From Parvibaculum lavamentivorans DS-1 (lineage in GTDB: Bacteria > Pseudomonadota > Alphaproteobacteria > Parvibaculales > Parvibaculaceae): 64,000 bases of DNA. Positions 1 to 64,000 of the stretch are shown here, one piece after another. The notes beneath the pieces were generated by a model. The model was not told where the DNA came from and did no database searches. It saw only the letters and a list, made by a program, of their open reading frames with translations. The stretch lies in assembly GCF_000017565.1 (NCBI RefSeq), contig NC_009719.1, positions 620,001 through 684,000 on the forward strand, given 5' to 3'. A program made the translations under genes and the position numbers. How positions within the stretch are numbered: the stretch's first letter is position 1; the number at the start of each line of letters is the position of its first letter.

Positions 1-1
1 G

Positions 2-379
2 CATCTGCCCTGGCGCGGCGAGCACAACCCGGTGCGCATCGAGGCGCGGGCGCATATGTGGTACTGGGAATTCCATTACCTCGACTACCCGGATGCCGCG
101 CCCACCATCGGCGTGATGCATATGCCGGCCCAATATGATGTCGATGTGATCGCAACGAGCGACAATGTCATCCACGGATTCTGGGTGCCGCGGCTCGGCG
201 GCAAGGTGGATGCAACGCCGGGGCACGAAGCGGCGGTGCGGCTCTATGCGGATAGACCGGGCGCCTATGGCGGCGTCTGCGCGGAATTCTGCGGCACCGG
301 CCACACGACAATGACATTTCGCGTCGAGGCGCACACGCCGGAGCAATTCCGCGCGGCGATCGGAGGGAGCGCGCCATGA
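2..379 (+). CDS. cytochrome c oxidase subunit II, C-terminal part (cut by window start)
   Basis: This is the C-terminal CuA domain of a heme-copper oxidase subunit II, the periplasmic domain that takes electrons from cytochrome c. The reading frame is open from base 2, so the N-terminal membrane hairpin lies outside the window. The CuA signature CxExCGxGHxxM is complete (CAEFCGTGHTTM), and the upstream CuA histidine lies in IHGFWVPRLGGKVDATPG, so the copper site looks intact. The stop codon overlaps the next start (ATGA at 376-379), showing translational coupling to subunit I. Only the missing N-terminus limits the call. Confidence 0.93.
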   Translation, partial: HLPWRGEHNPVRIEARAHMWYWEFHYLDYPDAAPTIGVMHMPAQYDVDVIATSDNVIHGFWVPRLGGKVDATPGHEAAVRLYADRPGAYGGVCAEFCGTGHTTMTFRVEAHTPEQFRAAIGGSAP

Positions 380-2898
380 GCGGAGAAACGGAAAACGGCG
401 CCACGAAGGCGCTCCGCCTGCACCGGGACCTGGACGCGATATGGGGCACGGCGCCGGGGCTCGCGCAATTTGCCGTCGTGAACCACAGCTCGATCGGCCG
501 CCGCTTCATGATAACGGCGGCGGTGTTTTTCGCGATCGGCGGCGTGCTCGCGATGCTGATCCGCACGCAGCTCGCTTCCGCCGAAAGCGTGTTCATGGAT
601 GAAGGCCTTTATGCGCAGGTCTTCACCATGCATGGCACGATCATGATGTTCCTCTTCGCGATACCGCTGATCGAGGGCTTCGCGATCTATCTTCTGCCGA
701 AACTCCTCGGCGCGCGCGACCTCGCCTTTCCGCGCCTCACCGCCTATGGCTACTGGTGTTATCTCTTCGGCGGCACGATGCTGATCGTGGCGCTGGCGGC
801 GGGGGTTGCGCCCGATGCCGGCTGGTTCATGTATACGCCGCTTTCCTCCGGGACCTATTCGCCCGGCATCAATTCGGATTTCTGGCTGCTCGGCGTCACC
901 TTCGTCGAAATTTCCGCCGTCTGCGCGGCCGTCGAAATCATCGTCAGCATATTGAAGCTGCGCGCCCCCGGCATGTCGCTCGGCCGGATGCCGATTTTCG
1001 CGTGGTACATGCTGGCGGTAGCGGCGATGATGCTGTTCGCCTTTCCGCCGCTGATCCTCGGCTCCATCCTGCTCGAAGTGGAGCGCGCCTTCGGGCTGCC
1101 CTTCTTCGACCCCGAACGCGGCGGCGATCCGTTGCTGTGGCAGCACCTTTTCTGGCTCTTCGGCCATCCGGAGGTCTACATCATCTTCCTGCCGGCGGCG
1201 GGCGCGATCTCCACCATCCTGCCGGTCTTTGCCGGCCGGCCGCTGATGGGCTATCGCGCGGTGGTGCTGGCGGCGATCTCGATGGCCTTCATCTCCTTCG
1301 GCCTCTGGGTCCATCACATGTACATGGTGGGCATATCGCATATGGCGATGGCGTTTTTCTCGGCGGCGAGCGCGCTTGTCGCCGTGCCGACGGCGATCCA
1401 GATTTTCGCCTGGCTGGCGACGCTGGCGCATGGCCGCCCGCGCTTCAGCGTGCCGATGCTTTATGTCTTCGGATTTTTCTTCGTCTTCGTGATCGGCGGG
1501 TTGACCGGCGTGATGCTCGCCATGATGCCCTTCGACAAGCAGGCGCACGACACGCATTTCGTGGTGGCGCATTTCCATTATGTGCTGATCGGCGGCTTCG
1601 TCTTCCCGATGCTGGCGGCGGCCTATTACTGGCTGCCGCTGATGTCGGGAAAGCGGCCCGTGCATCACCTCTCGCGGCCCGCCTTCTGGCTGGTCTTTAT
1701 CGGCTTCAATGTGACCTTTCTCGTGATGCACCTGACGGGGCTGCTCGGAATGGTGCGGCGCGTGCATACCTATACGGAAGCCTCGGGGCTGGAGATCTAC
1801 AATCTCATTTCCTCCGTCGGCAGCTTCATCATGATGTTCGGCTTCGCGCTGGTGCTGATCGATTTCATCCTGCAGTTCCGCTATGGCCGCGCCTTCCCGC
1901 GCAATCCGTGGAAGGCGATGACCCTCGAATGGGCGATGCCGAAACCGGCGCCTGCCTACAACTTCGCGTCGCTGCCGCATGTGGACCGCCGCGCCGACAT
2001 GCTGGAGCCGGAACGGCTGGGCCGGGAGCTTGCGACGGGAGAGGGCTATCTCGGCTTTGCGCGGGAGGGGCAAATGGAGACGCTCGCCGTCGGCATGGGG
2101 AGCGGGCGGCTCGAACAGGTGGTGCTGCTGCCGCGCCAGACATTCATGCCGCTTTTCACGGCCGCCGCCACCGGCCTCTTCTTCGTCGCGATGCTGGCGA
2201 AGCTCTATTGGCTGGTGCCCATCGCGCTGCTGGCGACGCTGGCGATGTTTCTCGGCTGGACGCATGCGACGGGGAGCGAGAAGGACAGCGGCGCCTTGCC
2301 CGTCGGACGCGATGCGGCGGCGCCGCCTCACACCGAGAGCCGCGGCGCCCCTTCATGGTGGGCGATGGTGCTGACGCTGGCCGCGGACGCGACGCTTTAT
2401 GCATCGCTTCTTTTCGGCGGCTGGTTCCTCTGGCTGTCGGCGCCGAACTGGCCGCCCGCGACGCTTCCCGAACCCGACATGCTCCTTTCCGCCGTTGCGA
2501 TTGCCGCGCTGCTGCTCGCGGGCGTCGCGGGGTGGCGGGCGAGAGGGCTGGCAGGCGCGCGCCCGCAAACCTGGCTCATTGTCTGTGCCGCCGCACACGC
2601 GCTTGCGACGCTCGCCATTGCATGGATCGCGATGGCCGGCATTCCCGACCGGATGGGGCACGCCCTTTCAGCGACATGTTTCACGGTGCTTTGTTATGCG
2701 GGCTTCCATACCGCGCTTGGCGTGGTCTTCGCGCTGTTCGGTTTCTGGCGCGAGCGGCAGGGCCTCGTCTCGGCGGCGCGGAGCCTCGATCTCAGGATCG
2801 GAAAATTGTGGCACCTCTATACGGCGGGCGCGGGCATCGTCGCCGTCATCTTCGTGCATCTCTTCATCATGCTCGGCTCCGGCGGAGGCGCATCATGA
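376..2898 (+). CDS. cytochrome c oxidase subunit I fused to a subunit III-like domain
   Basis: An 840-residue polytopic membrane protein. Residues about 35-540 form the subunit I core: heme a ligand H86 (TMHGT), HPEVY with CuB ligand H264 and cross-link Tyr268, the HH pair 313-314, and heme ligands H399 and H401 (VAHFHY). The active-site tyrosine argues for O2 reduction rather than NO reduction. Residues about 590-840 hold further membrane segments resembling a shortened subunit III, as in caa3-type I/III fusions. The K-channel lysine is replaced: the canonical VPTGIKIFSW region reads VPTAIQIFAW. The D-channel entrance Asp (ARDLAFPR) and GHPE glutamate remain, but two channel asparagines do not. 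It resembles the alternative CuA oxidases of the Bradyrhizobium coxMNOP type (from memory). It is coupled by ATGA overlaps on both sides. Confidence 0.92.
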   Translation: MSGETENGATKALRLHRDLDAIWGTAPGLAQFAVVNHSSIGRRFMITAAVFFAIGGVLAMLIRTQLASAESVFMDEGLYAQVFTMHGTIMMFLFAIPLIEGFAIYLLPKLLGARDLAFPRLTAYGYWCYLFGGTMLIVALAAGVAPDAGWFMYTPLSSGTYSPGINSDFWLLGVTFVEISAVCAAVEIIVSILKLRAPGMSLGRMPIFAWYMLAVAAMMLFAFPPLILGSILLEVERAFGLPFFDPERGGDPLLWQHLFWLFGHPEVYIIFLPAAGAISTILPVFAGRPLMGYRAVVLAAISMAFISFGLWVHHMYMVGISHMAMAFFSAASALVAVPTAIQIFAWLATLAHGRPRFSVPMLYVFGFFFVFVIGGLTGVMLAMMPFDKQAHDTHFVVAHFHYVLIGGFVFPMLAAAYYWLPLMSGKRPVHHLSRPAFWLVFIGFNVTFLVMHLTGLLGMVRRVHTYTEASGLEIYNLISSVGSFIMMFGFALVLIDFILQFRYGRAFPRNPWKAMTLEWAMPKPAPAYNFASLPHVDRRADMLEPERLGRELATGEGYLGFAREGQMETLAVGMGSGRLEQVVLLPRQTFMPLFTAAATGLFFVAMLAKLYWLVPIALLATLAMFLGWTHATGSEKDSGALPVGRDAAAPPHTESRGAPSWWAMVLTLAADATLYASLLFGGWFLWLSAPNWPPATLPEPDMLLSAVAIAALLLAGVAGWRARGLAGARPQTWLIVCAAAHALATLAIAWIAMAGIPDRMGHALSATCFTVLCYAGFHTALGVVFALFGFWRERQGLVSAARSLDLRIGKLWHLYTAGAGIVAVIFVHLFIMLGSGGGAS

Positions 2899-3239
2899 CG
2901 GGCGCGACCGAGCGGGCGGGACATGCGGGACTGCTGCTTGTGGGCTTCGGCCTCTGGGCGCTCGCCTTCGTGCATCTTTATGCAACGCAGGCGCTGGGCT
3001 GCCGGCTCGGCTGGAACGAGATCGGCATTGCCGGCGCGCTGAGCCTGGACCGGCTTGTTCTCGTGGCGCTCTTTGTTGTCTATCTCGCGGTCCAGCTTGC
3101 GCTTTATCTCGCGATGCGGCGGCGGGTGACGGCGGCGACGGGTTTTTCATACCGCGTCGCCACCGATCTCGCCTTCGCCGCTTTCGGGGCGTCGGTCTTC
3201 TGCTTTTCGGGCGTGCTCTGGCTGTCGCCTTGCCCGTGA
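2895..3239 (+). CDS. small membrane protein of the cytochrome oxidase operon
   Basis: A 114-residue hydrophobic protein whose ATG overlaps the TGA of the subunit I/III gene (ATGA at 2895-2898). Three hydrophobic segments are visible, starting near residues 10, 50 and 85, with a short basic stretch MRRR between the second and third. I do not recognise a named family. By position it may supply the helices missing from the fused subunit III or act as an accessory or assembly subunit. That is inference from the operon only. The C-terminus ends WLSPCP. Confidence 0.8.
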   Translation: MTGATERAGHAGLLLVGFGLWALAFVHLYATQALGCRLGWNEIGIAGALSLDRLVLVALFVVYLAVQLALYLAMRRRVTAATGFSYRVATDLAFAAFGASVFCFSGVLWLSPCP

Positions 3240-3243
3240 GAGA

Positions 3244-4035
3244 TCAGGAGGTCTGCTGCTTGCCGCGGTTCTGGATGCCTTCGCGGCGCGCCGCGATTTC
3301 CTCCGGCGCGACGGATTTGTTGGCGGCGTTGGAGAATTGCCGCTCGGTCTTGAGCGCGGTACCGAAATCCTGCGCGAAGCCATCATCGATCAGCTTCTTG
3401 TAGGCAGGCAGGCATTGCGGCACGACCGAGAGCATGTCGTCGGCGAGCTTGCGGCAGACGGGAAGGAGTTCTTCCGCCGTCACCACGCGATTGACGAGGC
3501 CCCATTGTTCCGCCTGCTGCGCGGAGAGGAAATTGCCGGTGAGGGAAAGTTCCTTGGCGCGATAGATGCCGATGGCGCGGCTGAGCTTCTGGCTGAGGCC
3601 CCAGCCCGGCAGGATGCCGACACGGGCATGCGTATCGGCAAAGCGCGCATTCTCCGAGCAGACAAGGACGTCGCAGGCAATCGCGAGTTCGAAGCCGCCG
3701 GTGATGGCGACGCCGTTGATCGCGCCGATGACCGGGCCCGAGAAGCGGCCGATGGAGGTGACGGGATCCTTGTCGCCGATGGTCGAGTTGACGCCGCCGC
3801 CGCCAACGGCGCTGGCATCGCCGCCGAGTTCCTTCAGGTCGAGGCCTGCGCAGAAGGCTTTGCCCGCGCCGGTAAGGATCGCAACACGGATATTCTCGTC
3901 GGCTTCAAGTTCCTCGAAGGTTTCGGCGATTGCCTTGCGCAGGTCGCGCGACAACGCGTTCATCGCGCCCGGACGGTTCAGCGTCACGGTGGCAACGGCG
4001 CCGGACTTTTCGACAAGGATGACGGGTTCGGACAT
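3244..4035 (-). CDS. enoyl-CoA hydratase/isomerase family protein
   Basis: A 263-residue crotonase-fold protein. The two oxyanion-hole regions are visible as AFCAGLDLKEL (about residues 60-70) and GVAITGGFEL (about 108-117). The first catalytic glutamate (GGFEL) is present, but the second acid of classical hydratases is not: that stretch reads THARVGILPGWG, so the exact reaction (hydration, isomerisation or another crotonase activity) is uncertain. The ATG at 4035 follows a GGGAGAG ribosome site; the frame stays open upstream but that extension has no site of its own. It stands alone, convergent with the oxidase operon, and probably acts on acyl-CoAs in the cytoplasm. Confidence 0.88.
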   Translation of the reverse strand: MSEPVILVEKSGAVATVTLNRPGAMNALSRDLRKAIAETFEELEADENIRVAILTGAGKAFCAGLDLKELGGDASAVGGGGVNSTIGDKDPVTSIGRFSGPVIGAINGVAITGGFELAIACDVLVCSENARFADTHARVGILPGWGLSQKLSRAIGIYRAKELSLTGNFLSAQQAEQWGLVNRVVTAEELLPVCRKLADDMLSVVPQCLPAYKKLIDDGFAQDFGTALKTERQFSNAANKSVAPEEIAARREGIQNRGKQQTS

Positions 4036-4135
4036 TGGGCTCTCCCTCGGTGAATGGCTTTGAGGCTGTTCTATCGGGATCGGGGGAGGGGAGCAAATGA
4101 CGGAGCGTTTGCCGCTTTTCTTGTTATTTCTATGC

Positions 4136-4262
4136 GTCACCCCGGGCTTGACCCGGGGGTCCAGGATAAGGGACCGCGGCGCGCCAATGGAGGGATAAGG
4201 AAAAGAGTTATTCCTGACTCCGCTTCGCGGCTTCTAGATTGCCGGGTCAAGCCCGGCAAAGA
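4136..4262. repeat. intergenic palindromic repeat with paired GGCTTGACCCG arms
   Basis: The stretch between the enoyl-CoA hydratase and the DUF819 gene carries CCCGGGCTTGACCCGGGGG near 4141 and, about 80 bases later, the inverted counterpart GCCGGGTCAAGCCCGGC near 4240. Each arm is itself a short palindrome. This arrangement looks like the dispersed REP-like elements common between genes in alphaproteobacteria (recognition from memory). No coding potential is seen here. Confidence 0.65.
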
Positions 4263-4292
4263 CAAAGAAAATAAAAGGACAGGGTCTCTCTA

Positions 4293-5435
4293 CTACCCCA
4301 GCCACTGCGTCAGCGCGACGCCGATGAAATTCGCTACCGCATAGCCCAGCACGCCGAACATGACGCCGGGCGTGACGAGGCCGTGCCAGCGTTTGCCGGC
4401 GGCCATGGCGGCCGCCGTGGCGGGGCCGACGGCGACGGTGTTGGAGATGACGAGGGCCTCGGCGAGGTCGATGCGGAAGAGCTTTGCGCCCGCAAGCACG
4501 ATGGCGATGTGAACGGCGGCCATGATGAAGACGAAGAGGAAGATCGGCATCGCCGTCTCGACCATCAGCACGATGTCGGCGGCAGCGCCAATGACGCCGA
4601 AGAAGAGATACATGAAGAACATGCCGAGCGTGAACCCGCCCTCGAGCTTGTGCATCTGTCTCGGGAAGATGTTGGCGATGAGGAGCGCGTTCACCGTGAC
4701 GAAGAGGACGCCGTATTTCGGGATGCCGAGAAGGGCTGCCGTCTCGAAGCCGACAAAGCAGCAGGCGGCGGCGAGAAAGAGCTGCAGCGCCAGCGCGCCC
4801 ATGTCGAGCACGGGCTCCTTTTCTTCTTCCGGGTGCTCATGGGCATGGATTTCCTGCTCGATGATCTTCGAGGGAATGAGACGCAGGAGCCAGGCGAGGC
4901 CGGGCAGCATGAGCAGGAAGGCGATGAAGAAGGCCGCCATCACATTGTCGGCGGCGGCCGTGGCGGCGGTGAGCGTACCGTCGGCGACGAGGCCGTTCGC
5001 GGTTGAGACGGCGGCGAAATTCATCGAGCCGCCGATCCAGCTCGCGCCGAGCGCACCCGCAACGAGATGGCCCGCGGGGCCCATGTCGATGACCGCGAAA
5101 CCCACCAGCACGCCCGCGACCGTGCCGAGGACGGCGATGACGAAGGCAAGCAGCATCTTGCCGCTCTCCGGCAGGATTTTCTTCAGGTCGGCTTTGAAGA
5201 GCAGCAGCGGGATCGCGAGCGGCACGACATAGGCCCAGACCATGTCGTGAAACGGCGAGGCGAAGGGCACGATGCGCAGATTGGCAAGGAGCATGCCCGC
5301 GAAGATCGTGAGGATGACGCCGGAAACCCACAGGCCGAGCCGCGTGCGCTCCGACCAGAAGCCGAAGGCGGCGAGGCCGAGAAAGGCGAAGAGGAGGCCG
5401 AACATATTGTCGGCCTGGATAAGCGGCAGCGTCAT
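4293..5435 (-). CDS. DUF819 family membrane protein
   Basis: A 380-residue inner-membrane protein with about ten hydrophobic segments over its whole length. The central cytoplasmic loop (about residues 195-215) is acidic and histidine-rich (IHAHEHPEEEKEP). The pattern NFAAVSTANGL followed by ADNVMAAFF, and the C-terminal SNTVAVGPATAAAMAAGKRW, match DUF819 (YjcL-like) proteins. The family's transported substrate is not established, and nothing nearby suggests one. The start used is the first ATG; a second Met ten residues later is possible because no strong ribosome site is seen. Confidence 0.85.
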   Translation of the reverse strand: MTLPLIQADNMFGLLFAFLGLAAFGFWSERTRLGLWVSGVILTIFAGMLLANLRIVPFASPFHDMVWAYVVPLAIPLLLFKADLKKILPESGKMLLAFVIAVLGTVAGVLVGFAVIDMGPAGHLVAGALGASWIGGSMNFAAVSTANGLVADGTLTAATAAADNVMAAFFIAFLLMLPGLAWLLRLIPSKIIEQEIHAHEHPEEEKEPVLDMGALALQLFLAAACCFVGFETAALLGIPKYGVLFVTVNALLIANIFPRQMHKLEGGFTLGMFFMYLFFGVIGAAADIVLMVETAMPIFLFVFIMAAVHIAIVLAGAKLFRIDLAEALVISNTVAVGPATAAAMAAGKRWHGLVTPGVMFGVLGYAVANFIGVALTQWLG

Positions 5436-5589
5436 GAATTTTGTCCGGCGGAAGGATTCGGGAAGCGCCCCATCATGCGGGGCTTTCGCTCAAAAACAAG
5501 CAGAATGGGCATTATGGAGACCGGACGGAACAGAGGGGCGGCCTTGCGCGTTTTTCAACGACTGACACCCAACTTCAGTGGAGGACGTC

Positions 5590-5829
5590 ATGGCCGACCC
5601 GAAGAAGCAACAGAATGAAGGCGAGGGCAACCGCACGGCGGCGCGCGCCTATAACAAGGACACGAAGGAATTCGTGGACGAAGGCCGCGTCGGCAAGGCG
5701 GCCGAGGAGGCGCGCACCGCGATGGAAGGCGGTGAGCGCAAAGACCTCGAAGCGGCCCGCAAGGAAGCCGCGTCTCACGCCAAGGAACACGACCCGGCGG
5801 AAGTGCGCGACCACAAGAAGTCGAGCTGA
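5590..5829 (+). CDS. small, highly charged hydrophilic protein
   Basis: A 79-residue protein made almost entirely of charged and small residues (MADPKKQQNEGEG..., ending DHKKSS) with no hydrophobic core, cysteine or signal peptide. Composition resembles LEA-like or stress-associated disordered proteins, but I do not recognise a defined family. The ATG at 5590 has a good GGAGGAC site seven bases upstream, which decides it over an in-frame Met four codons earlier. It is convergent with the LpxR-like gene, only three bases from its stop. Function unknown; a role in desiccation or osmotic stress is a guess from composition. Confidence 0.75.
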   Translation: MADPKKQQNEGEGNRTAARAYNKDTKEFVDEGRVGKAAEEARTAMEGGERKDLEAARKEAASHAKEHDPAEVRDHKKSS

Positions 5830-5832
5830 GGA

Positions 5833-6912
5833 TCAGAGGGCGAAGTTCACCGAGATCGAACCGAACTGATCGGGCTTCGCCTGTCCCTCATATTCGCGGC
5901 TGCGGAAGACATGCGTGAAGGCGACGCGCGTGTCCCAGACGACGAAGACGAAACCGAGCTTTGCGTCATAGACGAAGTGACGTTTCTGGATGCTCGGGCT
6001 GTCGCGGAAGGTGTTGCCGTCGAGGAAAATGTCGCGAGCGATGCCGCGTCCCTCGAAGCCCGCGAAGACATAGCAGCTGCAGCCGGACGCCGCCGGCTCG
6101 AACCATTCCGAGCCGCCAACACCGGGATAGATGCGCGTGGGCCCGAAATCATTGGGCAATGAGGGCCCGATGCGGAACGTGCCGCCGAAGCCCGCATAGG
6201 TCTGCACATTGCCGAGCGAGATGATGGTGTAGGGGATCACATCGGTTTCAAGGCCGATGATTTCCGGCGTCTCGAAGGTCGAACTGCGCCAGGCGCGCTC
6301 GAAGCTCAGATTGATGCCGAGCTCATTGTGGATCTGGTTGTCCCAGCCATTGGCATCGTCGGCGCCGATGATGCCGTGCCACTCGTTCTGCACGAACTCG
6401 CCGCCCGCGGCAGGGCCGACCACGCCGACATCGAGTTTCCACTGATCCTGCCACGCCTCGCCGGTGATGGTGCTTCCCCGGACGCTTTGCAGCGAGAAGG
6501 TCATGTGCAGCCAGGCGGCATAAGGCCGGTCGTTCGGCAGATAGGCTGTGGCGTCGGTATCGTCGGGCGTGAAGATCGCATGGCCGAGCGCGACGCCGAT
6601 GCGGTGGCTCTTCCTGTCGAAATTGCCGGTCGGAAAGAGCAGCGAATAAAAGGGAGGCGACGAAAAATCGGTAAGCCAGGAGGGCAGGTCCGTCTGCGGG
6701 CGCGAGAGCCATGCAGCCTGCAGTCCGTTTGTGTAGTGCCGGTCGGAATTTGCGAAGTTGGCAAAGAGGTCGTTTTCGACCTGAAGCGTGAGGAAGGCGC
6801 GGTCGTCGCTCGCCCACGGCACGACCTCTTCGCTCTCCTGAGCGTGGGCCGCAGAAGCCCCCAATGCGACGGTGCCGAAAAAGGCGGCCGCAGCAGCCAG
6901 CAAAGCTCTCAT
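5833..6912 (-). CDS. LpxR-like outer-membrane lipid A deacylase (DUF2219)
   Basis: A 359-residue protein with a signal peptide (cleavage after AHAQ region, about residue 24) and alternating beta-strand patterns ending in an aromatic/Leu residue (SVNFAL), as in an outer-membrane barrel. The N-terminal VENDLFANF followed by SDRHYTNGLQ is the hallmark of the LpxR family, whose Salmonella member removes the 3'-acyloxyacyl chain of lipid A using an Asn/Asp and a His. A GGGGA site precedes the ATG. Family assignment is firm; whether this protein deacylates this organism's own lipid A is inference. It is transcribed divergently from the acyl-CoA synthetase. Confidence 0.85.
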   Translation of the reverse strand: MRALLAAAAAFFGTVALGASAAHAQESEEVVPWASDDRAFLTLQVENDLFANFANSDRHYTNGLQAAWLSRPQTDLPSWLTDFSSPPFYSLLFPTGNFDRKSHRIGVALGHAIFTPDDTDATAYLPNDRPYAAWLHMTFSLQSVRGSTITGEAWQDQWKLDVGVVGPAAGGEFVQNEWHGIIGADDANGWDNQIHNELGINLSFERAWRSSTFETPEIIGLETDVIPYTIISLGNVQTYAGFGGTFRIGPSLPNDFGPTRIYPGVGGSEWFEPAASGCSCYVFAGFEGRGIARDIFLDGNTFRDSPSIQKRHFVYDAKLGFVFVVWDTRVAFTHVFRSREYEGQAKPDQFGSISVNFAL

Positions 6913-7054
6913 TTACCGAATCCCCAAAAAAGCGCGGACAGGAACTCCGTGAACCGGCTTGACGCCGGGGAGCCGCCCCTTGTCCAATACACCGAATGGA
7001 AATTGTAATCCAAAAAAGGCGCCAGCAAGGCGCTGTGGAACCGGGAGGGAACTT

Positions 7055-8632
7055 ATGGCGATAGCGGAAGCGCGCGCGTGGAGCCGCGAAGAGGCGGCTG
7101 CTGCGGGCATGGTGCTGGCATGGCATGCGGCACAGGCGCCGGAGAAGCCCGCCATCCTGTCGGAAGCGGGCAACCGGACATTCGGCGAGCTGAACGCGCG
7201 GGCGAACCAGCTTGTTCGCGCTTTGCGGCGAGCGGGGCTGAAGGCGGGCGACGCGGTGGCGCTGCTCTGTTCCAACCGTCCGGAATTCGTGGAGACGGTG
7301 GCGGCCTGCCAGCGCGGCGGCTTTCGCCTGACGCCGGTGAACTGGCATCTCAAGGGCTCGGAAGTCGGCTATATCGTCGATAATTGCGAAGCGAAAGCCT
7401 TCGTCGCCGATGCGCGCTTTCCGGCATCGGCCATGGAAGCGGCGCGCATGTCGCCGGGGCTCGTCGTGAAGCTTGCCGCCGGTGGCGAGATCGAGGGCTT
7501 TACCTCCTATGATGCGGCGGTGGAGGCCGAGGACGGTGCCGACCTTGCGGACCCGGCGCTCGGAACGCAGATGATGTACACCTCCGGCACCACGGGACAT
7601 CCAAAGGGCGTCTTCCGGCGCCAGGCGGCGCCTGTATCGCCGCTGCTGGTGAAGCTGACGGAGACGGCGGCTTTTCGCGACGGTGACATGGCGCTGGTGA
7701 CGGGCCCGCTTTATCACGCGGCGCCGCTCGCACTGAACCTCAGCTTTCCGATCAATGCCGGCGTCGGCTGCGTGCTGATGGACAAATGGGACGCGGAAGA
7801 GACGCTGCGGCTTGTCGAGGAATACCGCATCACGCATACGCATGTCGTGCCGACCATGCTGCACCGGATGCTGCAACTGCCGGAGGCGACGAAGGCGAAA
7901 TACGACACGTCCAGCTTGCGCTGGATCCTGCATGGCGCGGCGCCTTGCCCCGCGCATGTGAAGGAGGGCTCGATCGTCTGGTTCGGACCCGTGGTCTTCG
8001 AATATTACGCGGCGACGGAAGGCGGCGGCATTTTCGTCGACAGTCACGAATGGCCGGAGAAGAAGGGCACCGTCGGCAAGCCGCTGCCCGGCGTGATCGT
8101 GGAAGTGCATGACGAGGACGGCAAGCCGGTGAAGCCGCGCGATGTCGGCACGATCTACTTCAAGGCGCCGGAACAGGGCCGCTTCGAATATTACAAGGCG
8201 CCGGAAAAAACCGAGGGCGCCTATCGCGGCGATTTCTACACGATGGGCGACATGGGCTACATCGACGAGGACGGCTTCCTGTTTCTCACCGGGCGCAGCG
8301 CCGAAGTCATCATCTCCGGCGGCGTGAACATCTATCCCGCCGAAATCGACCAGGAGATTTTGAAGCATCCGGCAGTGGCCGACGCGGCGGCGGTCGGCGT
8401 ACCCAATGAGGAATGGGGCGAGGAGGTGAAGCTCGTCGTGGAACTGAACGAGGGCTATCGCGCGGACGATGCGATGGCGCGCGAGCTCCTCGACTTCGCG
8501 GCGGCGAACCTGCCGGGCTATCAGCGCCCGCGCTCGGTGGACTTCATGCAGGAATTGCCGCGCATGCCGAGCGGCAAGGTGCTGAGACGCAATATCCGCG
8601 ACGCCTACTGGCAGGGCGAGAAGAAGATCTGA
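7055..8632 (+). CDS. acyl-CoA synthetase (AMP-forming, FadD-like)
   Basis: A 525-residue ANL-superfamily enzyme that would activate a carboxylic acid to its CoA thioester via an acyl-adenylate. The P-loop MYTSGTTGHPKGV starts near residue 174, the adenine-binding YYAATEGGG near 312, the hinge and A8 region with SGGVNIYPAEID near 425, and the catalytic lysine is in PSGKVLRRNIRD near 508. The chosen ATG has GGGAGGGA upstream; the longer open frame has no such site. The acid substrate cannot be read from sequence; medium- or long-chain fatty or aromatic acids are possible. It is monocistronic, followed by a hairpin at 8659-8686. Confidence 0.9.
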   Translation: MAIAEARAWSREEAAAAGMVLAWHAAQAPEKPAILSEAGNRTFGELNARANQLVRALRRAGLKAGDAVALLCSNRPEFVETVAACQRGGFRLTPVNWHLKGSEVGYIVDNCEAKAFVADARFPASAMEAARMSPGLVVKLAAGGEIEGFTSYDAAVEAEDGADLADPALGTQMMYTSGTTGHPKGVFRRQAAPVSPLLVKLTETAAFRDGDMALVTGPLYHAAPLALNLSFPINAGVGCVLMDKWDAEETLRLVEEYRITHTHVVPTMLHRMLQLPEATKAKYDTSSLRWILHGAAPCPAHVKEGSIVWFGPVVFEYYAATEGGGIFVDSHEWPEKKGTVGKPLPGVIVEVHDEDGKPVKPRDVGTIYFKAPEQGRFEYYKAPEKTEGAYRGDFYTMGDMGYIDEDGFLFLTGRSAEVIISGGVNIYPAEIDQEILKHPAVADAAAVGVPNEEWGEEVKLVVELNEGYRADDAMARELLDFAAANLPGYQRPRSVDFMQELPRMPSGKVLRRNIRDAYWQGEKKI

Positions 8633-8658
8633 TCCGTACGATGCTGGCTAATCAAGGG

Positions 8659-8686
8659 ACGGGCCGCTTTGTAAAAGGCGGCCCGT
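8659..8686 (+). terminator. hairpin after the acyl-CoA synthetase
   Basis: ACGGGCCGC pairs with GCGGCCCGT across a ten-base loop, 26 bases after the stop codon. No run of T follows, so it is a possible terminator or 3'-end stabiliser rather than a textbook intrinsic terminator. Confidence 0.4.
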
Positions 8687-8735
8687 TCGCCTATATGAAA
8701 CGCGCGGGACGAGGGATGACGAAAGTAGATATAAA

Positions 8736-9935
8736 ATGAATGCATCCAGCCCGCGCGGAAGCCGCATCGGCTTTGTCGTCATTCTCGGTGCCTTGATCGC
8801 CTTCGCGCCGCTCTCGATCGACATGTATCTGCCGGCCTTCCCCGCCATCGCCGCGCATTTCAATACGACCGCGGGCGCGGTGCAGATGACGCTTGCCGTT
8901 TTCTTCATCGGCTTGTCCGTGGGGCAGGGCGTCGTGGGACCCATTACGGACCGTGTCGGCCGCCTGCCGCCGCTTCTCATAGGCATCGGCCTTTATGTCG
9001 GCGCATCGATATGGGCGGCTCTCGCCCCCGACATCGAAAGCCTCACCGCCGCGCGGCTGTTTCAGGCGCTGGGCGGCTGCGCGGGCATCGTCGTCTCGCG
9101 CGCCATGGTGCGCGATCTCTTCGATGAGCGCGGCTCGGCGCAGGTCTATTCGCTGCTGATGCTGGTGATGGGCCTCGCGCCCATTCTCGCGCCGATGATC
9201 GGCGGCTTCATCATCCTGCATCACGACTGGCACATGATCTTCTGGGTGCTGGCCGCCTTCGGGCTGGCTTGCGTTCCCGCCGTTATTTTCGGCCTTGGCG
9301 AAACACTGCCGCGCGAACGGCGGCAGCATGGCGGGCTTCGCCCCGTACTCGGCGCTTATCTGGCGCTTTTTGCCGACCGGCCCTTCATGGGTTTCGCGCT
9401 CGCCAACGCTTTCATCTCGGCGGCGATGTTCGCCTATATCACCGGCTCGCCCTTCGTCTTCATCGAGCTTCACGGCCTCGATCCCTCCGGCTATGCCATG
9501 CTGTTCGGCGCGAATGCGGCGGGCCTCATATTCGCATCGCAGGTAAACGCATTCCTGCTGCGGCGGATTTCGGGCCGCCTCATCCTGAAGATCGCGATGG
9601 GTGTTCATCTCGCCGCCGTGGTGGCGCTGCTCGGTTTCACCATCTTCATGCCCGGCGCATTCTATCCGCTTGCCGCCTGCATCTTCGTCGCGGTCGGATG
9701 CCTCGGCTTTGTCGGCGCGAATGCGACGGCGGCGGCGATGGCGCGGGCGGACAGCCATATCGGTTCGGCATCCGCGCTGACCGGCATCCTGCAATTCGCA
9801 TTGGCGGCCGTCTCCGGCGGACTGGTCGGCGCGTTCAATGACGGCACGGCACTGCCGATGGCGCTGATCATTGCCGGAGCGAGCATCGCGGCGACGCTGG
9901 CGCGGCTCTCGGCCAGGGAACGCGTGCCGGCCTGA
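8736..9935 (+). CDS. Bcr/CflA-type MFS multidrug efflux transporter
   Basis: A 399-residue inner-membrane protein with twelve predicted membrane segments. The N-terminal APLSIDMYLPAFP, the loop motif GPITDRVGRLPPLL (MFS motif A) and FQALGGCAGIVVSRAMVRD (motif C-like, about residues 108-128) are typical of the Bcr/CflA group of drug:H+ antiporters. The real substrate is unknown; bicyclomycin or chloramphenicol resistance is only a family association. The ribosome site is weak. The gene stands alone and is followed by a hairpin. Confidence 0.88.
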   Translation: MNASSPRGSRIGFVVILGALIAFAPLSIDMYLPAFPAIAAHFNTTAGAVQMTLAVFFIGLSVGQGVVGPITDRVGRLPPLLIGIGLYVGASIWAALAPDIESLTAARLFQALGGCAGIVVSRAMVRDLFDERGSAQVYSLLMLVMGLAPILAPMIGGFIILHHDWHMIFWVLAAFGLACVPAVIFGLGETLPRERRQHGGLRPVLGAYLALFADRPFMGFALANAFISAAMFAYITGSPFVFIELHGLDPSGYAMLFGANAAGLIFASQVNAFLLRRISGRLILKIAMGVHLAAVVALLGFTIFMPGAFYPLAACIFVAVGCLGFVGANATAAAMARADSHIGSASALTGILQFALAAVSGGLVGAFNDGTALPMALIIAGASIAATLARLSARERVPA

Positions 9936-9946
9936 GCGCAAAAGCA

Positions 9947-9978
9947 GAAGGGCCACGCCCTTTCGGGAATGGCCCTTC
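9947..9978 (+). terminator. hairpin after the MFS gene
   Basis: GAAGGGCCA at 9947-9955 pairs with TGGCCCTTC at 9970-9978, with a further CCC/GGG pairing inside the loop. It lies between two converging genes and could serve both strands, but there is no T-run. Confidence 0.5.
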
Positions 9979-10028
9979 GCTCCTATCCGCGCCTGTTTCT
10001 TGTTTTTGGACGCCGATTCCTTGTGTGC

Positions 10029-10805
10029 CTATCCGAGTTTGCCGATGGCCGCGGCGACATGCTCCGGCTTTTCCAGCGTCATCAAATGGCCCGCTTCGGG
10101 GACCGAGACGAGCTCGGCGCCCGCAATCGCCTTCTTCCAGCTATGTGCATAGACCGGCGCGATGAGCTTGTCGCCATCGCCCCAGACAAGCACCGTCTTC
10201 GCCTTGACGCGGTAGAGCCGCTGCGAGAGGCCGCGATCCGGCACGGGAAAGAGAATCTTGCCCGCCATGCCGAGCTGCCGCGCGTTCTGCACGAGGAAGC
10301 CCTTCAGCCATTCCGGATCGTCGAGCGCGACGCCCGCCGTCATCAGCGCCGTGCCCGCTTCCACATCGTGAAAGAGAACGGCGGGAAGCTCGTAGGGCAG
10401 CATCGCAAAAATATCCGGGATCGGATGATCGTCGAGCCAGAGCCCGGCGGGGCAGATGAGGCCGAGGCGGCTGACATCGTTCGGCGCGATGGCGGCCATT
10501 TCCGCCGCGATCATGCCGCCCATCGAATGGCCGACAAGGATCGGGTCTTTCAGGCCGAGTGCGGCCACCACGTCCCAGGTATGGAGCGTGATGTCGAGCA
10601 TCTCGCGCAACTCGCCGCATTCCTGCGAGTCGCCATAGCCGGGCAGGAGCGGCGCATAGACGTGATATTTCTCCGCGAGCTTCGCGAGGAACGGGTCTTC
10701 GGCGGTGACGCCGCCCGCACCGTGGAGGAAGACGAGAGGTTCGCCCTTTCCGCCCTCAAAGTAACGGACGGGGACGTGGTGGGTTTCGATCGTTTTCGTT
10801 TCCAT
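10029..10805 (-). CDS. alpha/beta hydrolase
   Basis: A 258-residue alpha/beta-hydrolase fold protein. FLHGAGG (about residues 27-33) is the oxyanion-hole region, and GHSMGGMIA (about 92-100) contains the nucleophile Ser. A late EAGHLMTLEKPEHV supplies the catalytic His near residue 240, and VWGDGDKLI the likely acid near 210. Its ATG overlaps the stop of the upstream flavin-dependent monooxygenase (ATGA at 10804-10807), so the two are translationally coupled. That suggests the hydrolase opens an ester or lactone made by the monooxygenase; the substrate is not known. Confidence 0.88.
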   Translation of the reverse strand: METKTIETHHVPVRYFEGGKGEPLVFLHGAGGVTAEDPFLAKLAEKYHVYAPLLPGYGDSQECGELREMLDITLHTWDVVAALGLKDPILVGHSMGGMIAAEMAAIAPNDVSRLGLICPAGLWLDDHPIPDIFAMLPYELPAVLFHDVEAGTALMTAGVALDDPEWLKGFLVQNARQLGMAGKILFPVPDRGLSQRLYRVKAKTVLVWGDGDKLIAPVYAHSWKKAIAGAELVSVPEAGHLMTLEKPEHVAAAIGKLG

Positions 10806-12070
10806 CAGTCCTTCCCTCCGACCATCGCGGCGATTTCCTTATCGGCCGGCAGGCTGCCCGGCTTCGCGCGCTTCGCAAGCGGCTTGCACCAGAAGCGGTT
10901 GTCGTCCTTGTAGTCCGGGAACATATCGCGGAGATGCGGCATGACTTTCTCGGCGAAGAGCTTCGTCGAGTGCATGCACTTGTCCATCGGCATGTTGCCG
11001 ACATGGAGAAGGCAGAAGATGTTGCCGACATTGAGACCCTTGATGAGGTCTTCCATGCGCTGGCGAACCGTCTCGGGGCTGCCCGCGATCACATGGCCCT
11101 GCTCGATCAGGTCTTTCCAGGTGAGTTCCGAATAGCCGCCGATGGGCGGCGCATATTGCGACAGCGCACCGGTCTGGATCGTCTTGATGGTGCGGTAGCC
11201 CGGCGCATCCGCGAAGCCGCCATAGACATGGAGGCAGCGGTTGTAGAAGTAGCTGACATGCTCCGAGTAGAGCCGCTCGGCTTCCTCGTCCGTATCGGCG
11301 ACGCAGATCGTCTGCGCGAAGCCGGCGCGGTAGGGGCTCTCGTCGGGCGCGTTGCGCTGGGCGACGCGGTCCCAATAACCCTGCATCAGCGCCTTGGCGC
11401 GGATGTAGCCGGAGAAGGAGAGGTAGGAATAGGAATAGGTATTGTCGATGCAGAAATCATAGGTCTCCACCGAACCGCCGCCGGGAATATGGATCGGCGG
11501 CGGGTCCTGGATCGGGCGCGGCCAGATGTTGACGTGGCGGAGCTTGTTGTAGCGTCCATTCCACGCGAAAGGATCGGGGTCCGACCAGGCGCGGCGGATG
11601 AGATCATGCGCTTCCTGATATTTCTCGCGGGTGAGCGCGGGTATCTGCCCGTAGCAGTAGTTGGTGTCCATCGAGGTGCCGACCGGGAAACCGGCGACGA
11701 GGCGGCCGCCGGAAATGCAGTCGAGCATCGCGAATTCTTCCGCGACGCGCGTCGGCGGATTGTAGAGCGCGATCGAATTGCCGAGCACGACAAGACCGAC
11801 ATCCGATGTGCGCCGCGCGAGACCTGCCGCGATGATGTTTGGCGATGGCATGATGCCGTAGCCATTCTGGTGATGCTCGTTGACGCCGATGCCGTCGAAG
11901 CCGAGCGTGCCCGCATATTCGAGCATGTCCATGTAGGAGTTGTAGACTTCGTGGCTCTTTGCCGGATCGAACAGGCGCGAGTCGATATCCACCCAGACCG
12001 AACGATGCTTCTCCCGGAAATCGTCCGGCAGGTAGGGCCAAGGCATCAAATTGAACCATGTGAATTTCAT
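10805..12070 (-). CDS. LLM-class (luciferase-like) flavin-dependent monooxygenase
   Basis: A 421-residue bacterial-luciferase-family TIM-barrel protein that would use reduced FMN and O2. Family features are FDGIGVNEHHQNGYG (about residues 57-71), SDVGLVVLGNSIALYNPPTRVAEE (about 90-113) and GGRLVAGFPVG. The C-terminal IAGSPETVRQRMEDL is the usual LLM closing helix. A GGGAGAGGGA ribosome site precedes the ATG. It forms a coupled two-gene operon with the alpha/beta hydrolase downstream. A separate flavin reductase is not encoded next to it. The substrate (alkane, ketone, sulfonate or similar) is unknown. Confidence 0.88.
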   Translation of the reverse strand: MKFTWFNLMPWPYLPDDFREKHRSVWVDIDSRLFDPAKSHEVYNSYMDMLEYAGTLGFDGIGVNEHHQNGYGIMPSPNIIAAGLARRTSDVGLVVLGNSIALYNPPTRVAEEFAMLDCISGGRLVAGFPVGTSMDTNYCYGQIPALTREKYQEAHDLIRRAWSDPDPFAWNGRYNKLRHVNIWPRPIQDPPPIHIPGGGSVETYDFCIDNTYSYSYLSFSGYIRAKALMQGYWDRVAQRNAPDESPYRAGFAQTICVADTDEEAERLYSEHVSYFYNRCLHVYGGFADAPGYRTIKTIQTGALSQYAPPIGGYSELTWKDLIEQGHVIAGSPETVRQRMEDLIKGLNVGNIFCLLHVGNMPMDKCMHSTKLFAEKVMPHLRDMFPDYKDDNRFWCKPLAKRAKPGSLPADKEIAAMVGGKD

Positions 12071-12138
12071 GTCGTTCCCTCTCCCGAAGGGGCTGTTTTT
12101 TATGGCGCGCCGTCGCGCGCCTTGCCCTCATCATGATT

Positions 12139-12154
12139 TAGGGTGAACACCCTA
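12139..12154. promoter_or_regulatory. perfect inverted repeat, candidate operator
   Basis: TAGGGTG-AA-CACCCTA is a 7+7 base perfect inverted repeat with a 2-base spacer. It lies 68 bases upstream of the luciferase-like monooxygenase start, in the intergenic region shared with the divergent secreted-protein gene. The size and symmetry fit a dimeric repressor site. No regulator gene is adjacent, so the binding protein is unknown. Confidence 0.5.
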
Positions 12155-12280
12155 GGCCGGGAGTCTAATAAGTTTGCAATCCTCGCGCAAACGTTACGTC
12201 GTGACCGGCCGCAACGGGTCGGATCGCGCGGCGGAAGCGTGTAGGCTTTTCCGGCATCCACAGAGAAAAGGGAGGAAATC

Positions 12281-12682
12281 ATGCACACCAAAGGCAGGCT
12301 ATCCATTCTCGTGGCGGCGGCCGGCGCTGTCATGCTCTTCGCCGCGCCCGCTTTCGCGGCACAACTCGACAAGGAAATTGCAGCCGCAGCGCAGCATGCG
12401 GGGCTCGCCGCGCAATCGGGAGACGTGGCCGGCGTCCACACGCATCTCCATCACACGATCAATTGCCTGGTGGGACCGGAAGGCGAAGGTTTCGCACCGA
12501 AAGAGATGAACCCCTGCAAGGCGCTGGGGAACGGCGCCATTCCCGATGCGGAAGACGATGAGACAAGGGCCGCTCTCGAAGCCGCGTTGCAAGAAGCGCA
12601 AGCCGGCATCGCCACGGAAGATCACGAGGCAGCGAAGACGCATGCCGGTGAAACACAGGCGATGCTCGAGGCGCTGAAATAA
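12281..12682 (+). CDS. secreted hypothetical protein with a histidine-rich motif
   Basis: A 133-residue protein with a clear Sec signal peptide (cleavage near AFA|AQ, residue 27) and a mature part predicted helical and acidic. It contains HTHLHHTINC (about residues 51-60) and one more cysteine about 20 residues later (NPCKAL), which could form a disulfide or, with the histidines, a metal site. The start is fixed by GGGAGGAAATC before the ATG. I do not recognise a family. Neighbours give no clue: the monooxygenase operon is divergent and the MFS gene downstream is 195 bases away. Confidence 0.8.
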   Translation: MHTKGRLSILVAAAGAVMLFAAPAFAAQLDKEIAAAAQHAGLAAQSGDVAGVHTHLHHTINCLVGPEGEGFAPKEMNPCKALGNGAIPDAEDDETRAALEAALQEAQAGIATEDHEAAKTHAGETQAMLEALK

Positions 12683-12718
12683 GCCGCTGATCCTGCAAGC
12701 GCCGGTCGTTTCAGCGGC
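12683..12718 (+). terminator. hairpin just after the secreted-protein gene
   Basis: GCCGCTGA at 12683-12690 pairs exactly with TCAGCGGC at 12711-12718. It lies directly after the stop codon. There is no T-run, so termination strength is uncertain. Confidence 0.35.
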
Positions 12719-12877
12719 CGGCGCGCCTTCAGCGCCTGCCTTCCGTCGCCACACTGGGATAGCGGCCGATTTCGCTCGCGCGACGGGGCGGCGTCCCTAT
12801 AATCGCGCCACCAGAAAAAAGAAAACTGACAAGACGCAACGCGACAGGCGTTAGCGCCGCCGGGGAGAGACTATCGC

Positions 12878-14263
12878 ATGACCGCACCGCTTTCGCGATC
12901 CAGCATCTATATGCATGGGTCGATCGGCCTGCCGATCGCCATGTTCGGCTATCCGGTCGCAGTCTGGCTGCCGCCTTTTTATGCAGGCGAGCTTGGCGTT
13001 TCGCTCGCGGCGGTGGGCACCATGATCATGCTGGCGCGGCTCACAGACGTCGTCACCGATCCGCTCATCGGATATTTCTCCGACCATACGCATACGCGTA
13101 TCGGCCGCCGCAAGCCCTTCATGCTGCTTGGCCTGCCGATCCTGATGGTCGGCGTGCTCTTTCTTTTCATGCCGCATATTTTCGGCTTTTCGTCGGTCGG
13201 CAGCGTCTATCTGCTCGCCTGGCTCGGCATCATGTTCATCGGTTCGACGCTGGTCTACATCCCCTATTTCGCATGGGGCGCGGAACTTTCGCCCGATTAT
13301 CACGAACGCTCGCGCATAACCGCCTCGCGCGAATTCTATGTGCTGGTGGGCTTGATGCTATCCGCGCTCATCCCGGCGCTGCTGCCCTTCATCATCGAAG
13401 GGCCGGCGACGCCGCGGCCCGTGCTGACCGCTATGGCCTGGACGATCATCATCCTGACGCCGCTGACTGTCATCCTTGTCTGCTGGCGCGTGGCGGAGCC
13501 CGCCCATGTGAAAGTGTCGCGCCAGGTGCCGCTGCTGGAAGGCTTGCGCCATGTCGGCAGAAACGGGCCGATGGTGCGCGTGCTCGCCATCGTGCTGATC
13601 GTGACCGGCGGCGAAGCGTTCCGCAACGCGCTCTCGCTCTTCTTCATGCGCGACTATATCGGCGTCACCGGCGTCGGCATGCTCTATCTCTATTATTTCG
13701 CGGCGGGCCTTCTCGCCATTCCGGGCTGGCTCTGGCTCGGCCGACGGATGGGCAAGCACAAGGCCTTCGCCATCTGCATGGCGGCGGCGGCCAGCCTTTC
13801 CACCATCGCCTTCTTCCTCGTGCCCGGCCAGACGCAGATTTTCACGGCCATGTTCATTGCCAAGGGTCTCTGCTTCGGCGGGTTGCAATTCCTGCCGCTC
13901 GCCATGCTCGCCGATGTGGTAGACGTCGACACCGCCCGCTCCAAGGGCAAGCGCGCCGGAACCTTCTTCGCCATTTCGGGCATGACGACGAAACTCGCCA
14001 CCGCCTTCGGCACCGGCATTTCGCTCAATGTGGTCGCCTTCTTCGGCTTCAATCCTTTACCCGGCGTGGTCAACGGGCCGGACGAATTCTGGTGGCTCAC
14101 CTTTGCCTATGCGGTGATCCCCTCGGTCTTCTTCATCGCCGCGCTCTGGCTCACCTGGACCTATCCGCTCACCTCCGAGCGCCAGAAGCGCCTGCGCGGC
14201 CTTATCGAGCGCCGAAACACGCGCCTTGCGCAGGAAGCTGCGATCAACCGCTCCGCGGATTGA
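12878..14263 (+). CDS. MFS transporter of the GPH (MelB-like cation symporter) type
   Basis: A 461-residue protein with about twelve membrane segments. LTDVVTDPLIGYFSDHTHTRIGRRKPF (about residues 52-78, read as LTD..DPLIG..SD...GRRKPF) is the signature of the glycoside-pentoside-hexuronide:cation symporter group, with the two Asp that bind the coupling cation in MelB. LADVVDVDTARSKGKRAG near residue 345 is the second conserved loop. The substrate is not predictable; in non-sugar degraders such proteins also carry other small molecules. GGGGAGAG precedes the ATG, and a palindromic hairpin follows. Confidence 0.88.
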   Translation: MTAPLSRSSIYMHGSIGLPIAMFGYPVAVWLPPFYAGELGVSLAAVGTMIMLARLTDVVTDPLIGYFSDHTHTRIGRRKPFMLLGLPILMVGVLFLFMPHIFGFSSVGSVYLLAWLGIMFIGSTLVYIPYFAWGAELSPDYHERSRITASREFYVLVGLMLSALIPALLPFIIEGPATPRPVLTAMAWTIIILTPLTVILVCWRVAEPAHVKVSRQVPLLEGLRHVGRNGPMVRVLAIVLIVTGGEAFRNALSLFFMRDYIGVTGVGMLYLYYFAAGLLAIPGWLWLGRRMGKHKAFAICMAAAASLSTIAFFLVPGQTQIFTAMFIAKGLCFGGLQFLPLAMLADVVDVDTARSKGKRAGTFFAISGMTTKLATAFGTGISLNVVAFFGFNPLPGVVNGPDEFWWLTFAYAVIPSVFFIAALWLTWTYPLTSERQKRLRGLIERRNTRLAQEAAINRSAD

Positions 14264-14277
14264 TGGCGAGGTCACAA

Positions 14278-14304
14278 GAGAAAGGCTCAATTTGAGCCTT
14301 TCTC
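14278..14304 (+). terminator. palindromic hairpin after the MFS gene
   Basis: GAGAAAGGCTCAA and TTGAGCCTTTCTC form a 13-base perfect inverted repeat around a single central T; in RNA the innermost pairs would open into a small loop. It is placed 14 bases after the stop codon and lacks a long T-run. Confidence 0.5.
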
Positions 14305-14387
14305 GCGCGACTCCTTTGGCTTTCGGATCGCCGCCCCCACGCGCTATCATCTCCTCAACAAGAAACTGGAACATTGAGGAGGAAATC

Positions 14388-16124
14388 ATGAGCAATGTGG
14401 ATCTCGTTATCCGCGGCGGCACAGTTGTCGACGGCTCGGGCGGCGCACCGCGCGTGGCGGATGTGGCGATCGACAGGGGCGTCATCGTCGAAGTCGGCAA
14501 GGTCGATGCGAAGGGCCGCGAGGAAATCGACGCGAGGGGCTTGCTCGTTACGCCGGGCTGGGTCGACATCCACACGCATTACGATGGTCAGGTGACGTGG
14601 GACGAGCGCATGACACCGTCTTCCATTCACGGTGCGACGACGGTCGTCATGGGCAATTGCGGCGTCGGTTTCGCGCCGGTCCGTAAATCGGATCACGACC
14701 GGCTGATCCGTCTCATGGAAGGCGTCGAGGACATTCCGGGCGCGGCGCTTCACGAAGGCCTGTCGTGGCAGTGGGAAAGCTTCGGCGACTATCTCGACGC
14801 GGTTGAAGCGCGCAAGCGCGACATCGACGTGGCCATACAGGTGCCGCATGGCGCGGTGCGCGTTTACGTGATGGGAGAGCGCGGCGCGAAGCGCGAGGCG
14901 GCAACGGATGCCGAGATCGACGAGATGCGCGAAATCGTGCGCGACGCGATCAAGGCGGGCGCCATCGGCTTTTCGACCTCGCGCACCATCGCGCATCGCA
15001 CCAGCGACGGCGACCTGACACCGACCATCGGCGCCGCCGACAAGGAAATGGAAGCGATTGCGCAAGGGCTGAAGGAAGCAGGTGCAGGCGTGCTGCAATG
15101 GGTGTCGGATTTCCGGGAGGTCGATCAGGAATTCTCGCTGGTCGAACGGCTGGTGGAGATTTCAGGCCGGCCCCTGAGCTTCTCGCTGGTGCAGGCCGAC
15201 GTGATGCCGAACCAGTGGCAGGAATTGCTGGGCCGGCTCGACAAGGCGGCGGGCAGGGGCTTGCCGATCAAGGCCCAGGTGCAGGGCCGCCCCGTCGGGC
15301 TGATGCTCGGCCTGCAGGGCTCCGTGCATCCCTTCCTCACGCGGCCGAGCTACCGCGCGATTGCGGACAAGCCGCTCGACGAGCGCGTCGCGATCATGGC
15401 CGATCCGGAGTTCCGCGCGAAGCTGCTCTCGGAAGATCTTGAGCCCGGCCACCCGTTCCTGAATTCGCTGGCGGGCGCCTATCACAAGATGTTCGAGCTT
15501 GGCGATCCGCCGAACTACGAGCCCGCGCCGGAAGACAGCATCTGCGCGCGGGCGAAGCGGACGGGGCAAAACCCTGACGAAATCGTCTACGACATATTGA
15601 CGGCGAATGGCGGACGGAACTTCCTGTTCTTCCCGCTGCATAATTATTTCGAGTTCAGCCTCGAAAACGCGCTGACCATGATGCGCAATCCGAACACGCT
15701 GTTCGGCCTTTCGGATGGCGGCGCGCATGTCGGCGTGATCTGCGACGTCAGCGTGCCGACCTATATGCTGACACATTGGTGCCGCGACCGGACACGGGGC
15801 GAACATCTCGATCTTCCCTTCGTGGTAAAAAGCCAGACGCGCGACACGGCGGAAGCCGTGGGCCTGCTCGACCGCGGAATGATCGCGCCGGGCATGAAGG
15901 CGGATGTGAACCTGATCGACTTCGATCGGCTGCGGTTGCTGCCGCCGCACATGGTCTATGACCTGCCTTCAGGCGCCCGCCGCCTGATGCAGGAAGCGGA
16001 AGGCTATGTCGCGACCATCGTCAGCGGCGAGGTGATCTACCGAGAGGGCAAGCATACCGGCGCGCTGCCGGGCAAGCTCGTGCGCGGCCACAAGCAGGCG
16101 CCCGTGCGGGCCGCGGCCGAATAG
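14388..16124 (+). CDS. amidohydrolase, N-acyl-D-amino-acid deacylase family
   Basis: A 578-residue metal-dependent amidohydrolase. The N-terminal beta domain (VIRGGTVVDGSGG) leads to the first metal motif HTHYDGQ near residue 62 and GATTVVMGNCGVGFAPV near 83-99, typical of D-aminoacylases. SDGGAHVGVICD near residue 443 carries the late catalytic Asp region. GGAGG lies eight bases before the ATG, so the longer open frame upstream is not used. The dioxygenase gene starts nine bases later, suggesting an operon that removes an amide or acyl group and then oxidises the product. The true substrate is unknown. Confidence 0.85.
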   Translation: MSNVDLVIRGGTVVDGSGGAPRVADVAIDRGVIVEVGKVDAKGREEIDARGLLVTPGWVDIHTHYDGQVTWDERMTPSSIHGATTVVMGNCGVGFAPVRKSDHDRLIRLMEGVEDIPGAALHEGLSWQWESFGDYLDAVEARKRDIDVAIQVPHGAVRVYVMGERGAKREAATDAEIDEMREIVRDAIKAGAIGFSTSRTIAHRTSDGDLTPTIGAADKEMEAIAQGLKEAGAGVLQWVSDFREVDQEFSLVERLVEISGRPLSFSLVQADVMPNQWQELLGRLDKAAGRGLPIKAQVQGRPVGLMLGLQGSVHPFLTRPSYRAIADKPLDERVAIMADPEFRAKLLSEDLEPGHPFLNSLAGAYHKMFELGDPPNYEPAPEDSICARAKRTGQNPDEIVYDILTANGGRNFLFFPLHNYFEFSLENALTMMRNPNTLFGLSDGGAHVGVICDVSVPTYMLTHWCRDRTRGEHLDLPFVVKSQTRDTAEAVGLLDRGMIAPGMKADVNLIDFDRLRLLPPHMVYDLPSGARRLMQEAEGYVATIVSGEVIYREGKHTGALPGKLVRGHKQAPVRAAAE

Positions 16125-16133
16125 GAGGTGGCA

Positions 16134-17153
16134 ATGACACCGCGCATTCTGGAAACCGCATCGGACTGGCGAGCCTCCGACATCGCCGACGAGGAGGGAT
16201 GGACGCTTCGTCTTTCGGCTGCGGATGTTGCCGAGATCGATGCCGCGCTCGCACATGCCAAGGCGAAAGGAAGCGACCTCCTCGACGTGACGAAAGTGGA
16301 TTTTCCGCTGCCGCTGCTGGCGGGAAAACTTGCCCGGCTAGAGGATGACCTCATCAACGGCCGCGGCTTCTGCCGCATCGCGGGCCTGCCCGTGGAGCGC
16401 TATTCCGATGACGACGCGTCGCTTATCTATTGGGGCATCGGCATGCATCTCGGCAAACCCTGGCCGCAGAACAAGCATGGGCATCTGCTTGGCGATGTGA
16501 CGGACCAGGGGAAGTCGGGTGCCGACCCGACCTCGCGCGGCAATGAAATCGGCGGCGTCGCCTTTCCCTACCATTCGGACGGCTCGGACCTTGTCGGCCT
16601 GATGTGTCTTCGCAAGGCGAAGTCCGGCGGTATCTCGACGGTGGCGAACGCGGTTGCGATCCACAATGAGTTGGTACGGACGCGCCCCGACCTCGCGGCG
16701 CTGCTTTATGAGCCGCAGCCCTATGATTATCGCGGCGAGCAACCGGAGGGCGGCCAGCCTTTCTACTTCGTGCCTGTCTTCACCGAACATGGCGGCCGGT
16801 TGTTCGTGCGCTACATCCGGCCTTATATCGAGTCGAGCCAGCGCCACGCGGACGCGCCGCGCCTGAGCGCGAAGGCGCGAGAGGCTTTCGATCTGGTGGA
16901 TGCGATGTGCGCCGATCCCGCCTTCAATGTCTATATGGACCTGGAACCCGGCGACATGCAGTTCGTGAACAACTACCACGTGTTGCACGCGCGGACGGCC
17001 TATGAGGACTGGCCCGAGCGGAACCGCAAGCGGCACCTGAAGCGCCTGTGGCTGGAAACCGCGCAACTGACGGACCGCCCGGAGCGGTTCCGTAACTTCT
17101 CGTCGCACTGGTCGAAAAACCGCACCAAAAGCGAATTGAAGATGGATGCCTGA
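16134..17153 (+). CDS. TauD/TfdA-family Fe(II)/2-oxoglutarate-dependent dioxygenase
   Basis: A 339-residue protein with the iron-binding facial triad: HSD (PYHSDGSD, about residues 146-148) and the distal His in YHVLHARTAYED near residue 285, followed by RNRKRHLKRLWL, whose Arg would bind 2-oxoglutarate. The family hydroxylates aliphatic or aromatic compounds. Start: the ATG at 16134 has GGAGG five bases upstream; a GTG two codons earlier would sit inside that ribosome site. Closely linked to the amidohydrolase upstream. Its specific substrate is not indicated. Confidence 0.87.
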   Translation: MTPRILETASDWRASDIADEEGWTLRLSAADVAEIDAALAHAKAKGSDLLDVTKVDFPLPLLAGKLARLEDDLINGRGFCRIAGLPVERYSDDDASLIYWGIGMHLGKPWPQNKHGHLLGDVTDQGKSGADPTSRGNEIGGVAFPYHSDGSDLVGLMCLRKAKSGGISTVANAVAIHNELVRTRPDLAALLYEPQPYDYRGEQPEGGQPFYFVPVFTEHGGRLFVRYIRPYIESSQRHADAPRLSAKAREAFDLVDAMCADPAFNVYMDLEPGDMQFVNNYHVLHARTAYEDWPERNRKRHLKRLWLETAQLTDRPERFRNFSSHWSKNRTKSELKMDA

Positions 17154-17159
17154 AGCAGG

Positions 17160-18044
17160 TCAGCCTGCGTGAACGAGATCGCCGGTGACGATGGGCCTGC
17201 TGGCGGGGAGGCGGCGGGCCATCATCGGCGCTTCCTTCTCGAAGAAGGTTGCGGCGCGCTCCGCGATGCGTTCCCAGCCCGGCTCGGCGGGTAGCCAGTG
17301 CGAGCGTTCGGGCAACCCCTCGAACACGGCCCGGTCTCCATATCCTTCGGCGACGCGCCTTGTGAAGGCAAGAGGCGTCAACGCATCTTCGGCGCCAGTA
17401 AGCATCAGAAGCGGGCAGGAAACATCCGCCGGGTTTATCCAGGTGGTGCGCTGGCGGTCGAGAAACCAGTAGCCGATTTCAAAGAAAGCCCGCCCGGATT
17501 CGGGCACGAGCGTCGCATAAAGCGCGTCCTGCTCCGCTGGCGGCAGGCCATTTAGAACGCCCGAGCGCATCGCCGCCAGCGAGGGCAGTTGCGGCCGGCG
17601 CCAGAACCGCCCCGAAAGAACATGTTCGCTGAAGATCCGCATGGGGCCCCGGTCGAGTGTCACATATCCGGCGCAATGCGCCGAGGCGAGGCAGACGGCC
17701 GCCCGCGCGAGCTTCCGGGCGGCGAGTATCTGAGCAAGAAGGCCGCCCATGGAGTGCCCGACGATCAAGGGAGGGCTGCCGAGCTTTTCGATTTCCGCCG
17801 TGAGGTCCGCGGCGTAGTCGGCGATGCTCGTGGTGCCGAGATCGGGGTGCGGGGCGACACCGGGTTCCGTGCGATGGCGCAGTGCAGGTGTAACGGTGCG
17901 GTAGCCGCGTGCTTCGAAAAAACTGCGGAAGTTGTCCCAGACGGGAGGGCGGCTCCACATACCATGAATGAACATCACGACCTGCTGGCCGCTGCCGGTG
18001 TCCATTCGAGATACTGTGCCCGCGCGATGAAAATCCGCACTCAT
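17160..18044 (-). CDS. alpha/beta hydrolase
   Basis: A 294-residue alpha/beta-hydrolase. The oxyanion region FIHGMW is near residue 25, the nucleophile elbow GHSMGGLLA near 95, an acid in TGAEDALTPL near 220 and the catalytic His in ERSHWLPAEPGWE near 250. The start is uncertain: the ATG at 18044 follows GTGGGGGCG, a further ATG twelve codons in would also give an intact fold, and one exists nine codons upstream. It converges on the dioxygenase gene with a gap of six bases. Likely a cytoplasmic esterase or lipase-like enzyme. Confidence 0.8.
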   Translation of the reverse strand: MSADFHRAGTVSRMDTGSGQQVVMFIHGMWSRPPVWDNFRSFFEARGYRTVTPALRHRTEPGVAPHPDLGTTSIADYAADLTAEIEKLGSPPLIVGHSMGGLLAQILAARKLARAAVCLASAHCAGYVTLDRGPMRIFSEHVLSGRFWRRPQLPSLAAMRSGVLNGLPPAEQDALYATLVPESGRAFFEIGYWFLDRQRTTWINPADVSCPLLMLTGAEDALTPLAFTRRVAEGYGDRAVFEGLPERSHWLPAEPGWERIAERAATFFEKEAPMMARRLPASRPIVTGDLVHAG

Positions 18045-18277
18045 GCAAAACGCCCCCACGTCCAGATGCACGACATCGAGCGGCCGATCGACCGGCCGCG
18101 CTACGGGGCCGAGTTAACGACGGAAGGTCTTACGAAATTGCGAATAGGGAGGCGTCTGCCGTTGCTTCCGCGCATCGGTCCCCTTGAAACCCTCCGTTAA
18201 TCGCGCCACTCTCCCTTGTCGGCGCGGATTGCGCCGAGGATGACCCTGACGGGAATGTTAAAGCGAGGCTTTCGATC

Positions 18278-18889
18278 ATGACGGATACTCGTAGGAGGCG
18301 TGGAGCGGGTGCGGGCCGCACTTCGGCCTCGCGGACCAAGACCAAATCTCCCCGGCGGGCGGCTTTTGCGCCGGGCATCGAAATGACGCCGCCCGAGGGC
18401 AAGGCAATCTCGCCGAAGACCGGAACGGCCAAGACCAAGGCGAAGAAGGCAGTCACCAGGAAAGCGGTAGCGCAGAAGGGCCCCATGAAGAACGCGGCAA
18501 CGAAAAAGGCGCCGGTAAAAAAGAGCGCGGCGCAGAAGAAGACCACTGTGAAGAAGGGCGCAGCCAGGAAACCGGCCGCAAAGAAACCCGCGCCCAAGCT
18601 GACGCCGGAAAAGACGAAGGTGCGCCGCGATCTGGAAAAGCAGATCGCCAAGCTCTCCAAGGAAGTCGACAAGGCGGAAAAGGAAGCAAAGAAGGCGCTG
18701 AAAGTGACCGAGCGGCGCTATGTCGGCGTACTGAAGCAGCTCAAGGCCGACCGGGCCCGGCTGCAGGTGCGCATGGCGCAGCTCGCGAAGCAGGGCGAAG
18801 GCGCGTTTGACGACATCAAGACGGGCGTCGAGGGCGCTTACAAGGAATTGTCGGAAGCTGTCCTCAAGGCTTACGGACACTTCAGATAA
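18278..18889 (+). CDS. histone H1-like lysine/alanine-rich protein with coiled coil
   Basis: A 203-residue basic protein. Residues 1-30 are Arg/Ser-rich (DTRRRRGAGAGRTSASR), about 45-110 are a run of Lys-Ala-Pro repeats (KKAP, KKSAAQKK, KKPAPK) like the tail of eukaryotic H1 and bacterial histone-like proteins, and about 113-200 form a charged heptad-like helix. The basic part suggests DNA or RNA binding and nucleoid association; the coiled coil suggests oligomerisation. It ends at a strong terminator. I do not know a specific named homologue, so the role is inferred from composition. Confidence 0.78.
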   Translation: MTDTRRRRGAGAGRTSASRTKTKSPRRAAFAPGIEMTPPEGKAISPKTGTAKTKAKKAVTRKAVAQKGPMKNAATKKAPVKKSAAQKKTTVKKGAARKPAAKKPAPKLTPEKTKVRRDLEKQIAKLSKEVDKAEKEAKKALKVTERRYVGVLKQLKADRARLQVRMAQLAKQGEGAFDDIKTGVEGAYKELSEAVLKAYGHFR

Positions 18890-18914
18890 GCCATACCAGG
18901 CAGCGGAATGCAGA

Positions 18915-18946
18915 AAGGCGCGGAGCGGAATGCTCCGCGCCTTTTT
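18915..18946 (+). terminator. intrinsic terminator
   Basis: AAGGCGCGGAGC pairs with GCTCCGCGCCTT over a GGAAT loop and is followed by TTT. It lies 25 bases after the histone-like gene. Confidence 0.85.
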
Positions 18947-19025
18947 CGTTTGCGCGGCTTGCGCGGCAATCCCGGCTGGGGCCTACTCCGGTCAATAAAA
19001 AATCAATATGGCTGGAGGAGCCCAC

Positions 19026-19964
19026 ATGAACCGCGTACTCGCCCATACGGGCGCGAAGTATCCGATTGTCCAGGCGCCGATGGGCTGGATCGCCCGCTCG
19101 CAGCTTGCCTCCGCCGTCTGCAAGGCGGGCGGCCTCGGCATCATCGAAACCTCGTCGGGCGAAACCGAAGCCTGCAAGGCGGAAATTTTGAAAATGCGGG
19201 AGCTGACGGATGCCCCCTTCGGCGTCAACCTGCCGATCCGCTTCCTGCGCGACGATGCGATGCTGCGCTTCGTCTGCGACGCGGGCGTGAAGTTCGTGAC
19301 GACTTCGGCCGGCAGCCCCGCGAAGTTCATCGCCCCGCTGCACGATGCGGGCATCACTGTCTATCACGCGGTCCCGACCGTCGATGCGGCGATGAAATGC
19401 GTGGATGCAGGCATTGACGGGCTGGTAGTCGAGGGCACGGAAGGCGGCGGCTTCAAGAACCCGGAAGAGGTCGGAACGCTGGTCCTGCTGCAGGCGATCC
19501 GCGCGAAGTCGGACATACCGATGATCGCGGCTGGAGGCATTTGCGACGGCAAGGGCATGGCGGCGGCCTTCGCACTCGGGGCGGAAGGTGTCCAGATGGG
19601 CACGCGCTTCGTGAGCTGCGCCGAAAGCCCGGTACACGAGAACTACAAGCAGGCGATCGTCGATGCAAAGGAGACGGGCACCTATGTGCTCAACAAGAAG
19701 TCGACGCCCTGCATCCGCGCGCTGAAGACCGAACGCACGGCGGCGATCCACGAGGAAGGCCTGATGCCGCCGGACACCTTCGCTCGCATTCTCGATCTCT
19801 ATTTCGGCGGCGATATGGAAGCCGCGGTCGGCCTCGCGGGCGAAACGGCGGGTCTCATCACCTCCGTAAAGCCGGCAAAGGAAATCATCGACGAGACGAT
19901 AGCGGAGTTCTTCGCCATCACCTCGCGCATGGGAGAGCTCGCCTCGGCGCGAAGCTTCGGCTGA
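19026..19964 (+). CDS. nitronate monooxygenase / 2-nitropropane dioxygenase-like FMN enzyme
   Basis: A 312-residue TIM-barrel flavoprotein. QAPMGWIARSQLASAV at the N-terminus, TEGGGF near residue 140, the phosphate-binding AAGGICDG near 170 and GVQMGTRFVSCAESPV near 190-205 match the NMO family, which oxidises alkyl nitronates or, in related members, acts as an enoyl reductase. GGAGGAG is five bases before the ATG at 19026, so an upstream in-frame ATG is not used. Preceded by a terminator, it is probably its own transcription unit. Confidence 0.87.
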   Translation: MNRVLAHTGAKYPIVQAPMGWIARSQLASAVCKAGGLGIIETSSGETEACKAEILKMRELTDAPFGVNLPIRFLRDDAMLRFVCDAGVKFVTTSAGSPAKFIAPLHDAGITVYHAVPTVDAAMKCVDAGIDGLVVEGTEGGGFKNPEEVGTLVLLQAIRAKSDIPMIAAGGICDGKGMAAAFALGAEGVQMGTRFVSCAESPVHENYKQAIVDAKETGTYVLNKKSTPCIRALKTERTAAIHEEGLMPPDTFARILDLYFGGDMEAAVGLAGETAGLITSVKPAKEIIDETIAEFFAITSRMGELASARSFG

Positions 19965-19968
19965 CCTC

Positions 19969-20487
19969 TCAGTGAAGGAGGCGCGGCATGGCTTCCGGAA
20001 AGGGAACGCTGGAATGGCACGCCGTTCCCAGAACGAGGCCGGCTGCGGAAAGCGCGAGTGCGAGCCGTTGAGCCGGCCCCCAGATCGGTGAGGCGCCGCA
20101 AGGCGCGGCTGCCCATGCAGGATCGAGCGCGGCGCTCGGCGAAGCGCCATGGCGCTGCAAGGCTGCTACGAAACACAGCACACGGACTTCGTCGCTGGTG
20201 AGGACGCGCCAGCGAGGGCAGGGGATGGAGAGCGGACGCTGCACGGTGCGCGTGAGCGCGGAAGCAAGATCGGCCACCATGGCCGCACCGCCCGGCAGCT
20301 CCAATGCATCGAATGCACGTTGCAGCAGCACCGACCTCTCGGCGCCATCTTCCGCGACGCGCCACTGCACCCGCAGGCTCCATACGAGAAACTGCTCCGC
20401 GAAACCAAGTTCGGCCAGCGGCTGATCTGGCGCGTAACCACCGGCCGGACGAGAAAAAAGATCGAGGGTGGCTTCGGCGGATTTCAT
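19969..20487 (-). CDS. hypothetical protein preceded by a Fur-box-like site
   Basis: A 172-residue protein, mainly alpha-helical by composition, with no clear signal peptide and few cysteines. It has ELGFAEQFLVWSLRVQWRV near the N-terminus and a hydrophobic Ala/Leu-rich C-terminal segment (RLALALSAAGLVLG). I do not recognise the family. The ATG at 20487 has an AAGGAGA site; the frame runs upstream to 20565 but that part overlaps the operator-like sequence and lacks a ribosome site. A Fur-like site 44 bases upstream suggests iron-linked control. It converges on the nitronate monooxygenase gene. Confidence 0.75.
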   Translation of the reverse strand: MKSAEATLDLFSRPAGGYAPDQPLAELGFAEQFLVWSLRVQWRVAEDGAERSVLLQRAFDALELPGGAAMVADLASALTRTVQRPLSIPCPRWRVLTSDEVRVLCFVAALQRHGASPSAALDPAWAAAPCGASPIWGPAQRLALALSAAGLVLGTACHSSVPFPEAMPRLLH

Positions 20488-20530
20488 GACGTCTCCTTCA
20501 GTGGGACTCATTCGGAAGCGTGGATGATGA

Positions 20531-20555
20531 TGCAAATGAGAATGACTCGCAAATA
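20531..20555 (-). promoter_or_regulatory. Fur-box-like sequence
   Basis: TGCAAATGAGAATGACTCGC followed by AAATA resembles a Fur box; against the 19-base consensus GATAATGATAATCATTATC it matches 12 positions by my count. It lies 44-68 bases before the start of the minus-strand hypothetical gene, where a repressor site would be expected. Alphaproteobacteria may use Irr, RirA or Mur instead of classical Fur, so the protein involved is uncertain. Confidence 0.5.
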
Positions 20556-20636
20556 AAAAGGACAATGTGAGTCCGGAAGAAGCTCTGGCCTCCAGTTATG
20601 GAAACGTCACTTTTCCGCGGAAATCCTAGGTTTTCA

Positions 20637-20665
20637 TTGACAGGGGCCAGCATGGCCATTACACA
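20637..20665 (+). promoter_or_regulatory. candidate promoter of the speDE operon
   Basis: A perfect -35 hexamer TTGACA at 20637-20642 is followed, after exactly 17 bases, by TACACA (3 of 6 matches to TATAAT). Transcription would begin near 20673, leaving a leader of about 335 bases before speD. Confidence 0.5.
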
Positions 20666-20672
20666 CGCGTCC

Positions 20673-21008
20673 GAACGCAATCGCACGTGCCACTGGCCGA
20701 TCCAGGTTACGTAACGGCGTACGCGTCTCTTTGGACAATTTCGGCGGCATGCCCGAGGTCGGGCATTGTTCAGGTACCTCCGCCGGGTTTCGAGGGAGAT
20801 TGCATATGTCCGGTTCCAGACCGAGGGGCTGAGGCCCCTGATCAAGCCGCGCAAGCGGGAGCGATAGCCCCGCAAATCGGCAAACTGAGCGGTCCGTCAG
20901 GACCATCCGCGTTCAATCCACGAACATTCCCATTGGCTCCGGCGCGCGCAGTTGAACCTGCGTCTCCGTCCGGCAAGCCAGGTCCATCTACTGGTTGGAG
21001 AGAGGCAC
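20673..21008 (+). promoter_or_regulatory. long structured 5' leader of speD-speE
   Basis: The 520-base gap before speD contains no ordinary gene but many hairpins in the last 340 bases: TGCCCGA-GG-TCGGGCA (20750-20765), GGGGC-TGAG-GCCCC (20825-20838), CCGC-GCAA-GCGG (20847-20858, a GNRA-type tetraloop) and GGTCC-GTCA-GGACC (20891-20904). A short ORF with its own ribosome site (20806-20832) lies among them. The layout suggests RNA- or leader-peptide-based regulation by polyamines, arginine or SAM. Whether it belongs to the known alphaproteobacterial speF leader family cannot be decided by eye. Confidence 0.55.
20806..20832 (+). CDS. candidate leader peptide MSGSRPRG in the speDE leader
   Basis: A 9-codon ORF, ATG-TCC-GGT-TCC-AGA-CCG-AGG-GGC-TGA, with AGGGAGA six to seven bases upstream of the ATG. 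It uses AGA and AGG, arginine codons that are rare in a genome of this GC content. Its stop codon lies in the loop of the GGGGC-TGAG-GCCCC hairpin, so a ribosome on the ORF would disrupt that hairpin. This is what a regulatory leader peptide looks like, but length and lack of comparison keep confidence moderate. Confidence 0.4.
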   Translation: MSGSRPRG

Positions 21009-21524
21009 ATGCCCGATACCAATGCCCTCTTCCAATTGGGGATCGACTTGAATCGCGATTCAAGCAGCACCCAGGCGGAAGTACTCGAGTTTCCCGTTCA
21101 CCCCGCTCATGAAGTGAAGGCATCGCCCGTCACGTCATCGGATGAACGCAAGGACTTCTTCATCGAGCGCGACGGAGACCGTTTCGCCGGTACGCACCTC
21201 ATCATCGATCTGATCGGGGCAAGCCGCCTCGACGATCTCGCGCATATCGAAGCGGCGCTGCGGCGCTGTGTCGAAGTGTCGAAGGCGACGTTGCTGCACA
21301 TCCATCTCCATCACTTCACGCCGAATGGCGGCGTGTCGGGTGTGGCTGTGCTGTCGGAGAGCCACATCTCGATCCATAGCTGGCCGGAAGCCGACTATGC
21401 GGCGCTCGACGTCTTCATGTGCGGCGAGGCCGAACCGCACAACGCGATCGAAGTGCTGCGGGAGGCTTTCAGCCCGAGCGACATCCGCGTCGATGAACAC
21501 CGTCGCGGACGGGGCATGGTCTGA
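21009..21524 (+). CDS. speD: S-adenosylmethionine decarboxylase proenzyme
   Basis: A 171-residue prokaryotic class 1 AdoMet decarboxylase. The self-cleavage site that makes the pyruvoyl cofactor is in LSESHISIHSWPE (cleavage between Glu and Ser, about residues 119-120), with the processing His in the same motif and the proton-donor Cys in FMCGEAEP near 140. It has about 40 extra N-terminal residues compared with the shortest family members. It supplies decarboxylated AdoMet for spermidine synthesis. GGAGAGAGG precedes the ATG. The stop overlaps the start of speE (TGATG). Confidence 0.95.
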   Translation: MPDTNALFQLGIDLNRDSSSTQAEVLEFPVHPAHEVKASPVTSSDERKDFFIERDGDRFAGTHLIIDLIGASRLDDLAHIEAALRRCVEVSKATLLHIHLHHFTPNGGVSGVAVLSESHISIHSWPEADYAALDVFMCGEAEPHNAIEVLREAFSPSDIRVDEHRRGRGMV

Positions 21525-22396
21525 TGACCGAGGCCCCGAAAGGCCGCTGGATCGTGGAAACCCTCTATGAAAAAGAGGGTTTCACCTGCGCCTTCCGCGC
21601 CGACAAGGTTTTCCACGAAGAGAACACGGCCGAACAGAATCTCGTGATTTTCGAGAACGCGCTGTTCGGACGGATGATGGCGCTCGACGGCATCACGCAG
21701 GTAACGGAGCGCGACGAGTTCATCTATCACGAGATGATGACCCATGTGCCGATCCTGGCGCATGGGCGCGTGCGCCGCGTGCTCATCATCGGCGGCGGCG
21801 ACGGCGGCATCCTGCGCGAAGTGCTCCGCCACAAGAAGGTCGATAAGGTCACGATGGTCGAAATCGATCCGGCCGTGACCGACTTCTGCAAAAAGCAGCT
21901 CCCGAAAATTTCGGACGGTGCTTTCGACGATCCGCGTCTCGATCTCGTCTTCGCGGATGGTGCGAAATTCGTGGAGGAAACGACCGAAAAATACGATGTG
22001 ATTATCGTGGATTCGACCGACCCGATCGGGCCGGGCGAAGTTTTGTTTCGCGAGAGCTTCTATCGCGCGGCGAGCGGCGTGCTGACGCCGGGCGGCGTGA
22101 TCGTGACGCAGAACGGCGTACCGTTCATGCAAGGCAGCGAACTGAAAGCCACGATGGAAAAATTCCGCCGCCTCTTCAAAGAGGCGACCTGCTATCTGGC
22201 CACCATCCCCACCTATGTCGGCGGACCGATGGCGATGGGATGGGGCACGGATGACGCGACACTGACCTCCCTGCCGCTTGAGGAAATCGAACGGCGGTTT
22301 GCGGAGGAGGGTTTCGCGACCCGCTACTACACGCCTGAGGTTCACAAGGCCGCCTTCGCCTTGCCGCGCTACGTCCTCGATTGCGTGGCTCCCTGA
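21524..22396 (+). CDS. speE: polyamine aminopropyltransferase (spermidine synthase)
   Basis: A 290-residue aminopropyltransferase that moves the aminopropyl group of decarboxylated AdoMet to putrescine. ALDGITQVTERDEFIYHEMM (about residues 52-71) forms the substrate gate, GGGDGGILREV near 90 is the nucleotide-binding loop, and DSTDPIGPGE near 163 carries the catalytic Asp. Start and speD stop overlap, so the pair is translationally coupled under the shared leader. Confidence 0.96.
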   Translation: MTEAPKGRWIVETLYEKEGFTCAFRADKVFHEENTAEQNLVIFENALFGRMMALDGITQVTERDEFIYHEMMTHVPILAHGRVRRVLIIGGGDGGILREVLRHKKVDKVTMVEIDPAVTDFCKKQLPKISDGAFDDPRLDLVFADGAKFVEETTEKYDVIIVDSTDPIGPGEVLFRESFYRAASGVLTPGGVIVTQNGVPFMQGSELKATMEKFRRLFKEATCYLATIPTYVGGPMAMGWGTDDATLTSLPLEEIERRFAEEGFATRYYTPEVHKAAFALPRYVLDCVAP

Positions 22397-22534
22397 ATGT
22401 GCGAAGCGGCGAAGAAATTGCTGCACTGCATACAACTAACGTCGATTGACACGAATCGATGAAGGTCGTTTGCTGAATGCAAGGCTTATTGGGTCCAGGG
22501 TGGTGAGACCCAAATAAAAAAGCGGGGTCCGGGA

Positions 22535-22738
22535 ATGGCTGATATCGACCGGGACGTGCAGAACGTGACCTGGCTCGAAAGCTTCGCAAGCAGGAAGGCG
22601 GGACGGCGGCGCGACCAACAGCCGGCGGAAGCCGAAGCGCCGGGCTTTGCCGATATGCTGATCGTGAATCTGGGCGGTCTTTTCTCTGTCGCTCTGGCGT
22701 CGCTCGGTGTGTGGAAGCTCGCGGAGCTGATCATCTGA
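22535..22738 (+). CDS. small protein with one C-terminal membrane helix
   Basis: A 67-residue protein: a charged N-terminal half (RKAGRRRDQQPAEAEA) followed by one hydrophobic segment (about residues 40-67). It would be a tail-anchored membrane protein. A weak GGGG site precedes the ATG. No family recognised. It is between speE and the rraA-like gene and may be independently transcribed; a TTGACA lies near 22447. Confidence 0.6.
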   Translation: MADIDRDVQNVTWLESFASRKAGRRRDQQPAEAEAPGFADMLIVNLGGLFSVALASLGVWKLAELII

Positions 22739-22760
22739 AGACAGATGAGTGGCGTGAAGG

Positions 22761-23252
22761 TCAGCCGATCTTTTCGGCCGACACGATGATGCCGTCGCCA
22801 TCCGCGTAGAGCCACTCGCCGGGCGCGATCGTCAAGCCGGCGAAATTCAGAACCACGTCTTTTTCGCCGAGACCGCGTTTTTCGCTCCGCTTCGGATGCG
22901 CCGCAAGTGCCTTGACGCCGATGGCGCATAATGCGAGTTCGGCCGTGTCGCGCACACAGCCATTGACGACCACGCCGGCCCAGCCATTTTCCTCCGCCAG
23001 CTTGCCGAGATTGCCGCCGAACAGCGCGCAGTCCATCAACCCCTCGCCATCGACGACGAGTACGCGGCCTTCGCCTTTCGTCTCCACCGCTTCGCGAACC
23101 TTGCTGTTGTCGCCGGGTGCGTGAAGTGTCGCCACTGGACCGGAAAAGGCGAGTCTGCCGCCATAGTCGCGGAAGACAGGCGCCGCATGACGAACAAGCG
23201 CCGGATGGGCATCCGAAAGATCGGTGGTAGCGGGCGAGGAAGATTTGGTCAT
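22761..23252 (-). CDS. RraA-like protein (RNase E regulator / HMG aldolase family)
   Basis: A 163-residue RraA-fold protein. [20 protein letters not shown] followed by CVRDT (about residues 90-117) is the family signature: the RraA ring site and, in aldolase members, the Arg-Asp that binds divalent metal and substrate. Members either inhibit RNase E or cleave 4-hydroxy-4-methyl-2-oxoglutarate / decarboxylate oxaloacetate. The retained GxVRD motif makes enzymatic activity possible. AGGGAAAG precedes the ATG. No partner pathway genes are adjacent. Confidence 0.88.
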
Positions 23253-23446
23253 TGTGCTTTCCCTAAGGTAACGGCGCTGTTCTTACCTCCCCGGCGGCGC
23301 TTTGTCTGCCCCTGTTCGGCAGGCCGCGTCACCATCCTTTGAGGCGGTTCCGCCACATTGGAAAAGGCGTTAGGCTTTCGCAATCGGTATCGGGAAAACC
23401 CGGAGGCGGCCTTCAGGGAGGACCGCCGAACCGGCAGGAGGAACAA

Positions 23447-24991
23447 ATGGCATTAGCATATGATGCGCCGGCAAACCCGCAGGCGGCGTCCGGTCCGGAC
23501 GTTGCAATTCTCGGCGCTGGCGTCGCCGGCATCTGCACCGCGATAAAGTTGAAGCAGGCCGGCATTCACAATTTCACGATCTACGAGAAGGCAAGCGAGA
23601 TCGGCGGGACATGGCGCGACAACACCTATCCGGGTTGCTCCTGCGACGTGCCGCTGCACATGTATCAGTTCTCCTTCGACATGCGACCGACCTGGACGAA
23701 GAAGTATGTCTTCGCCGCCGACATCAAGGCCTATCTTGAATCCGTGGTCGACAAATACGGACTGCGCGGACACATTCGCTTCAACACCGAGATCGACGAC
23801 GCCCGCTTCGACGAACAGTCTGGCATCTGGACGCTCAAGTCGGGCGAGCAGAGCTTCACCGCACATGTCGTCGCGGCGGGAACGGGACAGCTGCATCGCC
23901 CGGTCTGGCCGGACATCAAGGGGCGCGAAACATTTCGCGGCGATCATTGGCACTCGGCGCAGTGGAACCACAATGTCGATCTGAAGGGCAAGCGCATCGC
24001 CGTGATCGGCAACGGCGCGAGCGCGATCCAGTTCGTGCCCGAGATTGCAAAGGAAGCCGGCAGCGTCACGATTTTCCAACGCTCCGCAAGCTGGGTGCTG
24101 CCGCGCCCGCAACGCGAATTCCATGGCTGGGAAAAGGCGCTTTACAAGGCGCTGCCCTGGACGATGAACATCCAGCGCTGGAAGATCTACTGGTTCGGCG
24201 AACTTCTGTTCCGCACGTTCCACACATCCGGCGACAAGCTGAAGCAGATGGGCATCGACGAGATGGAGCTTTATGTCTCCGATCCCGAAAAGAAGCGCAA
24301 GCTGACGCCCGATTACGAACCCGGCTGCAAGCGCGTTCTCTTCGCGAATGACTGGTGGCCGGCCATGGGCATGGATCATGTGGACGTCGTGACCGACGGC
24401 ATCGACGAGATCACGCCGACCGGCATCAAGACGAAGGACGGCGCCTTGCGCGACTTCGACATCATCGTCTACAGCACCGGCTTCGACACGACGCATTTCC
24501 TCGGGCCGATGTCGATGAAGGGGATCGCCGGACGCGATCTGAAAGATGCCTGGAAGACGGGCGCCGAAGCGCATCACGGCATGACAGTGGCGGGCTTCCC
24601 GAACTTCTTCATGCTCTACGGACCGAACACAAATCTCGGCCACAACTCGATCATCTTCATGATCGAATGCCAGGCGAACTACATCACGCAATGCGTGAAG
24701 AAGATCAGGGACGACAATCTGCTCTATCTCGACGTGAAACCGGAAGCGCAGCGCGCATCGAACGAGAGCGTGCAGGCGGACAATGCAAACTCCGTTTTCG
24801 CGAGCGGCTGCACGAGCTGGTACAAGACGGAAAGCGGCAAGGTCACGAATAACTGGGCGAACTACACGTTCAAATACTGGTGGCGGACGCGGCGGCCGGA
24901 CTTCGCGGAATATAACCTCCGTACAAGGACGGAAGTCCCTCAAGGCGCCGGTGCGGAAGGTGTAGGAAGCAGGGCGGCAGCGGCGGAATAG
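23447..24991 (+). CDS. flavin-containing Baeyer-Villiger-type monooxygenase
   Basis: A 514-residue class B flavoprotein monooxygenase. The FAD Rossmann motif ILGAGVAGIC is at about residues 22-31, the Baeyer-Villiger fingerprint FRGDHWHSAQW (FxGxxxHxxxW) at about 164-174, and the NADPH Rossmann motif VIGNGASAIQ near 185. It would insert oxygen next to a ketone to give an ester or lactone. GGAGGAAC is immediately before the ATG. Its 3' end runs into a palindrome plus triple TGTCAT element (25014-25081). Confidence 0.92.
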   Translation: MALAYDAPANPQAASGPDVAILGAGVAGICTAIKLKQAGIHNFTIYEKASEIGGTWRDNTYPGCSCDVPLHMYQFSFDMRPTWTKKYVFAADIKAYLESVVDKYGLRGHIRFNTEIDDARFDEQSGIWTLKSGEQSFTAHVVAAGTGQLHRPVWPDIKGRETFRGDHWHSAQWNHNVDLKGKRIAVIGNGASAIQFVPEIAKEAGSVTIFQRSASWVLPRPQREFHGWEKALYKALPWTMNIQRWKIYWFGELLFRTFHTSGDKLKQMGIDEMELYVSDPEKKRKLTPDYEPGCKRVLFANDWWPAMGMDHVDVVTDGIDEITPTGIKTKDGALRDFDIIVYSTGFDTTHFLGPMSMKGIAGRDLKDAWKTGAEAHHGMTVAGFPNFFMLYGPNTNLGHNSIIFMIECQANYITQCVKKIRDDNLLYLDVKPEAQRASNESVQADNANSVFASGCTSWYKTESGKVTNNWANYTFKYWWRTRRPDFAEYNLRTRTEVPQGAGAEGVGSRAAAAE

Positions 24992-25013
24992 ACGTCTCCG
25001 AACCGGTTTTGAC

Positions 25014-25170
25014 GGGGCCAAATGGGGTATCCCGATACCTCTTTTGGCCCCACTGTCATCGAACCGTCATAAAACCGTCATGAGCTGCTTCCGCGCGTCC
25101 GAGGGTCGCGAAAACCGGGGATAAGATGCGCGGGGTGGAGTGAATTTAGGGTCCAGGAAAAAACTTGTCC
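25014..25170 (+). repeat. palindrome plus triple Pho-box-like repeat, copy 1
   Basis: Starting 22 bases after the monooxygenase stop: GGGGCCAAA (25014-25022) pairs with TTTGGCCCC (25043-25051) around GGGGTATCCCGATACCTC. Then come three direct repeats with 11-base periodicity, CTGTCAT (25053), CCGTCAT (25064) and CCGTCAT (25075), separated by CGAA and AAAA, the layout of tandem PHO boxes. CCGGGGATAA (25115) and TTGTCCCCGC (25165) follow. A related element occurs at 60182-60383. It could both end the upstream transcript and act as a PhoB-activated promoter for the gene at 25207. Confidence 0.65.
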
Positions 25171-25206
25171 CCGCTTTTCGGATACCTCGATCACTCGGGA
25201 GGCATC

Positions 25207-25809
25207 ATGTCGGACGGCATCGAGATCGACTTGTCGGAGGCAAGAAAATCAGCCGAGCTTGTCAGGGACGTCCTGCGCAGACTGCGCTCAAACTTTGACC
25301 TCACACCCTATGAATTTACAAGAAGTGTCCGGATCGCTCCTGGCGAGATTCCGCATAGCCACCCGACGCTGACGCTAAATACGATGATACGCGGAGAGGA
25401 ACAGCTTCTGTGCACCTATCTCCACGAACAGATGCATTGGTATGTAACGTGGTATTCCTATGCCAATCGTCCCGGCTGGCAGGCGATCTCTGAAGCCATC
25501 AAACATATGATGCCGTCGGTGCCGGTGCAGTTCCCGCAAGGTGCGCATACCGAGGCGTCGTCATATCTCCACATCATTATCAACTGGCTCGAAGTGGAGG
25601 TTGCTGCGGCCTTGCTAGGGCGCGCTGAAGCTATGAAGCTCGCCGCGGAGAATTTTGTCTATAGCGGCATCTATGAGCTGGTGCTTCAAGATTGGAACAA
25701 CCTGGAAAGTCTGTACCTCAAACACGGCCTTGTTCCGATCCGACCGGCCACCGAATTCTCGAATGAGGACTTGCTTCTCGCTGCACGACAAGATGAAGCG
25801 GAGGGTTGA
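25207..25809 (+). CDS. hypothetical HEXXH zincin-like protein
   Basis: A 200-residue soluble protein with no signal peptide. TYLHEQMHWYV contains HEXXH (H73, E74, H77), the metalloprotease zinc motif, and a possible third ligand Glu lies about 65 residues later in NWLEVEVAAALLG. I do not recognise the family. GGGAGG precedes the ATG at 25207. Codon use looks less GC-biased than the neighbours, and the gene sits directly behind the repeat element, so horizontal acquisition or Pho-type control is possible. It converges on the MmyB-type regulator, six bases away. Confidence 0.72.
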   Translation: MSDGIEIDLSEARKSAELVRDVLRRLRSNFDLTPYEFTRSVRIAPGEIPHSHPTLTLNTMIRGEEQLLCTYLHEQMHWYVTWYSYANRPGWQAISEAIKHMMPSVPVQFPQGAHTEASSYLHIIINWLEVEVAAALLGRAEAMKLAAENFVYSGIYELVLQDWNNLESLYLKHGLVPIRPATEFSNEDLLLAARQDEAEG

Positions 25810-25815
25810 GAAAGG

Positions 25816-26610
25816 CTATTCCCCCATCGCCTCGCGCACGGCGGCGGCGGTGAAGGCGTCGCCGGGCATGAAGGATTCGATGATGAGTTCCGAGAAGGTG
25901 ATGTCGACGGCGGTGCCGAAGACGGTGGTAGCGGTGAAGAAGGAAAGCGTGCCGGCATCGCTTTTGAGTTTCAGCGGCACGATGAGCCCGCCGAATTCGG
26001 CCTCGTGGTTTTCGCGCGGCTTCAATCCGCCCGGATAGGTTTCAAGTTCCTTCACCAGCGCGATCAGCCCTTCGTCATTCGTCAGGTCGATCTGATGTTG
26101 AAGCCGCATGAAGACATGCGCGCGCCACTCGCCGAGATTTTCGATGCGGGAGCCAAGCCCTTGCGGATGCAGGCTGAGGCGCAGCACGTTGATCGGCGGC
26201 TGAAGCAGCTCCTCCGGTATGCCCGCAAGGAAGAGCGGAACGGCGCGGTTCGCCGCGACGAGATGCCAGTGCCGGTCGACGGCGAGGGCGGGAAAGGGCT
26301 CATGCGACGCGAGCACGAGGTCGACCGCGCGACGCGCGGCGGCGGCATCCGGACTGTCGAGCCGCGTTTCCGAATAGACCGGCGCGTAGCCAGCCGCGAG
26401 CAGCAGCGAATTGCGCTCGCGGAACGGCACTTCCAGAAGATCGGCGAGATGCAGCAGCATCTGGCGGCTTGGGCGCGAGCGGCCGGTTTCGAGGAAGCTC
26501 AAATGGCGCGCGGAAATCTCCGCGTCGCAGGCGAAGGCAAGCTGGCTGAGGCGGCGGCGCTGGCGCCACTCGCGCAGGAGGTCGCCGACGGGTTGAGTGT
26601 GCATTTTCAT
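25816..26610 (-). CDS. XRE-family transcriptional regulator with MmyB-like ligand domain
   Basis: A 264-residue regulator. Residues about 8-65 form an XRE helix-turn-helix (LREWRQRRRLSQLAFACDAEISARHLSFLETGRSRPS region), and about 95-260 the MmyB-like ligand-binding domain (VDRHWHLVAANRAVPLFLAG), related to PAS folds and known in some members to bind fatty acids. It is divergent from the membrane-protein gene at 26742, which is its most likely target. No clear ribosome site is seen at either candidate ATG (26610 or 26604). Confidence 0.87.
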   Translation of the reverse strand: MKMHTQPVGDLLREWRQRRRLSQLAFACDAEISARHLSFLETGRSRPSRQMLLHLADLLEVPFRERNSLLLAAGYAPVYSETRLDSPDAAAARRAVDLVLASHEPFPALAVDRHWHLVAANRAVPLFLAGIPEELLQPPINVLRLSLHPQGLGSRIENLGEWRAHVFMRLQHQIDLTNDEGLIALVKELETYPGGLKPRENHEAEFGGLIVPLKLKSDAGTLSFFTATTVFGTAVDITFSELIIESFMPGDAFTAAAVREAMGE

Positions 26611-26741
26611 GGGAGAAAGCTACTGCGCCCCACGCCGCCGGACAATTACCTCCCGCGTAATCGACCCGGGGCAGCCGCCTCCCCAACTATGGCTCCAGAA
26701 ACCCGCGCCTTCATGCGCGAGGCAAACAAAGGAGAAAACCA

Positions 26742-27134
26742 ATGGCTATCGCACTCGCAAACGCATTTCCGCTCCGCCATGTCGTACTGGTGGACGGCAT
26801 CGTCAGCGGCGCCATGGGCGCGCTGCTGATCGCAGGCGCGGGCCCGCTTTCGGGACTGCTCGGCTTTCCCGCGCAATTTCTCTTCTGGGTCGGTGTCGCG
26901 CTGTTGCCCTGGATGGCGGCGCTTGTCGTGCTCGGACGGCGGGAGCCGGTGAGCCGGCCGGGCGTCGAAACCGTGATCGCGCTCAATGCGCTCTGGGTGC
27001 TCGGCAGCATCGCGGTGCTGGTGGGCGGCTTCTTCGAGCCGACGGCGCTCGGCATCGCTTTCGTGATCGCGCAAGGCGCGGCGGTGGCGCTCTTCGCCGA
27101 GTTCCAGTTCATGGGCCTGCGCCGCGAGGCCTGA
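26742..27134 (+). CDS. four-helix integral membrane protein
   Basis: A 130-residue hydrophobic protein with four membrane segments (about residues 12-33, 40-62, 75-97, 100-120). A GGAGA site is six bases before the ATG. It resembles small conserved DUF membrane proteins but I cannot name one. Divergent from the MmyB-type regulator (131-base gap), which probably controls it; such pairs are common. It ends at a hairpin. Confidence 0.75.
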   Translation: MAIALANAFPLRHVVLVDGIVSGAMGALLIAGAGPLSGLLGFPAQFLFWVGVALLPWMAALVVLGRREPVSRPGVETVIALNALWVLGSIAVLVGGFFEPTALGIAFVIAQGAAVALFAEFQFMGLRREA

Positions 27135-27157
27135 GGCGGATGGTCTTCGCACAAAAG

Positions 27158-27191
27158 AAAGGGCCGCGACGGCTACCGTTCGCGGCCCTTT
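27158..27191 (+). terminator. hairpin after the membrane-protein gene
   Basis: AAAGGGCCGCGA (27158-27169) pairs perfectly with TCGCGGCCCTTT (27180-27191) over a ten-base loop. The T's are inside the stem end and then CCTCT follows. Confidence 0.65.
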
Positions 27192-27299
27192 CCTCTCCGG
27201 CTGCCCCCCAGCTCCGCCGGAAAAGAACAGAGGAAGAGTAAGCGCGCGCACCGGCCTTCGCCCCCTCGTCTTCGAGGGGAAACGGAAATATTCCGGGTG

Positions 27300-27336
27300 A
27301 GGGGAGGCCCGCGCCATCGAGCGAGCCTCCCCTTTT
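27300..27336. terminator. hairpin between converging genes
   Basis: GGGGAGGC (27301-27308) pairs with GCCTCCCC (27324-27331), followed on the + strand by TTTT. It lies just beyond the 3' end of the inverse-autotransporter-like gene and may stop transcription entering from the left. Confidence 0.5.
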
Positions 27337-27341
27337 GCCGT

Positions 27342-29369
27342 TCAGTGACAGGTGGCGTCCTCGATCACGCTGCCGTCGCTGAAGGCGATGGAACCGGACA
27401 CGCCGCCGGGAGGCGCGGTGCAGAGAGTGCCCCCGGCCGTGGCGGCATTCTCGTTGCCGCTGCCGGAAAGAACATTGCCGAAGTCGTTCACGAGGAGGAG
27501 GTCGCCGCCGATCGTTCCCCCGATCAGCGTATCCGACAGGGCGAGGCGGTTGTCCTCAAGGAGATAGATCGCGTCCCAACCCGCATCGCGGAAAGTGGCG
27601 CCTGTCACGGTGATGTCGTTGTTCGCCATGGCGGAAAGCGAGGAGCCGAAAGTATTCTCCACCAGGCTGTCCTCGAGGATGAATGTGTTGTTGTCGTAGA
27701 GGTCGATGCCATGCCCGCCCGTATCGCGGATGGTGAGGCCGCTCGCCCGCACAATGTTTCCATCGACGGCGAGAAGGGCGGCATCGCCCGTGCCGCTGAA
27801 GACGGCATTCTCGATCACGGCTTCATTGCCGGAATTGAGCAACAGGGCGCCGGTCATCGAGACGTTGGAAATCTCGACATTCTGCATATGGAGGAAATTA
27901 TCCGTGTCGAGATAGAGCCCGGCCAGCATGACGTCATCCATGGTCGAGTTCCGCATCACGATAGTGTTGCGGTCATTGGCCATGACGCCCGCAAAGCCGA
28001 TCCGCGACATATGGACATTGTCCATGACGATCCCGTTGCCCATCCCCAGATCGATGCCGCCGCCCGACAGATCCGACAGGGAGAGGTTCGTCAGGTGGAT
28101 GTTGCCTTTATTATTGCCGACCACGATGCCCGAATTGGCCATACCGGAATTTCCATCGAAGGCGATACCGGTGACATGCGTGTTGCTGCCATGGAGGAGC
28201 AGCATGTCGTCGCAGCCGCAACCGCCGCCAAGCAATGTCGGCGCGGCGCCGGGGACGGTGTAGGTGACGGCGATGCCGGAGGCGACGCCGCGCAGCGCGA
28301 GCTGAGATCCGCCGCCCGCCAGCGTGCGGTCGCCATCTAGGACGATGCCCGAGGCGGCGACGGCGCCTGCCGAACCATCGAGCAGGACGAGACTGTTCGC
28401 ACCGGCGGCATGGGTTGCGGCATAGAGATCCTGCGTTGAATCCACGCGCACGACATTCTCGAAGACGGTGCCCGTCAGCGCATCTGCGACCTTTTCGGCG
28501 CGGCTCGGCGCGGTGACGATATCCGTGTCGCGGATGATGGGTTCGGCCATGCGCCGCTCGACGGGCGAGAGGGTCTTCGCCGCATCGCCGCCATAAAGCG
28601 GAATCCGCAGGCGGAAGCCCGCTTCCCATTGGTCGTGGCGGTAGCTGTCATGCTGGAAGCTGCTTTCGAAGGAAAGCCGCGAGCCGGCAAGGCCCGGCAC
28701 CGCATCCAGAATGCGCCATTCCGCGCGCAGCCTCGGCCCCTGCACCGGCTTGGCGAGGTCGCTGTCGTCGAAGCGATAGCCGCCCGCATAGAGACGGAAT
28801 TCATGACGCTCGCGATCCGCGCCGAGCGCCTCGAGCGGCAGGCGCCAGCCGACTTCGCCCTCGAAGCCGCCAAGCACAAGCTCGCGTCCGCCGGTGAGGA
28901 GGATTTGCGAACCGCTCAATTCCACACGGGCCATGCCCGGCGCCGCCTTGCCATCGGCGAGCGGCACGAAACCATTGAGCCGGAAATCGTAGTCGGCGGC
29001 AAGCGCCTCGATGCCGAACGCCGCCTGATCGAATGTGTTGCCGGAGACGGACTCGCGAATATCGTAGCCGCCCCAGAGACCGAGATTGACGTCCCACGCC
29101 GTCATCCGGCGATAGCCGAGCGCGAAATTGCCTTCCGTGACGCCCTCGCTGAAGAGTTTGCCCTTCACATCGGCGAAGAGGAGGCTCTCGCCGCTCTGGA
29201 AGAGGGGCATGAAAGCGGTGGCTTCGCCGCGATCGCGCTCCGTGGAGAGAAAGCCGCCGGCCTCGATCCACGGCCCCCATTTCGCGGCGCTCTCGGCGAA
29301 AGCCGGCGCCGCGGCGGCGAGCGATACTGAAAATGGCAATGCAAACAAAAGGCGGCTCAACCGGCTCAT
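27342..29369 (-). CDS. inverse-autotransporter-like outer-membrane protein with beta-helix passenger, paralogue 1
   Basis: A 675-residue protein: signal peptide (cleavage near AFA|ES, residue 25), an N-terminal beta-barrel of about 250 residues with GLWGGYDIRESVSGNTF and DYDFRLNGFVPL typical of the intimin/invasin-type translocator, a linker (about 275-310), then a right-handed beta-helix passenger of repeated short N-rich strands (about 330-640). The order barrel-then-passenger is that of type Ve (inverse) autotransporters. The C-terminus ends with two Cys (LCTAPPG ... DATCH), possibly a disulfide cap. A close paralogue of the same architecture lies directly upstream. Confidence 0.8.
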   Translation of the reverse strand: MSRLSRLLFALPFSVSLAAAAPAFAESAAKWGPWIEAGGFLSTERDRGEATAFMPLFQSGESLLFADVKGKLFSEGVTEGNFALGYRRMTAWDVNLGLWGGYDIRESVSGNTFDQAAFGIEALAADYDFRLNGFVPLADGKAAPGMARVELSGSQILLTGGRELVLGGFEGEVGWRLPLEALGADRERHEFRLYAGGYRFDDSDLAKPVQGPRLRAEWRILDAVPGLAGSRLSFESSFQHDSYRHDQWEAGFRLRIPLYGGDAAKTLSPVERRMAEPIIRDTDIVTAPSRAEKVADALTGTVFENVVRVDSTQDLYAATHAAGANSLVLLDGSAGAVAASGIVLDGDRTLAGGGSQLALRGVASGIAVTYTVPGAAPTLLGGGCGCDDMLLLHGSNTHVTGIAFDGNSGMANSGIVVGNNKGNIHLTNLSLSDLSGGGIDLGMGNGIVMDNVHMSRIGFAGVMANDRNTIVMRNSTMDDVMLAGLYLDTDNFLHMQNVEISNVSMTGALLLNSGNEAVIENAVFSGTGDAALLAVDGNIVRASGLTIRDTGGHGIDLYDNNTFILEDSLVENTFGSSLSAMANNDITVTGATFRDAGWDAIYLLEDNRLALSDTLIGGTIGGDLLLVNDFGNVLSGSGNENAATAGGTLCTAPPGGVSGSIAFSDGSVIEDATCH

Positions 29370-29513
29370 GCGTCTTCCTCACTGGTACTGGGTGCGATTC
29401 GATTTCGGCCAGTATGGAAAGCAGAAAATCGAACCGCCCCCTCGCGAATGAGGGTGACAAAGCTAAAGACATTTACTGCCGGAAGCAGAAGCCCCCGGAG
29501 TGAGGCGAGCCGC

Positions 29514-31673
29514 TTACGGGCAGGACCCGTCGACAATATCCGGGCCGCCATCGAAGCCGATGGTGCCGGTGAAGCTGCCCGGCACGGCGGTGCAGAGATT
29601 GTTGCCCACAACGGCATTGTTCTCGTTGCCGGAGCCGGAGAGCGTATTACCCGACCCGCCAACGGTGAGGATGTCCTCGACGACCGTGCCTTCGAAGACC
29701 GAGCCGGAAACGCTCACGGAGTTGTCGTCCTCGATATAGAAGGCGCTCAGGCCGATGTTGCGGAAGGTCAAGCCCGAAAGGGTGAAGTCGTTATCCAGCA
29801 GACCCGAAACGCCGTCATTGCCGATCTCTTCCAGGAGACCGCCGGTCACGTTGACCGTGTTGCCGATATTGAAATTGAGGCCGTTCCAACCCGTCTGCCG
29901 GATCGTCAGCCCCATAGCCTCGATCGTGTTTCCGGTGTCGCCTTCGATGCCGGAGTCCAACACGTCCTCGATGGTGACATCGGTGAGGGCGAGATTGTTG
30001 TAATCGAAAAGCTCAAAGCCGCTGCCGCCCGATTCCGTAATGGTGAGGCCGCTCGCGACGATGGTGTTGTCCGTTCCGACATAGACCGCCGATGCGGCCG
30101 TGTCGTCGAACAGCGCGTTCGCGATGGTGACATCGTTGGTGGAATTCAGTATGAGCGCCGAGCCAAAGTCGACGCGCCTGATTTCCATGTTCGAGATCGA
30201 GATGACGTTGTCGGTGCCTGCGTAAATACCCGCGGCATAGAGCACGTCCATGACCGAGTTTCTGACGGTGATACTGTTCCGGTTCTCGAAATAGATGCCG
30301 AAGATGTCCTCGTAGAAGTTCACGCCGTCGACGAATATCTCGTTGTCTTCGTTGCCACCGATGCCGGCATACGCCACTTCGCGTATTTCGAGATTTGTGA
30401 AATGCAGATTGCGCTGGTTGCTGTCGAGGAAGATACCGAAGTCGGCGAAGCCGCTGTCGCCATCCAGGACCATACCGGTCACATGCGTATTGCTGCCGGC
30501 GAGGGACAGGATGTCGCAACCGCAAAGTTGCGAAACGATCGTTGGCGTGACGCCCGGGATCGCATAGTTGACCAGGATGCCCGAAGTGACGCCGCGCAGC
30601 CCGAGGACCGATCCCGCGCCTGCCACGGTCTGATCCGGCTCGATCCATGCGCCGGGGACGTCGCCGTTTCCGCCGTCGACGATGATGAGGCTGTTGGCAC
30701 CTGCCGCAAGCGACGTGGCGTCGAGATCGCCCGATCCGTCGACGCGCGCCACGCGGTCGAAGGTGACGCCGGTAAGGGCGTCGGCGACTTTTTCCGTCTT
30801 GCTCGGCGCCGTAACGATGTCGGTGTCGCGGACGAGCGCTTCCGTCATGCGGCGCTCGATGGGCGCGAGGTTCTTCGGGGCGTCGCCGGCGAAGAGCGGG
30901 ATGCGCAGGCGGAAGCCGGCTTCCCACTGGTCGTCGCGGTAGCTGTCGTGCTGGAAGCTCGTCTCGAAGGAGAGGCGCGAGCCCGCGAGGCCGGGAATGA
31001 TTTCGTTGATGCGCCATTCGGCGCGGACGCGCGGACCCTGCACCGGCTTCGAAAGGTCGCTGTCGTCGAAGCGGTAGCCGCCCGCATAGACGCGGAATTC
31101 GTTGCGCTCGGCATCGGCGCCGAGGTTTTCGAGCGGTACGCGCCAGCCGAGTTCGCCCTCGATGCCCCAGAGCGGCACTTCGCGGCCGCCGGTCATCAGA
31201 ATTTGCGAACCGGAGAGTTCGATGGTTGTGAGGCCGCCGCCTGCTTTCGCATCGCTCGTCGGCACATAGCCGTTGAGGCGCGCGTCGTAATCGACGGAGA
31301 GAGCTTCGAAGCCGAAGGCGGCCTGGCCGAACGTGTTGCCGGTTTCGGATTCGCGGATGTCGTAGCCGCCCCAGACGCCCAGGTTCCAGCCTTGTTCCGT
31401 CATCTGACGATAGCCGAGCGCGAAATTGCCCTCCTTCACACTTTCGGAAAAGAGCTTGCCTTTCACATCGGCGAAGAGGAGGGAGTTCTCATTCTGAAGA
31501 AGCGGCGCGAAGCCGGTGACTTCGCCTCGGTCGCGTTCGCTGGAGAGAAAGCCGCCGCCCTCGATCCAGGGGCTCCATTTGTCCGCATGAGCGGGCGAGG
31601 CCGAGACCGCAAGGAACGCCGATGCCGCCAGAACGCCTGCCGCCACGAACCGAACCCGTGCCTTCCAGACCAT
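29514..31673 (-). CDS. inverse-autotransporter-like outer-membrane protein with beta-helix passenger, paralogue 2
   Basis: A 719-residue paralogue of the gene downstream, on the same strand 144 bases away. Signal peptide to about residue 30 (SASPAHA|DK); barrel about 35-290 with VWGGYDIRESETGNTFGQAAFG; linker KVADALTGVTFDRVARVD, matching paralogue 1; passenger about 330-690 of beta-helix coils rich in Asn/Asp at turns (TGTDNTIVA, EDNEIFVDG). The barrel region is far better conserved between the two than the passenger. It also ends with two Cys (LCTAVPG ... DGSCP). Surface adhesion or display is the expected role; the ligand is unknown. Confidence 0.8.
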   Translation of the reverse strand: MVWKARVRFVAAGVLAASAFLAVSASPAHADKWSPWIEGGGFLSSERDRGEVTGFAPLLQNENSLLFADVKGKLFSESVKEGNFALGYRQMTEQGWNLGVWGGYDIRESETGNTFGQAAFGFEALSVDYDARLNGYVPTSDAKAGGGLTTIELSGSQILMTGGREVPLWGIEGELGWRVPLENLGADAERNEFRVYAGGYRFDDSDLSKPVQGPRVRAEWRINEIIPGLAGSRLSFETSFQHDSYRDDQWEAGFRLRIPLFAGDAPKNLAPIERRMTEALVRDTDIVTAPSKTEKVADALTGVTFDRVARVDGSGDLDATSLAAGANSLIIVDGGNGDVPGAWIEPDQTVAGAGSVLGLRGVTSGILVNYAIPGVTPTIVSQLCGCDILSLAGSNTHVTGMVLDGDSGFADFGIFLDSNQRNLHFTNLEIREVAYAGIGGNEDNEIFVDGVNFYEDIFGIYFENRNSITVRNSVMDVLYAAGIYAGTDNVISISNMEIRRVDFGSALILNSTNDVTIANALFDDTAASAVYVGTDNTIVASGLTITESGGSGFELFDYNNLALTDVTIEDVLDSGIEGDTGNTIEAMGLTIRQTGWNGLNFNIGNTVNVTGGLLEEIGNDGVSGLLDNDFTLSGLTFRNIGLSAFYIEDDNSVSVSGSVFEGTVVEDILTVGGSGNTLSGSGNENNAVVGNNLCTAVPGSFTGTIGFDGGPDIVDGSCP

Positions 31674-31808
31674 GAGAGCCCCCGCTTCCCACCCCGTGCC
31701 ATTCCGGCACGCTTGATTCCTAGGGCAGACCGGGAAAGCTGTCTATTAAAACCGGCATTTCGGGAAATAATGGCGGTCATGACAGCGGGGGAGACAAGGA
31801 ACCAGCCA

Positions 31809-31866
31809 TGAATTGCGCCGTTCCGAGCCGCAATTCTTCCACCCTCCCACAGGGGGAGGAGGGCGT
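31809..31866. repeat. modular hairpin repeat, partial copy E
   Basis: AATTGCG (31811) pairs with CGCAATT (31830), followed by CCACCCTCCC-ACA-GGGGGAGGAGGG. The same two-module layout (variable palindrome, then CCCTCCC/GGGAGGG hairpin) recurs at 60391, 61721, 62993 and 63108. Confidence 0.5.
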
Positions 31867-31872
31867 GGCAAA

Positions 31873-31904
31873 GAAAAAAGCCGCCGGGTTGCCCCGGCGG
31901 CTTG
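31873..31904 (-). terminator. intrinsic terminator of aceA
   Basis: On the minus strand AAGCCGCCGGGG-CAA-CCCGGCGGCTT is followed by TTTT. It is 27 bases after the aceA stop codon. Confidence 0.9.
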
Positions 31905-31930
31905 ATCGTTTCGTCCGTAGAAAGAGCGGC

Positions 31931-33229
31931 TTAGTGGGCGCCGGCTTTCTTGAACTGGTCGGCTTCGGTCGAGTCACCGAGCGCCGTGGTGGAGCTTTCG
32001 CCACCGGCCGCCGCGATGGAGACCATGTCGAAATAGCCGGTGCCGACTTCGCGCTGGTGGCGGGTCGCGGTGTAGCCCTTCGACTCCGAGGCGAATTCGG
32101 CCTGCTGGAGTTCGGAATAGGCGGCCATGCCGCGGTCGCGGTAGCCCGACGCGAGTTCGAACATGCCGTGGTTGAGCTGGTGGAAGCCCGCCAGCGTGAC
32201 GAACTGGTACTTGTAGCCCATCGCCGCGATTTCCTTCTGGAACTTCGCGATGGTCGCCTTGTCGAGATTCGCTTCCCAGTTGAAGGAGGGCGAGCAGTTA
32301 TAGGCGAGGAGCTGGTCCGGATATTCCTTGCGGATGGCCTCGGCGAAACGCTTCGCATCGTCGAGGTTCGGCTTGGAAGTTTCCCACCAGAGCAGGTCGG
32401 CATAAGGCGCGAAGGAGAGGCCGCGCTTGATGCAATGATCGACGCCCGTGCCCGGCTTCAGGCGGTAGAAGCCTTCGATGGTGCGGCCCTTCTCGAAATC
32501 GATGAACTCGTGATCGCGCTCGTCGATGTCCGACGTGATGAGGTTCGCGCTTTCGGCGTCGGTACGCGCCATGATGAGCGTCGGCGTGCCGGAAACGTCG
32601 GCGGCGAGGCGCGCGGCGTTCAGGTTGCGCTCATGGGCGCGGCTCGGGATCAGAACCTTGCCGCCGAGATGGCCGCACTTCTTTTCCGACGCGAGCTGGT
32701 CTTCGTAGTGGACGCCGGCGGCGCCCGCTTCGATATAGGCCTTCATGATTTCGAAGCAGTTGAGCGGGCCGCCGAAACCGGCTTCCGCGTCGGCGACGAT
32801 CGGCAGGAACCAGTCGCGCTTGGCGCCGCCTTCCGAATGCTCGATCTCGTCGGCGCGCTTGAGCGCACGGTTGATCTTCTTCGCGAGTTCCGGACCGGCA
32901 TTCGCGGGATAGAGCGACTGGTCGGGATACATCGCGCCGGCGGTGTTGGCGTCGGCGGCAACCTGCCAGCCCGAGAGATAGATCGCCTTCAGGCCCGCGC
33001 GCGCCATCTGCATGGCCTGGTTGCCGGAAAGGGCGCCCAGCGAATGCACATAGTCGGTCGTGTGCAGGAGTTCCCAGAGCTTGTTCGCGCCGCGCGTGGC
33101 GAGCGTGTACTCGATGGGGAAGGAGCCGCGCAGCTTCTCGACGTCTTCGACGCTGTAGTTGCGCTTCACATTGTCGAAGCGGCCCTTGGGCGCTCCGGGG
33201 ACGAGATCGTAAAAGGTCTTCTTGCTCAT
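31931..33229 (-). CDS. aceA: isocitrate lyase
   Basis: A 432-residue isocitrate lyase, the first enzyme of the glyoxylate bypass, splitting isocitrate into glyoxylate and succinate. The catalytic motif KKCGHLGG is at residues 183-190 with the active-site Cys at 185-186, metal-binding [10 protein letters not shown] near 145-154, and NCSPSFNW near 317. Length matches the bacterial 430-residue class. It is 34 bases downstream of aceB on the same strand and ends at a strong terminator, so aceB-aceA is an operon. Confidence 0.97.
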
Positions 33230-33263
33230 GGTGCTGTCCTCAGCGGGGTCAGGATGGTTGGAT

Positions 33264-34889
33264 TCAGGGGCGGGTTTCGTTTTCGAGAATGAGGCGGTAG
33301 GCAGGCAGCGTCAGGAACTCCTCGCATTCCCTGGCCGTGGTCATCTCTGAGAAGAGGCCGATTGCCTGCTCGAAGTGACCTTCATTCCAGCGCGTCTCGC
33401 CAAGCGTTTCGCGCAAGCTTTTCATTTCGTCTTCCAGCACGTCGCGGAAGAGTTCCGGCGTGACCTTGCGGCCGTCGGAAAGCGTGGCGCCGTGATAGAT
33501 CCACTGCCAGATCTGCGTGCGGCTGATCTCGGCGGTGGCGGCGTCTTCCATGAGGTTGTAGAGCGGCACGGCACCACGGCCGCCGATCCACGCCTCGATA
33601 TACTGCACACCGACGCGGCAGCATTCGCGCATGCCATGCTCGGTGCGCTCGCCCTTGTGGGGCTGCAGCAATTCCTTCTGGCCGACATTCACGTCCTGGC
33701 GCTGGCGGGCGAGCTGGTTCGGGCCTTCGAGCTTGCCGAAGATTTCCATCGCGACCTTCACGAGATCGGGATGGGCGACCCAGGTGCCGTCATGGCCGTT
33801 ATTGGCTTCGCGTTCCTTGTCGGCGCGGACCTTGTTGAAGGCGGCTTCGTTCGCCGCCTCGTCGCCCTTCACGGGGATCTGCGCGGCCATGCCGCCCATC
33901 GCGAAGGCGCCGCGCTCATGGCAGGTCTTCACCAGCAGCAGCGAATAGGCATTGAGGAAGGCATCGCCCATCACGACCTGCGCGCGGTCCGGCAGGATGA
34001 AGTTCGGGTTTTTGCCGAGCCGCTTGATATAGCTGAAGATGTAGTCCCAGCGGCCGCAATTGAGGCCGACAATGTGGTCCTTCAGCTCATAAAGGATTTC
34101 GTGCATCTCGAAGGCGGCGGGCAGCGTCTCGATCAGGACGGTGACCTTGATCGTGCCGTTCGGGATGCCGAGCTTCTTCTGCGCATGGACGAAGACGTCG
34201 TTCCAGAGGCGGGCTTCCTTGTGGCTCTCCATCTTCGGCAGATAGAAATAAGGGCCGGAGCCGGATGCGATCTGGCGCTTGGCGTTGTGGAAGAAGTAGA
34301 GGCCGAAATCGAACAGGCTGCCGGACATCGCCTGGCCGTCGATCTCGACATGGGCTTCTTCCAGATGCCAGCCGCGCGGGCGGACGATCAGCGTCGCGGG
34401 CTTCGCGACCACGTCGTAACGCTTGCCGTTCGTCTCGTCGGTGAAGCCGATTTCCTTGTCCCAATAGGCCATCATGTTCAGTTGGCCGCCGATCATGTTG
34501 TCCCAGGTCGGCGCGGCGGCGTCCTCGAAGTCGGTCATGTAGGACTGCGCGCCGGAATTGAGCGCGTTGATGACCATCTTGCGGTTGTCGACCGGGCCGG
34601 TGATCTCGACGCGGCGGTCGAGCAAATCCTTCGGGATCGGCGCGACCTTCCAGTCGCCCTCGCGGATCGACTTCGTCTCGGGCAGGAAGTCGGGCAGCTC
34701 GCCGGCATCGAACTTCTTCTGGCGTTCGGCGCGGGCGGCCAGCAACTCGCGGCGGCGCTCCCCGAAATTGCGCTCAAGCTCCGCGACGAAGGCCAGCGCC
34801 TCCGGCGTCAGCACCCGCTCATAGCCCGGCTTGAGGGCGCCCTTGACGGCAACGCCGTCCGCGATCGTCGTGGCTGCTGCCTTGCTCAT
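33264..34889 (-). CDS. aceB: malate synthase A
   Basis: A 541-residue malate synthase of the A type, condensing glyoxylate with acetyl-CoA to malate. [14 protein letters not shown] near residue 120 and the catalytic-base region [16 protein letters not shown] near 275-290 are family hallmarks, as is [14 protein letters not shown] near 420. The ATG at 34889 with GGAGG eleven bases upstream gives the family's usual length; the longer open frame would add 25 unlike residues. First gene of the aceBA operon, divergent from a RamB-like regulator. Confidence 0.96.
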
Positions 34890-34987
34890 GCTCGCCCGCC
34901 TCCGTACTTGAATCATGGGGTTCGTTTGCGCGAGGTCATACAGGCTCGACACCCGCTTGTCCAATATTTACTAAGTCATTGAAATTA

Positions 34988-35009
34988 TTGAAGTAAAGAA
35001 CTTCACAAG
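34988..35009. promoter_or_regulatory. inverted repeat with RamB-like motif between aceB and its regulator
   Basis: In an AT-rich 190-base intergenic region, TGAAGT-AAAGA-ACTTCA (34989-35005) is a perfect 6+6 inverted repeat. Overlapping it, AGAACTTCACAAG (34997-35009) matches 10 of 13 positions of the corynebacterial RamB consensus A(A/G)AACTTTGCAAA as I recall it. Position between the divergent aceB and regulator genes supports an operator for both. Confidence 0.5.
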
Positions 35010-35080
35010 ATTCGTGTGCGATTCTGTTGAATATGTAAATCCTGTAAATTAAAGTGCCCGGAAACCGGGAGATTGCGGAC

Positions 35081-36526
35081 ATGGCTTCGGACAAAAAAGT
35101 CTTTGCGGGCCCGCGCATTAGGCGGCTCCGGCGCGAGCGCGGACTGACCCAGGCGCGGATGGCGGCCGATCTCGGCATTTCGGCGAGTTATCTCAATCTG
35201 ATCGAGCGCGACCAGCGGCCTGTCTCGGTGCAGGTGCTGCTGAAGCTCGCCGATGTCTATGACGTGGAGCTGCGGACGCTGGGTGGCGACGAGGAGGCGC
35301 AGGCGCTGACGACGCTGCGCGAGGTGTTTTCCGATCCGCTGTTCCGGGATGCGGGGCTGACGACACAGGATTTGCGCGAGATCGCCGCGGCGAGCCCGGC
35401 GGCGGCGGATGCGATCAGCAATCTCTACCGGGCCTATCAGGAGAGCACGGTGAGCGGTTCCATGCTGGCGGAGCGCCTTGCCGACCGCGATTTGAGCGAG
35501 GGGACGGAAGCACCGGGCCTGCCGCTTGAAGAGGTGCGCGACTTCATCAACAGCCGCAACAACCACTTTCCCGAACTGGACGACGCGGCGGAGCGGCTCT
35601 ATGCGAAGGCGGGCATCGGCTCGGACGAGCCCTATGTGGCGCTCCGGACGGCGCTGCGCGACCTTCACGGCGTCTCGACCCGCATCGCGCCCGCCGATTT
35701 GATGCCGCATGAACTGCGTCGCTACGACCGCCACCGCCAGACGATCTTCCTGTCGGAACTGCTGGACCAGCCGGGACGCTCGTTCCAGCTTGCCTATCAG
35801 CTCGGCTATTTCGAGCAATCGCGCACCATGGAAGACATCGTGGAAGCCTCGGGCCTCGAAAGCGACGAGGCGCAGCGGCTCTGCCGCGTGGCGCTGGCGA
35901 ATTATTTCGCCGCCGCGCTGCTGATGCCTTATTCGGCATTCCAGAAGACGGCGGAGGCGACGCGCTACGACATCCGCCTGCTCGGTCGGCGCTTCGGCAC
36001 GAGCTTCGAGCAGGTCTGCCACCGCCTGACGACGCTGCAGCGGCCGGGCGCGCGCGGCATCCCCTTCTTTCTCATCCGCGTCGACAATGCAGGCAATGTC
36101 TCGAAGCGCTTTTCGGCGGCGGGCTTTCACTTCGCGCGTTTCGGCGGCACCTGCCCGCGCTGGAACGTGCATGACGCTTTCCGCGTGCCGGGCGAGGTCT
36201 ATACGCAGGTCGTGCAGATGGAAGACGGCACGCGCTATTTCTCAATCGCGCGGACGGTGAGCCGCGCGGGCTCGGGGATAGGCGTACCCGGCGACCAGTA
36301 TGTGGTGGGGCTCGGCTGCGAAATCGCCCATGCACGCAAGATCGTCTACAGCCAGGGCTACGATCTCGACGACGAGCGAGGCGCCATGCCCATCGGCGTC
36401 AATTGCAGGCTTTGCGAAAGGCTCGACTGTTCGCAGCGCGCCTTCCCGCCGCTGAAACACCGGCTGACGGTTGAAGACCATGTGCGCGGCGTCTCGCCCT
36501 TCGGCGTGCCGGTGAAGGCGGTCTAG
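35081..36526 (+). CDS. RamB/ScfR-family regulator of acetate or propionate metabolism
   Basis: A 481-residue regulator. The N-terminal XRE helix-turn-helix is at about residues 10-65 (RIRRLRRERGLTQARMAADL, SASYLNLIERDQRPVS), a Zn-protease-like IrrE/DUF955 region lies near 170-290 without a full HEXXH (it reads FQLAYQLGYFE), and the C-terminal ScfR region contains paired cysteines NCRLCERLDCSQRAFPP. In actinobacteria such proteins control acetate genes. GGGAGA is before the ATG at 35081. Divergent from aceBA, so it probably controls the glyoxylate bypass according to acyl-CoA status. Confidence 0.88.
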   Translation: MASDKKVFAGPRIRRLRRERGLTQARMAADLGISASYLNLIERDQRPVSVQVLLKLADVYDVELRTLGGDEEAQALTTLREVFSDPLFRDAGLTTQDLREIAAASPAAADAISNLYRAYQESTVSGSMLAERLADRDLSEGTEAPGLPLEEVRDFINSRNNHFPELDDAAERLYAKAGIGSDEPYVALRTALRDLHGVSTRIAPADLMPHELRRYDRHRQTIFLSELLDQPGRSFQLAYQLGYFEQSRTMEDIVEASGLESDEAQRLCRVALANYFAAALLMPYSAFQKTAEATRYDIRLLGRRFGTSFEQVCHRLTTLQRPGARGIPFFLIRVDNAGNVSKRFSAAGFHFARFGGTCPRWNVHDAFRVPGEVYTQVVQMEDGTRYFSIARTVSRAGSGIGVPGDQYVVGLGCEIAHARKIVYSQGYDLDDERGAMPIGVNCRLCERLDCSQRAFPPLKHRLTVEDHVRGVSPFGVPVKAV

Positions 36527-36663
36527 AGTCCGAGCAGCGCGCGCGTTCCGAAGGCGAATGCGGCGAGCGCCAATACGCCGGCGAGCCATATCCCCGCGAA
36601 CCAGAGAAGCTTGCGGCCGGTGCCGGGTTTCTTTTCGCCGCCAGTCATGCCGTCTTCAGTCAT
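36523..36663 (-). CDS. DUF2474-like small subunit of cytochrome bd oxidase
   Basis: A 46-residue single-helix protein (start MTEDGMTGGEKK, then LLWFAGIWLAGVLALAAF), missed by length filters. Its ATG overlaps the end of the bd subunit II gene by eight bases; an in-frame ATG five codons later (36648) is an alternative. Small DUF2474 or CydX-type proteins in this position stabilise bd oxidases. Its stop shares bases with the stop of the convergent regulator. Confidence 0.7.
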   Translation of the reverse strand: MTEDGMTGGEKKPGTGRKLLWFAGIWLAGVLALAAFAFGTRALLGL

Positions 36664-37666
36664 GCTCGGCATAGCCGCCATGCTCGCTCGCCTTGCCGTG
36701 GAAGACGCTATAGGCGTAGACGGTGTAGATCAGAACCATAGGCAGCACCACCGCGACGCCTATCAGCGCGAAGATGACGCTTGAGGCAGGCGCGATGACA
36801 TCCCACACCGTCACCGATGGCGGGATGATGTTCGGATAGAGACTGACCGCAATGCCGAAGAATCCGAGGATGAAAAGTCCGACGGAGGAAAGGAACGGTA
36901 CCAGCTCGCGCTTTGTGAAGATCGACCAGAAAAGGACCATTGCGAGGGCGAGGGTGAGGAAAGGCACCGGCGAGAGATAGAGGAGATTGAGCCCGCTGAA
37001 CCAGCGCTCCGCGATGGCGGGACGGAGCAGCGGCGTCATCACGCTCACCGCGGCCATGGCGATCAGTGTGCCGCCGCCAAGCACGACGGCCGCGCCGCGC
37101 GCCCAATCCTGCACCTTGCCGGCGGTCTTGTAGATCGTCCATGTCGCGCCGAGAAGGCCATAGCCCGCAACGGTGCCGATGCCGGTGAGGATCGAGAAGG
37201 GCGTCAGCCAGTCGAACATGCCGCCCGCATAGCGCACGCCTTCGACATTGACGCCCTGCACCAGCGCACCGAGCAGCACGCCCTGCATGAAGGCCGCAAT
37301 CAGCGAGCCGAAAAAGAACGAGCGGTTCCAGAGATGGACACTGGTATGCGCGGAGTGGCGGAACTCGAAGGTGACGCCGCGAAAGATCAGGGCAAAGAGC
37401 ATCGCCATGACGGGAATGTAGAAGGCGGGCAGCACAATGGAATAGGCGGTGGGGAAGAAGACGAGGAGGCCGCCGCCGCCCAGCACCAGCCATGTCTCGT
37501 TGCCGTCCCAGACCGGCGCCACGGAATTGATCATCGCGTGGCGCGCGCCTTCATCGGGCGCGAAGGGGAAGAGAATGCCGATGCCGAGATCGAAACCGTC
37601 CAGCACGACATACATGAGGATCGCGAAGCCGATGACGCCGGCAGAAACGATGGCAAGGGTTTCCAT
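36656..37666 (-). CDS. cydB: cytochrome bd-type quinol oxidase subunit II
   Basis: A 336-residue protein with eight or nine membrane helices. VLDGFDLGIGILFPF near the N-terminus (about residues 22-36), NSVAPVWDGNETWLVLGGGGL near 48-67 and FRHSAHTSVHLWNRSFFFGSL near 102-122 are signature regions. Partner of the subunit I gene nine bases upstream. Together they form a quinol:O2 oxidase that does not pump protons; the subunit I sequence suggests the cyanide-insensitive branch. Confidence 0.95.
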   Translation of the reverse strand: METLAIVSAGVIGFAILMYVVLDGFDLGIGILFPFAPDEGARHAMINSVAPVWDGNETWLVLGGGGLLVFFPTAYSIVLPAFYIPVMAMLFALIFRGVTFEFRHSAHTSVHLWNRSFFFGSLIAAFMQGVLLGALVQGVNVEGVRYAGGMFDWLTPFSILTGIGTVAGYGLLGATWTIYKTAGKVQDWARGAAVVLGGGTLIAMAAVSVMTPLLRPAIAERWFSGLNLLYLSPVPFLTLALAMVLFWSIFTKRELVPFLSSVGLFILGFFGIAVSLYPNIIPPSVTVWDVIAPASSVIFALIGVAVVLPMVLIYTVYAYSVFHGKASEHGGYAEHD

Positions 37667-37675
37667 GACGATCTC

Positions 37676-39067
37676 CTATTCCGCCGGAATGACGAGGCCG
37701 GGCCGCGCGCCGCGTATCGCTTCGGGCTTCTCGCCTTCCTCGCCCACGGAAAGCGGATCGGGGCCTTTGCGGACAAGCTTCGTGAGGTAATAGAGATAGG
37801 CGCCGAAAAGCCCGCCATAGACGATGAGGAAGAGGACGAGCGTCGTCGCGACGGCCTCTGCCGTGACGGTGGGCGAGACGCTGTCGGCGGTCCGGACCAT
37901 GCCATAGACCGTCCAGGGCTGGCGGCCGACCTCCGTGACGAACCAGCCGGCCAATGTGGCGATGAAACCGGCAGGCGTCATGACAAGGGCTAGGCGCTGG
38001 AGCCAGCGGTCCTCGAAAAGGGTGCCGCGCCAGCGCGACCAGACGCCCCATAGGCCGAGCAGGAGAAACAGGAAGCCGATACCGACCATGACGCGGAAGG
38101 ACCAGAAGACGATGCCGACAGGCGGCTGGTCCTCGATCGGCACTTCGTTGAGCCCCGGCACGACGCCCGACGGACTATGCTTCAGGATGAGGCTCGAACC
38201 CAAGGGAATGGAAAGTTCCAGATGATTGGTCTGCGCCTTCTGGTCCGGGATCGCGAAGATATGGAAAGGCGCGTGAGACTGCGTCTCCCAATTACCCTCC
38301 ATCGCCGCAACCTTCATCGGCTGATGTTCGAGCGTGTTAAGGCCGTGCTGATCGCCGAGAAATATCTGCAGCGGCGCGAGCACGAGCAGCGCCCAGAAAG
38401 CGGTGGAGAAGGCAGGCCGCGCGATTTCAGCATTCTGGTTTCGCAACAGATAGAAACCGGAGACACCGGCGATGACGACGCTTGTCGTCAGGTAGGACGC
38501 CGCTGTCATGTGCATCAGGCGATAGGGAAAGGACGGGTTGAAGATGACCGCGAGCCAGCTATCGACCACGAAATGGCCGTCGATGAAGGTGGCGCCCTGC
38601 GGCGTCTGCATCCAGCTATTGGCGGAAAGAATCCAGAAGGCGGAAATCGCCGTGCCGATGGCGACGAGGCAAGTGGCGAGGAAGTGGAGACGGGGCCCCA
38701 CCTTGTCCCAGCCGAACAGCATGATGCCGAGAAAGCCCGCTTCCAGGAAAAAAGCGGTGAGCACCTCGAAACCGATCAACGGTCCGAGCACGGGGCCCGT
38801 GATGCGCGACCATTCCGACCAGTTGGTGCCGAGCTGATAGGAAAGCACGATGCCGGAGACGACGCCCATGCCGAAACTGAGCGCGAAGATCTTCACCCAG
38901 AAGCGATAGAGCCGGTACCAGACTTCATCGCCCGTGCGCAGGAACTTCGCCTCGAAGAAGACGAGAAAGCCGCCGAGGCCGATGGTCAGCGTCGGAAACA
39001 GGATATGGAAAGCGATGGTGAAGGCGAATTGAAGCCTGGCGAGAATTTCTGCGTCCAGAGGCGGCAT
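37676..39067 (-). CDS. cydA: cytochrome bd-type quinol oxidase subunit I, cyanide-insensitive (short Q-loop) type
   Basis: A 463-residue heme-binding subunit. The N-terminal heme ligand is H21 (FAFTIAFHILFP); RLMHMTAASYL carries the b558 His near 187; GDQHGLNTLEHQPMKVAAMEG lies in the Q-loop, which is short. GRQPWTVYGMVRTADSVSP near 390 is typical of the CioA branch. GGAGATG precedes the ATG. Low-oxygen or cyanide/sulfide conditions are the usual setting; it complements the CuA oxidase at the window's left end. Confidence 0.95.
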   Translation of the reverse strand: MPPLDAEILARLQFAFTIAFHILFPTLTIGLGGFLVFFEAKFLRTGDEVWYRLYRFWVKIFALSFGMGVVSGIVLSYQLGTNWSEWSRITGPVLGPLIGFEVLTAFFLEAGFLGIMLFGWDKVGPRLHFLATCLVAIGTAISAFWILSANSWMQTPQGATFIDGHFVVDSWLAVIFNPSFPYRLMHMTAASYLTTSVVIAGVSGFYLLRNQNAEIARPAFSTAFWALLVLAPLQIFLGDQHGLNTLEHQPMKVAAMEGNWETQSHAPFHIFAIPDQKAQTNHLELSIPLGSSLILKHSPSGVVPGLNEVPIEDQPPVGIVFWSFRVMVGIGFLFLLLGLWGVWSRWRGTLFEDRWLQRLALVMTPAGFIATLAGWFVTEVGRQPWTVYGMVRTADSVSPTVTAEAVATTLVLFLIVYGGLFGAYLYYLTKLVRKGPDPLSVGEEGEKPEAIRGARPGLVIPAE

Positions 39068-39213
39068 GGCACATCTCCGTCACGAAAGCGTCGAACTCGC
39101 GAATAGTAGCGTTTTTCGCCGGTGCGGACAGCCGGGATGGGAAGAGTGCCACGAAATGTCACGCGGCGAAACCGCGCAAGGCGCCGGTGGTTCGCGCTCG
39201 CTCACACCATCCG

Positions 39214-40743
39214 TCAGCGGATGACGCGTTCCGACGGAAAATGGACGCTGATTTTCATGCCGATTTCCGGCCGGTGCCCGGGCTGGCCGCGTTCCGCGCG
39301 CATGATATTGAGCCGGCCGCCATGCAATTCCATCACCTTGCGGGTGAGAGAGAGGGCGAGGCTTTCCTCGCGCGGCGCGCTGCTGTCTTCCGCGCTGACG
39401 AAGGGATCGTCCGTGCCAACGATATAGGGGAATGCATCCTGCTCCATCAGAGCGTCGGTATGCGTCCTGATTTCGTCGAGCGTCACGGCAATGCCGCCAT
39501 CTTCTTCCGCCACGCTGAGGCGGATGGTGGAACCGCGATGCGCCGTATGCACGGCTTCCGCGAGAAGACGGAAGAGGCCCTGACGGAGACGACGCGCATC
39601 GCCCCGGAAACCGGGCAGGCGCTCGGGACAGGAAACCTCGATGGTGACGCCCTCGATAGCCGCGTTCTGACGCTGGCTGGCGACGGCGATCTCGGCGAGC
39701 TGGCCGAGATTGCAGATTTCATCCGTGAGATCGATCTGGTCCATTTCCGCTTCGGCGATGCCGAGCAGATCCTCGATCATGTCGAGCAGCATGGTGCCGC
39801 TCGAATAGATGTCGCTCGCATATTCCTTGTAGCGGTCGGTGCCCATGGGCCCGAGGCGCTCATTCTTCATCATTTCCGAGAAGCCGATGATATGCGTGAG
39901 CGGCGTGCGCAGGTCGTGATTGACGTTGGAGAAGAAGCTCTGGCTGCGCTTGCGGGTTTCCTGGCTGCGCGCTTCCACGGCCTGCATCGTCTCTTCGAGC
40001 TTGCGCCGGACGGTCACGTCGTTGAGCGCCGCGACGCGCGCGGGAACGCCGCCCCAGCGTGTGTCGACGATGCGCATTTCGGCGAAACGGTTATCGCCGT
40101 CGGGCCGCCGGATCGTGATGTCGTGCTCGCCGGGCTCGCTCGGCAGACCAAAAGGCTGGCCGACCAGTTCGCTGCCGCGGCCGAGAAGTTCCTGCGCCGC
40201 ACCGTTTGCGAAGCGCACGGTGCCCTGGCTGTCGAGAATGACGATGGCTTCCGGCGTTTCCTGGACGAGCGTGACGTGAGGGCCGGCTTGCGGGGTGGGC
40301 ACAGGCTCGCTTGCACCGTCTTCGCGCATGATGCGCCGGGCGACGGCGCGGCGGATCGCGAGGCCGACCGCGCGCGGTTCGTCCGTATCGGTGGAAAGGC
40401 AGTCTTCCGCCCCTGCGCCGATCACCTCGGCCTGGAGCGCCGCATCGTCGGCACCGATGGCGATGACCGGCGCATTGGGGCCAAGCGCGATGACACGGCG
40501 GAGAAAGCCGAGCGCAACGGGACCGCCATCGCCGATGTCGATAATGAGCGCGTCGATGCCGGGCTCGAGCAGCGGCTCGATGCCGTCATCGGGAACGGAG
40601 AAACTGAAATCGATCGGACCCGCGGCCGCCGAGGCGGCAACTTTGCCGAGCTCTTCACGCAGCGCGGTGGACGCGCTGACGAGATGTGCCGCGAGCGGGG
40701 GCAATACATGCAAGCCGCCTGCGAAACCGGAGCTGTTGCTCAT
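39214..40743 (-). CDS. PAS-containing sensor histidine kinase with degenerate ATPase domain
   Basis: A 509-residue protein: a receiver-like N-terminal region (about 45-140), a PAS domain (about 155-255), a HisKA dimerisation helix with phospho-acceptor H276 in NHDLRTPLTHI, and an HATPase-like C-terminus (about 370-505). In the latter the N-box Asn is replaced by Glu (LLAEA, E396), no DxGxG is seen and the G2 region reads SLALSL, so ATP binding is doubtful. It may act as a phosphatase or a phosphorelay partner. No membrane segment. A TTG 19 codons upstream is possible, but the ATG at 40743 is preferred. No response regulator is adjacent. Confidence 0.85.
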   Translation of the reverse strand: MSNSSGFAGGLHVLPPLAAHLVSASTALREELGKVAASAAAGPIDFSFSVPDDGIEPLLEPGIDALIIDIGDGGPVALGFLRRVIALGPNAPVIAIGADDAALQAEVIGAGAEDCLSTDTDEPRAVGLAIRRAVARRIMREDGASEPVPTPQAGPHVTLVQETPEAIVILDSQGTVRFANGAAQELLGRGSELVGQPFGLPSEPGEHDITIRRPDGDNRFAEMRIVDTRWGGVPARVAALNDVTVRRKLEETMQAVEARSQETRKRSQSFFSNVNHDLRTPLTHIIGFSEMMKNERLGPMGTDRYKEYASDIYSSGTMLLDMIEDLLGIAEAEMDQIDLTDEICNLGQLAEIAVASQRQNAAIEGVTIEVSCPERLPGFRGDARRLRQGLFRLLAEAVHTAHRGSTIRLSVAEEDGGIAVTLDEIRTHTDALMEQDAFPYIVGTDDPFVSAEDSSAPREESLALSLTRKVMELHGGRLNIMRAERGQPGHRPEIGMKISVHFPSERVIR

Positions 40744-41184
40744 TGCGATGCCTGGACGTGCCAAGATCTGACCTGCTTTCGCCCCCCAAGGGCCCCGCAA
40801 CCTGATTCATATTAGTGCGCGCAGACGATTTGCCGCGCCGTGTGGGTTAACGTTCCGCTTATTTGGTAAACAGAACGTAAAGGGATCGGCTATTTTGTGG
40901 TTTCAAAATTTAGACACACAAAAGCCATAATTGGACCCTTACGGAAATTTTCTTTTATTTCAATAAGTTAAGTAGAAAATGCTGCCCGCTTGGGGAAAAC
41001 GACGGTTTTCCTCAGGCGCCCATTCTGAAAACCGTTTCGTTGCCGAAAAGAGGATGCCCGAGGCTCCTTTGTACATTCATTCCGCTCAGTGATTCGCCGC
41101 CAGCGGCAGGGGCGCCGGAGCTTGTGAGGCGGGGAGCGATGGGCTAGGTATGCGCCCGCGCGGTTTCCCTGAGATTCAAGGCCC
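40744..41184. other. 441-base intergenic region with inverted repeats before hisS
   Basis: No gene is seen. The part 40850-40980 is AT-rich, unlike its surroundings, and would suit divergent promoters. ACGTTC (40850) and GAACGT (40873) form an inverted repeat. AACGA-CGGTTTTC (40998-41010) pairs with GAAAACCG-TTTCGTT (41027-41041), a strong hairpin with a 16-base loop and a small bulge that could be part of a hisS leader or a small RNA. None matches a family I know. Confidence 0.5.
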
Positions 41185-42705
41185 ATGAACAAGAGCCAGA
41201 AGAGTTTCCGCCCCAAGGCGCGCGTGCCGAAGGGGCTTCGCGATATGTCCGCCGGCATGGTCCGCGCGGAAGAGCGCATGCTTGCGCGCATTCGCGAAGT
41301 CTATGAACGCTACGGCTTCGACCCGCTGGAAACCTCCGCCTTCGAATATGCCGATGCGCTCGGCAAGTTCCTGCCGGACGAAGACCGCCCGAACGAGGGC
41401 GTGTTTTCCTTTCAGGACGATGACGAGCAATGGCTGGCGCTGCGCTACGACCTGACGGCGCCGCTCGCGCGCTATGTCGCGGAAAATTACGACGCGTTGC
41501 CGAAGCCCTTTCGCCGCTACCAGACGGGGCCGGTGTGGCGGAACGAAAAGCCGGGGCCGGGCCGCTTCCGCCAGTTCACGCAATTCGACGCCGATACCGT
41601 GGCGGCACCCGGCGTCGCCGCCGATGCCGAGATGTGCATGATGGGCGCCGATTGCCTTGAGGCGCTCGGCATTCCGCGCGGCAGCTATCGCATCCGTGCC
41701 AACAACCGCAAGGTTCTGGACGGGTTGCTTGAGCGGATCGGCATTGCCGGCGAGCCGGGCAGCACGACCTATATGACGGTGCTGCGCGCCATCGACAAAT
41801 ATGACCGGCTGGGCCGCAAGGGCGTGGAACTGCTGCTCGGGCCGGGCCGCAAGGACGAGTCCGGCGACTTCACCAAAGGCGCAGGCCTGTCGCCCTCGCA
41901 GATCACCGCCGTGGTCGACTATGTGGAGTCCGGCGTCGGCGAAGGCGCAAGCGACCGCAAGCTCGTGCTCGACGGCTGGCGCAATGTCGTCGGCGAGAGC
42001 GCCATCGGCCGCGAAGGCCTCGACGAGCTGGCCGAAATGGACGCGCTGTTCACGGCGGCGGGCTACGGGCTCGACCGCATCGAATTCAACTCATGGATCG
42101 TGCGCGGGCTCGGCTATTACACCGGCCCGGTTTTCGAATCCGACCTTCTTTTCGAGGTGAAGGACGAGAGCGGCAATCCCGTGCGCTTCGGCTCCGTCGG
42201 TTCGGGCGGGCGCTATGACGGGCTCGTCGAACGCTTCAAGGGCGTGAAGGTGCCCGCGACCGGCTTTTCCATCGGCGTGAGCCGCTTGCAGGCAGCGCTC
42301 GAACTTCTCGGCAAGCTCGACGTCGAAGACGTGCTGGCGCCGGTCGTCGTGCTGACCCTCGATGCGGAGAACATGGCAGGCTACCAGTCGATGGTGTCCG
42401 AGCTGCGGGCGGCGGGCATCCGCGCCGAGCTTTATCTCGGCGGCTCCGGCATGAAGGCGCAGCTCAAATATGCCGACAAGCGGGGCGCCCCCATCGCCGT
42501 CATCGAGGGCGAGGACGAGCGGATGAAGGGCGAAGTGACGCTGAAAGACCTCATCCTCGGCAGCGAAATGTCGAAGGAAATCGAGGACAACGCGGCCTGG
42601 CGCGAGGGCCAGCCGGCGCAGGTGGCCGTGCCCCGCGCCCGCCTCGTGGAAGAAGTGATGGCGATGCTCGCCCGGCATCGCAGCGTCCGGGGCCATCACG
42701 GCTGA
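41185..42705 (+). CDS. hisS: histidyl-tRNA synthetase
   Basis: A 506-residue class II aminoacyl-tRNA synthetase that charges tRNA-His. Motif 2 [26 protein letters not shown] region begins near residue 112 (broken here by length), the HisA motif [10 protein letters not shown] near 310 and the motif 3 [11 protein letters not shown] near 335 are complete. The C-terminal anticodon-binding domain ([10 protein letters not shown]... onward) is present. It heads a cluster with hisZ and hisG, linking charging and synthesis of histidine. Confidence 0.96.
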
Positions 42706-42797
42706 AAAAGCCGCCATCCTCCACGCTCGATATTTACCATTTCCGTGATAGATAAGGCCCCGTCCGAAGGGTTCGGCCGGGCCGGGAAGTAACCGAT

Positions 42798-43976
42798 ATG
42801 TCGTCAACATCCATGGCAGCACTGGACGGAGAAGGCCTCCGCGCCCGCGAGGCGCTGGCGGTGGCCGTGCGCGCGGGCTTCGAGGGCGCGGGCTATGCGC
42901 CCGTTTCCGCGCCCGTCATGCAGCCCGCCGATATTTTCCTCGACATGTCCGGCGAGGATATCCGCCGCCGCATGTATGTCTTCGCCGATCCGGCGGGCGA
43001 GGAATTGTGCTTGAGGCCCGAACTCACCATTCCCGTCTGCCGCCTCTATCTGGAAGGCGCGGGCGGACCGAAGAAACTCTGCTCCGTCGGCGCGGTTTAC
43101 CGCTACCAGCAGAAGGGGTCGGCGAAGCTGCGCGAATTCACGCAAGCGGGCCTCGAATGTCTCGACGCGGCGGACGCGGAAGCGGCGGATGCCGAGGTGA
43201 TCTCGCTCGCCGCGCGGGCGCTGGCCGATGCGGGCCTGAAAAATTATGAAATCGAAATCGGCGATCTCGCGCTGTTCGATGCGCTGGTCGATGCGCTCGA
43301 CCTGCCGCCCGGCTGGCGCTCGCGCCTGAAGCGGCACTTCTGGCGGCCGGATTATTTCCGCGAATTGCTGGCGCGGCTCGCGGCAGGAGATGCAGGCGAC
43401 GAGACGGGCGACAAGCAGGCGCTGATCTCGGCGTTGGCGGGCCTCGACGAGGAGCGCGCAAAGGATGTGATCGAGGATGTGCTGAAACTTGCGGGCATTG
43501 CGCCTGTCGGCGGCCGGACGGTGGAAGAAGTGGCCGAACGACTGCTGGAGCAAGCGGAGCTGGCATCCTCCAGCGTGCCACGCGCGGCGGCCGAACTCAT
43601 CTCGGGTTTCCTCGCCGTATCGGGCACGCCGAAAGAGTGCATCGCGCGCATCAAGGCGTTGACGGGCGGGGCAGGCGTCTCCATCGACGCGGCGATTGCG
43701 CGCTTCGAGCGGCGCATGGAACTGACGGCGAAAGCGGGGCTCGATCTTTCCCGCGCACATTTCGCCACCGGCTTCGGCCGCAACATGGCCTATTACACCG
43801 GCTTCGTTTTCGAGTTCCGCGTGGCGGCGCTCGGCGTCGATGCGATGATCTGCGGCGGCGGACGGTATGACGATCTCCTCTCGGCGCTCGGTGCGGCATC
43901 GCCCGTGCCCGCGGTGGGCTGCGCGGTCGGCATCGAGCGGCTGCTCGCGGCCGTGGCGAAGGAGGCCGGCAAATGA
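42798..43976 (+). CDS. hisZ: ATP phosphoribosyltransferase regulatory subunit
   Basis: A 392-residue HisRS-like protein without tRNA charging. It keeps class II fold motifs ([11 protein letters not shown] near 74, TQAGLECLD near 115, [11 protein letters not shown] near 325, [10 protein letters not shown] near 352) but lacks the anticodon domain and follows hisS, from which it derives. HisZ is needed for activity and feedback control of HisG in bacteria with a HisZ-dependent enzyme. The last codons overlap hisG (ATGA). Confidence 0.92.
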
Positions 43977-44950
43977 GCGGCAAACTCGTGATCGGCCTGC
44001 CCTCCAAGGGAAGGCTCCAGGAAAATGCCAATGCCTTCTTCGCGCGTGCGGGGCTGAAAGTCCGGCAGGATGGCGGGCGCGGTTATACCGGCCGGCTCGA
44101 CGGCATGGCGAATGTCGAGATCGCGTTTCTTTCGGCATCCGAAATCGCCGGGCAATTGGAGCAGGGCATCATTCACCTCGGCGTGACGGGCGAAGACCTG
44201 ATCCGCGAGAAGCTCTCCGCGCCCGAACGCGACGTGGAGCTGCTGCTGCCGCTCGGCTTCGGCCATGCCGATGTCGTGGTTGCCGTGCCGCAAAGCTGGA
44301 TCGATGTCGCGACCATGGCCGACCTCGACGACGTGGCGCTCGCCTTCCACACGAAGCGCGGAAGGCGGCTGCGCGTCGCGACCAAATATTTCAACCTGAC
44401 GCGGAGCTTCTTCGCCGAGCACGGCCTGACGGATTACCGCATCGTCGAAAGCCTCGGCGCGACCGAAGGCGCACCGGCGGCGGGCACGGCGGAAGTGATC
44501 GTCGATATAACGTCCACCGGCGCGACGCTGGCGGCGAATAATCTGAAGATCCTCGACGACGGCACGATCCTGAAGAGCCAGGCGAACCTTGTCGCGAGCC
44601 TGGGTGCTGAATGGAGCGATGCGGCGCTGAAGGCGGCGGGCGAAATTCTCGACCGCGTCTCGGCACAGGCGCGCGCGGCCAAAGTCATCGAAGTCCGCTT
44701 CGCGGGCGAGGGCGACGACGCCGCGCTGCTGGATGAACTGAAGAAACGCTTCGGCGTGACGCTGCCCTTCGGCAATGGTGTCGCACCCGTGCGCATCGCG
44801 CATTGCCCGGAGGCCCGGCTCTACGATCTCGTTGCCTTCCTCTATGCGGAAGGCCGCGACACCGTAACGGCGGTGCGCGCGGATTATGTGTTCGAGGCGA
44901 AGAACCCGCTGCGCGAGCGGCTTGTCGCGCGGCTGAAGAACGGAAACTGA
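43973..44950 (+). CDS. hisG: ATP phosphoribosyltransferase catalytic subunit
   Basis: A 325-residue enzyme for the first step of histidine synthesis, condensing ATP and [19 protein letters not shown] at the start, [18 protein letters not shown] near 88-105, and the PRPP-binding loop [15 protein letters not shown] near 182-196 are seen. It is longer than the classical short form, as in other alphaproteobacteria. The ATG overlaps the hisZ stop, so the two subunits are coupled. Confidence 0.95.
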
Positions 44951-44954
44951 TTTC

Positions 44955-45701
44955 ATGACCGCTACTCTCGCCTTCACAACGGCCATTGTGGTTCTTGTGA
45001 CGGCGACGCTTTCCGGCATTTTCGGAATGGCGGGTGGCATGATCCTGATGGGTTTTCTGACCGCCGCCTATTCGGTCGGTGCCGCGATGATGCTGCATGG
45101 CGTGACGCAGGCCGTGTCGAACGGCTACCGCGCCATCATCAACCGCAAGGACATCGTCTGGCCGATCGTCGCGACCAACATGGCGGGCGGCGTCGCCGCA
45201 CTTGTTCTCTTCCTGCTGGTGAGCTTCGTCCCGGACAAGGCGACGGTCTTTCTCGTTCTCGGCGCCATCCCCTTCGTCGCCTTCTCGATCCCGAAAAGCT
45301 GGGGCCTCGACGTGACGAAGCCCGCGGTGGCGATTGGCGGTGGCTTCGTGGTGACGGCGCTGACGCTGACGGCGGGCGTCGCCGGACCCATCCTCGACAT
45401 CTTCTTCGTGCAGAGCCCGCTGACGCGCCACCAGATCGTCGCGACCAAGGCGGTGACGCAGACGCTGCAGCATCTGACGAAGCTGCTTTATTTCGGCGTG
45501 CTCGCCGCGCATCTGCTGCCGGATGCGGATATTCCCTGGTGGATCTATGTGATGGTGGCGCCGCTCGCCATGCTCGGCACGACCTTCGGCAAGATGCTGC
45601 TCGACCGCATGAACGACGGCCAGTTCAAGAACTGGAGCCGGTACATTCTCTACGTGCTGGGCGCCGTGTTGATCGTGCGCGGTTTAATGCTGCTGGGCTG
45701 A
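44955..45701 (+). CDS. TauE/SafE-family (sulfite exporter-like) membrane protein
   Basis: A 248-residue protein with about eight hydrophobic segments. GIFGMAGGMILMGFL near residue 20 and GVAGPILDIFFVQSPLTRHQIVATKAV near 135-162 (two related repeats) are TauE/SafE hallmarks. It starts five bases after hisG and so may be read from the same transcript, though no metabolic link to histidine is obvious. Substrate unknown (sulfonate, sulfite or organic anion). Its last 18 bases overlap the convergent SDR gene. Confidence 0.87.
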   Translation: MTATLAFTTAIVVLVTATLSGIFGMAGGMILMGFLTAAYSVGAAMMLHGVTQAVSNGYRAIINRKDIVWPIVATNMAGGVAALVLFLLVSFVPDKATVFLVLGAIPFVAFSIPKSWGLDVTKPAVAIGGGFVVTALTLTAGVAGPILDIFFVQSPLTRHQIVATKAVTQTLQHLTKLLYFGVLAAHLLPDADIPWWIYVMVAPLAMLGTTFGKMLLDRMNDGQFKNWSRYILYVLGAVLIVRGLMLLG

Positions 45702-46511
45702 GAGGTCCTTCCGGGCGAGAAACTTCCGCCGACCCTGTTCGCCGAGCTTCTCCATGAGCGGCAGGATGGGCCGGATCATCCACGGAAACGAACCGAACAA
45801 CCGCGCCATGAGGCTGGCACTCCAGGGCGAATAGACTTCGAGTCTGCCCGTGTCGATGGCCTTGAGCGTCGCGGCGGCGATATCTTCGGGCGTCATCACC
45901 CTGTCGACGAAATTGAGCACCGAGCCGCCATGCAACGCCTCGTGATGAAGCATGGGCGTGTCGACGGCGGCAGGATAGACGCCGGAGACTTTCACGCCGA
46001 GCGGCGCAAGTTCCTGATGAAAGCCGCAAAGGAAGCCGCGCAGGCCGAACTTGGAGGCGGAGTAGATGGCGCTGTCCTTGAGCGAAATGACGCCGCCGAG
46101 GGAGACGGTGGCGACCATCGCACCCCGCCGGCGGGCGATCATCAGCGGTGCCGCGGCGCGCATGAGCCTGATCGGCGCGCGAAGATTGATTTCGAGATGA
46201 AGGTCGAGCGCCGCCTGATCGAGGCCGGTCACGGCACCCGGCACGACGATGCCGGCATTGTTGACGAGCACGTCGAGATCGGCGTGTTCTCTGCCGAGCC
46301 GGTCGCAGAGCCGCTCCACCTCCTCCCGCGAGGAAAGATCGCAGAGTATCTTTTCAGGCGCGGCGCGGAGAGTGGCAGCAACCGCATCGAGCGGCGCCAT
46401 TTCACGGTCCACAAGGATGAGGCTGTAGCCGCGAGCATCGAGCGCCCGCGAAATCGCCGAGCCGATGCCGCCGCCTGCGCCCGTAATCAGCGCCTTGCGC
46501 GAGATGCTCAT
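45684..46511 (-). CDS. short-chain dehydrogenase/reductase
   Basis: A 275-residue classical SDR: the cofactor motif ITGAGGGIGSA (TGxxxGxG) is at about residues 9-19, NNAG near 87, the catalytic Ser in ATVSLGG near 137 and YSASK (Tyr-x-x-x-Lys) near 153. Its start overlaps the upstream monooxygenase stop (ATGA at 46508-46511), so both make an operon. Probably oxidises an alcohol or reduces a carbonyl that is made or used by the monooxygenase. Confidence 0.9.
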   Translation of the reverse strand: MSISRKALITGAGGGIGSAISRALDARGYSLILVDREMAPLDAVAATLRAAPEKILCDLSSREEVERLCDRLGREHADLDVLVNNAGIVVPGAVTGLDQAALDLHLEINLRAPIRLMRAAAPLMIARRRGAMVATVSLGGVISLKDSAIYSASKFGLRGFLCGFHQELAPLGVKVSGVYPAAVDTPMLHHEALHGGSVLNFVDRVMTPEDIAAATLKAIDTGRLEVYSPWSASLMARLFGSFPWMIRPILPLMEKLGEQGRRKFLARKDLSAQQH

Positions 46512-47851
46512 GCCGCCGCCCTTGCGCGCGAGACGCGCAGCGCGTCGAAACAGCCATCGGCAAGGTTCGGCCAGCCGAAACGCTTGCGGATGCGTTTCAT
46601 CTGTTTGCGGTAGGCGTCGATCTCGACATAAGTGGCGTGGCGGGACGAGCCGACGAATTTGATGCCGCCCGTCAAATCCGGCCGGTCTGTGGCGATCAGC
46701 TCATCGAGTGCGGCATCGCCTTTCGTACGCGCCATGATGGTGCGGGCGATGAGGTCGGCCATTTCGTCGAAGAGCTTGTAGGCACCGCCATTCGTTTCCA
46801 TGAAGCCGAGCGCGTAGAGCGAGGGATGCTCGCGGCTGAAAAGGTTCATATAGAGATCGGGCTTGTTGCCCTTCCACGAGAAGAGGGCCGGATCGACATA
46901 AGGCACCTTCCACGTATAGCCCGTGGCGCAGATGATGAGGTCGATCTCCTCCGAGGTGCCGTCCTTGAAATGAACCACCTTGCCCTCGAAGCGGGCCACG
47001 TCCCGCTTCGCCTTGATGTCGCCGTGGCCGAGATAGTGCAGAAGCTGCGTGTTGAGGATCGGGTGTGTTTCGAAGAGCCGGTGGTCGGGCTTCTGCAAGC
47101 CGAGCCGAGTGATATCTCCATTGAGGATGCGCAGGATGACGCCGAAGATGCGCTGCGTCAGCCACATCGGCAGATGCGGACCTTCATGTGCGACGACATC
47201 CGCCGGAATGCCGAAGAGGTGCTTCGGCAGGAAGTGATAGCCGCGCCGGAGGCTGATGAAGGCGGCATCCGCGCCCTTCGCCGCGTCGCAGGCGATATCG
47301 CAGCCGGAATTGCCGGCGCCGATCACCAGCACGCGTTTGCCGCGGAACTCGTCCATCGAGCGGAAAGTGACAGCGTGACGCATCTCGCCCGTGAAGGTGC
47401 CGGGATAATCCGGCATCGCGGGATGCCAGTTTGTGCCGTTGGCGCAGACGAGCGAGCCGTAGGTCTTGGTCTCGCCGGTCGAAAGCGTGACGGCCCAGGT
47501 GCCGTCCGGCTGCAAATCCGTCTTCTCAACGGATGTGTTGAAGCGAATGTGCTCGCGCAAGCCATAAGCATCGGCGAACAGCCGCATGTAGCCGTGAATC
47601 TGCCTGTTGGAGGGATAGTCCGGATAGTCGTCCGGCATCGGGAAGTCGTGATAGTGCGACTGCGTTTTCGACGAGATGAAATGCGCCGAGTTGTAGACGG
47701 GCGAGCCCGGATTGCTCTGGTCCCACAAGCCGCCGACATCCGAATGGCGCTCATAAATGTCGAAGGGAATACCGTGCCGCAGAAAGGTGCGGGCGAGGCT
47801 GAGCCCCGCCGGACCGCCACCGACAACACAAACACGTCCGATCTCGCTCAT
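46508..47851 (-). CDS. flavin-containing monooxygenase
   Basis: A 447-residue class B flavin monooxygenase. The FAD motif VVGGGPAGLSLA is near residue 9, the FMO fingerprint FTGEMRHAVTF (FxGxxxHxxxF) near 153 and the NADPH motif VIGAGNSGCDIA near 176. ICATGYTWKVPY near 308 is the late conserved region. FMO members oxidise soft nucleophiles or ketones. It is upstream of a coupled SDR and divergent from a TetR-family regulator, with a palindrome between them, the layout of a substrate-induced catabolic operon. Confidence 0.9.
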   Translation of the reverse strand: MSEIGRVCVVGGGPAGLSLARTFLRHGIPFDIYERHSDVGGLWDQSNPGSPVYNSAHFISSKTQSHYHDFPMPDDYPDYPSNRQIHGYMRLFADAYGLREHIRFNTSVEKTDLQPDGTWAVTLSTGETKTYGSLVCANGTNWHPAMPDYPGTFTGEMRHAVTFRSMDEFRGKRVLVIGAGNSGCDIACDAAKGADAAFISLRRGYHFLPKHLFGIPADVVAHEGPHLPMWLTQRIFGVILRILNGDITRLGLQKPDHRLFETHPILNTQLLHYLGHGDIKAKRDVARFEGKVVHFKDGTSEEIDLIICATGYTWKVPYVDPALFSWKGNKPDLYMNLFSREHPSLYALGFMETNGGAYKLFDEMADLIARTIMARTKGDAALDELIATDRPDLTGGIKFVGSSRHATYVEIDAYRKQMKRIRKRFGWPNLADGCFDALRVSRARAAA

Positions 47852-47881
47852 GACCCGCTCCCAGAATAAAGTGAATAATCC

Positions 47882-47893
47882 TCACATTTGTGA
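47882..47893. promoter_or_regulatory. TetR operator candidate
   Basis: TCACA-TT-TGTGA is a perfect inverted repeat in the 94-base gap between the divergent monooxygenase and TetR genes. It is flanked by related words GAATAATCC (47872) and GATAATCCC (47898). This is the expected place for autoregulation and operon control. Confidence 0.55.
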
Positions 47894-47945
47894 TAAGTGA
47901 TAATCCCTCATATTCTCGCTGGCAAGAAAAATCGAAGGAAGCGGC

Positions 47946-48563
47946 ATGATCCTCGCAACAACGCGCCGCCAACCGACACAGGCCCGGGCGCGCGAGCGCG
48001 TCGAACGCATCCTGACGGCGGCAACAGAATTGATCGCGGAAACGGGCAGCGATGCCGTGCGGATGACGGAAGTCGCCGAACGGGCCGGTGTGCCCATCGG
48101 CTCGCTCTATCAGTATTTCCCGGACAAGCCCGCGATCCTCAGGATGCTCGCCATGCGCGTCATGGAGCGCGTGCGCGACGGACTGAAGCAAAATCTCGAC
48201 GGTGTCGGAAGCGCCGCCGACGCGCTTGCCCGCGTCGATGCGATCATGACCGGATATTACGGTCTCTTCCTGACCGAGCCGGTGACGCGCGATATCTGGT
48301 CGGCGACGCAATCCGACAAGACGCTGCAGGAACTGGACATCGCCGACAGCCGCGAGAACGGCCGCATCTTTTTCAGCGCGTTGAAACATCTCGTGCCGAG
48401 GCGCGAACATGCTCGCCTGCAAGCAGCGTCCTTCCTGCTGATGCAGCTCAGCGGCGCGGCGGTGCGCCTTGCCATCGCTGTCGACCGGGAAGAAGGCGAC
48501 CGCCTTGTCGAGGAATACCGCCTCATCATGCGGCGCGAGCTGGAAAGCCTCTTCGATAAATGA
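47946..48563 (+). CDS. TetR/AcrR-family transcriptional regulator
   Basis: A 205-residue repressor. The N-terminal helix-turn-helix is visible (AATELIAETGSDAVRMTEVAERAGVPIGSLYQYFPDKPAI, about residues 25-64, read as VRMTEVAERAGV and SLYQYFPDK); the C-terminal part is a helical ligand-binding domain. Divergent from the monooxygenase-SDR operon, so it most likely represses that operon and itself until the substrate or its product binds. Confidence 0.92.
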   Translation: MILATTRRQPTQARARERVERILTAATELIAETGSDAVRMTEVAERAGVPIGSLYQYFPDKPAILRMLAMRVMERVRDGLKQNLDGVGSAADALARVDAIMTGYYGLFLTEPVTRDIWSATQSDKTLQELDIADSRENGRIFFSALKHLVPRREHARLQAASFLLMQLSGAAVRLAIAVDREEGDRLVEEYRLIMRRELESLFDK

Positions 48564-48604
48564 CGCCGGTTGCAACCGGCGGCAAGCTCGCCTAGCATCC
48601 GCCC

Positions 48605-48780
48605 CGCAATGGTTCCGAAGGCGAATAGCCGGAGGATGAAAAGGGAACCCGGTTAAATACCGGGGCTGCCCCCGCAACTGTAAGCAGAGAGTTCTGCCCA
48701 ACCACGCCACTGGCGCTCCACCTCGGAGGCCGGGAAGGCTGGGAAAGAACAGTGACCTGCGAGCCAGGAGACCTGCCATT
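48605..48780 (+). promoter_or_regulatory. cobalamin (B12) riboswitch
   Basis: The aptamer core is recognisable in order: GGTTCC (48611), GCCGGAGGATGAAAAGGGAA (48628-48647), the B12 box GCCCCCGCAACTGTAAGC, GCCACTGG, GGGAAGGC and GAGCCAGGAGACCTGCC (48761-48777). It lies in the 395-base gap after the TetR gene and reads toward the thioesterase and metE. B12 would turn off the B12-independent methionine synthase. The switching stem lies between 48780 and 48958, where several GC hairpins occur. Confidence 0.93.
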
Positions 48781-48958
48781 GCCCGTCAACGCGAACCGAT
48801 GGGGCGGGGTGTCCCCTGGAGGAATGGATGCAGACAGGATCTGATCGCCGGCATTGTGTCCGGCCTCTCTTCATCGTGCCGTGGCATGCGCCGCGGCTTG
48901 CATTTTCCCATACGTGTCCGCTGACGGATTTTCCCGTGGTTCCAGCAAGGACACAGTC

Positions 48959-49756
48959 ATGGAAGATCTGCTTGCCGTTTGCGCACCCACGCGCCTGCCC
49001 GCCATCCCTTTTACCCGATTAGCCGAACTCGTCTTTCCCGAACAGACGAACCATCACGGCACGCTGTTTGGCGGCGCATCGCTCGCGCTGATGGACCGCG
49101 CCGCCTATATCGCCGCGACGCGCCTGACACGGCGGAAAATGGTGACGGCGGGATTCGACGGCGTCGAATTCGGCCGGCCGGTCCTGCCGGGAGAACTGGC
49201 GGAGGTGACGGCGACGGTTCGCAAGACCGGCCGGTCGTCCGTTGTGTTCGACGTCGAGCTGCTGGCCGAAAACCTGCTCACCGGTGAGCGGGAAAGAGCC
49301 GTGGGCGGCACCATCGCGATGGTCGCGCAGGGCAAGCATGACGACGAGCCGCTGCCCATGCTCGTTGCCGCGCCCCCGCCGCACCCGGGGCTCACCAGCT
49401 TCGTCGAAGTCGTCTTTCCCGATGCCGCAAACCACCGCGACATTCTGTTCGGCGGCAACGCGCTGGCGATGATGGGGAAGGCTGCCTTCATCGCCGCTAC
49501 ACGCCACTGCCACCAGACGGTGGTCATGGCCGCTTCGGAGCGCATCGACTTCCGCGCACCCGTGAAAGTCGGCGCCTTTGCCGACGTCACCGCCCGCATC
49601 GTCATGACGGGGCGAAGCTCGATCTGCGTCGAGGTCGAACTCGTCGCGGAGGAGGCGCTGAGCGGCGAACGCGAGCTGAGCGCGCGCGGCCGCTTCGTCA
49701 TGGTGGCGATTGGCGGGAATGGACGGCCCGTTGCCGTGCCCCCACGCGCCATCTGA
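48959..49756 (+). CDS. acyl-CoA thioesterase, double hotdog
   Basis: A 265-residue protein with two hotdog domains, shown by the repeated motif NHHGTLFGGASLALMDRAAY (about residues 24-43) and NHRDILFGGNALAMMGKAAF (about 159-178). The family hydrolyses acyl-CoAs, with Asn and Asp in the motif acting in catalysis; the second copy lacks the Asp (MMGKA), suggesting one active motif set. AAGGA precedes the ATG. It is the first gene after the B12 riboswitch, followed 58 bases later by metE. Confidence 0.87.
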   Translation: MEDLLAVCAPTRLPAIPFTRLAELVFPEQTNHHGTLFGGASLALMDRAAYIAATRLTRRKMVTAGFDGVEFGRPVLPGELAEVTATVRKTGRSSVVFDVELLAENLLTGERERAVGGTIAMVAQGKHDDEPLPMLVAAPPPHPGLTSFVEVVFPDAANHRDILFGGNALAMMGKAAFIAATRHCHQTVVMAASERIDFRAPVKVGAFADVTARIVMTGRSSICVEVELVAEEALSGERELSARGRFVMVAIGGNGRPVAVPPRAI

Positions 49757-49814
49757 CACCCATCCATCCCGATTTTCCGCCTGCGTGACAGGCACAACGA
49801 CAGGAGATTTGTCC

Positions 49815-52106
49815 ATGACATTGACCAGCACTCTCGGCTATCCGCGCGTCGGCCCGCATCGCGAGCTGAAGGCCGCGCTTGAAACCTATTGGCGCGACGG
49901 CGAGGAAGCGCCGCTTCTCGATACGGCAAAGTCACTGCGCCGTGCCTCGTGGCGGCTTCAGAAGGAACACGGGATCGGCCATATCCCGTCGAACGATTTC
50001 ACGCTCTACGACCATGTACTCGACACGATCTGCATGACGGGTGCGGTGCCGGAGCGGTTCGCTGCGGGAGCGGAAATCGATCTCGCCACCTATTTCGCGA
50101 TGGCGCGCGGCGCACAGGACGGCACGCGCGATGTGGCGGCGATGGAGATGACCAAATGGTTCGACACCAACTACCACTACATCGTGCCGGAATTTTCTCC
50201 GGAGACGAATTTCCGGCTGGCCTTCACCAAAGCCATCGATGAATTTGCCGAAGCGAAGGCGCTTGGTGTTCACACGCGGCCGGTTCTTGTCGGGCCTTTC
50301 TCGTTCCTGAAACTTGGCAAGGCGACGGTGGCGGGCTTCGACCCGCTCGACCTGATGGGACGACTCCTTCCCGTATACGAAAACGTGCTGAAGCGTCTCG
50401 CCGAAGCCGGTGCCGATTGGGTGCAGATCGACGAACCCTGCCTGGTGCTTGAACTCGGCAGCGGCGACCTTGCGAAATGCCGAGCGGCCTATTCGGCTCT
50501 GTCGGCCGCCGCGCCCTCCCTGAAGCTGATGGTCGCGACCTATTTCGGCGCATTGCCGGAAGCCTCGCTCGAAACGGCAATGGCGCTGCCGGTTGCCGGT
50601 ATCCATCTCGACATGGTGCGGGGACGCTCCCAATACGAAGCGGCGCTCTCGGCCCTGCCGCGCGACAAGCTGCTGTCGCTCGGGCTCGTAGACGGGCGCA
50701 ATATCTGGCGGACGGACATGGAAGCGGCGTTGACGCTGGCTGAGCGCGCCGTGCTGACGCTCGGGCCCAAGCGCGTCATGATTTCGGCGGCCTGCTCGCT
50801 GCTGCACGTGCCCTTCAGCCTCGCCGGTGAAAAATCGCTCGATCCCGAATTGAAGAGCTGGCTTGCCTTTGCCGAGGAAAAGCTCGGCGAACTTGCCGTG
50901 CTGGCGCGGGGCGTGAAGGAGGGCCGCACCTCGATCTCCACCGAACTGGCGGAGAACGCGGCATTGTTCGAGGCGCGGCGCAATTCGCCGCGTATTCACA
51001 ATCCAGCTGTCCGCGCGCGGGTGCGGGATATCGATCCCCATGCCGACCGGCGGGGCCGCCCCTTCGCCGACCGGCAGTCTATCCAGCAGAAGCGCTTCGG
51101 CCTGCCGAAGCTGCCGACCACGACCATCGGCTCGTTCCCGCAAACCTCGGATGTGCGCAAGGCCCGCGCCAGCCTGCGGCGCGGCGACTGGAACGAGGCG
51201 CAGTATGACGCCTTCATGAAAGCCGAAATCGAAAAGACAATCCGCCTGCAGGAAAGGATCGGGCTGGACGTGCTGGTGCATGGGGAACCGGAACGCACCG
51301 ACATGGTGGAATATTTCGGTGAGAAACTGGAGGGCTTTGCGTTTACGTCGCTCGGCTGGGTGCAGAGCTACGGCTCGCGTTGCGTGAAGCCGCCGATCAT
51401 CTTCGGCGATGTGTCGAGGCCGGAGCCGATGACGGTCGAATGGTCGCGCTACGCCCAGTCGCTGACGGACAGGCCGGTGAAGGGCATGTTGACCGGCCCG
51501 GTGACGATCCTGCAATGGTCCTTCGTGCGCGACGACCAGCCGCGCAGCGAGACTTGCCGCCAGATCGCACTGGCGATACGCGACGAGGTCTACGACCTCG
51601 AAGCGGCGGGCCTCGGCATGATCCAGATCGATGAGCCGGCACTCCGCGAGGGATTGCCGCTGCATCGCTCCGAATGGGACACCTATCTCCGGTGGGCATG
51701 CGAGTGCTTCCGCCTCTCCGTCTGCGTCGCTCGCGACGAGACGCAGATTCATACCCATATGTGCTATTCGGAATTCAACGACATCATCGAGGCGATCGCC
51801 GATCTCGACGCCGATGTGATTTCCATCGAGACGTCCAGGTCGCGCATGGAATTGCTCGACGCCTTTGTCGACTTTTCCTATCCGAACGATATCGGTCCCG
51901 GTGTTTACGACATTCATTCGCCCCGCGTCCCCGCGCGCGGCGAAATGCTGTCGCTTCTGCGGCTCGCCGCCGAACGCCTGCCGAGCGAGCGCATATGGGT
52001 CAATCCGGATTGTGGCTTGAAGACGCGGGGCTGGCCGGAAACGGAAGCGGCACTCGTCGAGATGGTCGAAGCGGCGCGGGAGTTGCGAAACGCCATCGGT
52101 GCTTGA
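49815..52106 (+). CDS. metE: cobalamin-independent methionine synthase
   Basis: A 763-residue enzyme that methylates homocysteine with 5-methyl-tetrahydropteroyltri-glutamate. It has the two-barrel MetE layout. Zinc ligands are in THMCYSEF (His and Cys), SIETSRSR (Glu) and [11 protein letters not shown] (Cys); the N-terminal [17 protein letters not shown] binds folate. The ATG at 49815 has AGGAGA upstream and gives the family's length. Position after a B12 riboswitch indicates use when B12 is short; a B12-dependent MetH probably exists elsewhere. Confidence 0.97.
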
Positions 52107-52113
52107 ATACGGC

Positions 52114-52141
52114 GTCCCCTTCCTGCCAGCGGGAAGGGGAC
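52114..52141 (+). terminator. hairpin after metE
   Basis: GTCCCCTTCC (52114-52123) pairs with GGAAGGGGAC (52132-52141). It lies seven bases after the stop. No T-run follows. Confidence 0.5.
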
Positions 52142-52200
52142 ATCCGCTTGCAGCCTCGCCTGCGCCTATCTAGAGTCGCTTTATTGCGGCGGAGATTGGC

Positions 52201-52992
52201 ATGGCGAAGAAAATCCGGGTGGGCATCGGCGGCTGGGTGTTCGAGCCATGGCGCGGCACGTTTTATCCCGACGGGCTGACGCAGAAGCGCGAACTCGAAT
52301 ATGCGAGCAGCAAGCTTTCGACCATCGAGATCAACGGTACCTATTACGGCTCGCAGAAGCCGGAGAGCTTCCGGAAATGGCATGACGAGACACCGGACGG
52401 TTTCGTCTTCGCACTGAAGGGCCCGCGCTTCGCGACCAACCGCCGCGTGCTGTCCGAGGCAGGCTCTTCGATTGAACGGTTTCTGGAAAGCGGCCTGACG
52501 GAGCTGAAAGAGAAGCTCGGACCCATCAACTGGCAGTTCGCGCCGACGAAGAAATTCGATCCGGAAGATTTCGAGGGGTTCCTGAAGCTACTGCCGAAGA
52601 CCCTGGGCGGGCGCGATCTCCGCCACGCCGTCGAAGTGCGTCACGAAAGTTTCAAGTCGCCCGACTTCATCGCGCTGGCGAGGGAATATGGCGTCGCCGT
52701 GGTGACCGCCGCCGATGCCGATTATCCGCAGATCGGCGATGCCACTGCGTCTTTCGTCTATGTGCGCGCCATGGGAACGAGCGAGGACGAGAAGCTCGGC
52801 TATCCGAAGAAGGCGCTCGATGCATGGGCGACGCGTGCGAAGGAATGGGCCGCGGGCGATGCGCCGAAAGACGTCGAGACCGTGAGCAAGCACAAGCCCC
52901 TCAAATCCGGCCGCGACGTCTTTCTCTATGTCATCAGCGGCGCCAAGGTCCGCAATCCCGCTGCCGCCATGGCGATCGCCGAGCGGCTCTAG
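52201..52992 (+). CDS. DUF72 family protein
   Basis: A 263-residue protein of the DUF72 (YecE-like) family with a TIM-barrel-like fold: IGGWVFEPWRGTFYPDG near residues 9-25, TIEINGTYYGSQKPESF near 42-58, and LKGPRFATNRR near 75 are the conserved blocks. The biochemical role of the family is not settled. It ends four bases inside the convergent glyA gene. No link to it is implied beyond position. Confidence 0.85.
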   Translation: MAKKIRVGIGGWVFEPWRGTFYPDGLTQKRELEYASSKLSTIEINGTYYGSQKPESFRKWHDETPDGFVFALKGPRFATNRRVLSEAGSSIERFLESGLTELKEKLGPINWQFAPTKKFDPEDFEGFLKLLPKTLGGRDLRHAVEVRHESFKSPDFIALAREYGVAVVTAADADYPQIGDATASFVYVRAMGTSEDEKLGYPKKALDAWATRAKEWAAGDAPKDVETVSKHKPLKSGRDVFLYVISGAKVRNPAAAMAIAERL

Positions 52993-54251
52993 AGCCCGTC
53001 CACGGGGAAGCGCGAAGTGAGCTTGTGCGTGCGGGCGGCGAGCGCTGTCTCCGTTGCGGCGTCTCCTTTCGCGTTGAGCGCGGCGGCGATGATTTCGGCT
53101 ATCTCCGCCATTTCCTTGTGCCCCATGCCGCGCGCCGTTGCTGCCGGTGTGCCGAGACGAAGGCCGGACGGGCGCATCGGCGGGTTCGGATCGTCCGGGA
53201 TCACCTGTTTGTTGGTGGTGAGGCCGACGCGGTCGAGCGCCTCCTGCGCCACCGCGCCGTCGATGCCGAAACTCGCGACCGTGTCGATGACGAGGAGGTG
53301 ATTGTCGGTGCCGCCGGTGACGAGCTTCACCTGACGTTCCATGAGTGCAGCGGCGAGCGCCTTGGCGTTGGCGAGGACCTGTTCCGCGTAATCGCGGAAC
53401 GCGGGCATGGCGGCGAGGCGGAAGGTGACGGCGGCTGCCGCGACCTGATTCATATGCGGACCGCCCTGAAGGCCGGGGAACACGGAAGCGTCGATCTTCC
53501 TCGCGAACTCAGCCTTGCAGAGAATGAGCCCGCCGCGCGGGCCGCGCAGCGACTTGTGCGTCGTCGTCGTCATCACGTCGAAGCCCGCATCCAGCGGGTT
53601 GCGCATGACGTTGGCCGCGATGAGCCCGCCGATATGGGAAACATCCGCCATGGTGAGCGCGCCCACTTCGTCGGCAACGCGTTTGAAATCCGCGTAGTCG
53701 TAGTCGCGCGGGTAAGAAGAGTAGCCACAGACGACGAGCCTCGGCTTCGTCTCCCGTGCGACGGCACGGAGGTGGTCGAAGTCGATGGCGCCGTTCGTGG
53801 GGTCCGTCTTGTAGCGCACGAAATTGAAGAGGCGGCCCATATGGCTGACCGGCGCGCCATGCGTGAGATGACCGCCATGGCTGAGATCCATCGCAAGGAT
53901 CGTATCGCCGGGCTCGAGCAGGCCGAGATAGACTGCCTGGTTCATCGGCGAGCCGGACAGCGGCTGCACATTCGCGTGCTCCGCGCGGAAGAGAGCCTTG
54001 GCCCTGTCGCGGGCCAGCGTTTCGATACGGTCTGTATAGTCCTGTCCGCCGTAATAGCGCCGCCCGGGATAGCCTTCCGAATATTTATTGGTGAAGGCGG
54101 AGCCGAGCAGCGTCAGCACTTCGGGGAAGGCGTAGTTTTCCGACGGGATGAGTTCGAGGCCCGCGCGTTGCCGCGCTTCCTCGCCCTTGAGCGCGAGAAA
54201 GATTTCATTGTCGGATTGGGCGAGCCGGGCTCGTTCCTGTGAGGTCGTCAT
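52989..54251 (-). CDS. glyA: serine hydroxymethyltransferase
   Basis: A 420-residue PLP enzyme that interconverts serine and glycine with tetrahydrofolate, feeding one-carbon units. SENYAFPEVL near residue 36, HGGHLTHG near 125, the PLP-lysine in TTTTHKSLRGPRGG near 225 and GGPHMNQVAA near 260 are family motifs. AAGGAGA before the ATG at 54251 decides the start. Controlled by the ZTP riboswitch and terminator upstream. Another SHMT cannot be excluded elsewhere. Confidence 0.96.
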   Translation of the reverse strand: MTTSQERARLAQSDNEIFLALKGEEARQRAGLELIPSENYAFPEVLTLLGSAFTNKYSEGYPGRRYYGGQDYTDRIETLARDRAKALFRAEHANVQPLSGSPMNQAVYLGLLEPGDTILAMDLSHGGHLTHGAPVSHMGRLFNFVRYKTDPTNGAIDFDHLRAVARETKPRLVVCGYSSYPRDYDYADFKRVADEVGALTMADVSHIGGLIAANVMRNPLDAGFDVMTTTTHKSLRGPRGGLILCKAEFARKIDASVFPGLQGGPHMNQVAAAAVTFRLAAMPAFRDYAEQVLANAKALAAALMERQVKLVTGGTDNHLLVIDTVASFGIDGAVAQEALDRVGLTTNKQVIPDDPNPPMRPSGLRLGTPAATARGMGHKEMAEIAEIIAAALNAKGDAATETALAARTHKLTSRFPVDGL

Positions 54252-54274
54252 GGGGCGGTCTCCTTCGATGCCTG

Positions 54275-54318
54275 AAAACAAAAACGCCCGGCCAGCATTT
54301 AGAAGTGCTGCCCAGGCG
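54275..54318 (-). terminator. riboswitch expression-platform terminator before glyA
   Basis: On the minus strand CGCCTGGGCAGCA-CTTCTAAA-TGCTGGCCGGGCG forms a 13-base stem (one wobble, one mismatch) followed by TTTTTGTTTT. Its left arm is the GCCTGGGCAGC that the ZTP aptamer needs for its pseudoknot, so ligand binding and termination are mutually exclusive. Confidence 0.88.
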
Positions 54319-54386
54319 ATCGGCTCGAAAGACCAGTCTCCGCGCTCCCCGATGGTGACCCATCTGATTTCGCCAGTCGCGCGGAG
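54307..54386 (-). promoter_or_regulatory. ZTP (pfl) riboswitch controlling glyA
   Basis: The minus-strand leader reads: outer stem CTCCGCGC/GCGCGGAG, conserved ACTGGCGA, hairpin GATGG-GTCA-CCATC, conserved CGGGGAGC, then GCCGATCGCCTGGGCAGC. These are the ZTP/pfl aptamer blocks as I know them. Binding of ZTP/ZMP, a signal of folate (10-formyl-THF) shortage, would free the terminator arm and allow glyA expression. Confidence 0.85.
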
Positions 54387-54448
54387 GATATGTGCGACCG
54401 GAAGTGAAGGGAGTTAAGACCCGCGAGCGGCGGGAGTCAATTCCCTCG

Positions 54449-55630
54449 TCAAAGACCCAGTATCCGCTTGGCGATGATGTTCTTCTGGATTTCGTTGGAG
54501 CCGCCATAAATCGACTGCGCGCGGGCACCGAGATAGGCGGCGACGGCGGGCGCCGCGCCCGCGGGGAGCGCCGTGTTGCCGGTCCATGCGGGGGCGACGG
54601 AATCCGGGAAGGCCGGTTGCACATAGGGGCCGTAGGTCTCGGCGCCGAGCTCCGTGATGTCCTGTGCGAGTTCGGTCGCGATCACTTTCAGGATCGAGGA
54701 TTCGTTGCCCGGCGCGCCGCCTTCCGCCACTGAGGAGAGCGTGCGGAGCACCGTTATTTCAAGCGTATCGAGCCGCGTTTCGAGTTCGCCGAGCTTGCGG
54801 ATGAAGGCGGGGTCGGCCAGCAGTCCGCGTTCGCGCGCGGCTTCGCGAATGTTGCGGAGCTGCTTCCGCTTGCCCGCGACATGGGCATAGGAGGTGCGCT
54901 CATGGCCGAGCAGGTAGTTGGCATAGGTCCAGCCCTTGCCCTCTTCGCCGATGCGGTTTTCCTGCGGCACGCGCACATTTTCGAAGGTGACGCTGTTGAG
55001 CGAATGCTTGCCGTCGATGGTGATGATCGGCTGCACGGTGATGCCCGGCGTTGTCATGTCGATCAGCAGGAAGGTGATGCCTTCCTGCTTCTTCTCTTCC
55101 TGGCTGGTGCGCAGCAGGCAGAAAATCCAGTCGGCATGCTGAGCGAGGCTGGTCCAGATCTTGGTGCCGTTGACGATGTAGTCGTCGCCATCTACAACGG
55201 CGCTCGCCTGCAGCGAGGCCAGGTCGGAGCCGGAGCCGGGCTCCGAATAGCCCTGCGCCCAGAAGGTCGTGCTGTCGAGAATGCCGGGCAGCCAGCGCTT
55301 CTTCTGTTCGTCCGTGCCGAATGTGTAGATGACGGGACCGACATAGAGGAGGCCCATCGGCACGACATTGAGCGCGCCCGCGCGCTCAAGCTCCTCGTCG
55401 AAGATGTATTTCTCGTTCGCGCTCCAGCCCGTGCCGCCTGCCGATTTCGGCCAGTTGACGGCAAGCCAGCCACGCGCAGCAAAGGCTCGCTCCGATTTCT
55501 GGTAGTCGGCCTTGGTCGGTGAAGCGCCGCTCGCCATCTTCTCCACGATCTCGCGCGGATACTCGTGCTCGAAAAAGTCCCGCACCTTCATGCGAAACTC
55601 TTCGTCCTTTGCGGAGAATGAGAAATCCAT
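54449..55630 (-). CDS. acyl-CoA dehydrogenase
   Basis: A 393-residue flavoprotein of the ACAD family. The FAD/acyl regions are ARGWLAVNWPKSAGGTGWS near residue 50, QGYSEPGSGSDLASLQASA near 130-148, and VNGTKIWTSLAQHADWIF near 155-172. The C-terminal YGGSNEIQKNIIAKRILGL matches many degradative members. The acyl substrate (branched, fatty or aromatic) is not defined. Unlinked to the neighbouring glyA and groEL genes. Confidence 0.92.
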   Translation of the reverse strand: MDFSFSAKDEEFRMKVRDFFEHEYPREIVEKMASGASPTKADYQKSERAFAARGWLAVNWPKSAGGTGWSANEKYIFDEELERAGALNVVPMGLLYVGPVIYTFGTDEQKKRWLPGILDSTTFWAQGYSEPGSGSDLASLQASAVVDGDDYIVNGTKIWTSLAQHADWIFCLLRTSQEEKKQEGITFLLIDMTTPGITVQPIITIDGKHSLNSVTFENVRVPQENRIGEEGKGWTYANYLLGHERTSYAHVAGKRKQLRNIREAARERGLLADPAFIRKLGELETRLDTLEITVLRTLSSVAEGGAPGNESSILKVIATELAQDITELGAETYGPYVQPAFPDSVAPAWTGNTALPAGAAPAVAAYLGARAQSIYGGSNEIQKNIIAKRILGL

Positions 55631-55732
55631 GGCCTTCCTCCCGAATTTTGATTGGGGTGAGTGTAGCCGGTTGCCGATACGGCGTCAGTGGCGGGAAGGC
55701 AGGTGCCGCGACGTCACCTCTCGAAAAAGTGA

Positions 55733-55766
55733 CAAAAGAAAAGGGCCGGTGTTTCCACCGGCCCTT
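55733..55766 (-). terminator. intrinsic terminator of groEL
   Basis: On the minus strand AAGGGCCGGTG-GAAA-CACCGGCCCTT is followed by TTCTTTTG. It lies 27 bases after the groEL stop. Confidence 0.88.
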
Positions 55767-55792
55767 CGCATTTTGGAGTGAGGAAGCTGGAC

Positions 55793-57466
<1,674 letters not shown>

Positions 57467-57499
57467 TCATGAAACGGAACGAACGGCCGCCGGGGCAAT

Positions 57500-57534
57500 A
57501 AAAAAGCCCGCGGCCGGGTATCCGGTTGCGAGCC
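57500..57534 (-). terminator. terminator-like hairpin between groES and groEL
   Basis: On the minus strand, four bases after the groES stop: GCTCGC-AA-CCGG-ATAC-CCGG-CC-GCGGGC, an interrupted stem with one G-T pair and an AA/CC mismatch, then TTTTTT. It has the form of an intrinsic terminator inside the operon and could lower groEL relative to groES. Confidence 0.6.
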
Positions 57535-57537
57535 TTG

Positions 57538-57855
57538 TCAGGCAGCGGCCTTCTTCTTGCTGGCAGCGCCTTCGAGCACACCCATGATGTCGCTCTCCTT
57601 CATGATCAGCAGCTCTTCGCCGTCGATCTTGACTTCGGTGCCCGACCATTTGCCGAAGATCACCCGGTCGCCGACCTTGACGTCGAGCGCGACGAGCTTG
57701 CCGTCATCGCCACGGGCGCCGGGGCCCACCGCGACGACTTCGCCCTGCGAGGGCTTTTCCTGCGCCGAGTCCGGAATGATGATGCCGCCGGCGGTCTTGG
57801 ATTCTTCCTCGACCCGGCGCACTACGACGCGGTCATGCAGAGGACGGAATTTCAT
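57538..57855 (-). CDS. groES: co-chaperonin GroES (10 kDa)
   Basis: A 105-residue co-chaperonin. [14 protein letters not shown], the mobile-loop region [14 protein letters not shown] and [25 protein letters not shown] are typical. The ATG at 57855 has AGGAGA; a longer open frame upstream covers the CIRCE region and is not used. First gene of the groESL operon, under a sigma-70-type promoter with a CIRCE operator. Confidence 0.97.
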
Positions 57856-57916
57856 CTCTGGCTTCTCCTGTGTCCCAACCGCTAAGTTGCGGATATTTCT
57901 GGATTTTTTGAGCCTG

Positions 57917-57943
57917 TTAGCACTCACTCAATATGAGTGCCAA
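57917..57943 (-). promoter_or_regulatory. CIRCE operator of groESL
   Basis: TTAGCACTC-(9 bases)-GAGTGCCAA, one base off the consensus TTAGCACTC-N9-GAGTGCTAA. It lies 62-88 bases before groES and just downstream of the promoter, so HrcA repression relieved by heat is expected. Confidence 0.95.
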
Positions 57944-57954
57944 AGCACTGGGCA

Positions 57955-57983
57955 GAGATAGGAGCTGTCCGCCACGCTGTCAA
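57955..57983 (-). promoter_or_regulatory. groESL promoter
   Basis: On the minus strand TTGACA (57978-57983) and TATCTC (57955-57960) are separated by exactly 17 bases. The CIRCE element begins 11 bases downstream of the -10 box, placing it over the transcription start. Confidence 0.75.
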
Positions 57984-58027
57984 GCGGGGAGGCGCCGTAT
58001 TTCACGAATTTGTAGCGAGGATTCGCC

Positions 58028-58636
58028 TCAGGCGCGCAGGCCGCGCAGGGTCAGCTTGATGATGGCGGCGAGCTGGCGGCGGAAGGTTTCCTCGTCCGGT
58101 GCCTTTTCGGCGCCGCAGGCGGCGGCGATGAGGGTTTCGGCGGCGGCTTCCTGGGTGAGGCCGCTGGCCTTGGGATCGAGCTCGCCGCGCTGGGTGCCTT
58201 CGCGGACAAGCTGGAGGACGGCGTTCTGGAACTGAACGTGAACGTCGCCGAAAACATTTTCCTTCAGGCGGCTGCCGCTGTCGACGAGCTCCGCCGCATG
58301 CGGGCTCGAAAGAATCCAGCGATAGACGAAACCGAGCTTCGCCTCCATCAGCGCGGCAAGCTTCCGCTCGAGCGGCAGGTCGAGCGCTTCCGCCGCCGTG
58401 ACGCCTTCCGCGACCTGTTCGGCCAGCGTCCGGCAGATCGCTTCGAAGAGTTCGTCCTTGCTTTTGAAGTAGAGGTAAAGCGTGCCCTTGGCGACGGCGG
58501 CGGCGCGCGCGATGTCTTCCATCGAAGTGCGGCGGTAACCATAGTGACGGAACAGATCGAGCGCGGAGGAGATGATCACCTCCCGCTTGTCCGCCAATCC
58601 TGCCGTCTTCTGCGCGGCGCCGCTCTGTCCCGACAT
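58028..58636 (-). CDS. TetR-family transcriptional regulator
   Basis: A 202-residue TetR-type repressor. The HTH is ALDLFRHYGYRRTSMEDIAR followed by AAAVAKGTLYLYFKSKDEL (about residues 25-63). The C-terminal ligand domain is unremarkable. AGGAC lies four bases before the ATG at 58636; the longer open frame lacks a better site. Its start is five bases after the small secreted-protein gene, so the two may be co-transcribed. Target unknown. Confidence 0.88.
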   Translation of the reverse strand: MSGQSGAAQKTAGLADKREVIISSALDLFRHYGYRRTSMEDIARAAAVAKGTLYLYFKSKDELFEAICRTLAEQVAEGVTAAEALDLPLERKLAALMEAKLGFVYRWILSSPHAAELVDSGSRLKENVFGDVHVQFQNAVLQLVREGTQRGELDPKASGLTQEAAAETLIAAACGAEKAPDEETFRRQLAAIIKLTLRGLRA

Positions 58637-58641
58637 TTGTC

Positions 58642-58878
58642 CTAGCGTCTGATGGTGAAGGCGCAGGGCCGTCCTGCCGCGATCACGATGGTCCGTCTCG
58701 ATCCACCGCAATCGTAATAGCAATATTTGCGCGCGCCAGCCCTCGTTTCGCCGCTGAGCGAACAGGTCGCGCCCGACGCATACTGGTCGTGAGCGGGCAT
58801 TTTGCTCATCGCCGCCTCGGGTTCCGCCGCCGTCAGCGCGGCAAGGAGCATCAAACCGGAAAGCGTCGTTGTCGCCAT
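58642..58878 (-). CDS. small secreted cysteine-containing protein
   Basis: A 78-residue protein with a signal peptide-like N-terminus (MATTTLSGLMLLAALTAAEPEA) and four cysteines in the mature part (ATCSLSGE, KYCYYDCGG, RPCAFTIRR), suggesting two disulfides in the periplasm. GGGGAT lies before the ATG at 58878. I believe similar short proteins occur in Rhizobiales but cannot name the family. Function unknown; the downstream TetR gene is only five bases away. Confidence 0.68.
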   Translation of the reverse strand: MATTTLSGLMLLAALTAAEPEAAMSKMPAHDQYASGATCSLSGETRAGARKYCYYDCGGSRRTIVIAAGRPCAFTIRR

Positions 58879-59034
58879 TTCATCCCCCAACAATAGACAG
58901 TATAAATGCCAAAATTATACGGTCTCTCCTCCCGAATCCATCGCTTTCATGAACCAAAACGAAGACGCGATGCGTTGTTGTGCATCGCGCGGGCCGCTGT
59001 AGGATGCGTGCCGCGCGGCAGCAAAGGGGAAGTC

Positions 59035-60180
59035 ATGACAAGCGAAGCATTGCAGGCGGCGAAGGCCATGATCGGAAAGAAGGGCTCGCGCGCCGCGATC
59101 CCGACACCGGCGCTTGTGCTCGATCTCGACGCCTTCGAGCGCAACGTCGCGCGGATGGCGGAGCACTGCAAGGTAAGCAACCTTTCGATCCGCCCCCATG
59201 CGAAGACGCATAAATGCGTGACCATCGCCAAGGCCCAGATCGCGGCCGGCGCCGTCGGCCAGTGCTGCGCCAAGCTCGGCGAGGCGGAGGCGATGGCGGC
59301 GGGCGGCATCGAGAGCATTCTCATAACCTCGCCCGTCGTGACGGTGCAGGGCATCGAGCGGCTGATGGCGCTGAACGAGAAAATGCCGGACCTGATGGTC
59401 GTGGTCGACAATCCGGTGAACGCGCGCGCATTGGCGGCAGCGGCGGCGGAAAAGAAACGTGTGCTGAAGGTTCTGGTGGACCTCGATGTTGGCCTCCACC
59501 GCACAGGCATCCGCCCCGGCGAGGACGCGCTGGCGCTGGCGGAACTTCTCGACGCGGCGGAATTTCTCGAACTGCGCGGGCTGCAGGCCTATGCCGGACA
59601 CCTGATGCATATTCACGACTTCGCCGAGCGTCGCGAGAAATCGCTTGCGGCGATGAAGGTGCTGGGCGATCAGCGCGACGCGCTGAAGGCCAAGGGCTTG
59701 CCCTGCGATATCGTGTCGGGGGGCGGCACCGGCAGCTACAATATCGACCCGGAAGCGAAGGTGCTGACCGAGCTGCAGGGCGGCTCCTATGTTTTCATGG
59801 ACAAGCAGTATCACGACGTCGCGCTCGGCAATGGCGCGAGCTTTCCCTTCGAGACGTCGCTCTTCGTGCAGATGTCGGTCGTCTCCGCCAACACGAAAAA
59901 TCTCGCGACGACGGATGCCGGTTTCAAATCCTTTTCGACCGATGCCGAGTCGCCGAAACTTCTTTCCGGCGCGCCGGAAGGAGCGGGCTATTTCTTCTTC
60001 GGCGACGAGCAAGGCGGCGTTCTTCTACCGGATGGCGCGTCGCTGCCGATCGGCAGTGTACTGACGGCCATGACGCCGCATTGCGACCCGACGGTGAATT
60101 TATACGACGCCTACCACGTCGTCCGGGGCGACACGCTGGTCGATATCTGGCCCATCGAGGCGCGCGGCAAGAGTGCCTGA
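59035..60180 (+). CDS. D-threonine aldolase / D-serine dehydratase-like PLP enzyme
   Basis: A 381-residue fold-type III PLP enzyme. SIRPHAKTHKC near residues 49-59 carries the PLP lysine, and the C-terminal PHCDPTVN near 344-351 holds the His-Cys-Asp zinc/metal site of D-threonine aldolases and eukaryotic-type D-serine dehydratases. AAGGGGAAG precedes the ATG at 59035. It would degrade D-hydroxy-amino acids. The stop codon is directly followed by the second copy of the palindrome/TGTCAT element. Confidence 0.87.
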   Translation: MTSEALQAAKAMIGKKGSRAAIPTPALVLDLDAFERNVARMAEHCKVSNLSIRPHAKTHKCVTIAKAQIAAGAVGQCCAKLGEAEAMAAGGIESILITSPVVTVQGIERLMALNEKMPDLMVVVDNPVNARALAAAAAEKKRVLKVLVDLDVGLHRTGIRPGEDALALAELLDAAEFLELRGLQAYAGHLMHIHDFAERREKSLAAMKVLGDQRDALKAKGLPCDIVSGGGTGSYNIDPEAKVLTELQGGSYVFMDKQYHDVALGNGASFPFETSLFVQMSVVSANTKNLATTDAGFKSFSTDAESPKLLSGAPEGAGYFFFGDEQGGVLLPDGASLPIGSVLTAMTPHCDPTVNLYDAYHVVRGDTLVDIWPIEARGKSA

Positions 60181-60181
60181 T

Positions 60182-60383
60182 GGGGTATCCGGATACCTCA
60201 AAATGGCCGACTGTCACCGAACTGTCATGAAACTGTCATGCGATGAGGAAGAGCGGTTTCCGGTACGTGGTTGAGCACCGAATTTCGCTCCTTCGTCGTC
60301 TCCGGGGAATGTGCGGGACGCCTCCGGTGCAACTTGTCCCCGGTCAGGTCGCGAATTCTTATCCCCGGGAGCCTTATCCCCGG
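60182..60383 (+). repeat. palindrome plus triple Pho-box-like repeat, copy 2
   Basis: GGGGTATCCGGATACCTC (60182-60199) then CTGTCAC (60211), CTGTCAT (60222) and CTGTCAT (60233) at 11-base periodicity with CGAA and GAAA spacers, a near-perfect tandem PHO box. Further on, TTGTCCCCGG (60334) and TTATCCCCGG twice (60359, 60374) form direct repeats; related words follow copy 1 as well. It starts right after the stop of the D-threonine-aldolase-like gene. No + strand gene begins within 1.4 kb, so it may be a mobile or remnant element rather than a promoter. Confidence 0.65.
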
Positions 60384-60390
60384 ATTGAGT

Positions 60391-60466
60391 CAGCGACCCC
60401 GCCCCATAAAATTCTTCGCGTGCCGCTCGAATTTTCTGACCCTCCCCCAAGGGGAGGGTGGGGAGA
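60391..60466. repeat. modular hairpin repeat, copy A
   Basis: CAGCGACCCCGCCCC, then the palindrome AAAATTC ... GAATTTT (60408-60435), then GACCCTCCCCCAAGGGGAGG and GTGG. It ends two bases before the stop of the convergent Gfo/Idh/MocA gene. Confidence 0.6.
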
Positions 60467-60467
60467 C

Positions 60468-61640
60468 TTATCGGGCGTTTAACTCCTTCTCCAGCCTCTC
60501 CCACATCGGCCGGCAATCCACGACGCCGCCTTCGCGCATGGCGCGGTCGACGGCGATGACGGTGAGGCCGGCCACCATGGCGTCCTCGACCTGGACGGGG
60601 AAGGGTTTGCCGTCGAGGAGGTGGGCGGCGAGGTCGCGGCCCATTTGCTCGTCGGAGCCGTAATGGCCTTCGGCGCTGGCGCCGAATTCCTCCGTCTCCG
60701 GAGGATTGATACCGAGCGCGTCGCGGAAGGTGAGGCGGTTGGTCACGAGATCGGCTTCGAGCGCGCCGCCTGTCCCTGCGAAGTACCAGCGGCGCTGCGG
60801 CAGGCCGGCATGGGTGTTCGCGTGGAAGGTGAGGCGGACGTTGTTTTCATATTCGACAAGCGCGACCTGGTTGTCGGCGGTATCGGCGTCGGAGTGGAAG
60901 GTGTTGTTGCCGCCGTTCCAGCCCGCGCGCCATATCTCGTAGGCGGGTGTGCCGTCCGGGTAGCGGCGTTCGGCCAGGGCCTCGTTGGCGGGCGTGAAGA
61001 TGTCGCGGCCGCCGAAGCTCGCGACGCGAGCGGGCAGCGCGCCGGCGAAGAGGCGGTAGAGATCGAAATCGTGGCAGCATTTGTCGAGCAGGAACGAACC
61101 GGCATGGGCTTCGTGGCGCCGCCAGTCGCGCATAAGGAAGGCGCCGTGCTCGGGATGGAGATGCTCGTTGCCTTCGAAGCTGACGAGGCGGCCGAGTTTC
61201 GAGGCGTGAAGATGACGCGTGACGGCGGCGACGAGCGGTGCGGAACGGAGGACGAGGCCGACAATGACGGAAGATTGCCCATGCTCTCGCAGGAGCCGGG
61301 CGAGCGCCCATGTTTCTTCCTCCGTGCGCACGACAGGTTTTTCGGTGAAAACGCGCAAGCCGCGCTCAAGCCCGGCGCGTATATGAGCGAGGTGGAGATG
61401 ATTGGGCGAGCCGACCATGAGGAGGTCCGGCTTTGTATGAGCGAGCATCGCATCGACGCTCTCATAGGCCGTGCCTGCACCGATGCCCCGCTTCTCCAGC
61501 GTGGAGAGGCCCATGGGTGCGGGATCGGCATGGGCTACGATCTCGATATGGGGCGCGGCAGTGGCGAGATGGCGGATGACGGTGGCGATGCGCCGCCCGA
61601 GGCCAGCGACGGCGATAGTGTAACGCTCGCTTGTTTTCAT
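60468..61640 (-). CDS. Gfo/Idh/MocA-family oxidoreductase
   Basis: A 390-residue NAD(P)-dependent dehydrogenase of the glucose-fructose oxidoreductase / inositol dehydrogenase family. The N-terminal nucleotide region reads IAVAGLGRRIATVI (near residue 9; the usual GxGxxG is altered to GLGRRI), FTEKPVVRTEEE near 97 is the EKP motif, and HDFDLYRLF near 188 the catalytic His-Asp region. Substrate probably a sugar or cyclitol but unknown. The chosen ATG is the first in frame. Confidence 0.87.
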   Translation of the reverse strand: MKTSERYTIAVAGLGRRIATVIRHLATAAPHIEIVAHADPAPMGLSTLEKRGIGAGTAYESVDAMLAHTKPDLLMVGSPNHLHLAHIRAGLERGLRVFTEKPVVRTEEETWALARLLREHGQSSVIVGLVLRSAPLVAAVTRHLHASKLGRLVSFEGNEHLHPEHGAFLMRDWRRHEAHAGSFLLDKCCHDFDLYRLFAGALPARVASFGGRDIFTPANEALAERRYPDGTPAYEIWRAGWNGGNNTFHSDADTADNQVALVEYENNVRLTFHANTHAGLPQRRWYFAGTGGALEADLVTNRLTFRDALGINPPETEEFGASAEGHYGSDEQMGRDLAAHLLDGKPFPVQVEDAMVAGLTVIAVDRAMREGGVVDCRPMWERLEKELNAR

Positions 61641-61720
61641 GATCGGGATTTCTAGCTGTTAGTATGCGCGGACGGTAGCGCGGCGGAAAATTCGATGGAG
61701 TGTTCATCATATTGGAGGGA

Positions 61721-61789
61721 CGTCCCCCTCCCCGAAAAATTCTTCGCTTCGCTCGAATTTGTCGACCCTCCCACGGGGGGAGGGTGGAG
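61721..61789. repeat. modular hairpin repeat, copy B
   Basis: CCCCTCCCCGAAAAATTC, TTCGCTTCGCTC loop, GAATTTGTCGACCCTCCC, then ACGG and GGGGAGGGTGG. Same orientation and layout as copy A. Confidence 0.6.
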
Positions 61790-61833
61790 AATGAAGATGA
61801 CCCTCGGGCCACTGACGTAAAGGAAACGGCGAT

Positions 61834-62988
61834 ATGCGACTTGGAATCCTGACCGGCGGCGGCGATGTGCCGGGGCTCAATCCCTGCATCAAGGCGGTGG
61901 TGCGGCGCGCGACTGAACTTGGCTGGGAAGTGCTCGGCTTCCGGCGCGGCTGGGCAGGGCCGATGAGCTACAATCCCGACGACCCGGAAGGGAGCGAGAA
62001 GCACCTGATGCGGCTCAACAACGATGCCGTCAGGACCATCGACCGCAAGGGCGGCACGATACTGCATACGACGCGCACCGACCCGCAATGGATGGTGGAG
62101 GAAAAGCTCCCCGATTTCCTGAAGGGAAAGTTCAAACCGAGCGAAAAGGGCACGGTCGACACGACGCCGCATATATTGCGCGTCTTTGAACATCTCGGCA
62201 TCGATGTGATGGTGACGATCGGCGGCGACGGCACGCTGAACTATGCCGCGCAGCTCGACCGCGAAGGCATGAAGATCGTCTCGATCCCGAAGACGATGGA
62301 CAATGATGTTTTCGGCACGGATTACTGCATCGGCTTTTCGACGGCGGTGACGCGCTCGGTCGATGCCATCAGCGCACTTCGCACATCGACGGGAAGCCAT
62401 GAACGCATCGCCGTGGTGGAGCTTTTCGGACGGAACTCCGGCGAGACGGCGCTGATCTCAAGTTATCTCGCCGACGCCGACCGGGCGATCATAGCCGAAG
62501 TGCCGTTCAACGCGGAGAAGCTGGCCGCGCTGGTGGCGGCCGACCGGATGGAAAATCCGGCGCGCTACGCGATGGTGGTGATTTCGGAAGGCGCGATGAT
62601 GGAAGGCGGCGAGGCGCAGACCTATGGTCAGGCGGATGAATATGGCCGCAAGCGCCTCGGCGGTATCGGCCATCTGCTCGGCGAGGAACTGACGCGGCTC
62701 ACCGGCGTCGACACGATCACGCAGTCTCTCGCCTATCTCATGCGTGCGGGCGCGCCGGACGCGCTCGACCAGATGGTGGCGAAGGGCTTCGGCACGCTGG
62801 CGGTGCAGGAAATTGCGGCGGGACGCACCGGCTTCATGACGGCGGTGCGCGACGGCAATTACACGACGGTGCCGGCATCCACATGCGCCAGCGGCGGCAA
62901 GCGCGTCGACGTTGCGTCCTTCTACGATGCGGAGGCCTATCGCCCGCGCATTGCCGAGGTGAAGGGCAAGCCGATGTTTTTGTATTGA
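61834..62988 (+). CDS. 6-phosphofructokinase (PfkA superfamily)
   Basis: A 384-residue phosphofructokinase. [13 protein letters not shown] at residues 4-16 binds the phosphoryl donor, [10 protein letters not shown] near 128-137 has Gly at the position that favours ATP (E. coli G104), while IPKTMDND near 152 has Lys where ATP enzymes often have Gly (G124). That G/K mix also occurs in ATP-using kinetoplastid enzymes, so ATP is more likely than pyrophosphate, but donor preference is open. [10 protein letters not shown] and GRNSGETAL complete the active site. It is flanked by hairpin repeats on both sides. Confidence 0.9.
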
Positions 62989-62992
62989 GGGC

Positions 62993-63062
62993 ATCTCCCC
63001 ACTGCCACCCTCCCCTTGGGGGAGGGTCAAACGGCTGCAAGCCGTTTGGGGCGGGGTCGCTG
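62993..63062. repeat. modular hairpin repeat, copy C (inverted)
   Basis: CCACCCTCCCCTTGGGGGAG followed by GGTC, the palindrome AAACGGC-TTGCA-GCCGTTT, and GGGGCGGGGTCGCTG: the same modules as copy A in reverse order, but with a different central palindrome. Confidence 0.6.
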
Positions 63063-63107
63063 AAGTGCAGCGTGTGCTGACGATAGCGTGTTCGCCGGAT
63101 GAGCGCG

Positions 63108-63181
63108 GCGCCCCCGCCCCGAAAAATTCTGCGCTGCGCTTGAATTTTGTCGACCCTCCCCCGAGGGGAGGGTGGGAAGAG
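63108..63181. repeat. modular hairpin repeat, copy D
   Basis: GGCGCCCCCGCCCCGAAAAA, TTCTGCGCTGCGCTTGAA around the palindrome AAAATTC/GAATTTT, then CGACCCTCCCCCGAGGGGAG and GGTGG. With copy C it forms an inverted pair 45 bases apart. Confidence 0.6.
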
Positions 63182-63200
63182 AGGCGCCGGCCGCTCGTCC

Positions 63201-63644
63201 CTACCGCTTCAACTGCATCAGTTGGCGGGCATCGCCGTCGTCGCCGATGGTGACGAAGCCGAGGCGTTCGTAGAGGGAATGGGCGTCTGTCGTCGAGAGC
63301 ATGATGCGGTGGACGGAGGCGAGGGCGGGGTCGTTGACCATTGTCTCGACGATCCACTTGCCGCGCCCGTCGCCGCGATGGACGGGCAGCACATAGACGT
63401 CGCTCATCCAGGCAAAGCGCGTGTAGTCCGTCACCATGCGGCCGAAACCGGCCTGCTCGCCATCCGGCGAATAGAGCCCATAGGCGCGTGAATTAACGAT
63501 ACTTGTCCAGAGATTCTCGGGCGAAACGTCGCGCGCCCAATAGGTGGCGCCGAGCATTTTCAGAATGGATTCGCGATCAAGCCGCGACTTGTCGGTATTG
63601 ATTTCGAAACCGTGCCGGCTCCAGGACGAAACATCATCACTCAT
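63201..63644 (-). CDS. GNAT-family N-acetyltransferase
   Basis: A 147-residue acetyltransferase. WMSDVYVLPVHRGDGRGKWIV near residues 80-100 contains the acetyl-CoA loop (R-G-x-G-R/G-x), and AHSLYERLGFVTIG near 120-133 is the usual C-terminal strand and helix. The acceptor substrate is unknown. The ATG at 63644 is used because the longer frame starts in the neighbouring gene region. It lies 29 bases after the truncated phosphotransferase gene on the same strand. Confidence 0.85.
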   Translation of the reverse strand: MSDDVSSWSRHGFEINTDKSRLDRESILKMLGATYWARDVSPENLWTSIVNSRAYGLYSPDGEQAGFGRMVTDYTRFAWMSDVYVLPVHRGDGRGKWIVETMVNDPALASVHRIMLSTTDAHSLYERLGFVTIGDDGDARQLMQLKR

Positions 63645-63673
63645 ACGCACACTCACTCTCGGCGTTGTTCTTG

Positions 63674-64000
63674 TTATTCCGCTCCCGCGCGTTGGGCATA
63701 GACCCATGCCTCTTCTGCCAGCGGCCGCACATTGGCCGCCATCTGTTTGGCATGTTCGCTGGATGCTGTCCCGTCCCTTACCCGCCCCGCGATTCCCTGC
63801 AGGATACCGGCAAGCCGAAAGAAATTATATGAAAAATAAAAATCAAGATTCTCAATACCATTGGGCCTGTTGGTCCGTTCGCAATACATGCGGATGTATT
63901 CGTCCAGTGTAGGGATGCCCAGCGACTTCAAATCGGCCGTCCTGATGGAGCCTGTACCGCCGCCGGTGCCCTGGCCGGGCATCACCCATTGCATGAGGCT
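63674..64000 (-). CDS. phosphotransferase family protein, C-terminal part (cut by window end)
   Basis: An open minus-strand frame running off the window end, 108 residues visible. PTLDEYIRMYCERTNRPNG followed by LDFYFSYNFFRLAGILQGIA is the C-terminal helix region of aminoglycoside-phosphotransferase-like proteins of the ACAD10/APH group, often found beside acyl-CoA dehydrogenases. The kinase core (HxD, DxD) is outside the window. Ends 29 bases before the GNAT gene. Confidence 0.75.
   Translation of the reverse strand, partial: SLMQWVMPGQGTGGGTGSIRTADLKSLGIPTLDEYIRMYCERTNRPNGIENLDFYFSYNFFRLAGILQGIAGRVRDGTASSEHAKQMAANVRPLAEEAWVYAQRAGAE

Follow-up and report, generated by a model that had tools for sequence, protein, structure and literature searches.

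When we analysed a window of 64,000 nucleotides from Parvibaculum lavamentivorans DS-1, whose genome is a single contig of 3,914,745 bases, the gene pair speD-speE named in the original prediction was supported by profile matches. The speD gene, encoding adenosylmethionine decarboxylase, occupies 21009-21524 (TIGR03330, 127 bits), and speE, encoding spermidine synthase, occupies 21524-22396 (NF002010, 370 bits), both on the forward strand like all leader features described below. The promoter at 20637-20665 contains a -35 element TTGACA (20637-20642), a 17-nt spacer and a -10 element TACACA (20660-20665), and its position predicts a transcript start at about 20673. Within the leader, an upstream open reading frame (uORF) at 20806-20832 (ATG TCC GGT TCC AGA CCG AGG GGC TGA, MSGSRPRG-stop) is preceded by the Shine-Dalgarno (SD) sequence GAGGGAGA at 20792-20799. 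The hairpin AGGGGC/GCCCCT at 20824-20839 holds the uORF stop codon within its loop, and the SD of speD lies at 20997-21005. Thus the promoter, the structured leader with hairpins, the short ORF with its ribosome site and the stop codon in the GGGGC/GCCCC loop were all found where they had been described. Elsewhere in the window, the Rfam search returned a Cobalamin riboswitch at 48593-48794 (+, 132 bits) and a ZMP/ZTP riboswitch at 54303-54390 (-, 68 bits).

Since the predicted fold energy of the whole leader was unexceptional (z = -1.39), the significance of the leader rests on its conservation. We fetched 30 speD loci, and the 28 Parvibaculum-family loci with upstream DNA were the relatives compared. 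TTGACA was seen 35-38 nt 5' of a conserved 5' core in all 28 leaders, and this core, the SD, the ATG and AGG-GGC-TGA/TAA of the uORF were also kept in all of them, indicating that these features are beyond chance. The stretch from SD to start codon was nearly constant, GGAGA(A/U)UGC(A/U)UAUG, and both the short ORF and its stop hairpin persisted in 28/28 relatives. At the start of speD (20997-21080), the codon identity was 0.87 over codons 2-24 versus 0.65 over the remaining codons (highest sliding mean 0.76), which probably reflects an RNA constraint on the speD start as well. Nucleotides there, TTG Leu codons included, are kept beyond the need of the protein, and this nucleotide conservation suggests a second RNA structure that may hold the speD SD.

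The original prediction had also proposed sensing of arginine through rare codons. The codons AGA and AGG are indeed rare, accounting for 1.1% and 3.6% of the 942 Arg codons in the long GC3-biased ORFs of the window. When we aligned the leaders, the ORF start, the SD and the stop hairpin were kept but the AGA codon was not, being AGT (Ser) in most relatives. The constancy of AGG-GGC is explained by the stop hairpin, because these codons form part of its GGGGC/GCCCC stem, which was invariant in 25 distinct sequences. The peptides themselves vary, comprising MSGSRPRG, MSGSSLRG, MSGSSPRG, MAGSRPRG, MPDYSLRG, MPVYSLRG, MPTSSLRG, MLYLNGRG and similar forms. Changes at codon positions 1, 2 and 3 numbered 10, 22 and 24 among 14 distinct sequences, showing no clear peptide selection or third-position excess. 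Based on these observations, the arginine reading was not borne out.

The main conserved element, which the original prediction missed, lies 5' of the uORF at 20673-20727. This core of about 55 bases begins at the predicted transcript start and has the order P1, UCGCACGUGCC, hairpin P2, NAACGRCG and P1'; in the 28 speD leaders it appears as an almost invariant block, GAACGCAAUCGCACGUGCC ... UAACGRCGUACGCGUCUC, followed by a variable hairpin. P1 pairs ACGC (20675-20678) with GCGT (20723-20726) in the speD leader, where an automatic stem search favoured other short pairings. In distant relatives P1 is GACGC/GCGTC, GCCC/GGGC (the Rhizobiales type) or TGCGC/GCGTA, so that both strands change, and the relaxed search pattern described below left P1 unconstrained. 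The near-invariant UCGCACGUGCC (20681-20691) forms the 5' side of a stem P1b whose 3' side is GTAACGGCG (20711-20719; GCAACGACG in distant relatives), with AACGGCG in the window and AACGRCG across speD leaders. Because the sole variation in P1b is G-C to G-U, this stem has little covariation support. The presence of UCGCACGUGCC in 28/28 speD relatives is not by construction, since these loci were found by protein search, whereas in alignment A2 the two search patterns, both of which fix the core sequence, make it invariant by construction. The P2 hairpin (20694-20709), variable in sequence, showed compensatory changes with both sides altered in 12 cells, a level reached in 0 of 500 shuffles. 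A model built from 76 cores (R2) matched P1, P1b and P2 at 20672-20736 with 67.2 bits (E 5e-18), in line with column conservation in alignments A1 and A2.

We then examined the distribution of the core. The exact speD-type pattern, searched class-wide, occurred in only two genomes, both of the genus Parvibaculum, and a wider family came to light when the pattern was relaxed to the common core. Of 385 alphaproteobacterial genomes, 27 contained the relaxed pattern, with 30 matches in all, whereas the reversed control pattern matched only 3 times, in 2 genomes. Nearly all matches with enough downstream DNA precede genes whose proteins are ornithine decarboxylase (odc), an odc-like decarboxylase or homospermidine synthase (hss). 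By best match in named genomes, the core precedes at least 36 odc-like genes, at least 13 odc, at least 9 speD/speE and at least 5 hss genes; the remaining listed matches lie on truncated contigs or are chance matches lacking the architecture by eye. Among the matches listed, the core is found in Parvibaculum, Tepidicaulis, Azospirillum, Roseomonas, other Acetobacteraceae and Rhodospirillales. Leaders outside Rhizobiales share the order of the speD leader, namely P1, core, P2, P1', a CUUUU strand, a hairpin, the SD and a start codon. When R2 was run against 398 Pseudomonadota genomes, its 21 matches fell in 19 genomes that all belong to the Alphaproteobacteria, and every one of these matches stands before odc, an odc-like gene or speDE. 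These include divergent cores with GCACGCGCC and GUAGCGACG; at seven loci (L210-L215 and L217) from several genera of one family, a divergent core (GCACGCGCC ... GUAGCGACG or GCAGCGACG) that the exact patterns missed stands directly 5' of odc. Inspection by eye of L033-L039, which are speD leaders from distant alphaproteobacteria, showed no such core. The leaders of hss type (L063, L064, L066, L068-L070 and L076) contain similar uORFs, more alike than other uORFs, that mostly end in Arg-stop (MFGHMLAPPPRIER, MNGHAPAPYPRNDR), with L064 ending in DG.

Within the genus Parvibaculum, R2 found at least one copy of the core in 25/25 genomes and two copies in 18/25, and the second copies examined lie directly before odc. 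The second copy of P. lavamentivorans DS-1 itself (C1:3453508-3453574, minus strand) was found by R2 directly 5' of odc. In the Parvibaculum odc leader, the SD is predicted to pair in CCUUUUU/AAAAAGG and the start codon is that of odc itself, which carries an N-terminal extension. In the genome studied, this extension starts with a CAGGGC/GCCCG hairpin that resembles the one at the uORF stop, and used alone as a query it gave no matches elsewhere. The link of the leader with polyamine control made in the original prediction was supported. The same core precedes genes for other polyamine enzymes, and its occurrence at hss and speDE in addition to odc makes the gene set point to polyamine end products.

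Downstream of the core, stem P3 is predicted to pair CTCTTT (20727-20732) with AGGGAG (20793-20798), covering the SD of the uORF (20727-20798 overall). Pairing of the SD with the CUUUU strand was predicted for 106 out of 111 distinct leaders, but the 5' strand of P3 is a general anti-SD sequence, for which an SD partner is easily predicted. An alternative pairing (20723-20808) joins the P1 3' strand GCGTCTC (20723-20729) with GAGATTGC (20796-20803) and reaches over the SD and ATG of the uORF. When we folded 20673-20840, the alternative (-67.8 kcal/mol) and the core-intact structure (-64.6 kcal/mol) were mutually exclusive and 3.2 kcal/mol apart; the columns of the alternative pairing are invariant and therefore give it no covariation support.

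Based on these observations, we regard it as very likely that the leader is a genuine cis-regulatory element belonging to a class-wide family of polyamine-gene leaders. The best-supported mechanism is gating of first-ORF translation, and we consider it probable that the leader acts in cis on the first ORF, which is odc itself in Parvibaculum and the uORF before speD. The core (P1, P1b and P2) would fold as soon as it is transcribed, and P3 would then pair with the SD of the first ORF, that is, of odc in the Parvibaculum odc leader and of the 8-codon uORF with its stop in a hairpin before speD. In the speD leader, the P1 3' strand could alternatively lengthen P3 so that it covers the uORF start codon; initiation on the uORF would then be switched by a signal that makes the core more or less stable. 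While translating the uORF, ribosomes would open the stop hairpin and may alter the folding between the uORF and speD, whose start region is itself apparently constrained as RNA. We infer such switching and its sign, the coupling of the uORF to speD and a polyamine-pathway end product as the signal.

In Rfam searches at gathering and relaxed thresholds, no family matched the speD locus, and the speF model put forward in the original prediction fared no better. The ar45 model (RF02347, cut-off 40 bits) gave no match in 20450-21150 at E values as high as 10, nor in ten relatives at E values as high as 1, and neither the speF leader model (RF00518, cut-off 37 bits) nor the SAM-I family matched the speD locus or the ten relatives. 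Leaders of distant Alphaproteobacteria carried UCGCACGUGCC together with AACGACG 5' of their RF00518 matches. Judged by sequence, ar45 is the Rhizobiales form of the core, and RF00518 is the region just 3' of it. In Rhizobiales, ar45 lies upstream of odc where the transcript begins, and it shows P1, UCGCACGUGCC, P2, AGCAACGACGG and P1' followed by a U-run. It differs from the speD leader in being annotated as an sRNA and in its GCCC/GGGC P1, large P2 and terminator-like U-run; after P1, speD leaders have GCGUCUCUUUGG, which contains no uninterrupted U-run, whereas Rhizobiales have GGGCUUUUUU. The speF leader likewise belongs to the same pathway and follows the ar45 core closely on its 3' side, ahead of odc, but its 153-position model describes the downstream part, where the sequence is different and no uORF is evident at the position of the SD. 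It precedes ornithine decarboxylase, while the core in the window precedes speD and the second copy of the same genome precedes odc. RF00518 was rejected as a homolog of the speD core because the model covers a different part of the leader. The speF element of Corbino et al. 2005 (PMC1273637) begins near the transcript start and so probably included the core.

A stronger form of the cis-leader explanation, rather than an exclusive rival, is a direct metabolite riboswitch, with the core as a candidate aptamer for homospermidine, spermidine, putrescine, decarboxylated AdoMet or a similar compound and P3 as a translational expression platform. The conserved core and expression platform expected of a riboswitch are present here as the core and the SD-sequestering P3, the latter by prediction. 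The compact core at the transcript start lies next to this predicted stem, the readable downstream genes are for polyamine biosynthesis only, and two copies per genome stand at two steps of one pathway. Against this, none of the pathway compounds tested, putrescine and spermidine among them, was bound by the speF RNA of A. tumefaciens (PMC1273637), although the Rhizobiales leader differs downstream and homospermidine was not among the compounds listed. We therefore regard the riboswitch as plausible, somewhat short of an even chance. More tentatively still, the core may be the aptamer of an unrecognised, class-wide alphaproteobacterial polyamine riboswitch whose ligand is perhaps homospermidine or spermidine and which has odc, hss and speDE under joint control, in some cases via a uORF, with ar45 as its terminated product and the speF leader as its Rhizobiales expression platform.

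In other explanations the core has a different role. If the uORF were an attenuator like SpeFL, its peptide or Arg codon would stall ribosomes on ornithine, arginine or polyamine and the core would be scaffold only; every speD leader has a uORF with an SD, RG-stop is invariant and Arg-stop ends most hss-type uORFs. Yet the uORFs of different lineages vary widely in both length and sequence, the 5' core is much better conserved than the peptide, and the enzyme itself is the first ORF in Parvibaculum odc and at locus L077, which together with the codon pattern and the hairpin-fixed AGG-GGC makes such an attenuator quite unlikely. Very high primary-sequence conservation would also suit a binding site for a protein, either a regulator or Hfq, for which binding to ar45 has been reported (PMC7717549), and translation of polyamine genes might be gated in this way or by a thermosensor; a thermosensor would have no need of an invariant core, and we find this explanation unlikely. 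A core that is mainly a trans-acting sRNA, as in the ar45 annotation, and is merely made from polyamine-gene promoters would accord with the finding in Bartonella and S. meliloti that ar45 is expressed apart from the speF leader, with the co-precipitation of S. meliloti ar45 with Hfq (PMC7717549) and with the resemblance of the Rhizobiales P1 and U-run to a terminator. A terminated leader would also yield a short product, however, and outside Rhizobiales an SD-sequestering stem and a start codon follow the core at a similar distance; association with polyamine genes is not expected of a trans-acting RNA either, and we consider this origin very unlikely. The cis layout rather suggests the idea that ar45 is a leader product.

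The gating of first-ORF translation that we favour can be compared with other known leaders. SpeFL (orf34), like the uORF here, is a leader ORF 5' of a polyamine gene, the enterobacterial speF, but it is a longer, ornithine-sensing arrest peptide, while here an 8-residue variable peptide lies 3' of a conserved RNA core. The conserved peptide of a SpeFL-type arrest peptide was not found, as the uORF sequence varies between lineages. The odc1 motif (uORF-25-1) follows a similar logic: it is an alphaproteobacterial odc leader in which a stem holds the ribosome-binding site and a short uORF is present, and reporters showed that both starts are used (PMC8632094). It differs in its overlapping UUG-N2-UUG starts and GGGAC/GUCCC stem, neither of which occurs in the speD leader, and was rejected as the same family on sequence, four odc1 loci having no UCGCACGUGCC or NAACGACG core. 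The upstream regions at L220-L223 carry the published odc1-type motif, whose TTGAATTG starts precede decarboxylase-like genes. The spermidine riboswitch, a SAM-I variant, places spermidine genes, speD and speE among them, under the control of an RNA (PMC10853860), but it has the SAM-I fold, for which the speD leader gave no family match. In the literature searched, we found no report of the core at speD or hss; an updated speF model (Greenlee et al. 2018, cited in PMC7266159) may already include the core at odc. Part of the core is already in Rfam as ar45 of Rhizobiales, and the core is not confined to speD, occurring also at odc and hss across the class. The element at this locus is a known orphan in a new variant form and a new genomic context. 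At hss and speDE, its simpler layout, ending in the predicted SD-sequestering stem, offers RNAs of about 140 nt that are compact enough for ligand assays. Both ar45 and the speF leader (2005) have long been orphans in Rfam, known from positions before odc in Rhizobiales and related groups, and one polyamine control system apparently links both entries, RF02347 and RF00518.

Follow-up and report, generated by a model that had tools for sequence, protein, structure and literature searches.

The window analysed here is a 64,000-nucleotide stretch of the Parvibaculum lavamentivorans DS-1 genome, which consists of one contig of 3,914,745 bases. Its minus strand carries a gene for a sensor-kinase-like protein, hereafter the pseudokinase, which lies divergent to hisS-hisZ-hisG in Parvibaculaceae and in one other family. 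The features concerned are listed below, with g and f labels denoting the genera and families compared.

39214..40743, minus strand: pseudokinase gene, 509 amino acids plus stop, with its ATG at 40743
40318..40701, minus strand: pseudo-receiver domain, residues about 15-142, Asp69 kept, Thr/Ser and Lys sites gone
40015..40281, minus strand: PAS domain, residues about 155-243, from PF13188, PF00989 and the predicted model
39739..39960, minus strand: DHp/HisKA domain, DivJ/PleC/PdhS-like, residues about 262-335 (HisKA 5e-13, PdhS 2e-29, DivJ 2e-25, DivL 4q20)
39904..39918, minus strand: H276-D-L-R-T280, phospho-acceptor His and DxxT phosphatase-type motif, with H, D, R and T in 27/27 proteins
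39892..39894, minus strand: His284, specificity position H+8, invariant in 27/27 aligned orthologues
39229..39726, minus strand: HATPase-like (CA) domain, residues about 340-505, no ATP-site residue left
39556..39570, minus strand: former N-box, Arg392 and Glu396 replacing both Asn, both invariant in 27/27
39460..39474, minus strand: former G1 box, E-I-R-T-H where D-x-G-x-G is expected (Asp to Glu, both Gly lost)
39346..39369, minus strand: former G2 box, E-E-S-L-A-L-S-L in place of G-x-G-L-G-L (GxGxG to E-x-S-x-A)
40866..40883, minus strand: conserved element CCTTTACnTTCTGTTTAC, some 130 nt upstream of the pseudokinase ATG
41185..42705, plus strand: hisS, divergent neighbour kept in other genera and in f121, a synteny marker and not a proposed partner
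42798..43976, plus strand: hisZ-like gene
43973..44950, plus strand: hisG
37676..39067, minus strand: cydA, 146 nt downstream of the pseudokinase, not beside the g19-g21 orthologues

The seven codons ahead of the ATG (TTG GCA CGT CCA GGC ATC GCA, 40744-40764) are largely kept in frame, and the in-frame TTG at 40764 could serve as an alternative start and may be the true one. Across 10 Parvibaculum-group sequences the element CCTTTACnTTCTGTTTAC, which lies between hisS and the pseudokinase and may be regulatory, hardly varies. The consensus of the CtrA box is TTAA-N7-TTAA, and a scan of 19 upstream regions with this consensus gave exact matches in two related g21 loci only, with at least two mismatches in the window. 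The divergent arrangement with hisS-hisZ-hisG is shared by f121, while in f4 hisS lies close to a receiver-PAS gene, with 4-5 genes between. A functional link to cydAB was rejected because no cydAB occurs at that place beside the orthologues of g19-g21. In g19, g20, g21 and f121 the gene directly downstream, convergent to the pseudokinase, encodes CheZ (PF04344), which was rejected as a partner since 4/4 Parvibaculum genomes searched gave no CheZ match; the neighbouring CheZ of L061, L069, L060, L115 and relatives has a C-terminal SQ-D/E-DIDALF-like tail. No response regulator gene was found among the neighbours examined.

Pfam matches and the predicted model (mean pLDDT 76, pTM 0.42) give the domain order pseudo-receiver, PAS, DHp and CA, with PAS matched at residues 158-199, HisKA at residues 268-331 (49.3 bits) and HATPase_c at residues 381-505, barely over its cut-off (28.2 versus 26.4 bits). 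The last match indicates that the HATPase fold is kept, and as both HisKA and HATPase_c pass their Pfam cut-offs, annotation pipelines would name the protein a sensor kinase. The original prediction, which gave no strand, had an intact His276 in NHDLRTPL, replacement of the N-box Asn and the G-box glycines, and a receiver-like domain at the N-terminus. The histidine is in place in the 509-residue minus-strand product, and the replacements are borne out by the residue counts below. The receiver claim holds for the fold, residues about 15-143 of the model matching receiver chains at Z about 16, and needs amending in that the domain is a pseudo-receiver followed by a PAS domain (about 155-243) of which the prediction made no mention. 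A true receiver has an acid pair, an Asp, a Thr/Ser and a Lys. Of these, Asp69 is present in 27/27 aligned family proteins; the 7/7 Parvibaculaceae rows inspected have lost both the Thr/Ser and the Lys and carry Ser at the first acid position, with D or E at the second in 3/7.

The ATP site was scored in one alignment at nine canonical positions, namely two Asn and the Lys of the N-box, the Asp and two Gly of G1, and three Gly of G2. The window pseudokinase has none of the nine (0/9), its N-box Lys being His399; 20 further HisKA kinases encoded in this genome each have 8-9. The genome holds 21 other HisKA-type kinases in all, and the one that the ATP-box alignment missed, at 466226-466951, was read directly, and its N, G1 and G2 boxes are intact. 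Of the hallmarks of a functional HisKA kinase the protein has the phospho-acceptor His276, within its 49.3-bit match, and lacks the N, G1 and G2 boxes. Aligning the HATPase boxes across orthologues, as the prediction had proposed, extends the finding to the family: all 27 rows, the window protein included, have 0-2 of the nine residues, and the N-box is altered in 36/37 distinct orthologue ORFs with an H-box motif, the one exception being a truncated ORF, so the loss is due neither to chance nor to sequencing error. Relatives in f121 and f123 have just 2-3 of 9 left. Arg392 and Glu396, one helix turn apart, could pair with each other, and a Phe occupies the F-box position in 27/27 rows. ATP chemistry is almost certainly lost from this protein. 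Elsewhere in the same genome, a kinase-like frame on the minus strand (L006, G000:C1:3369185-3369796) has 8/9 ATP-site residues and an H-box without His; it has stops upstream and is possibly a relic of the opposite type.

Orthologues occur in 38/40 genomes of the order, and both genomes without one belong to genus g18. When 385 genomes sampled evenly over the class were searched, a match at 1e-70 was obtained in 10, comprising five of the own family, three of f121, and f64 and f155, the last two with intact ATP boxes. The f121 protein is the same kind of pseudokinase and lies beside hisS. A profile of the N-terminal part matches 22/385 genomes at 1e-15, including three f4 and two f123 genomes, though several of the matches are unrelated receiver-PAS proteins. 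In the two f123 genomes the protein is PAS-DHp-CA, with the His kept, the following acid lost and the ATP site lost, and in the three f4 genomes the gene stops where the DHp would begin, leaving receiver and PAS only. This stand-alone pseudo-receiver and PAS gene of f4 (L116, L117, L123) comes after genes for an ECF sigma factor and a zinc-finger anti-sigma-like protein. In a DHp-CA tree built without L006b (a partial kinase) and L002 (a duplicate), Parvibaculaceae, f121 and f123 form one clade (support 100/99) separate from 24 other kinases, with f121 placed within g19 (branch 2.5) and f123 on a branch of 2.15; long-branch effects and shared CA decay may help this grouping. The hisS synteny and the shared N-terminus are independent support for the kinship of f121. 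Judged by the sequences, the loss of the ATP site is that of an old, fixed pseudokinase lineage, because orthologues are present in 38/40 genomes of the order and 27/27 keep His276 and Thr280 and share Arg392 and Glu396. One orthologue (L070, in G048 of g19) has in-frame stop codons, which reflect either sequencing error or local decay.

All domains of the pseudokinase are under purifying selection, and the gene is not decaying: over 228 pairs of Parvibaculum genes with dS below 1.2, pooled dN/dS is 0.11 for DHp, 0.18 for PAS, 0.26 for CA and 0.32 for REC. The idea that a hyper-conserved DHp would prove use of the His was refuted by a control over 16 shared genomes, in which identity is higher for a PdhS-like kinase whose boxes are intact than for the pseudokinase, in both DHp (88% versus 76%) and CA (64% versus 55%). 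Divergence of CA relative to the protein's own DHp gives a ratio of 1.9 in the pseudokinase compared with 3.0 in the control, which suggests that the CA domain still has a job.

Within the DHp and the former N-box, His276, Asp277, Arg279, Thr280, His284, Arg392 and Glu396 are identical in 27/27 aligned proteins. The His and the Thr four residues on are near-universally invariant in ordinary HisKA domains, so their invariance here says little as to whether the pseudokinase uses them. The DHp-CA sequence best matches NCBIfam PdhS, with HrmK and DivJ next, at scores far under the PdhS and DivJ equivalog cut-offs (102 versus 2000 and 89 versus 1000 bits). Of the marks of the PdhS/DivJ/PleC group, the protein has a PdhS-type HisKA with His and Thr(+4) and lacks the conserved catalytic HATPase_c. 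At the specificity positions, which we mapped from the HK853 residue numbers in the titles of 4jas and 4jau, the pseudokinase has the same Gly(+11), Phe(+12) and helix-2 Asp as the majority of PdhS-like kinases in the genome.

The DivJ/PleC/PdhS/DivL group, to which the DHp is closest, handles DivK and PleD, and the DivK circuit is the candidate partner. The divK and pleD genes are adjacent to each other elsewhere in the genome. At 1e-25, DivK was matched in 14/17 genomes tested, that is, in every genome tested from the own genus, g19, g20, g21, f121, f123, f64 and f155 and in 2/3 of f4, with no match in 2/2 genomes of g18, which also lack the pseudokinase. One of the g18 genomes is only 68% complete, and the other (G042), rated 100% complete, is without DivK, the pseudokinase and an L003-type kinase at the thresholds used. 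This co-absence, a single event seen in two genomes, points to a tie between the pseudokinase and the DivK circuit; against it, f4 has no DHp and yet has DivK in 2/3 genomes. Loss of the DivL kinase part in genomes lacking DivK, which has been described in other groups, was rejected for G042, in which the DivL match covers residues 297-898 of 919, DHp-CA part included.

We tentatively prefer, at a little under even chances, the reading that the pseudokinase is an ATP-independent phosphatase and/or phosphotransferase for DivK-class regulators (DivK, PleD), acting in the manner of ChpT or PhyT. At a more general level, its retained and lost residues indicate a protein that probably moves or removes phosphate instead of supplying it; all orthologues have lost the ATP site but share an unvarying acceptor His, DxxT motif and docking helix, which makes transfer or removal the most economical reading. 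We infer the use of His276 and Thr280, the direction of phosphate flow and the identity of the partner. PAS and pseudo-receiver would sense or position, and signals would bend the DHp four-helix bundle, on which a phosphorylated DivK-class receiver would dock. Its phosphate would then be hydrolysed with help of the DxxT motif (Thr280) or, alternatively, be parked on His276 and passed to a second receiver, with the CA domain, without ATP, serving as a structural and regulatory flap. In this regard, a Thr four residues past the His aids phosphatase activity in many sensor kinases, and PdhS2 H271A still complements, phosphatase activity being dominant, according to PMC7003649. ChpT is described in PMC3433190 as lacking autokinase activity and having an ATP fold that is atypical, PhyT, whose ATPase domain is degenerated, is given in PMC5898713 as passing phosphate from SdrG to PhyR, and PhyK, in PMC5964349, is functional with ATP binding abolished and not functional without its His. 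Phosphate acceptance from, or removal from, another protein had been the proposal of the original prediction; the invariant His, DxxT and docking helix and these precedents speak for it, while the lack of a partner gene in the neighbourhood and the scaffold alternative below count against it.

The main rival, less probable than the preferred reading and nonetheless one to be taken seriously, is a silent scaffold or allosteric partner that binds a regulator in the manner of DivL and DivK~P, or forms a mixed dimer with an active PdhS-type kinase in the manner of RetS and GacS, with His276 unphosphorylated. DivL, itself a pseudokinase, is the closest PDB match by sequence (4q20) and, among the matches listed, also by predicted fold (Z 18.9, rmsd 4.3, 211 aligned; in a second comparison Z 19.8, rmsd 4.8, 210 aligned), RetS structures rank high among the matches listed, and DivL works without a phosphorylated DHp, as reported in PMC4211667. 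A CA domain that is still constrained without catalytic residues is what an interaction surface would be expected to show, and f4 has dropped the whole DHp. Conversely, DivL has Tyr for His, but the pseudokinase family keeps the His in 27/27, and the f123 relatives keep it even with the following acid lost.

An ATP-free phosphotransferase or phosphatase acting on a receiver other than DivK or PleD is unlikely. The 53 receiver matches in the genome offer many candidates, and position +8, which is Ala in 14/20 other HisKA kinases tabulated for the genome, is the invariant His284 here and separates the pseudokinase from the PdhS-like kinases, a substitution that may mean another partner. Gly(+11), Phe(+12) and the helix-2 Asp nevertheless fit the PdhS-like pattern, and g18 is without both the pseudokinase gene and DivK. 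We consider it very improbable that the protein is an unorthodox active kinase binding nucleotide via shifted residues: the HATPase fold and the F-box Phe (27/27) are retained, but Arg and Glu occupy the N-box Asn positions in a protein with 0/9 canonical residues, the f121 and f123 relatives are likewise depleted, and the ATP-lid region of the model (residues 430-445, ahead of the former G2 box) has pLDDT <50. That it is a functionless decaying relic, as the lost catalytic residues and the in-frame stops in G048 might suggest, is scarcely credible given retention in 38/40 genomes of the order, dN/dS well below 1 in every domain, the new invariant residues Arg392 and Glu396, and a place beside hisS that is conserved across families.

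The same genome encodes a DivL-like protein (L156) with Tyr for His and the ATP boxes kept, the mirror image of the pseudokinase. In Parvibaculaceae and one or more further families the DivK circuit might have two opposite pseudokinases, DivL and the His-keeping protein without an ATP site, the latter giving it an ATP-free branch, a proposal we regard as rather doubtful. Were it true, DivK~P would donate phosphate or be emptied, and single-domain DivK would feed a back-relay like SdrG for PhyT. The families represent a series of stages, from intact (f64, f155) through ATP site gone and His kept (Parvibaculaceae, f121) and acid gone too (f123) to kinase part absent (f4). Such a series can be used to ask which of the two halves of a histidine kinase holds the retained function, and whether the DivK/PleD circuit owns an ATP-free phosphatase or transfer branch beside DivL. 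A literature search of partial coverage yielded no report recognised as concerning this pseudokinase family or a PdhS-type protein without an ATP site, nor any genome combining the two mirror-image pseudokinases.

Histidine kinases that degenerated into phosphotransferases are already known, and several systems resemble the pseudokinase in part. The DivJ/PleC/PdhS kinases are like it in DHp sequence, in regulator-docking positions and in having the His with the phosphatase Thr four residues on, but those described in PMC7003649 have a conserved catalytic HATPase, whereas the pseudokinase lacks the nine ATP residues and has a pseudo-receiver in addition. DivL shares the PAS-DHp-CA order and is a pseudokinase of the same signalling circle, yet it lost the His (Tyr) and kept the ATP boxes, while the window protein kept the His (27/27) and lost the boxes. 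RetS of Pseudomonas aeruginosa, a HisKA-type fold with a high structural match, is bound to the DHp of another kinase in 7n0e; its mechanism and sensor domains are unlike those of the pseudokinase. ChpT and Spo0B have a DHp-like bundle as the pseudokinase does, to which ChpT adds a HATPase-like domain not using ATP; ChpT is not known to have a receiver or a PAS domain. No sequence match of ChpT to the pseudokinase was seen, and its absence from the best 50 matches listed in each of two structure comparisons bears neither way on shared lineage. Replacement of the ATP lid by extra helix turns, as given in PMC3433190, is a feature of ChpT. Lastly, PhyT/PhyP and PhyK are histidine-kinase-like proteins that pass phosphate between regulators without ATP binding, the ATPase domain of PhyT being degenerate; PhyT is membrane anchored with an HRxxN motif, as described in PMC5898713, whereas the pseudokinase is of HisKA type with HDLRT and a receiver-PAS front.
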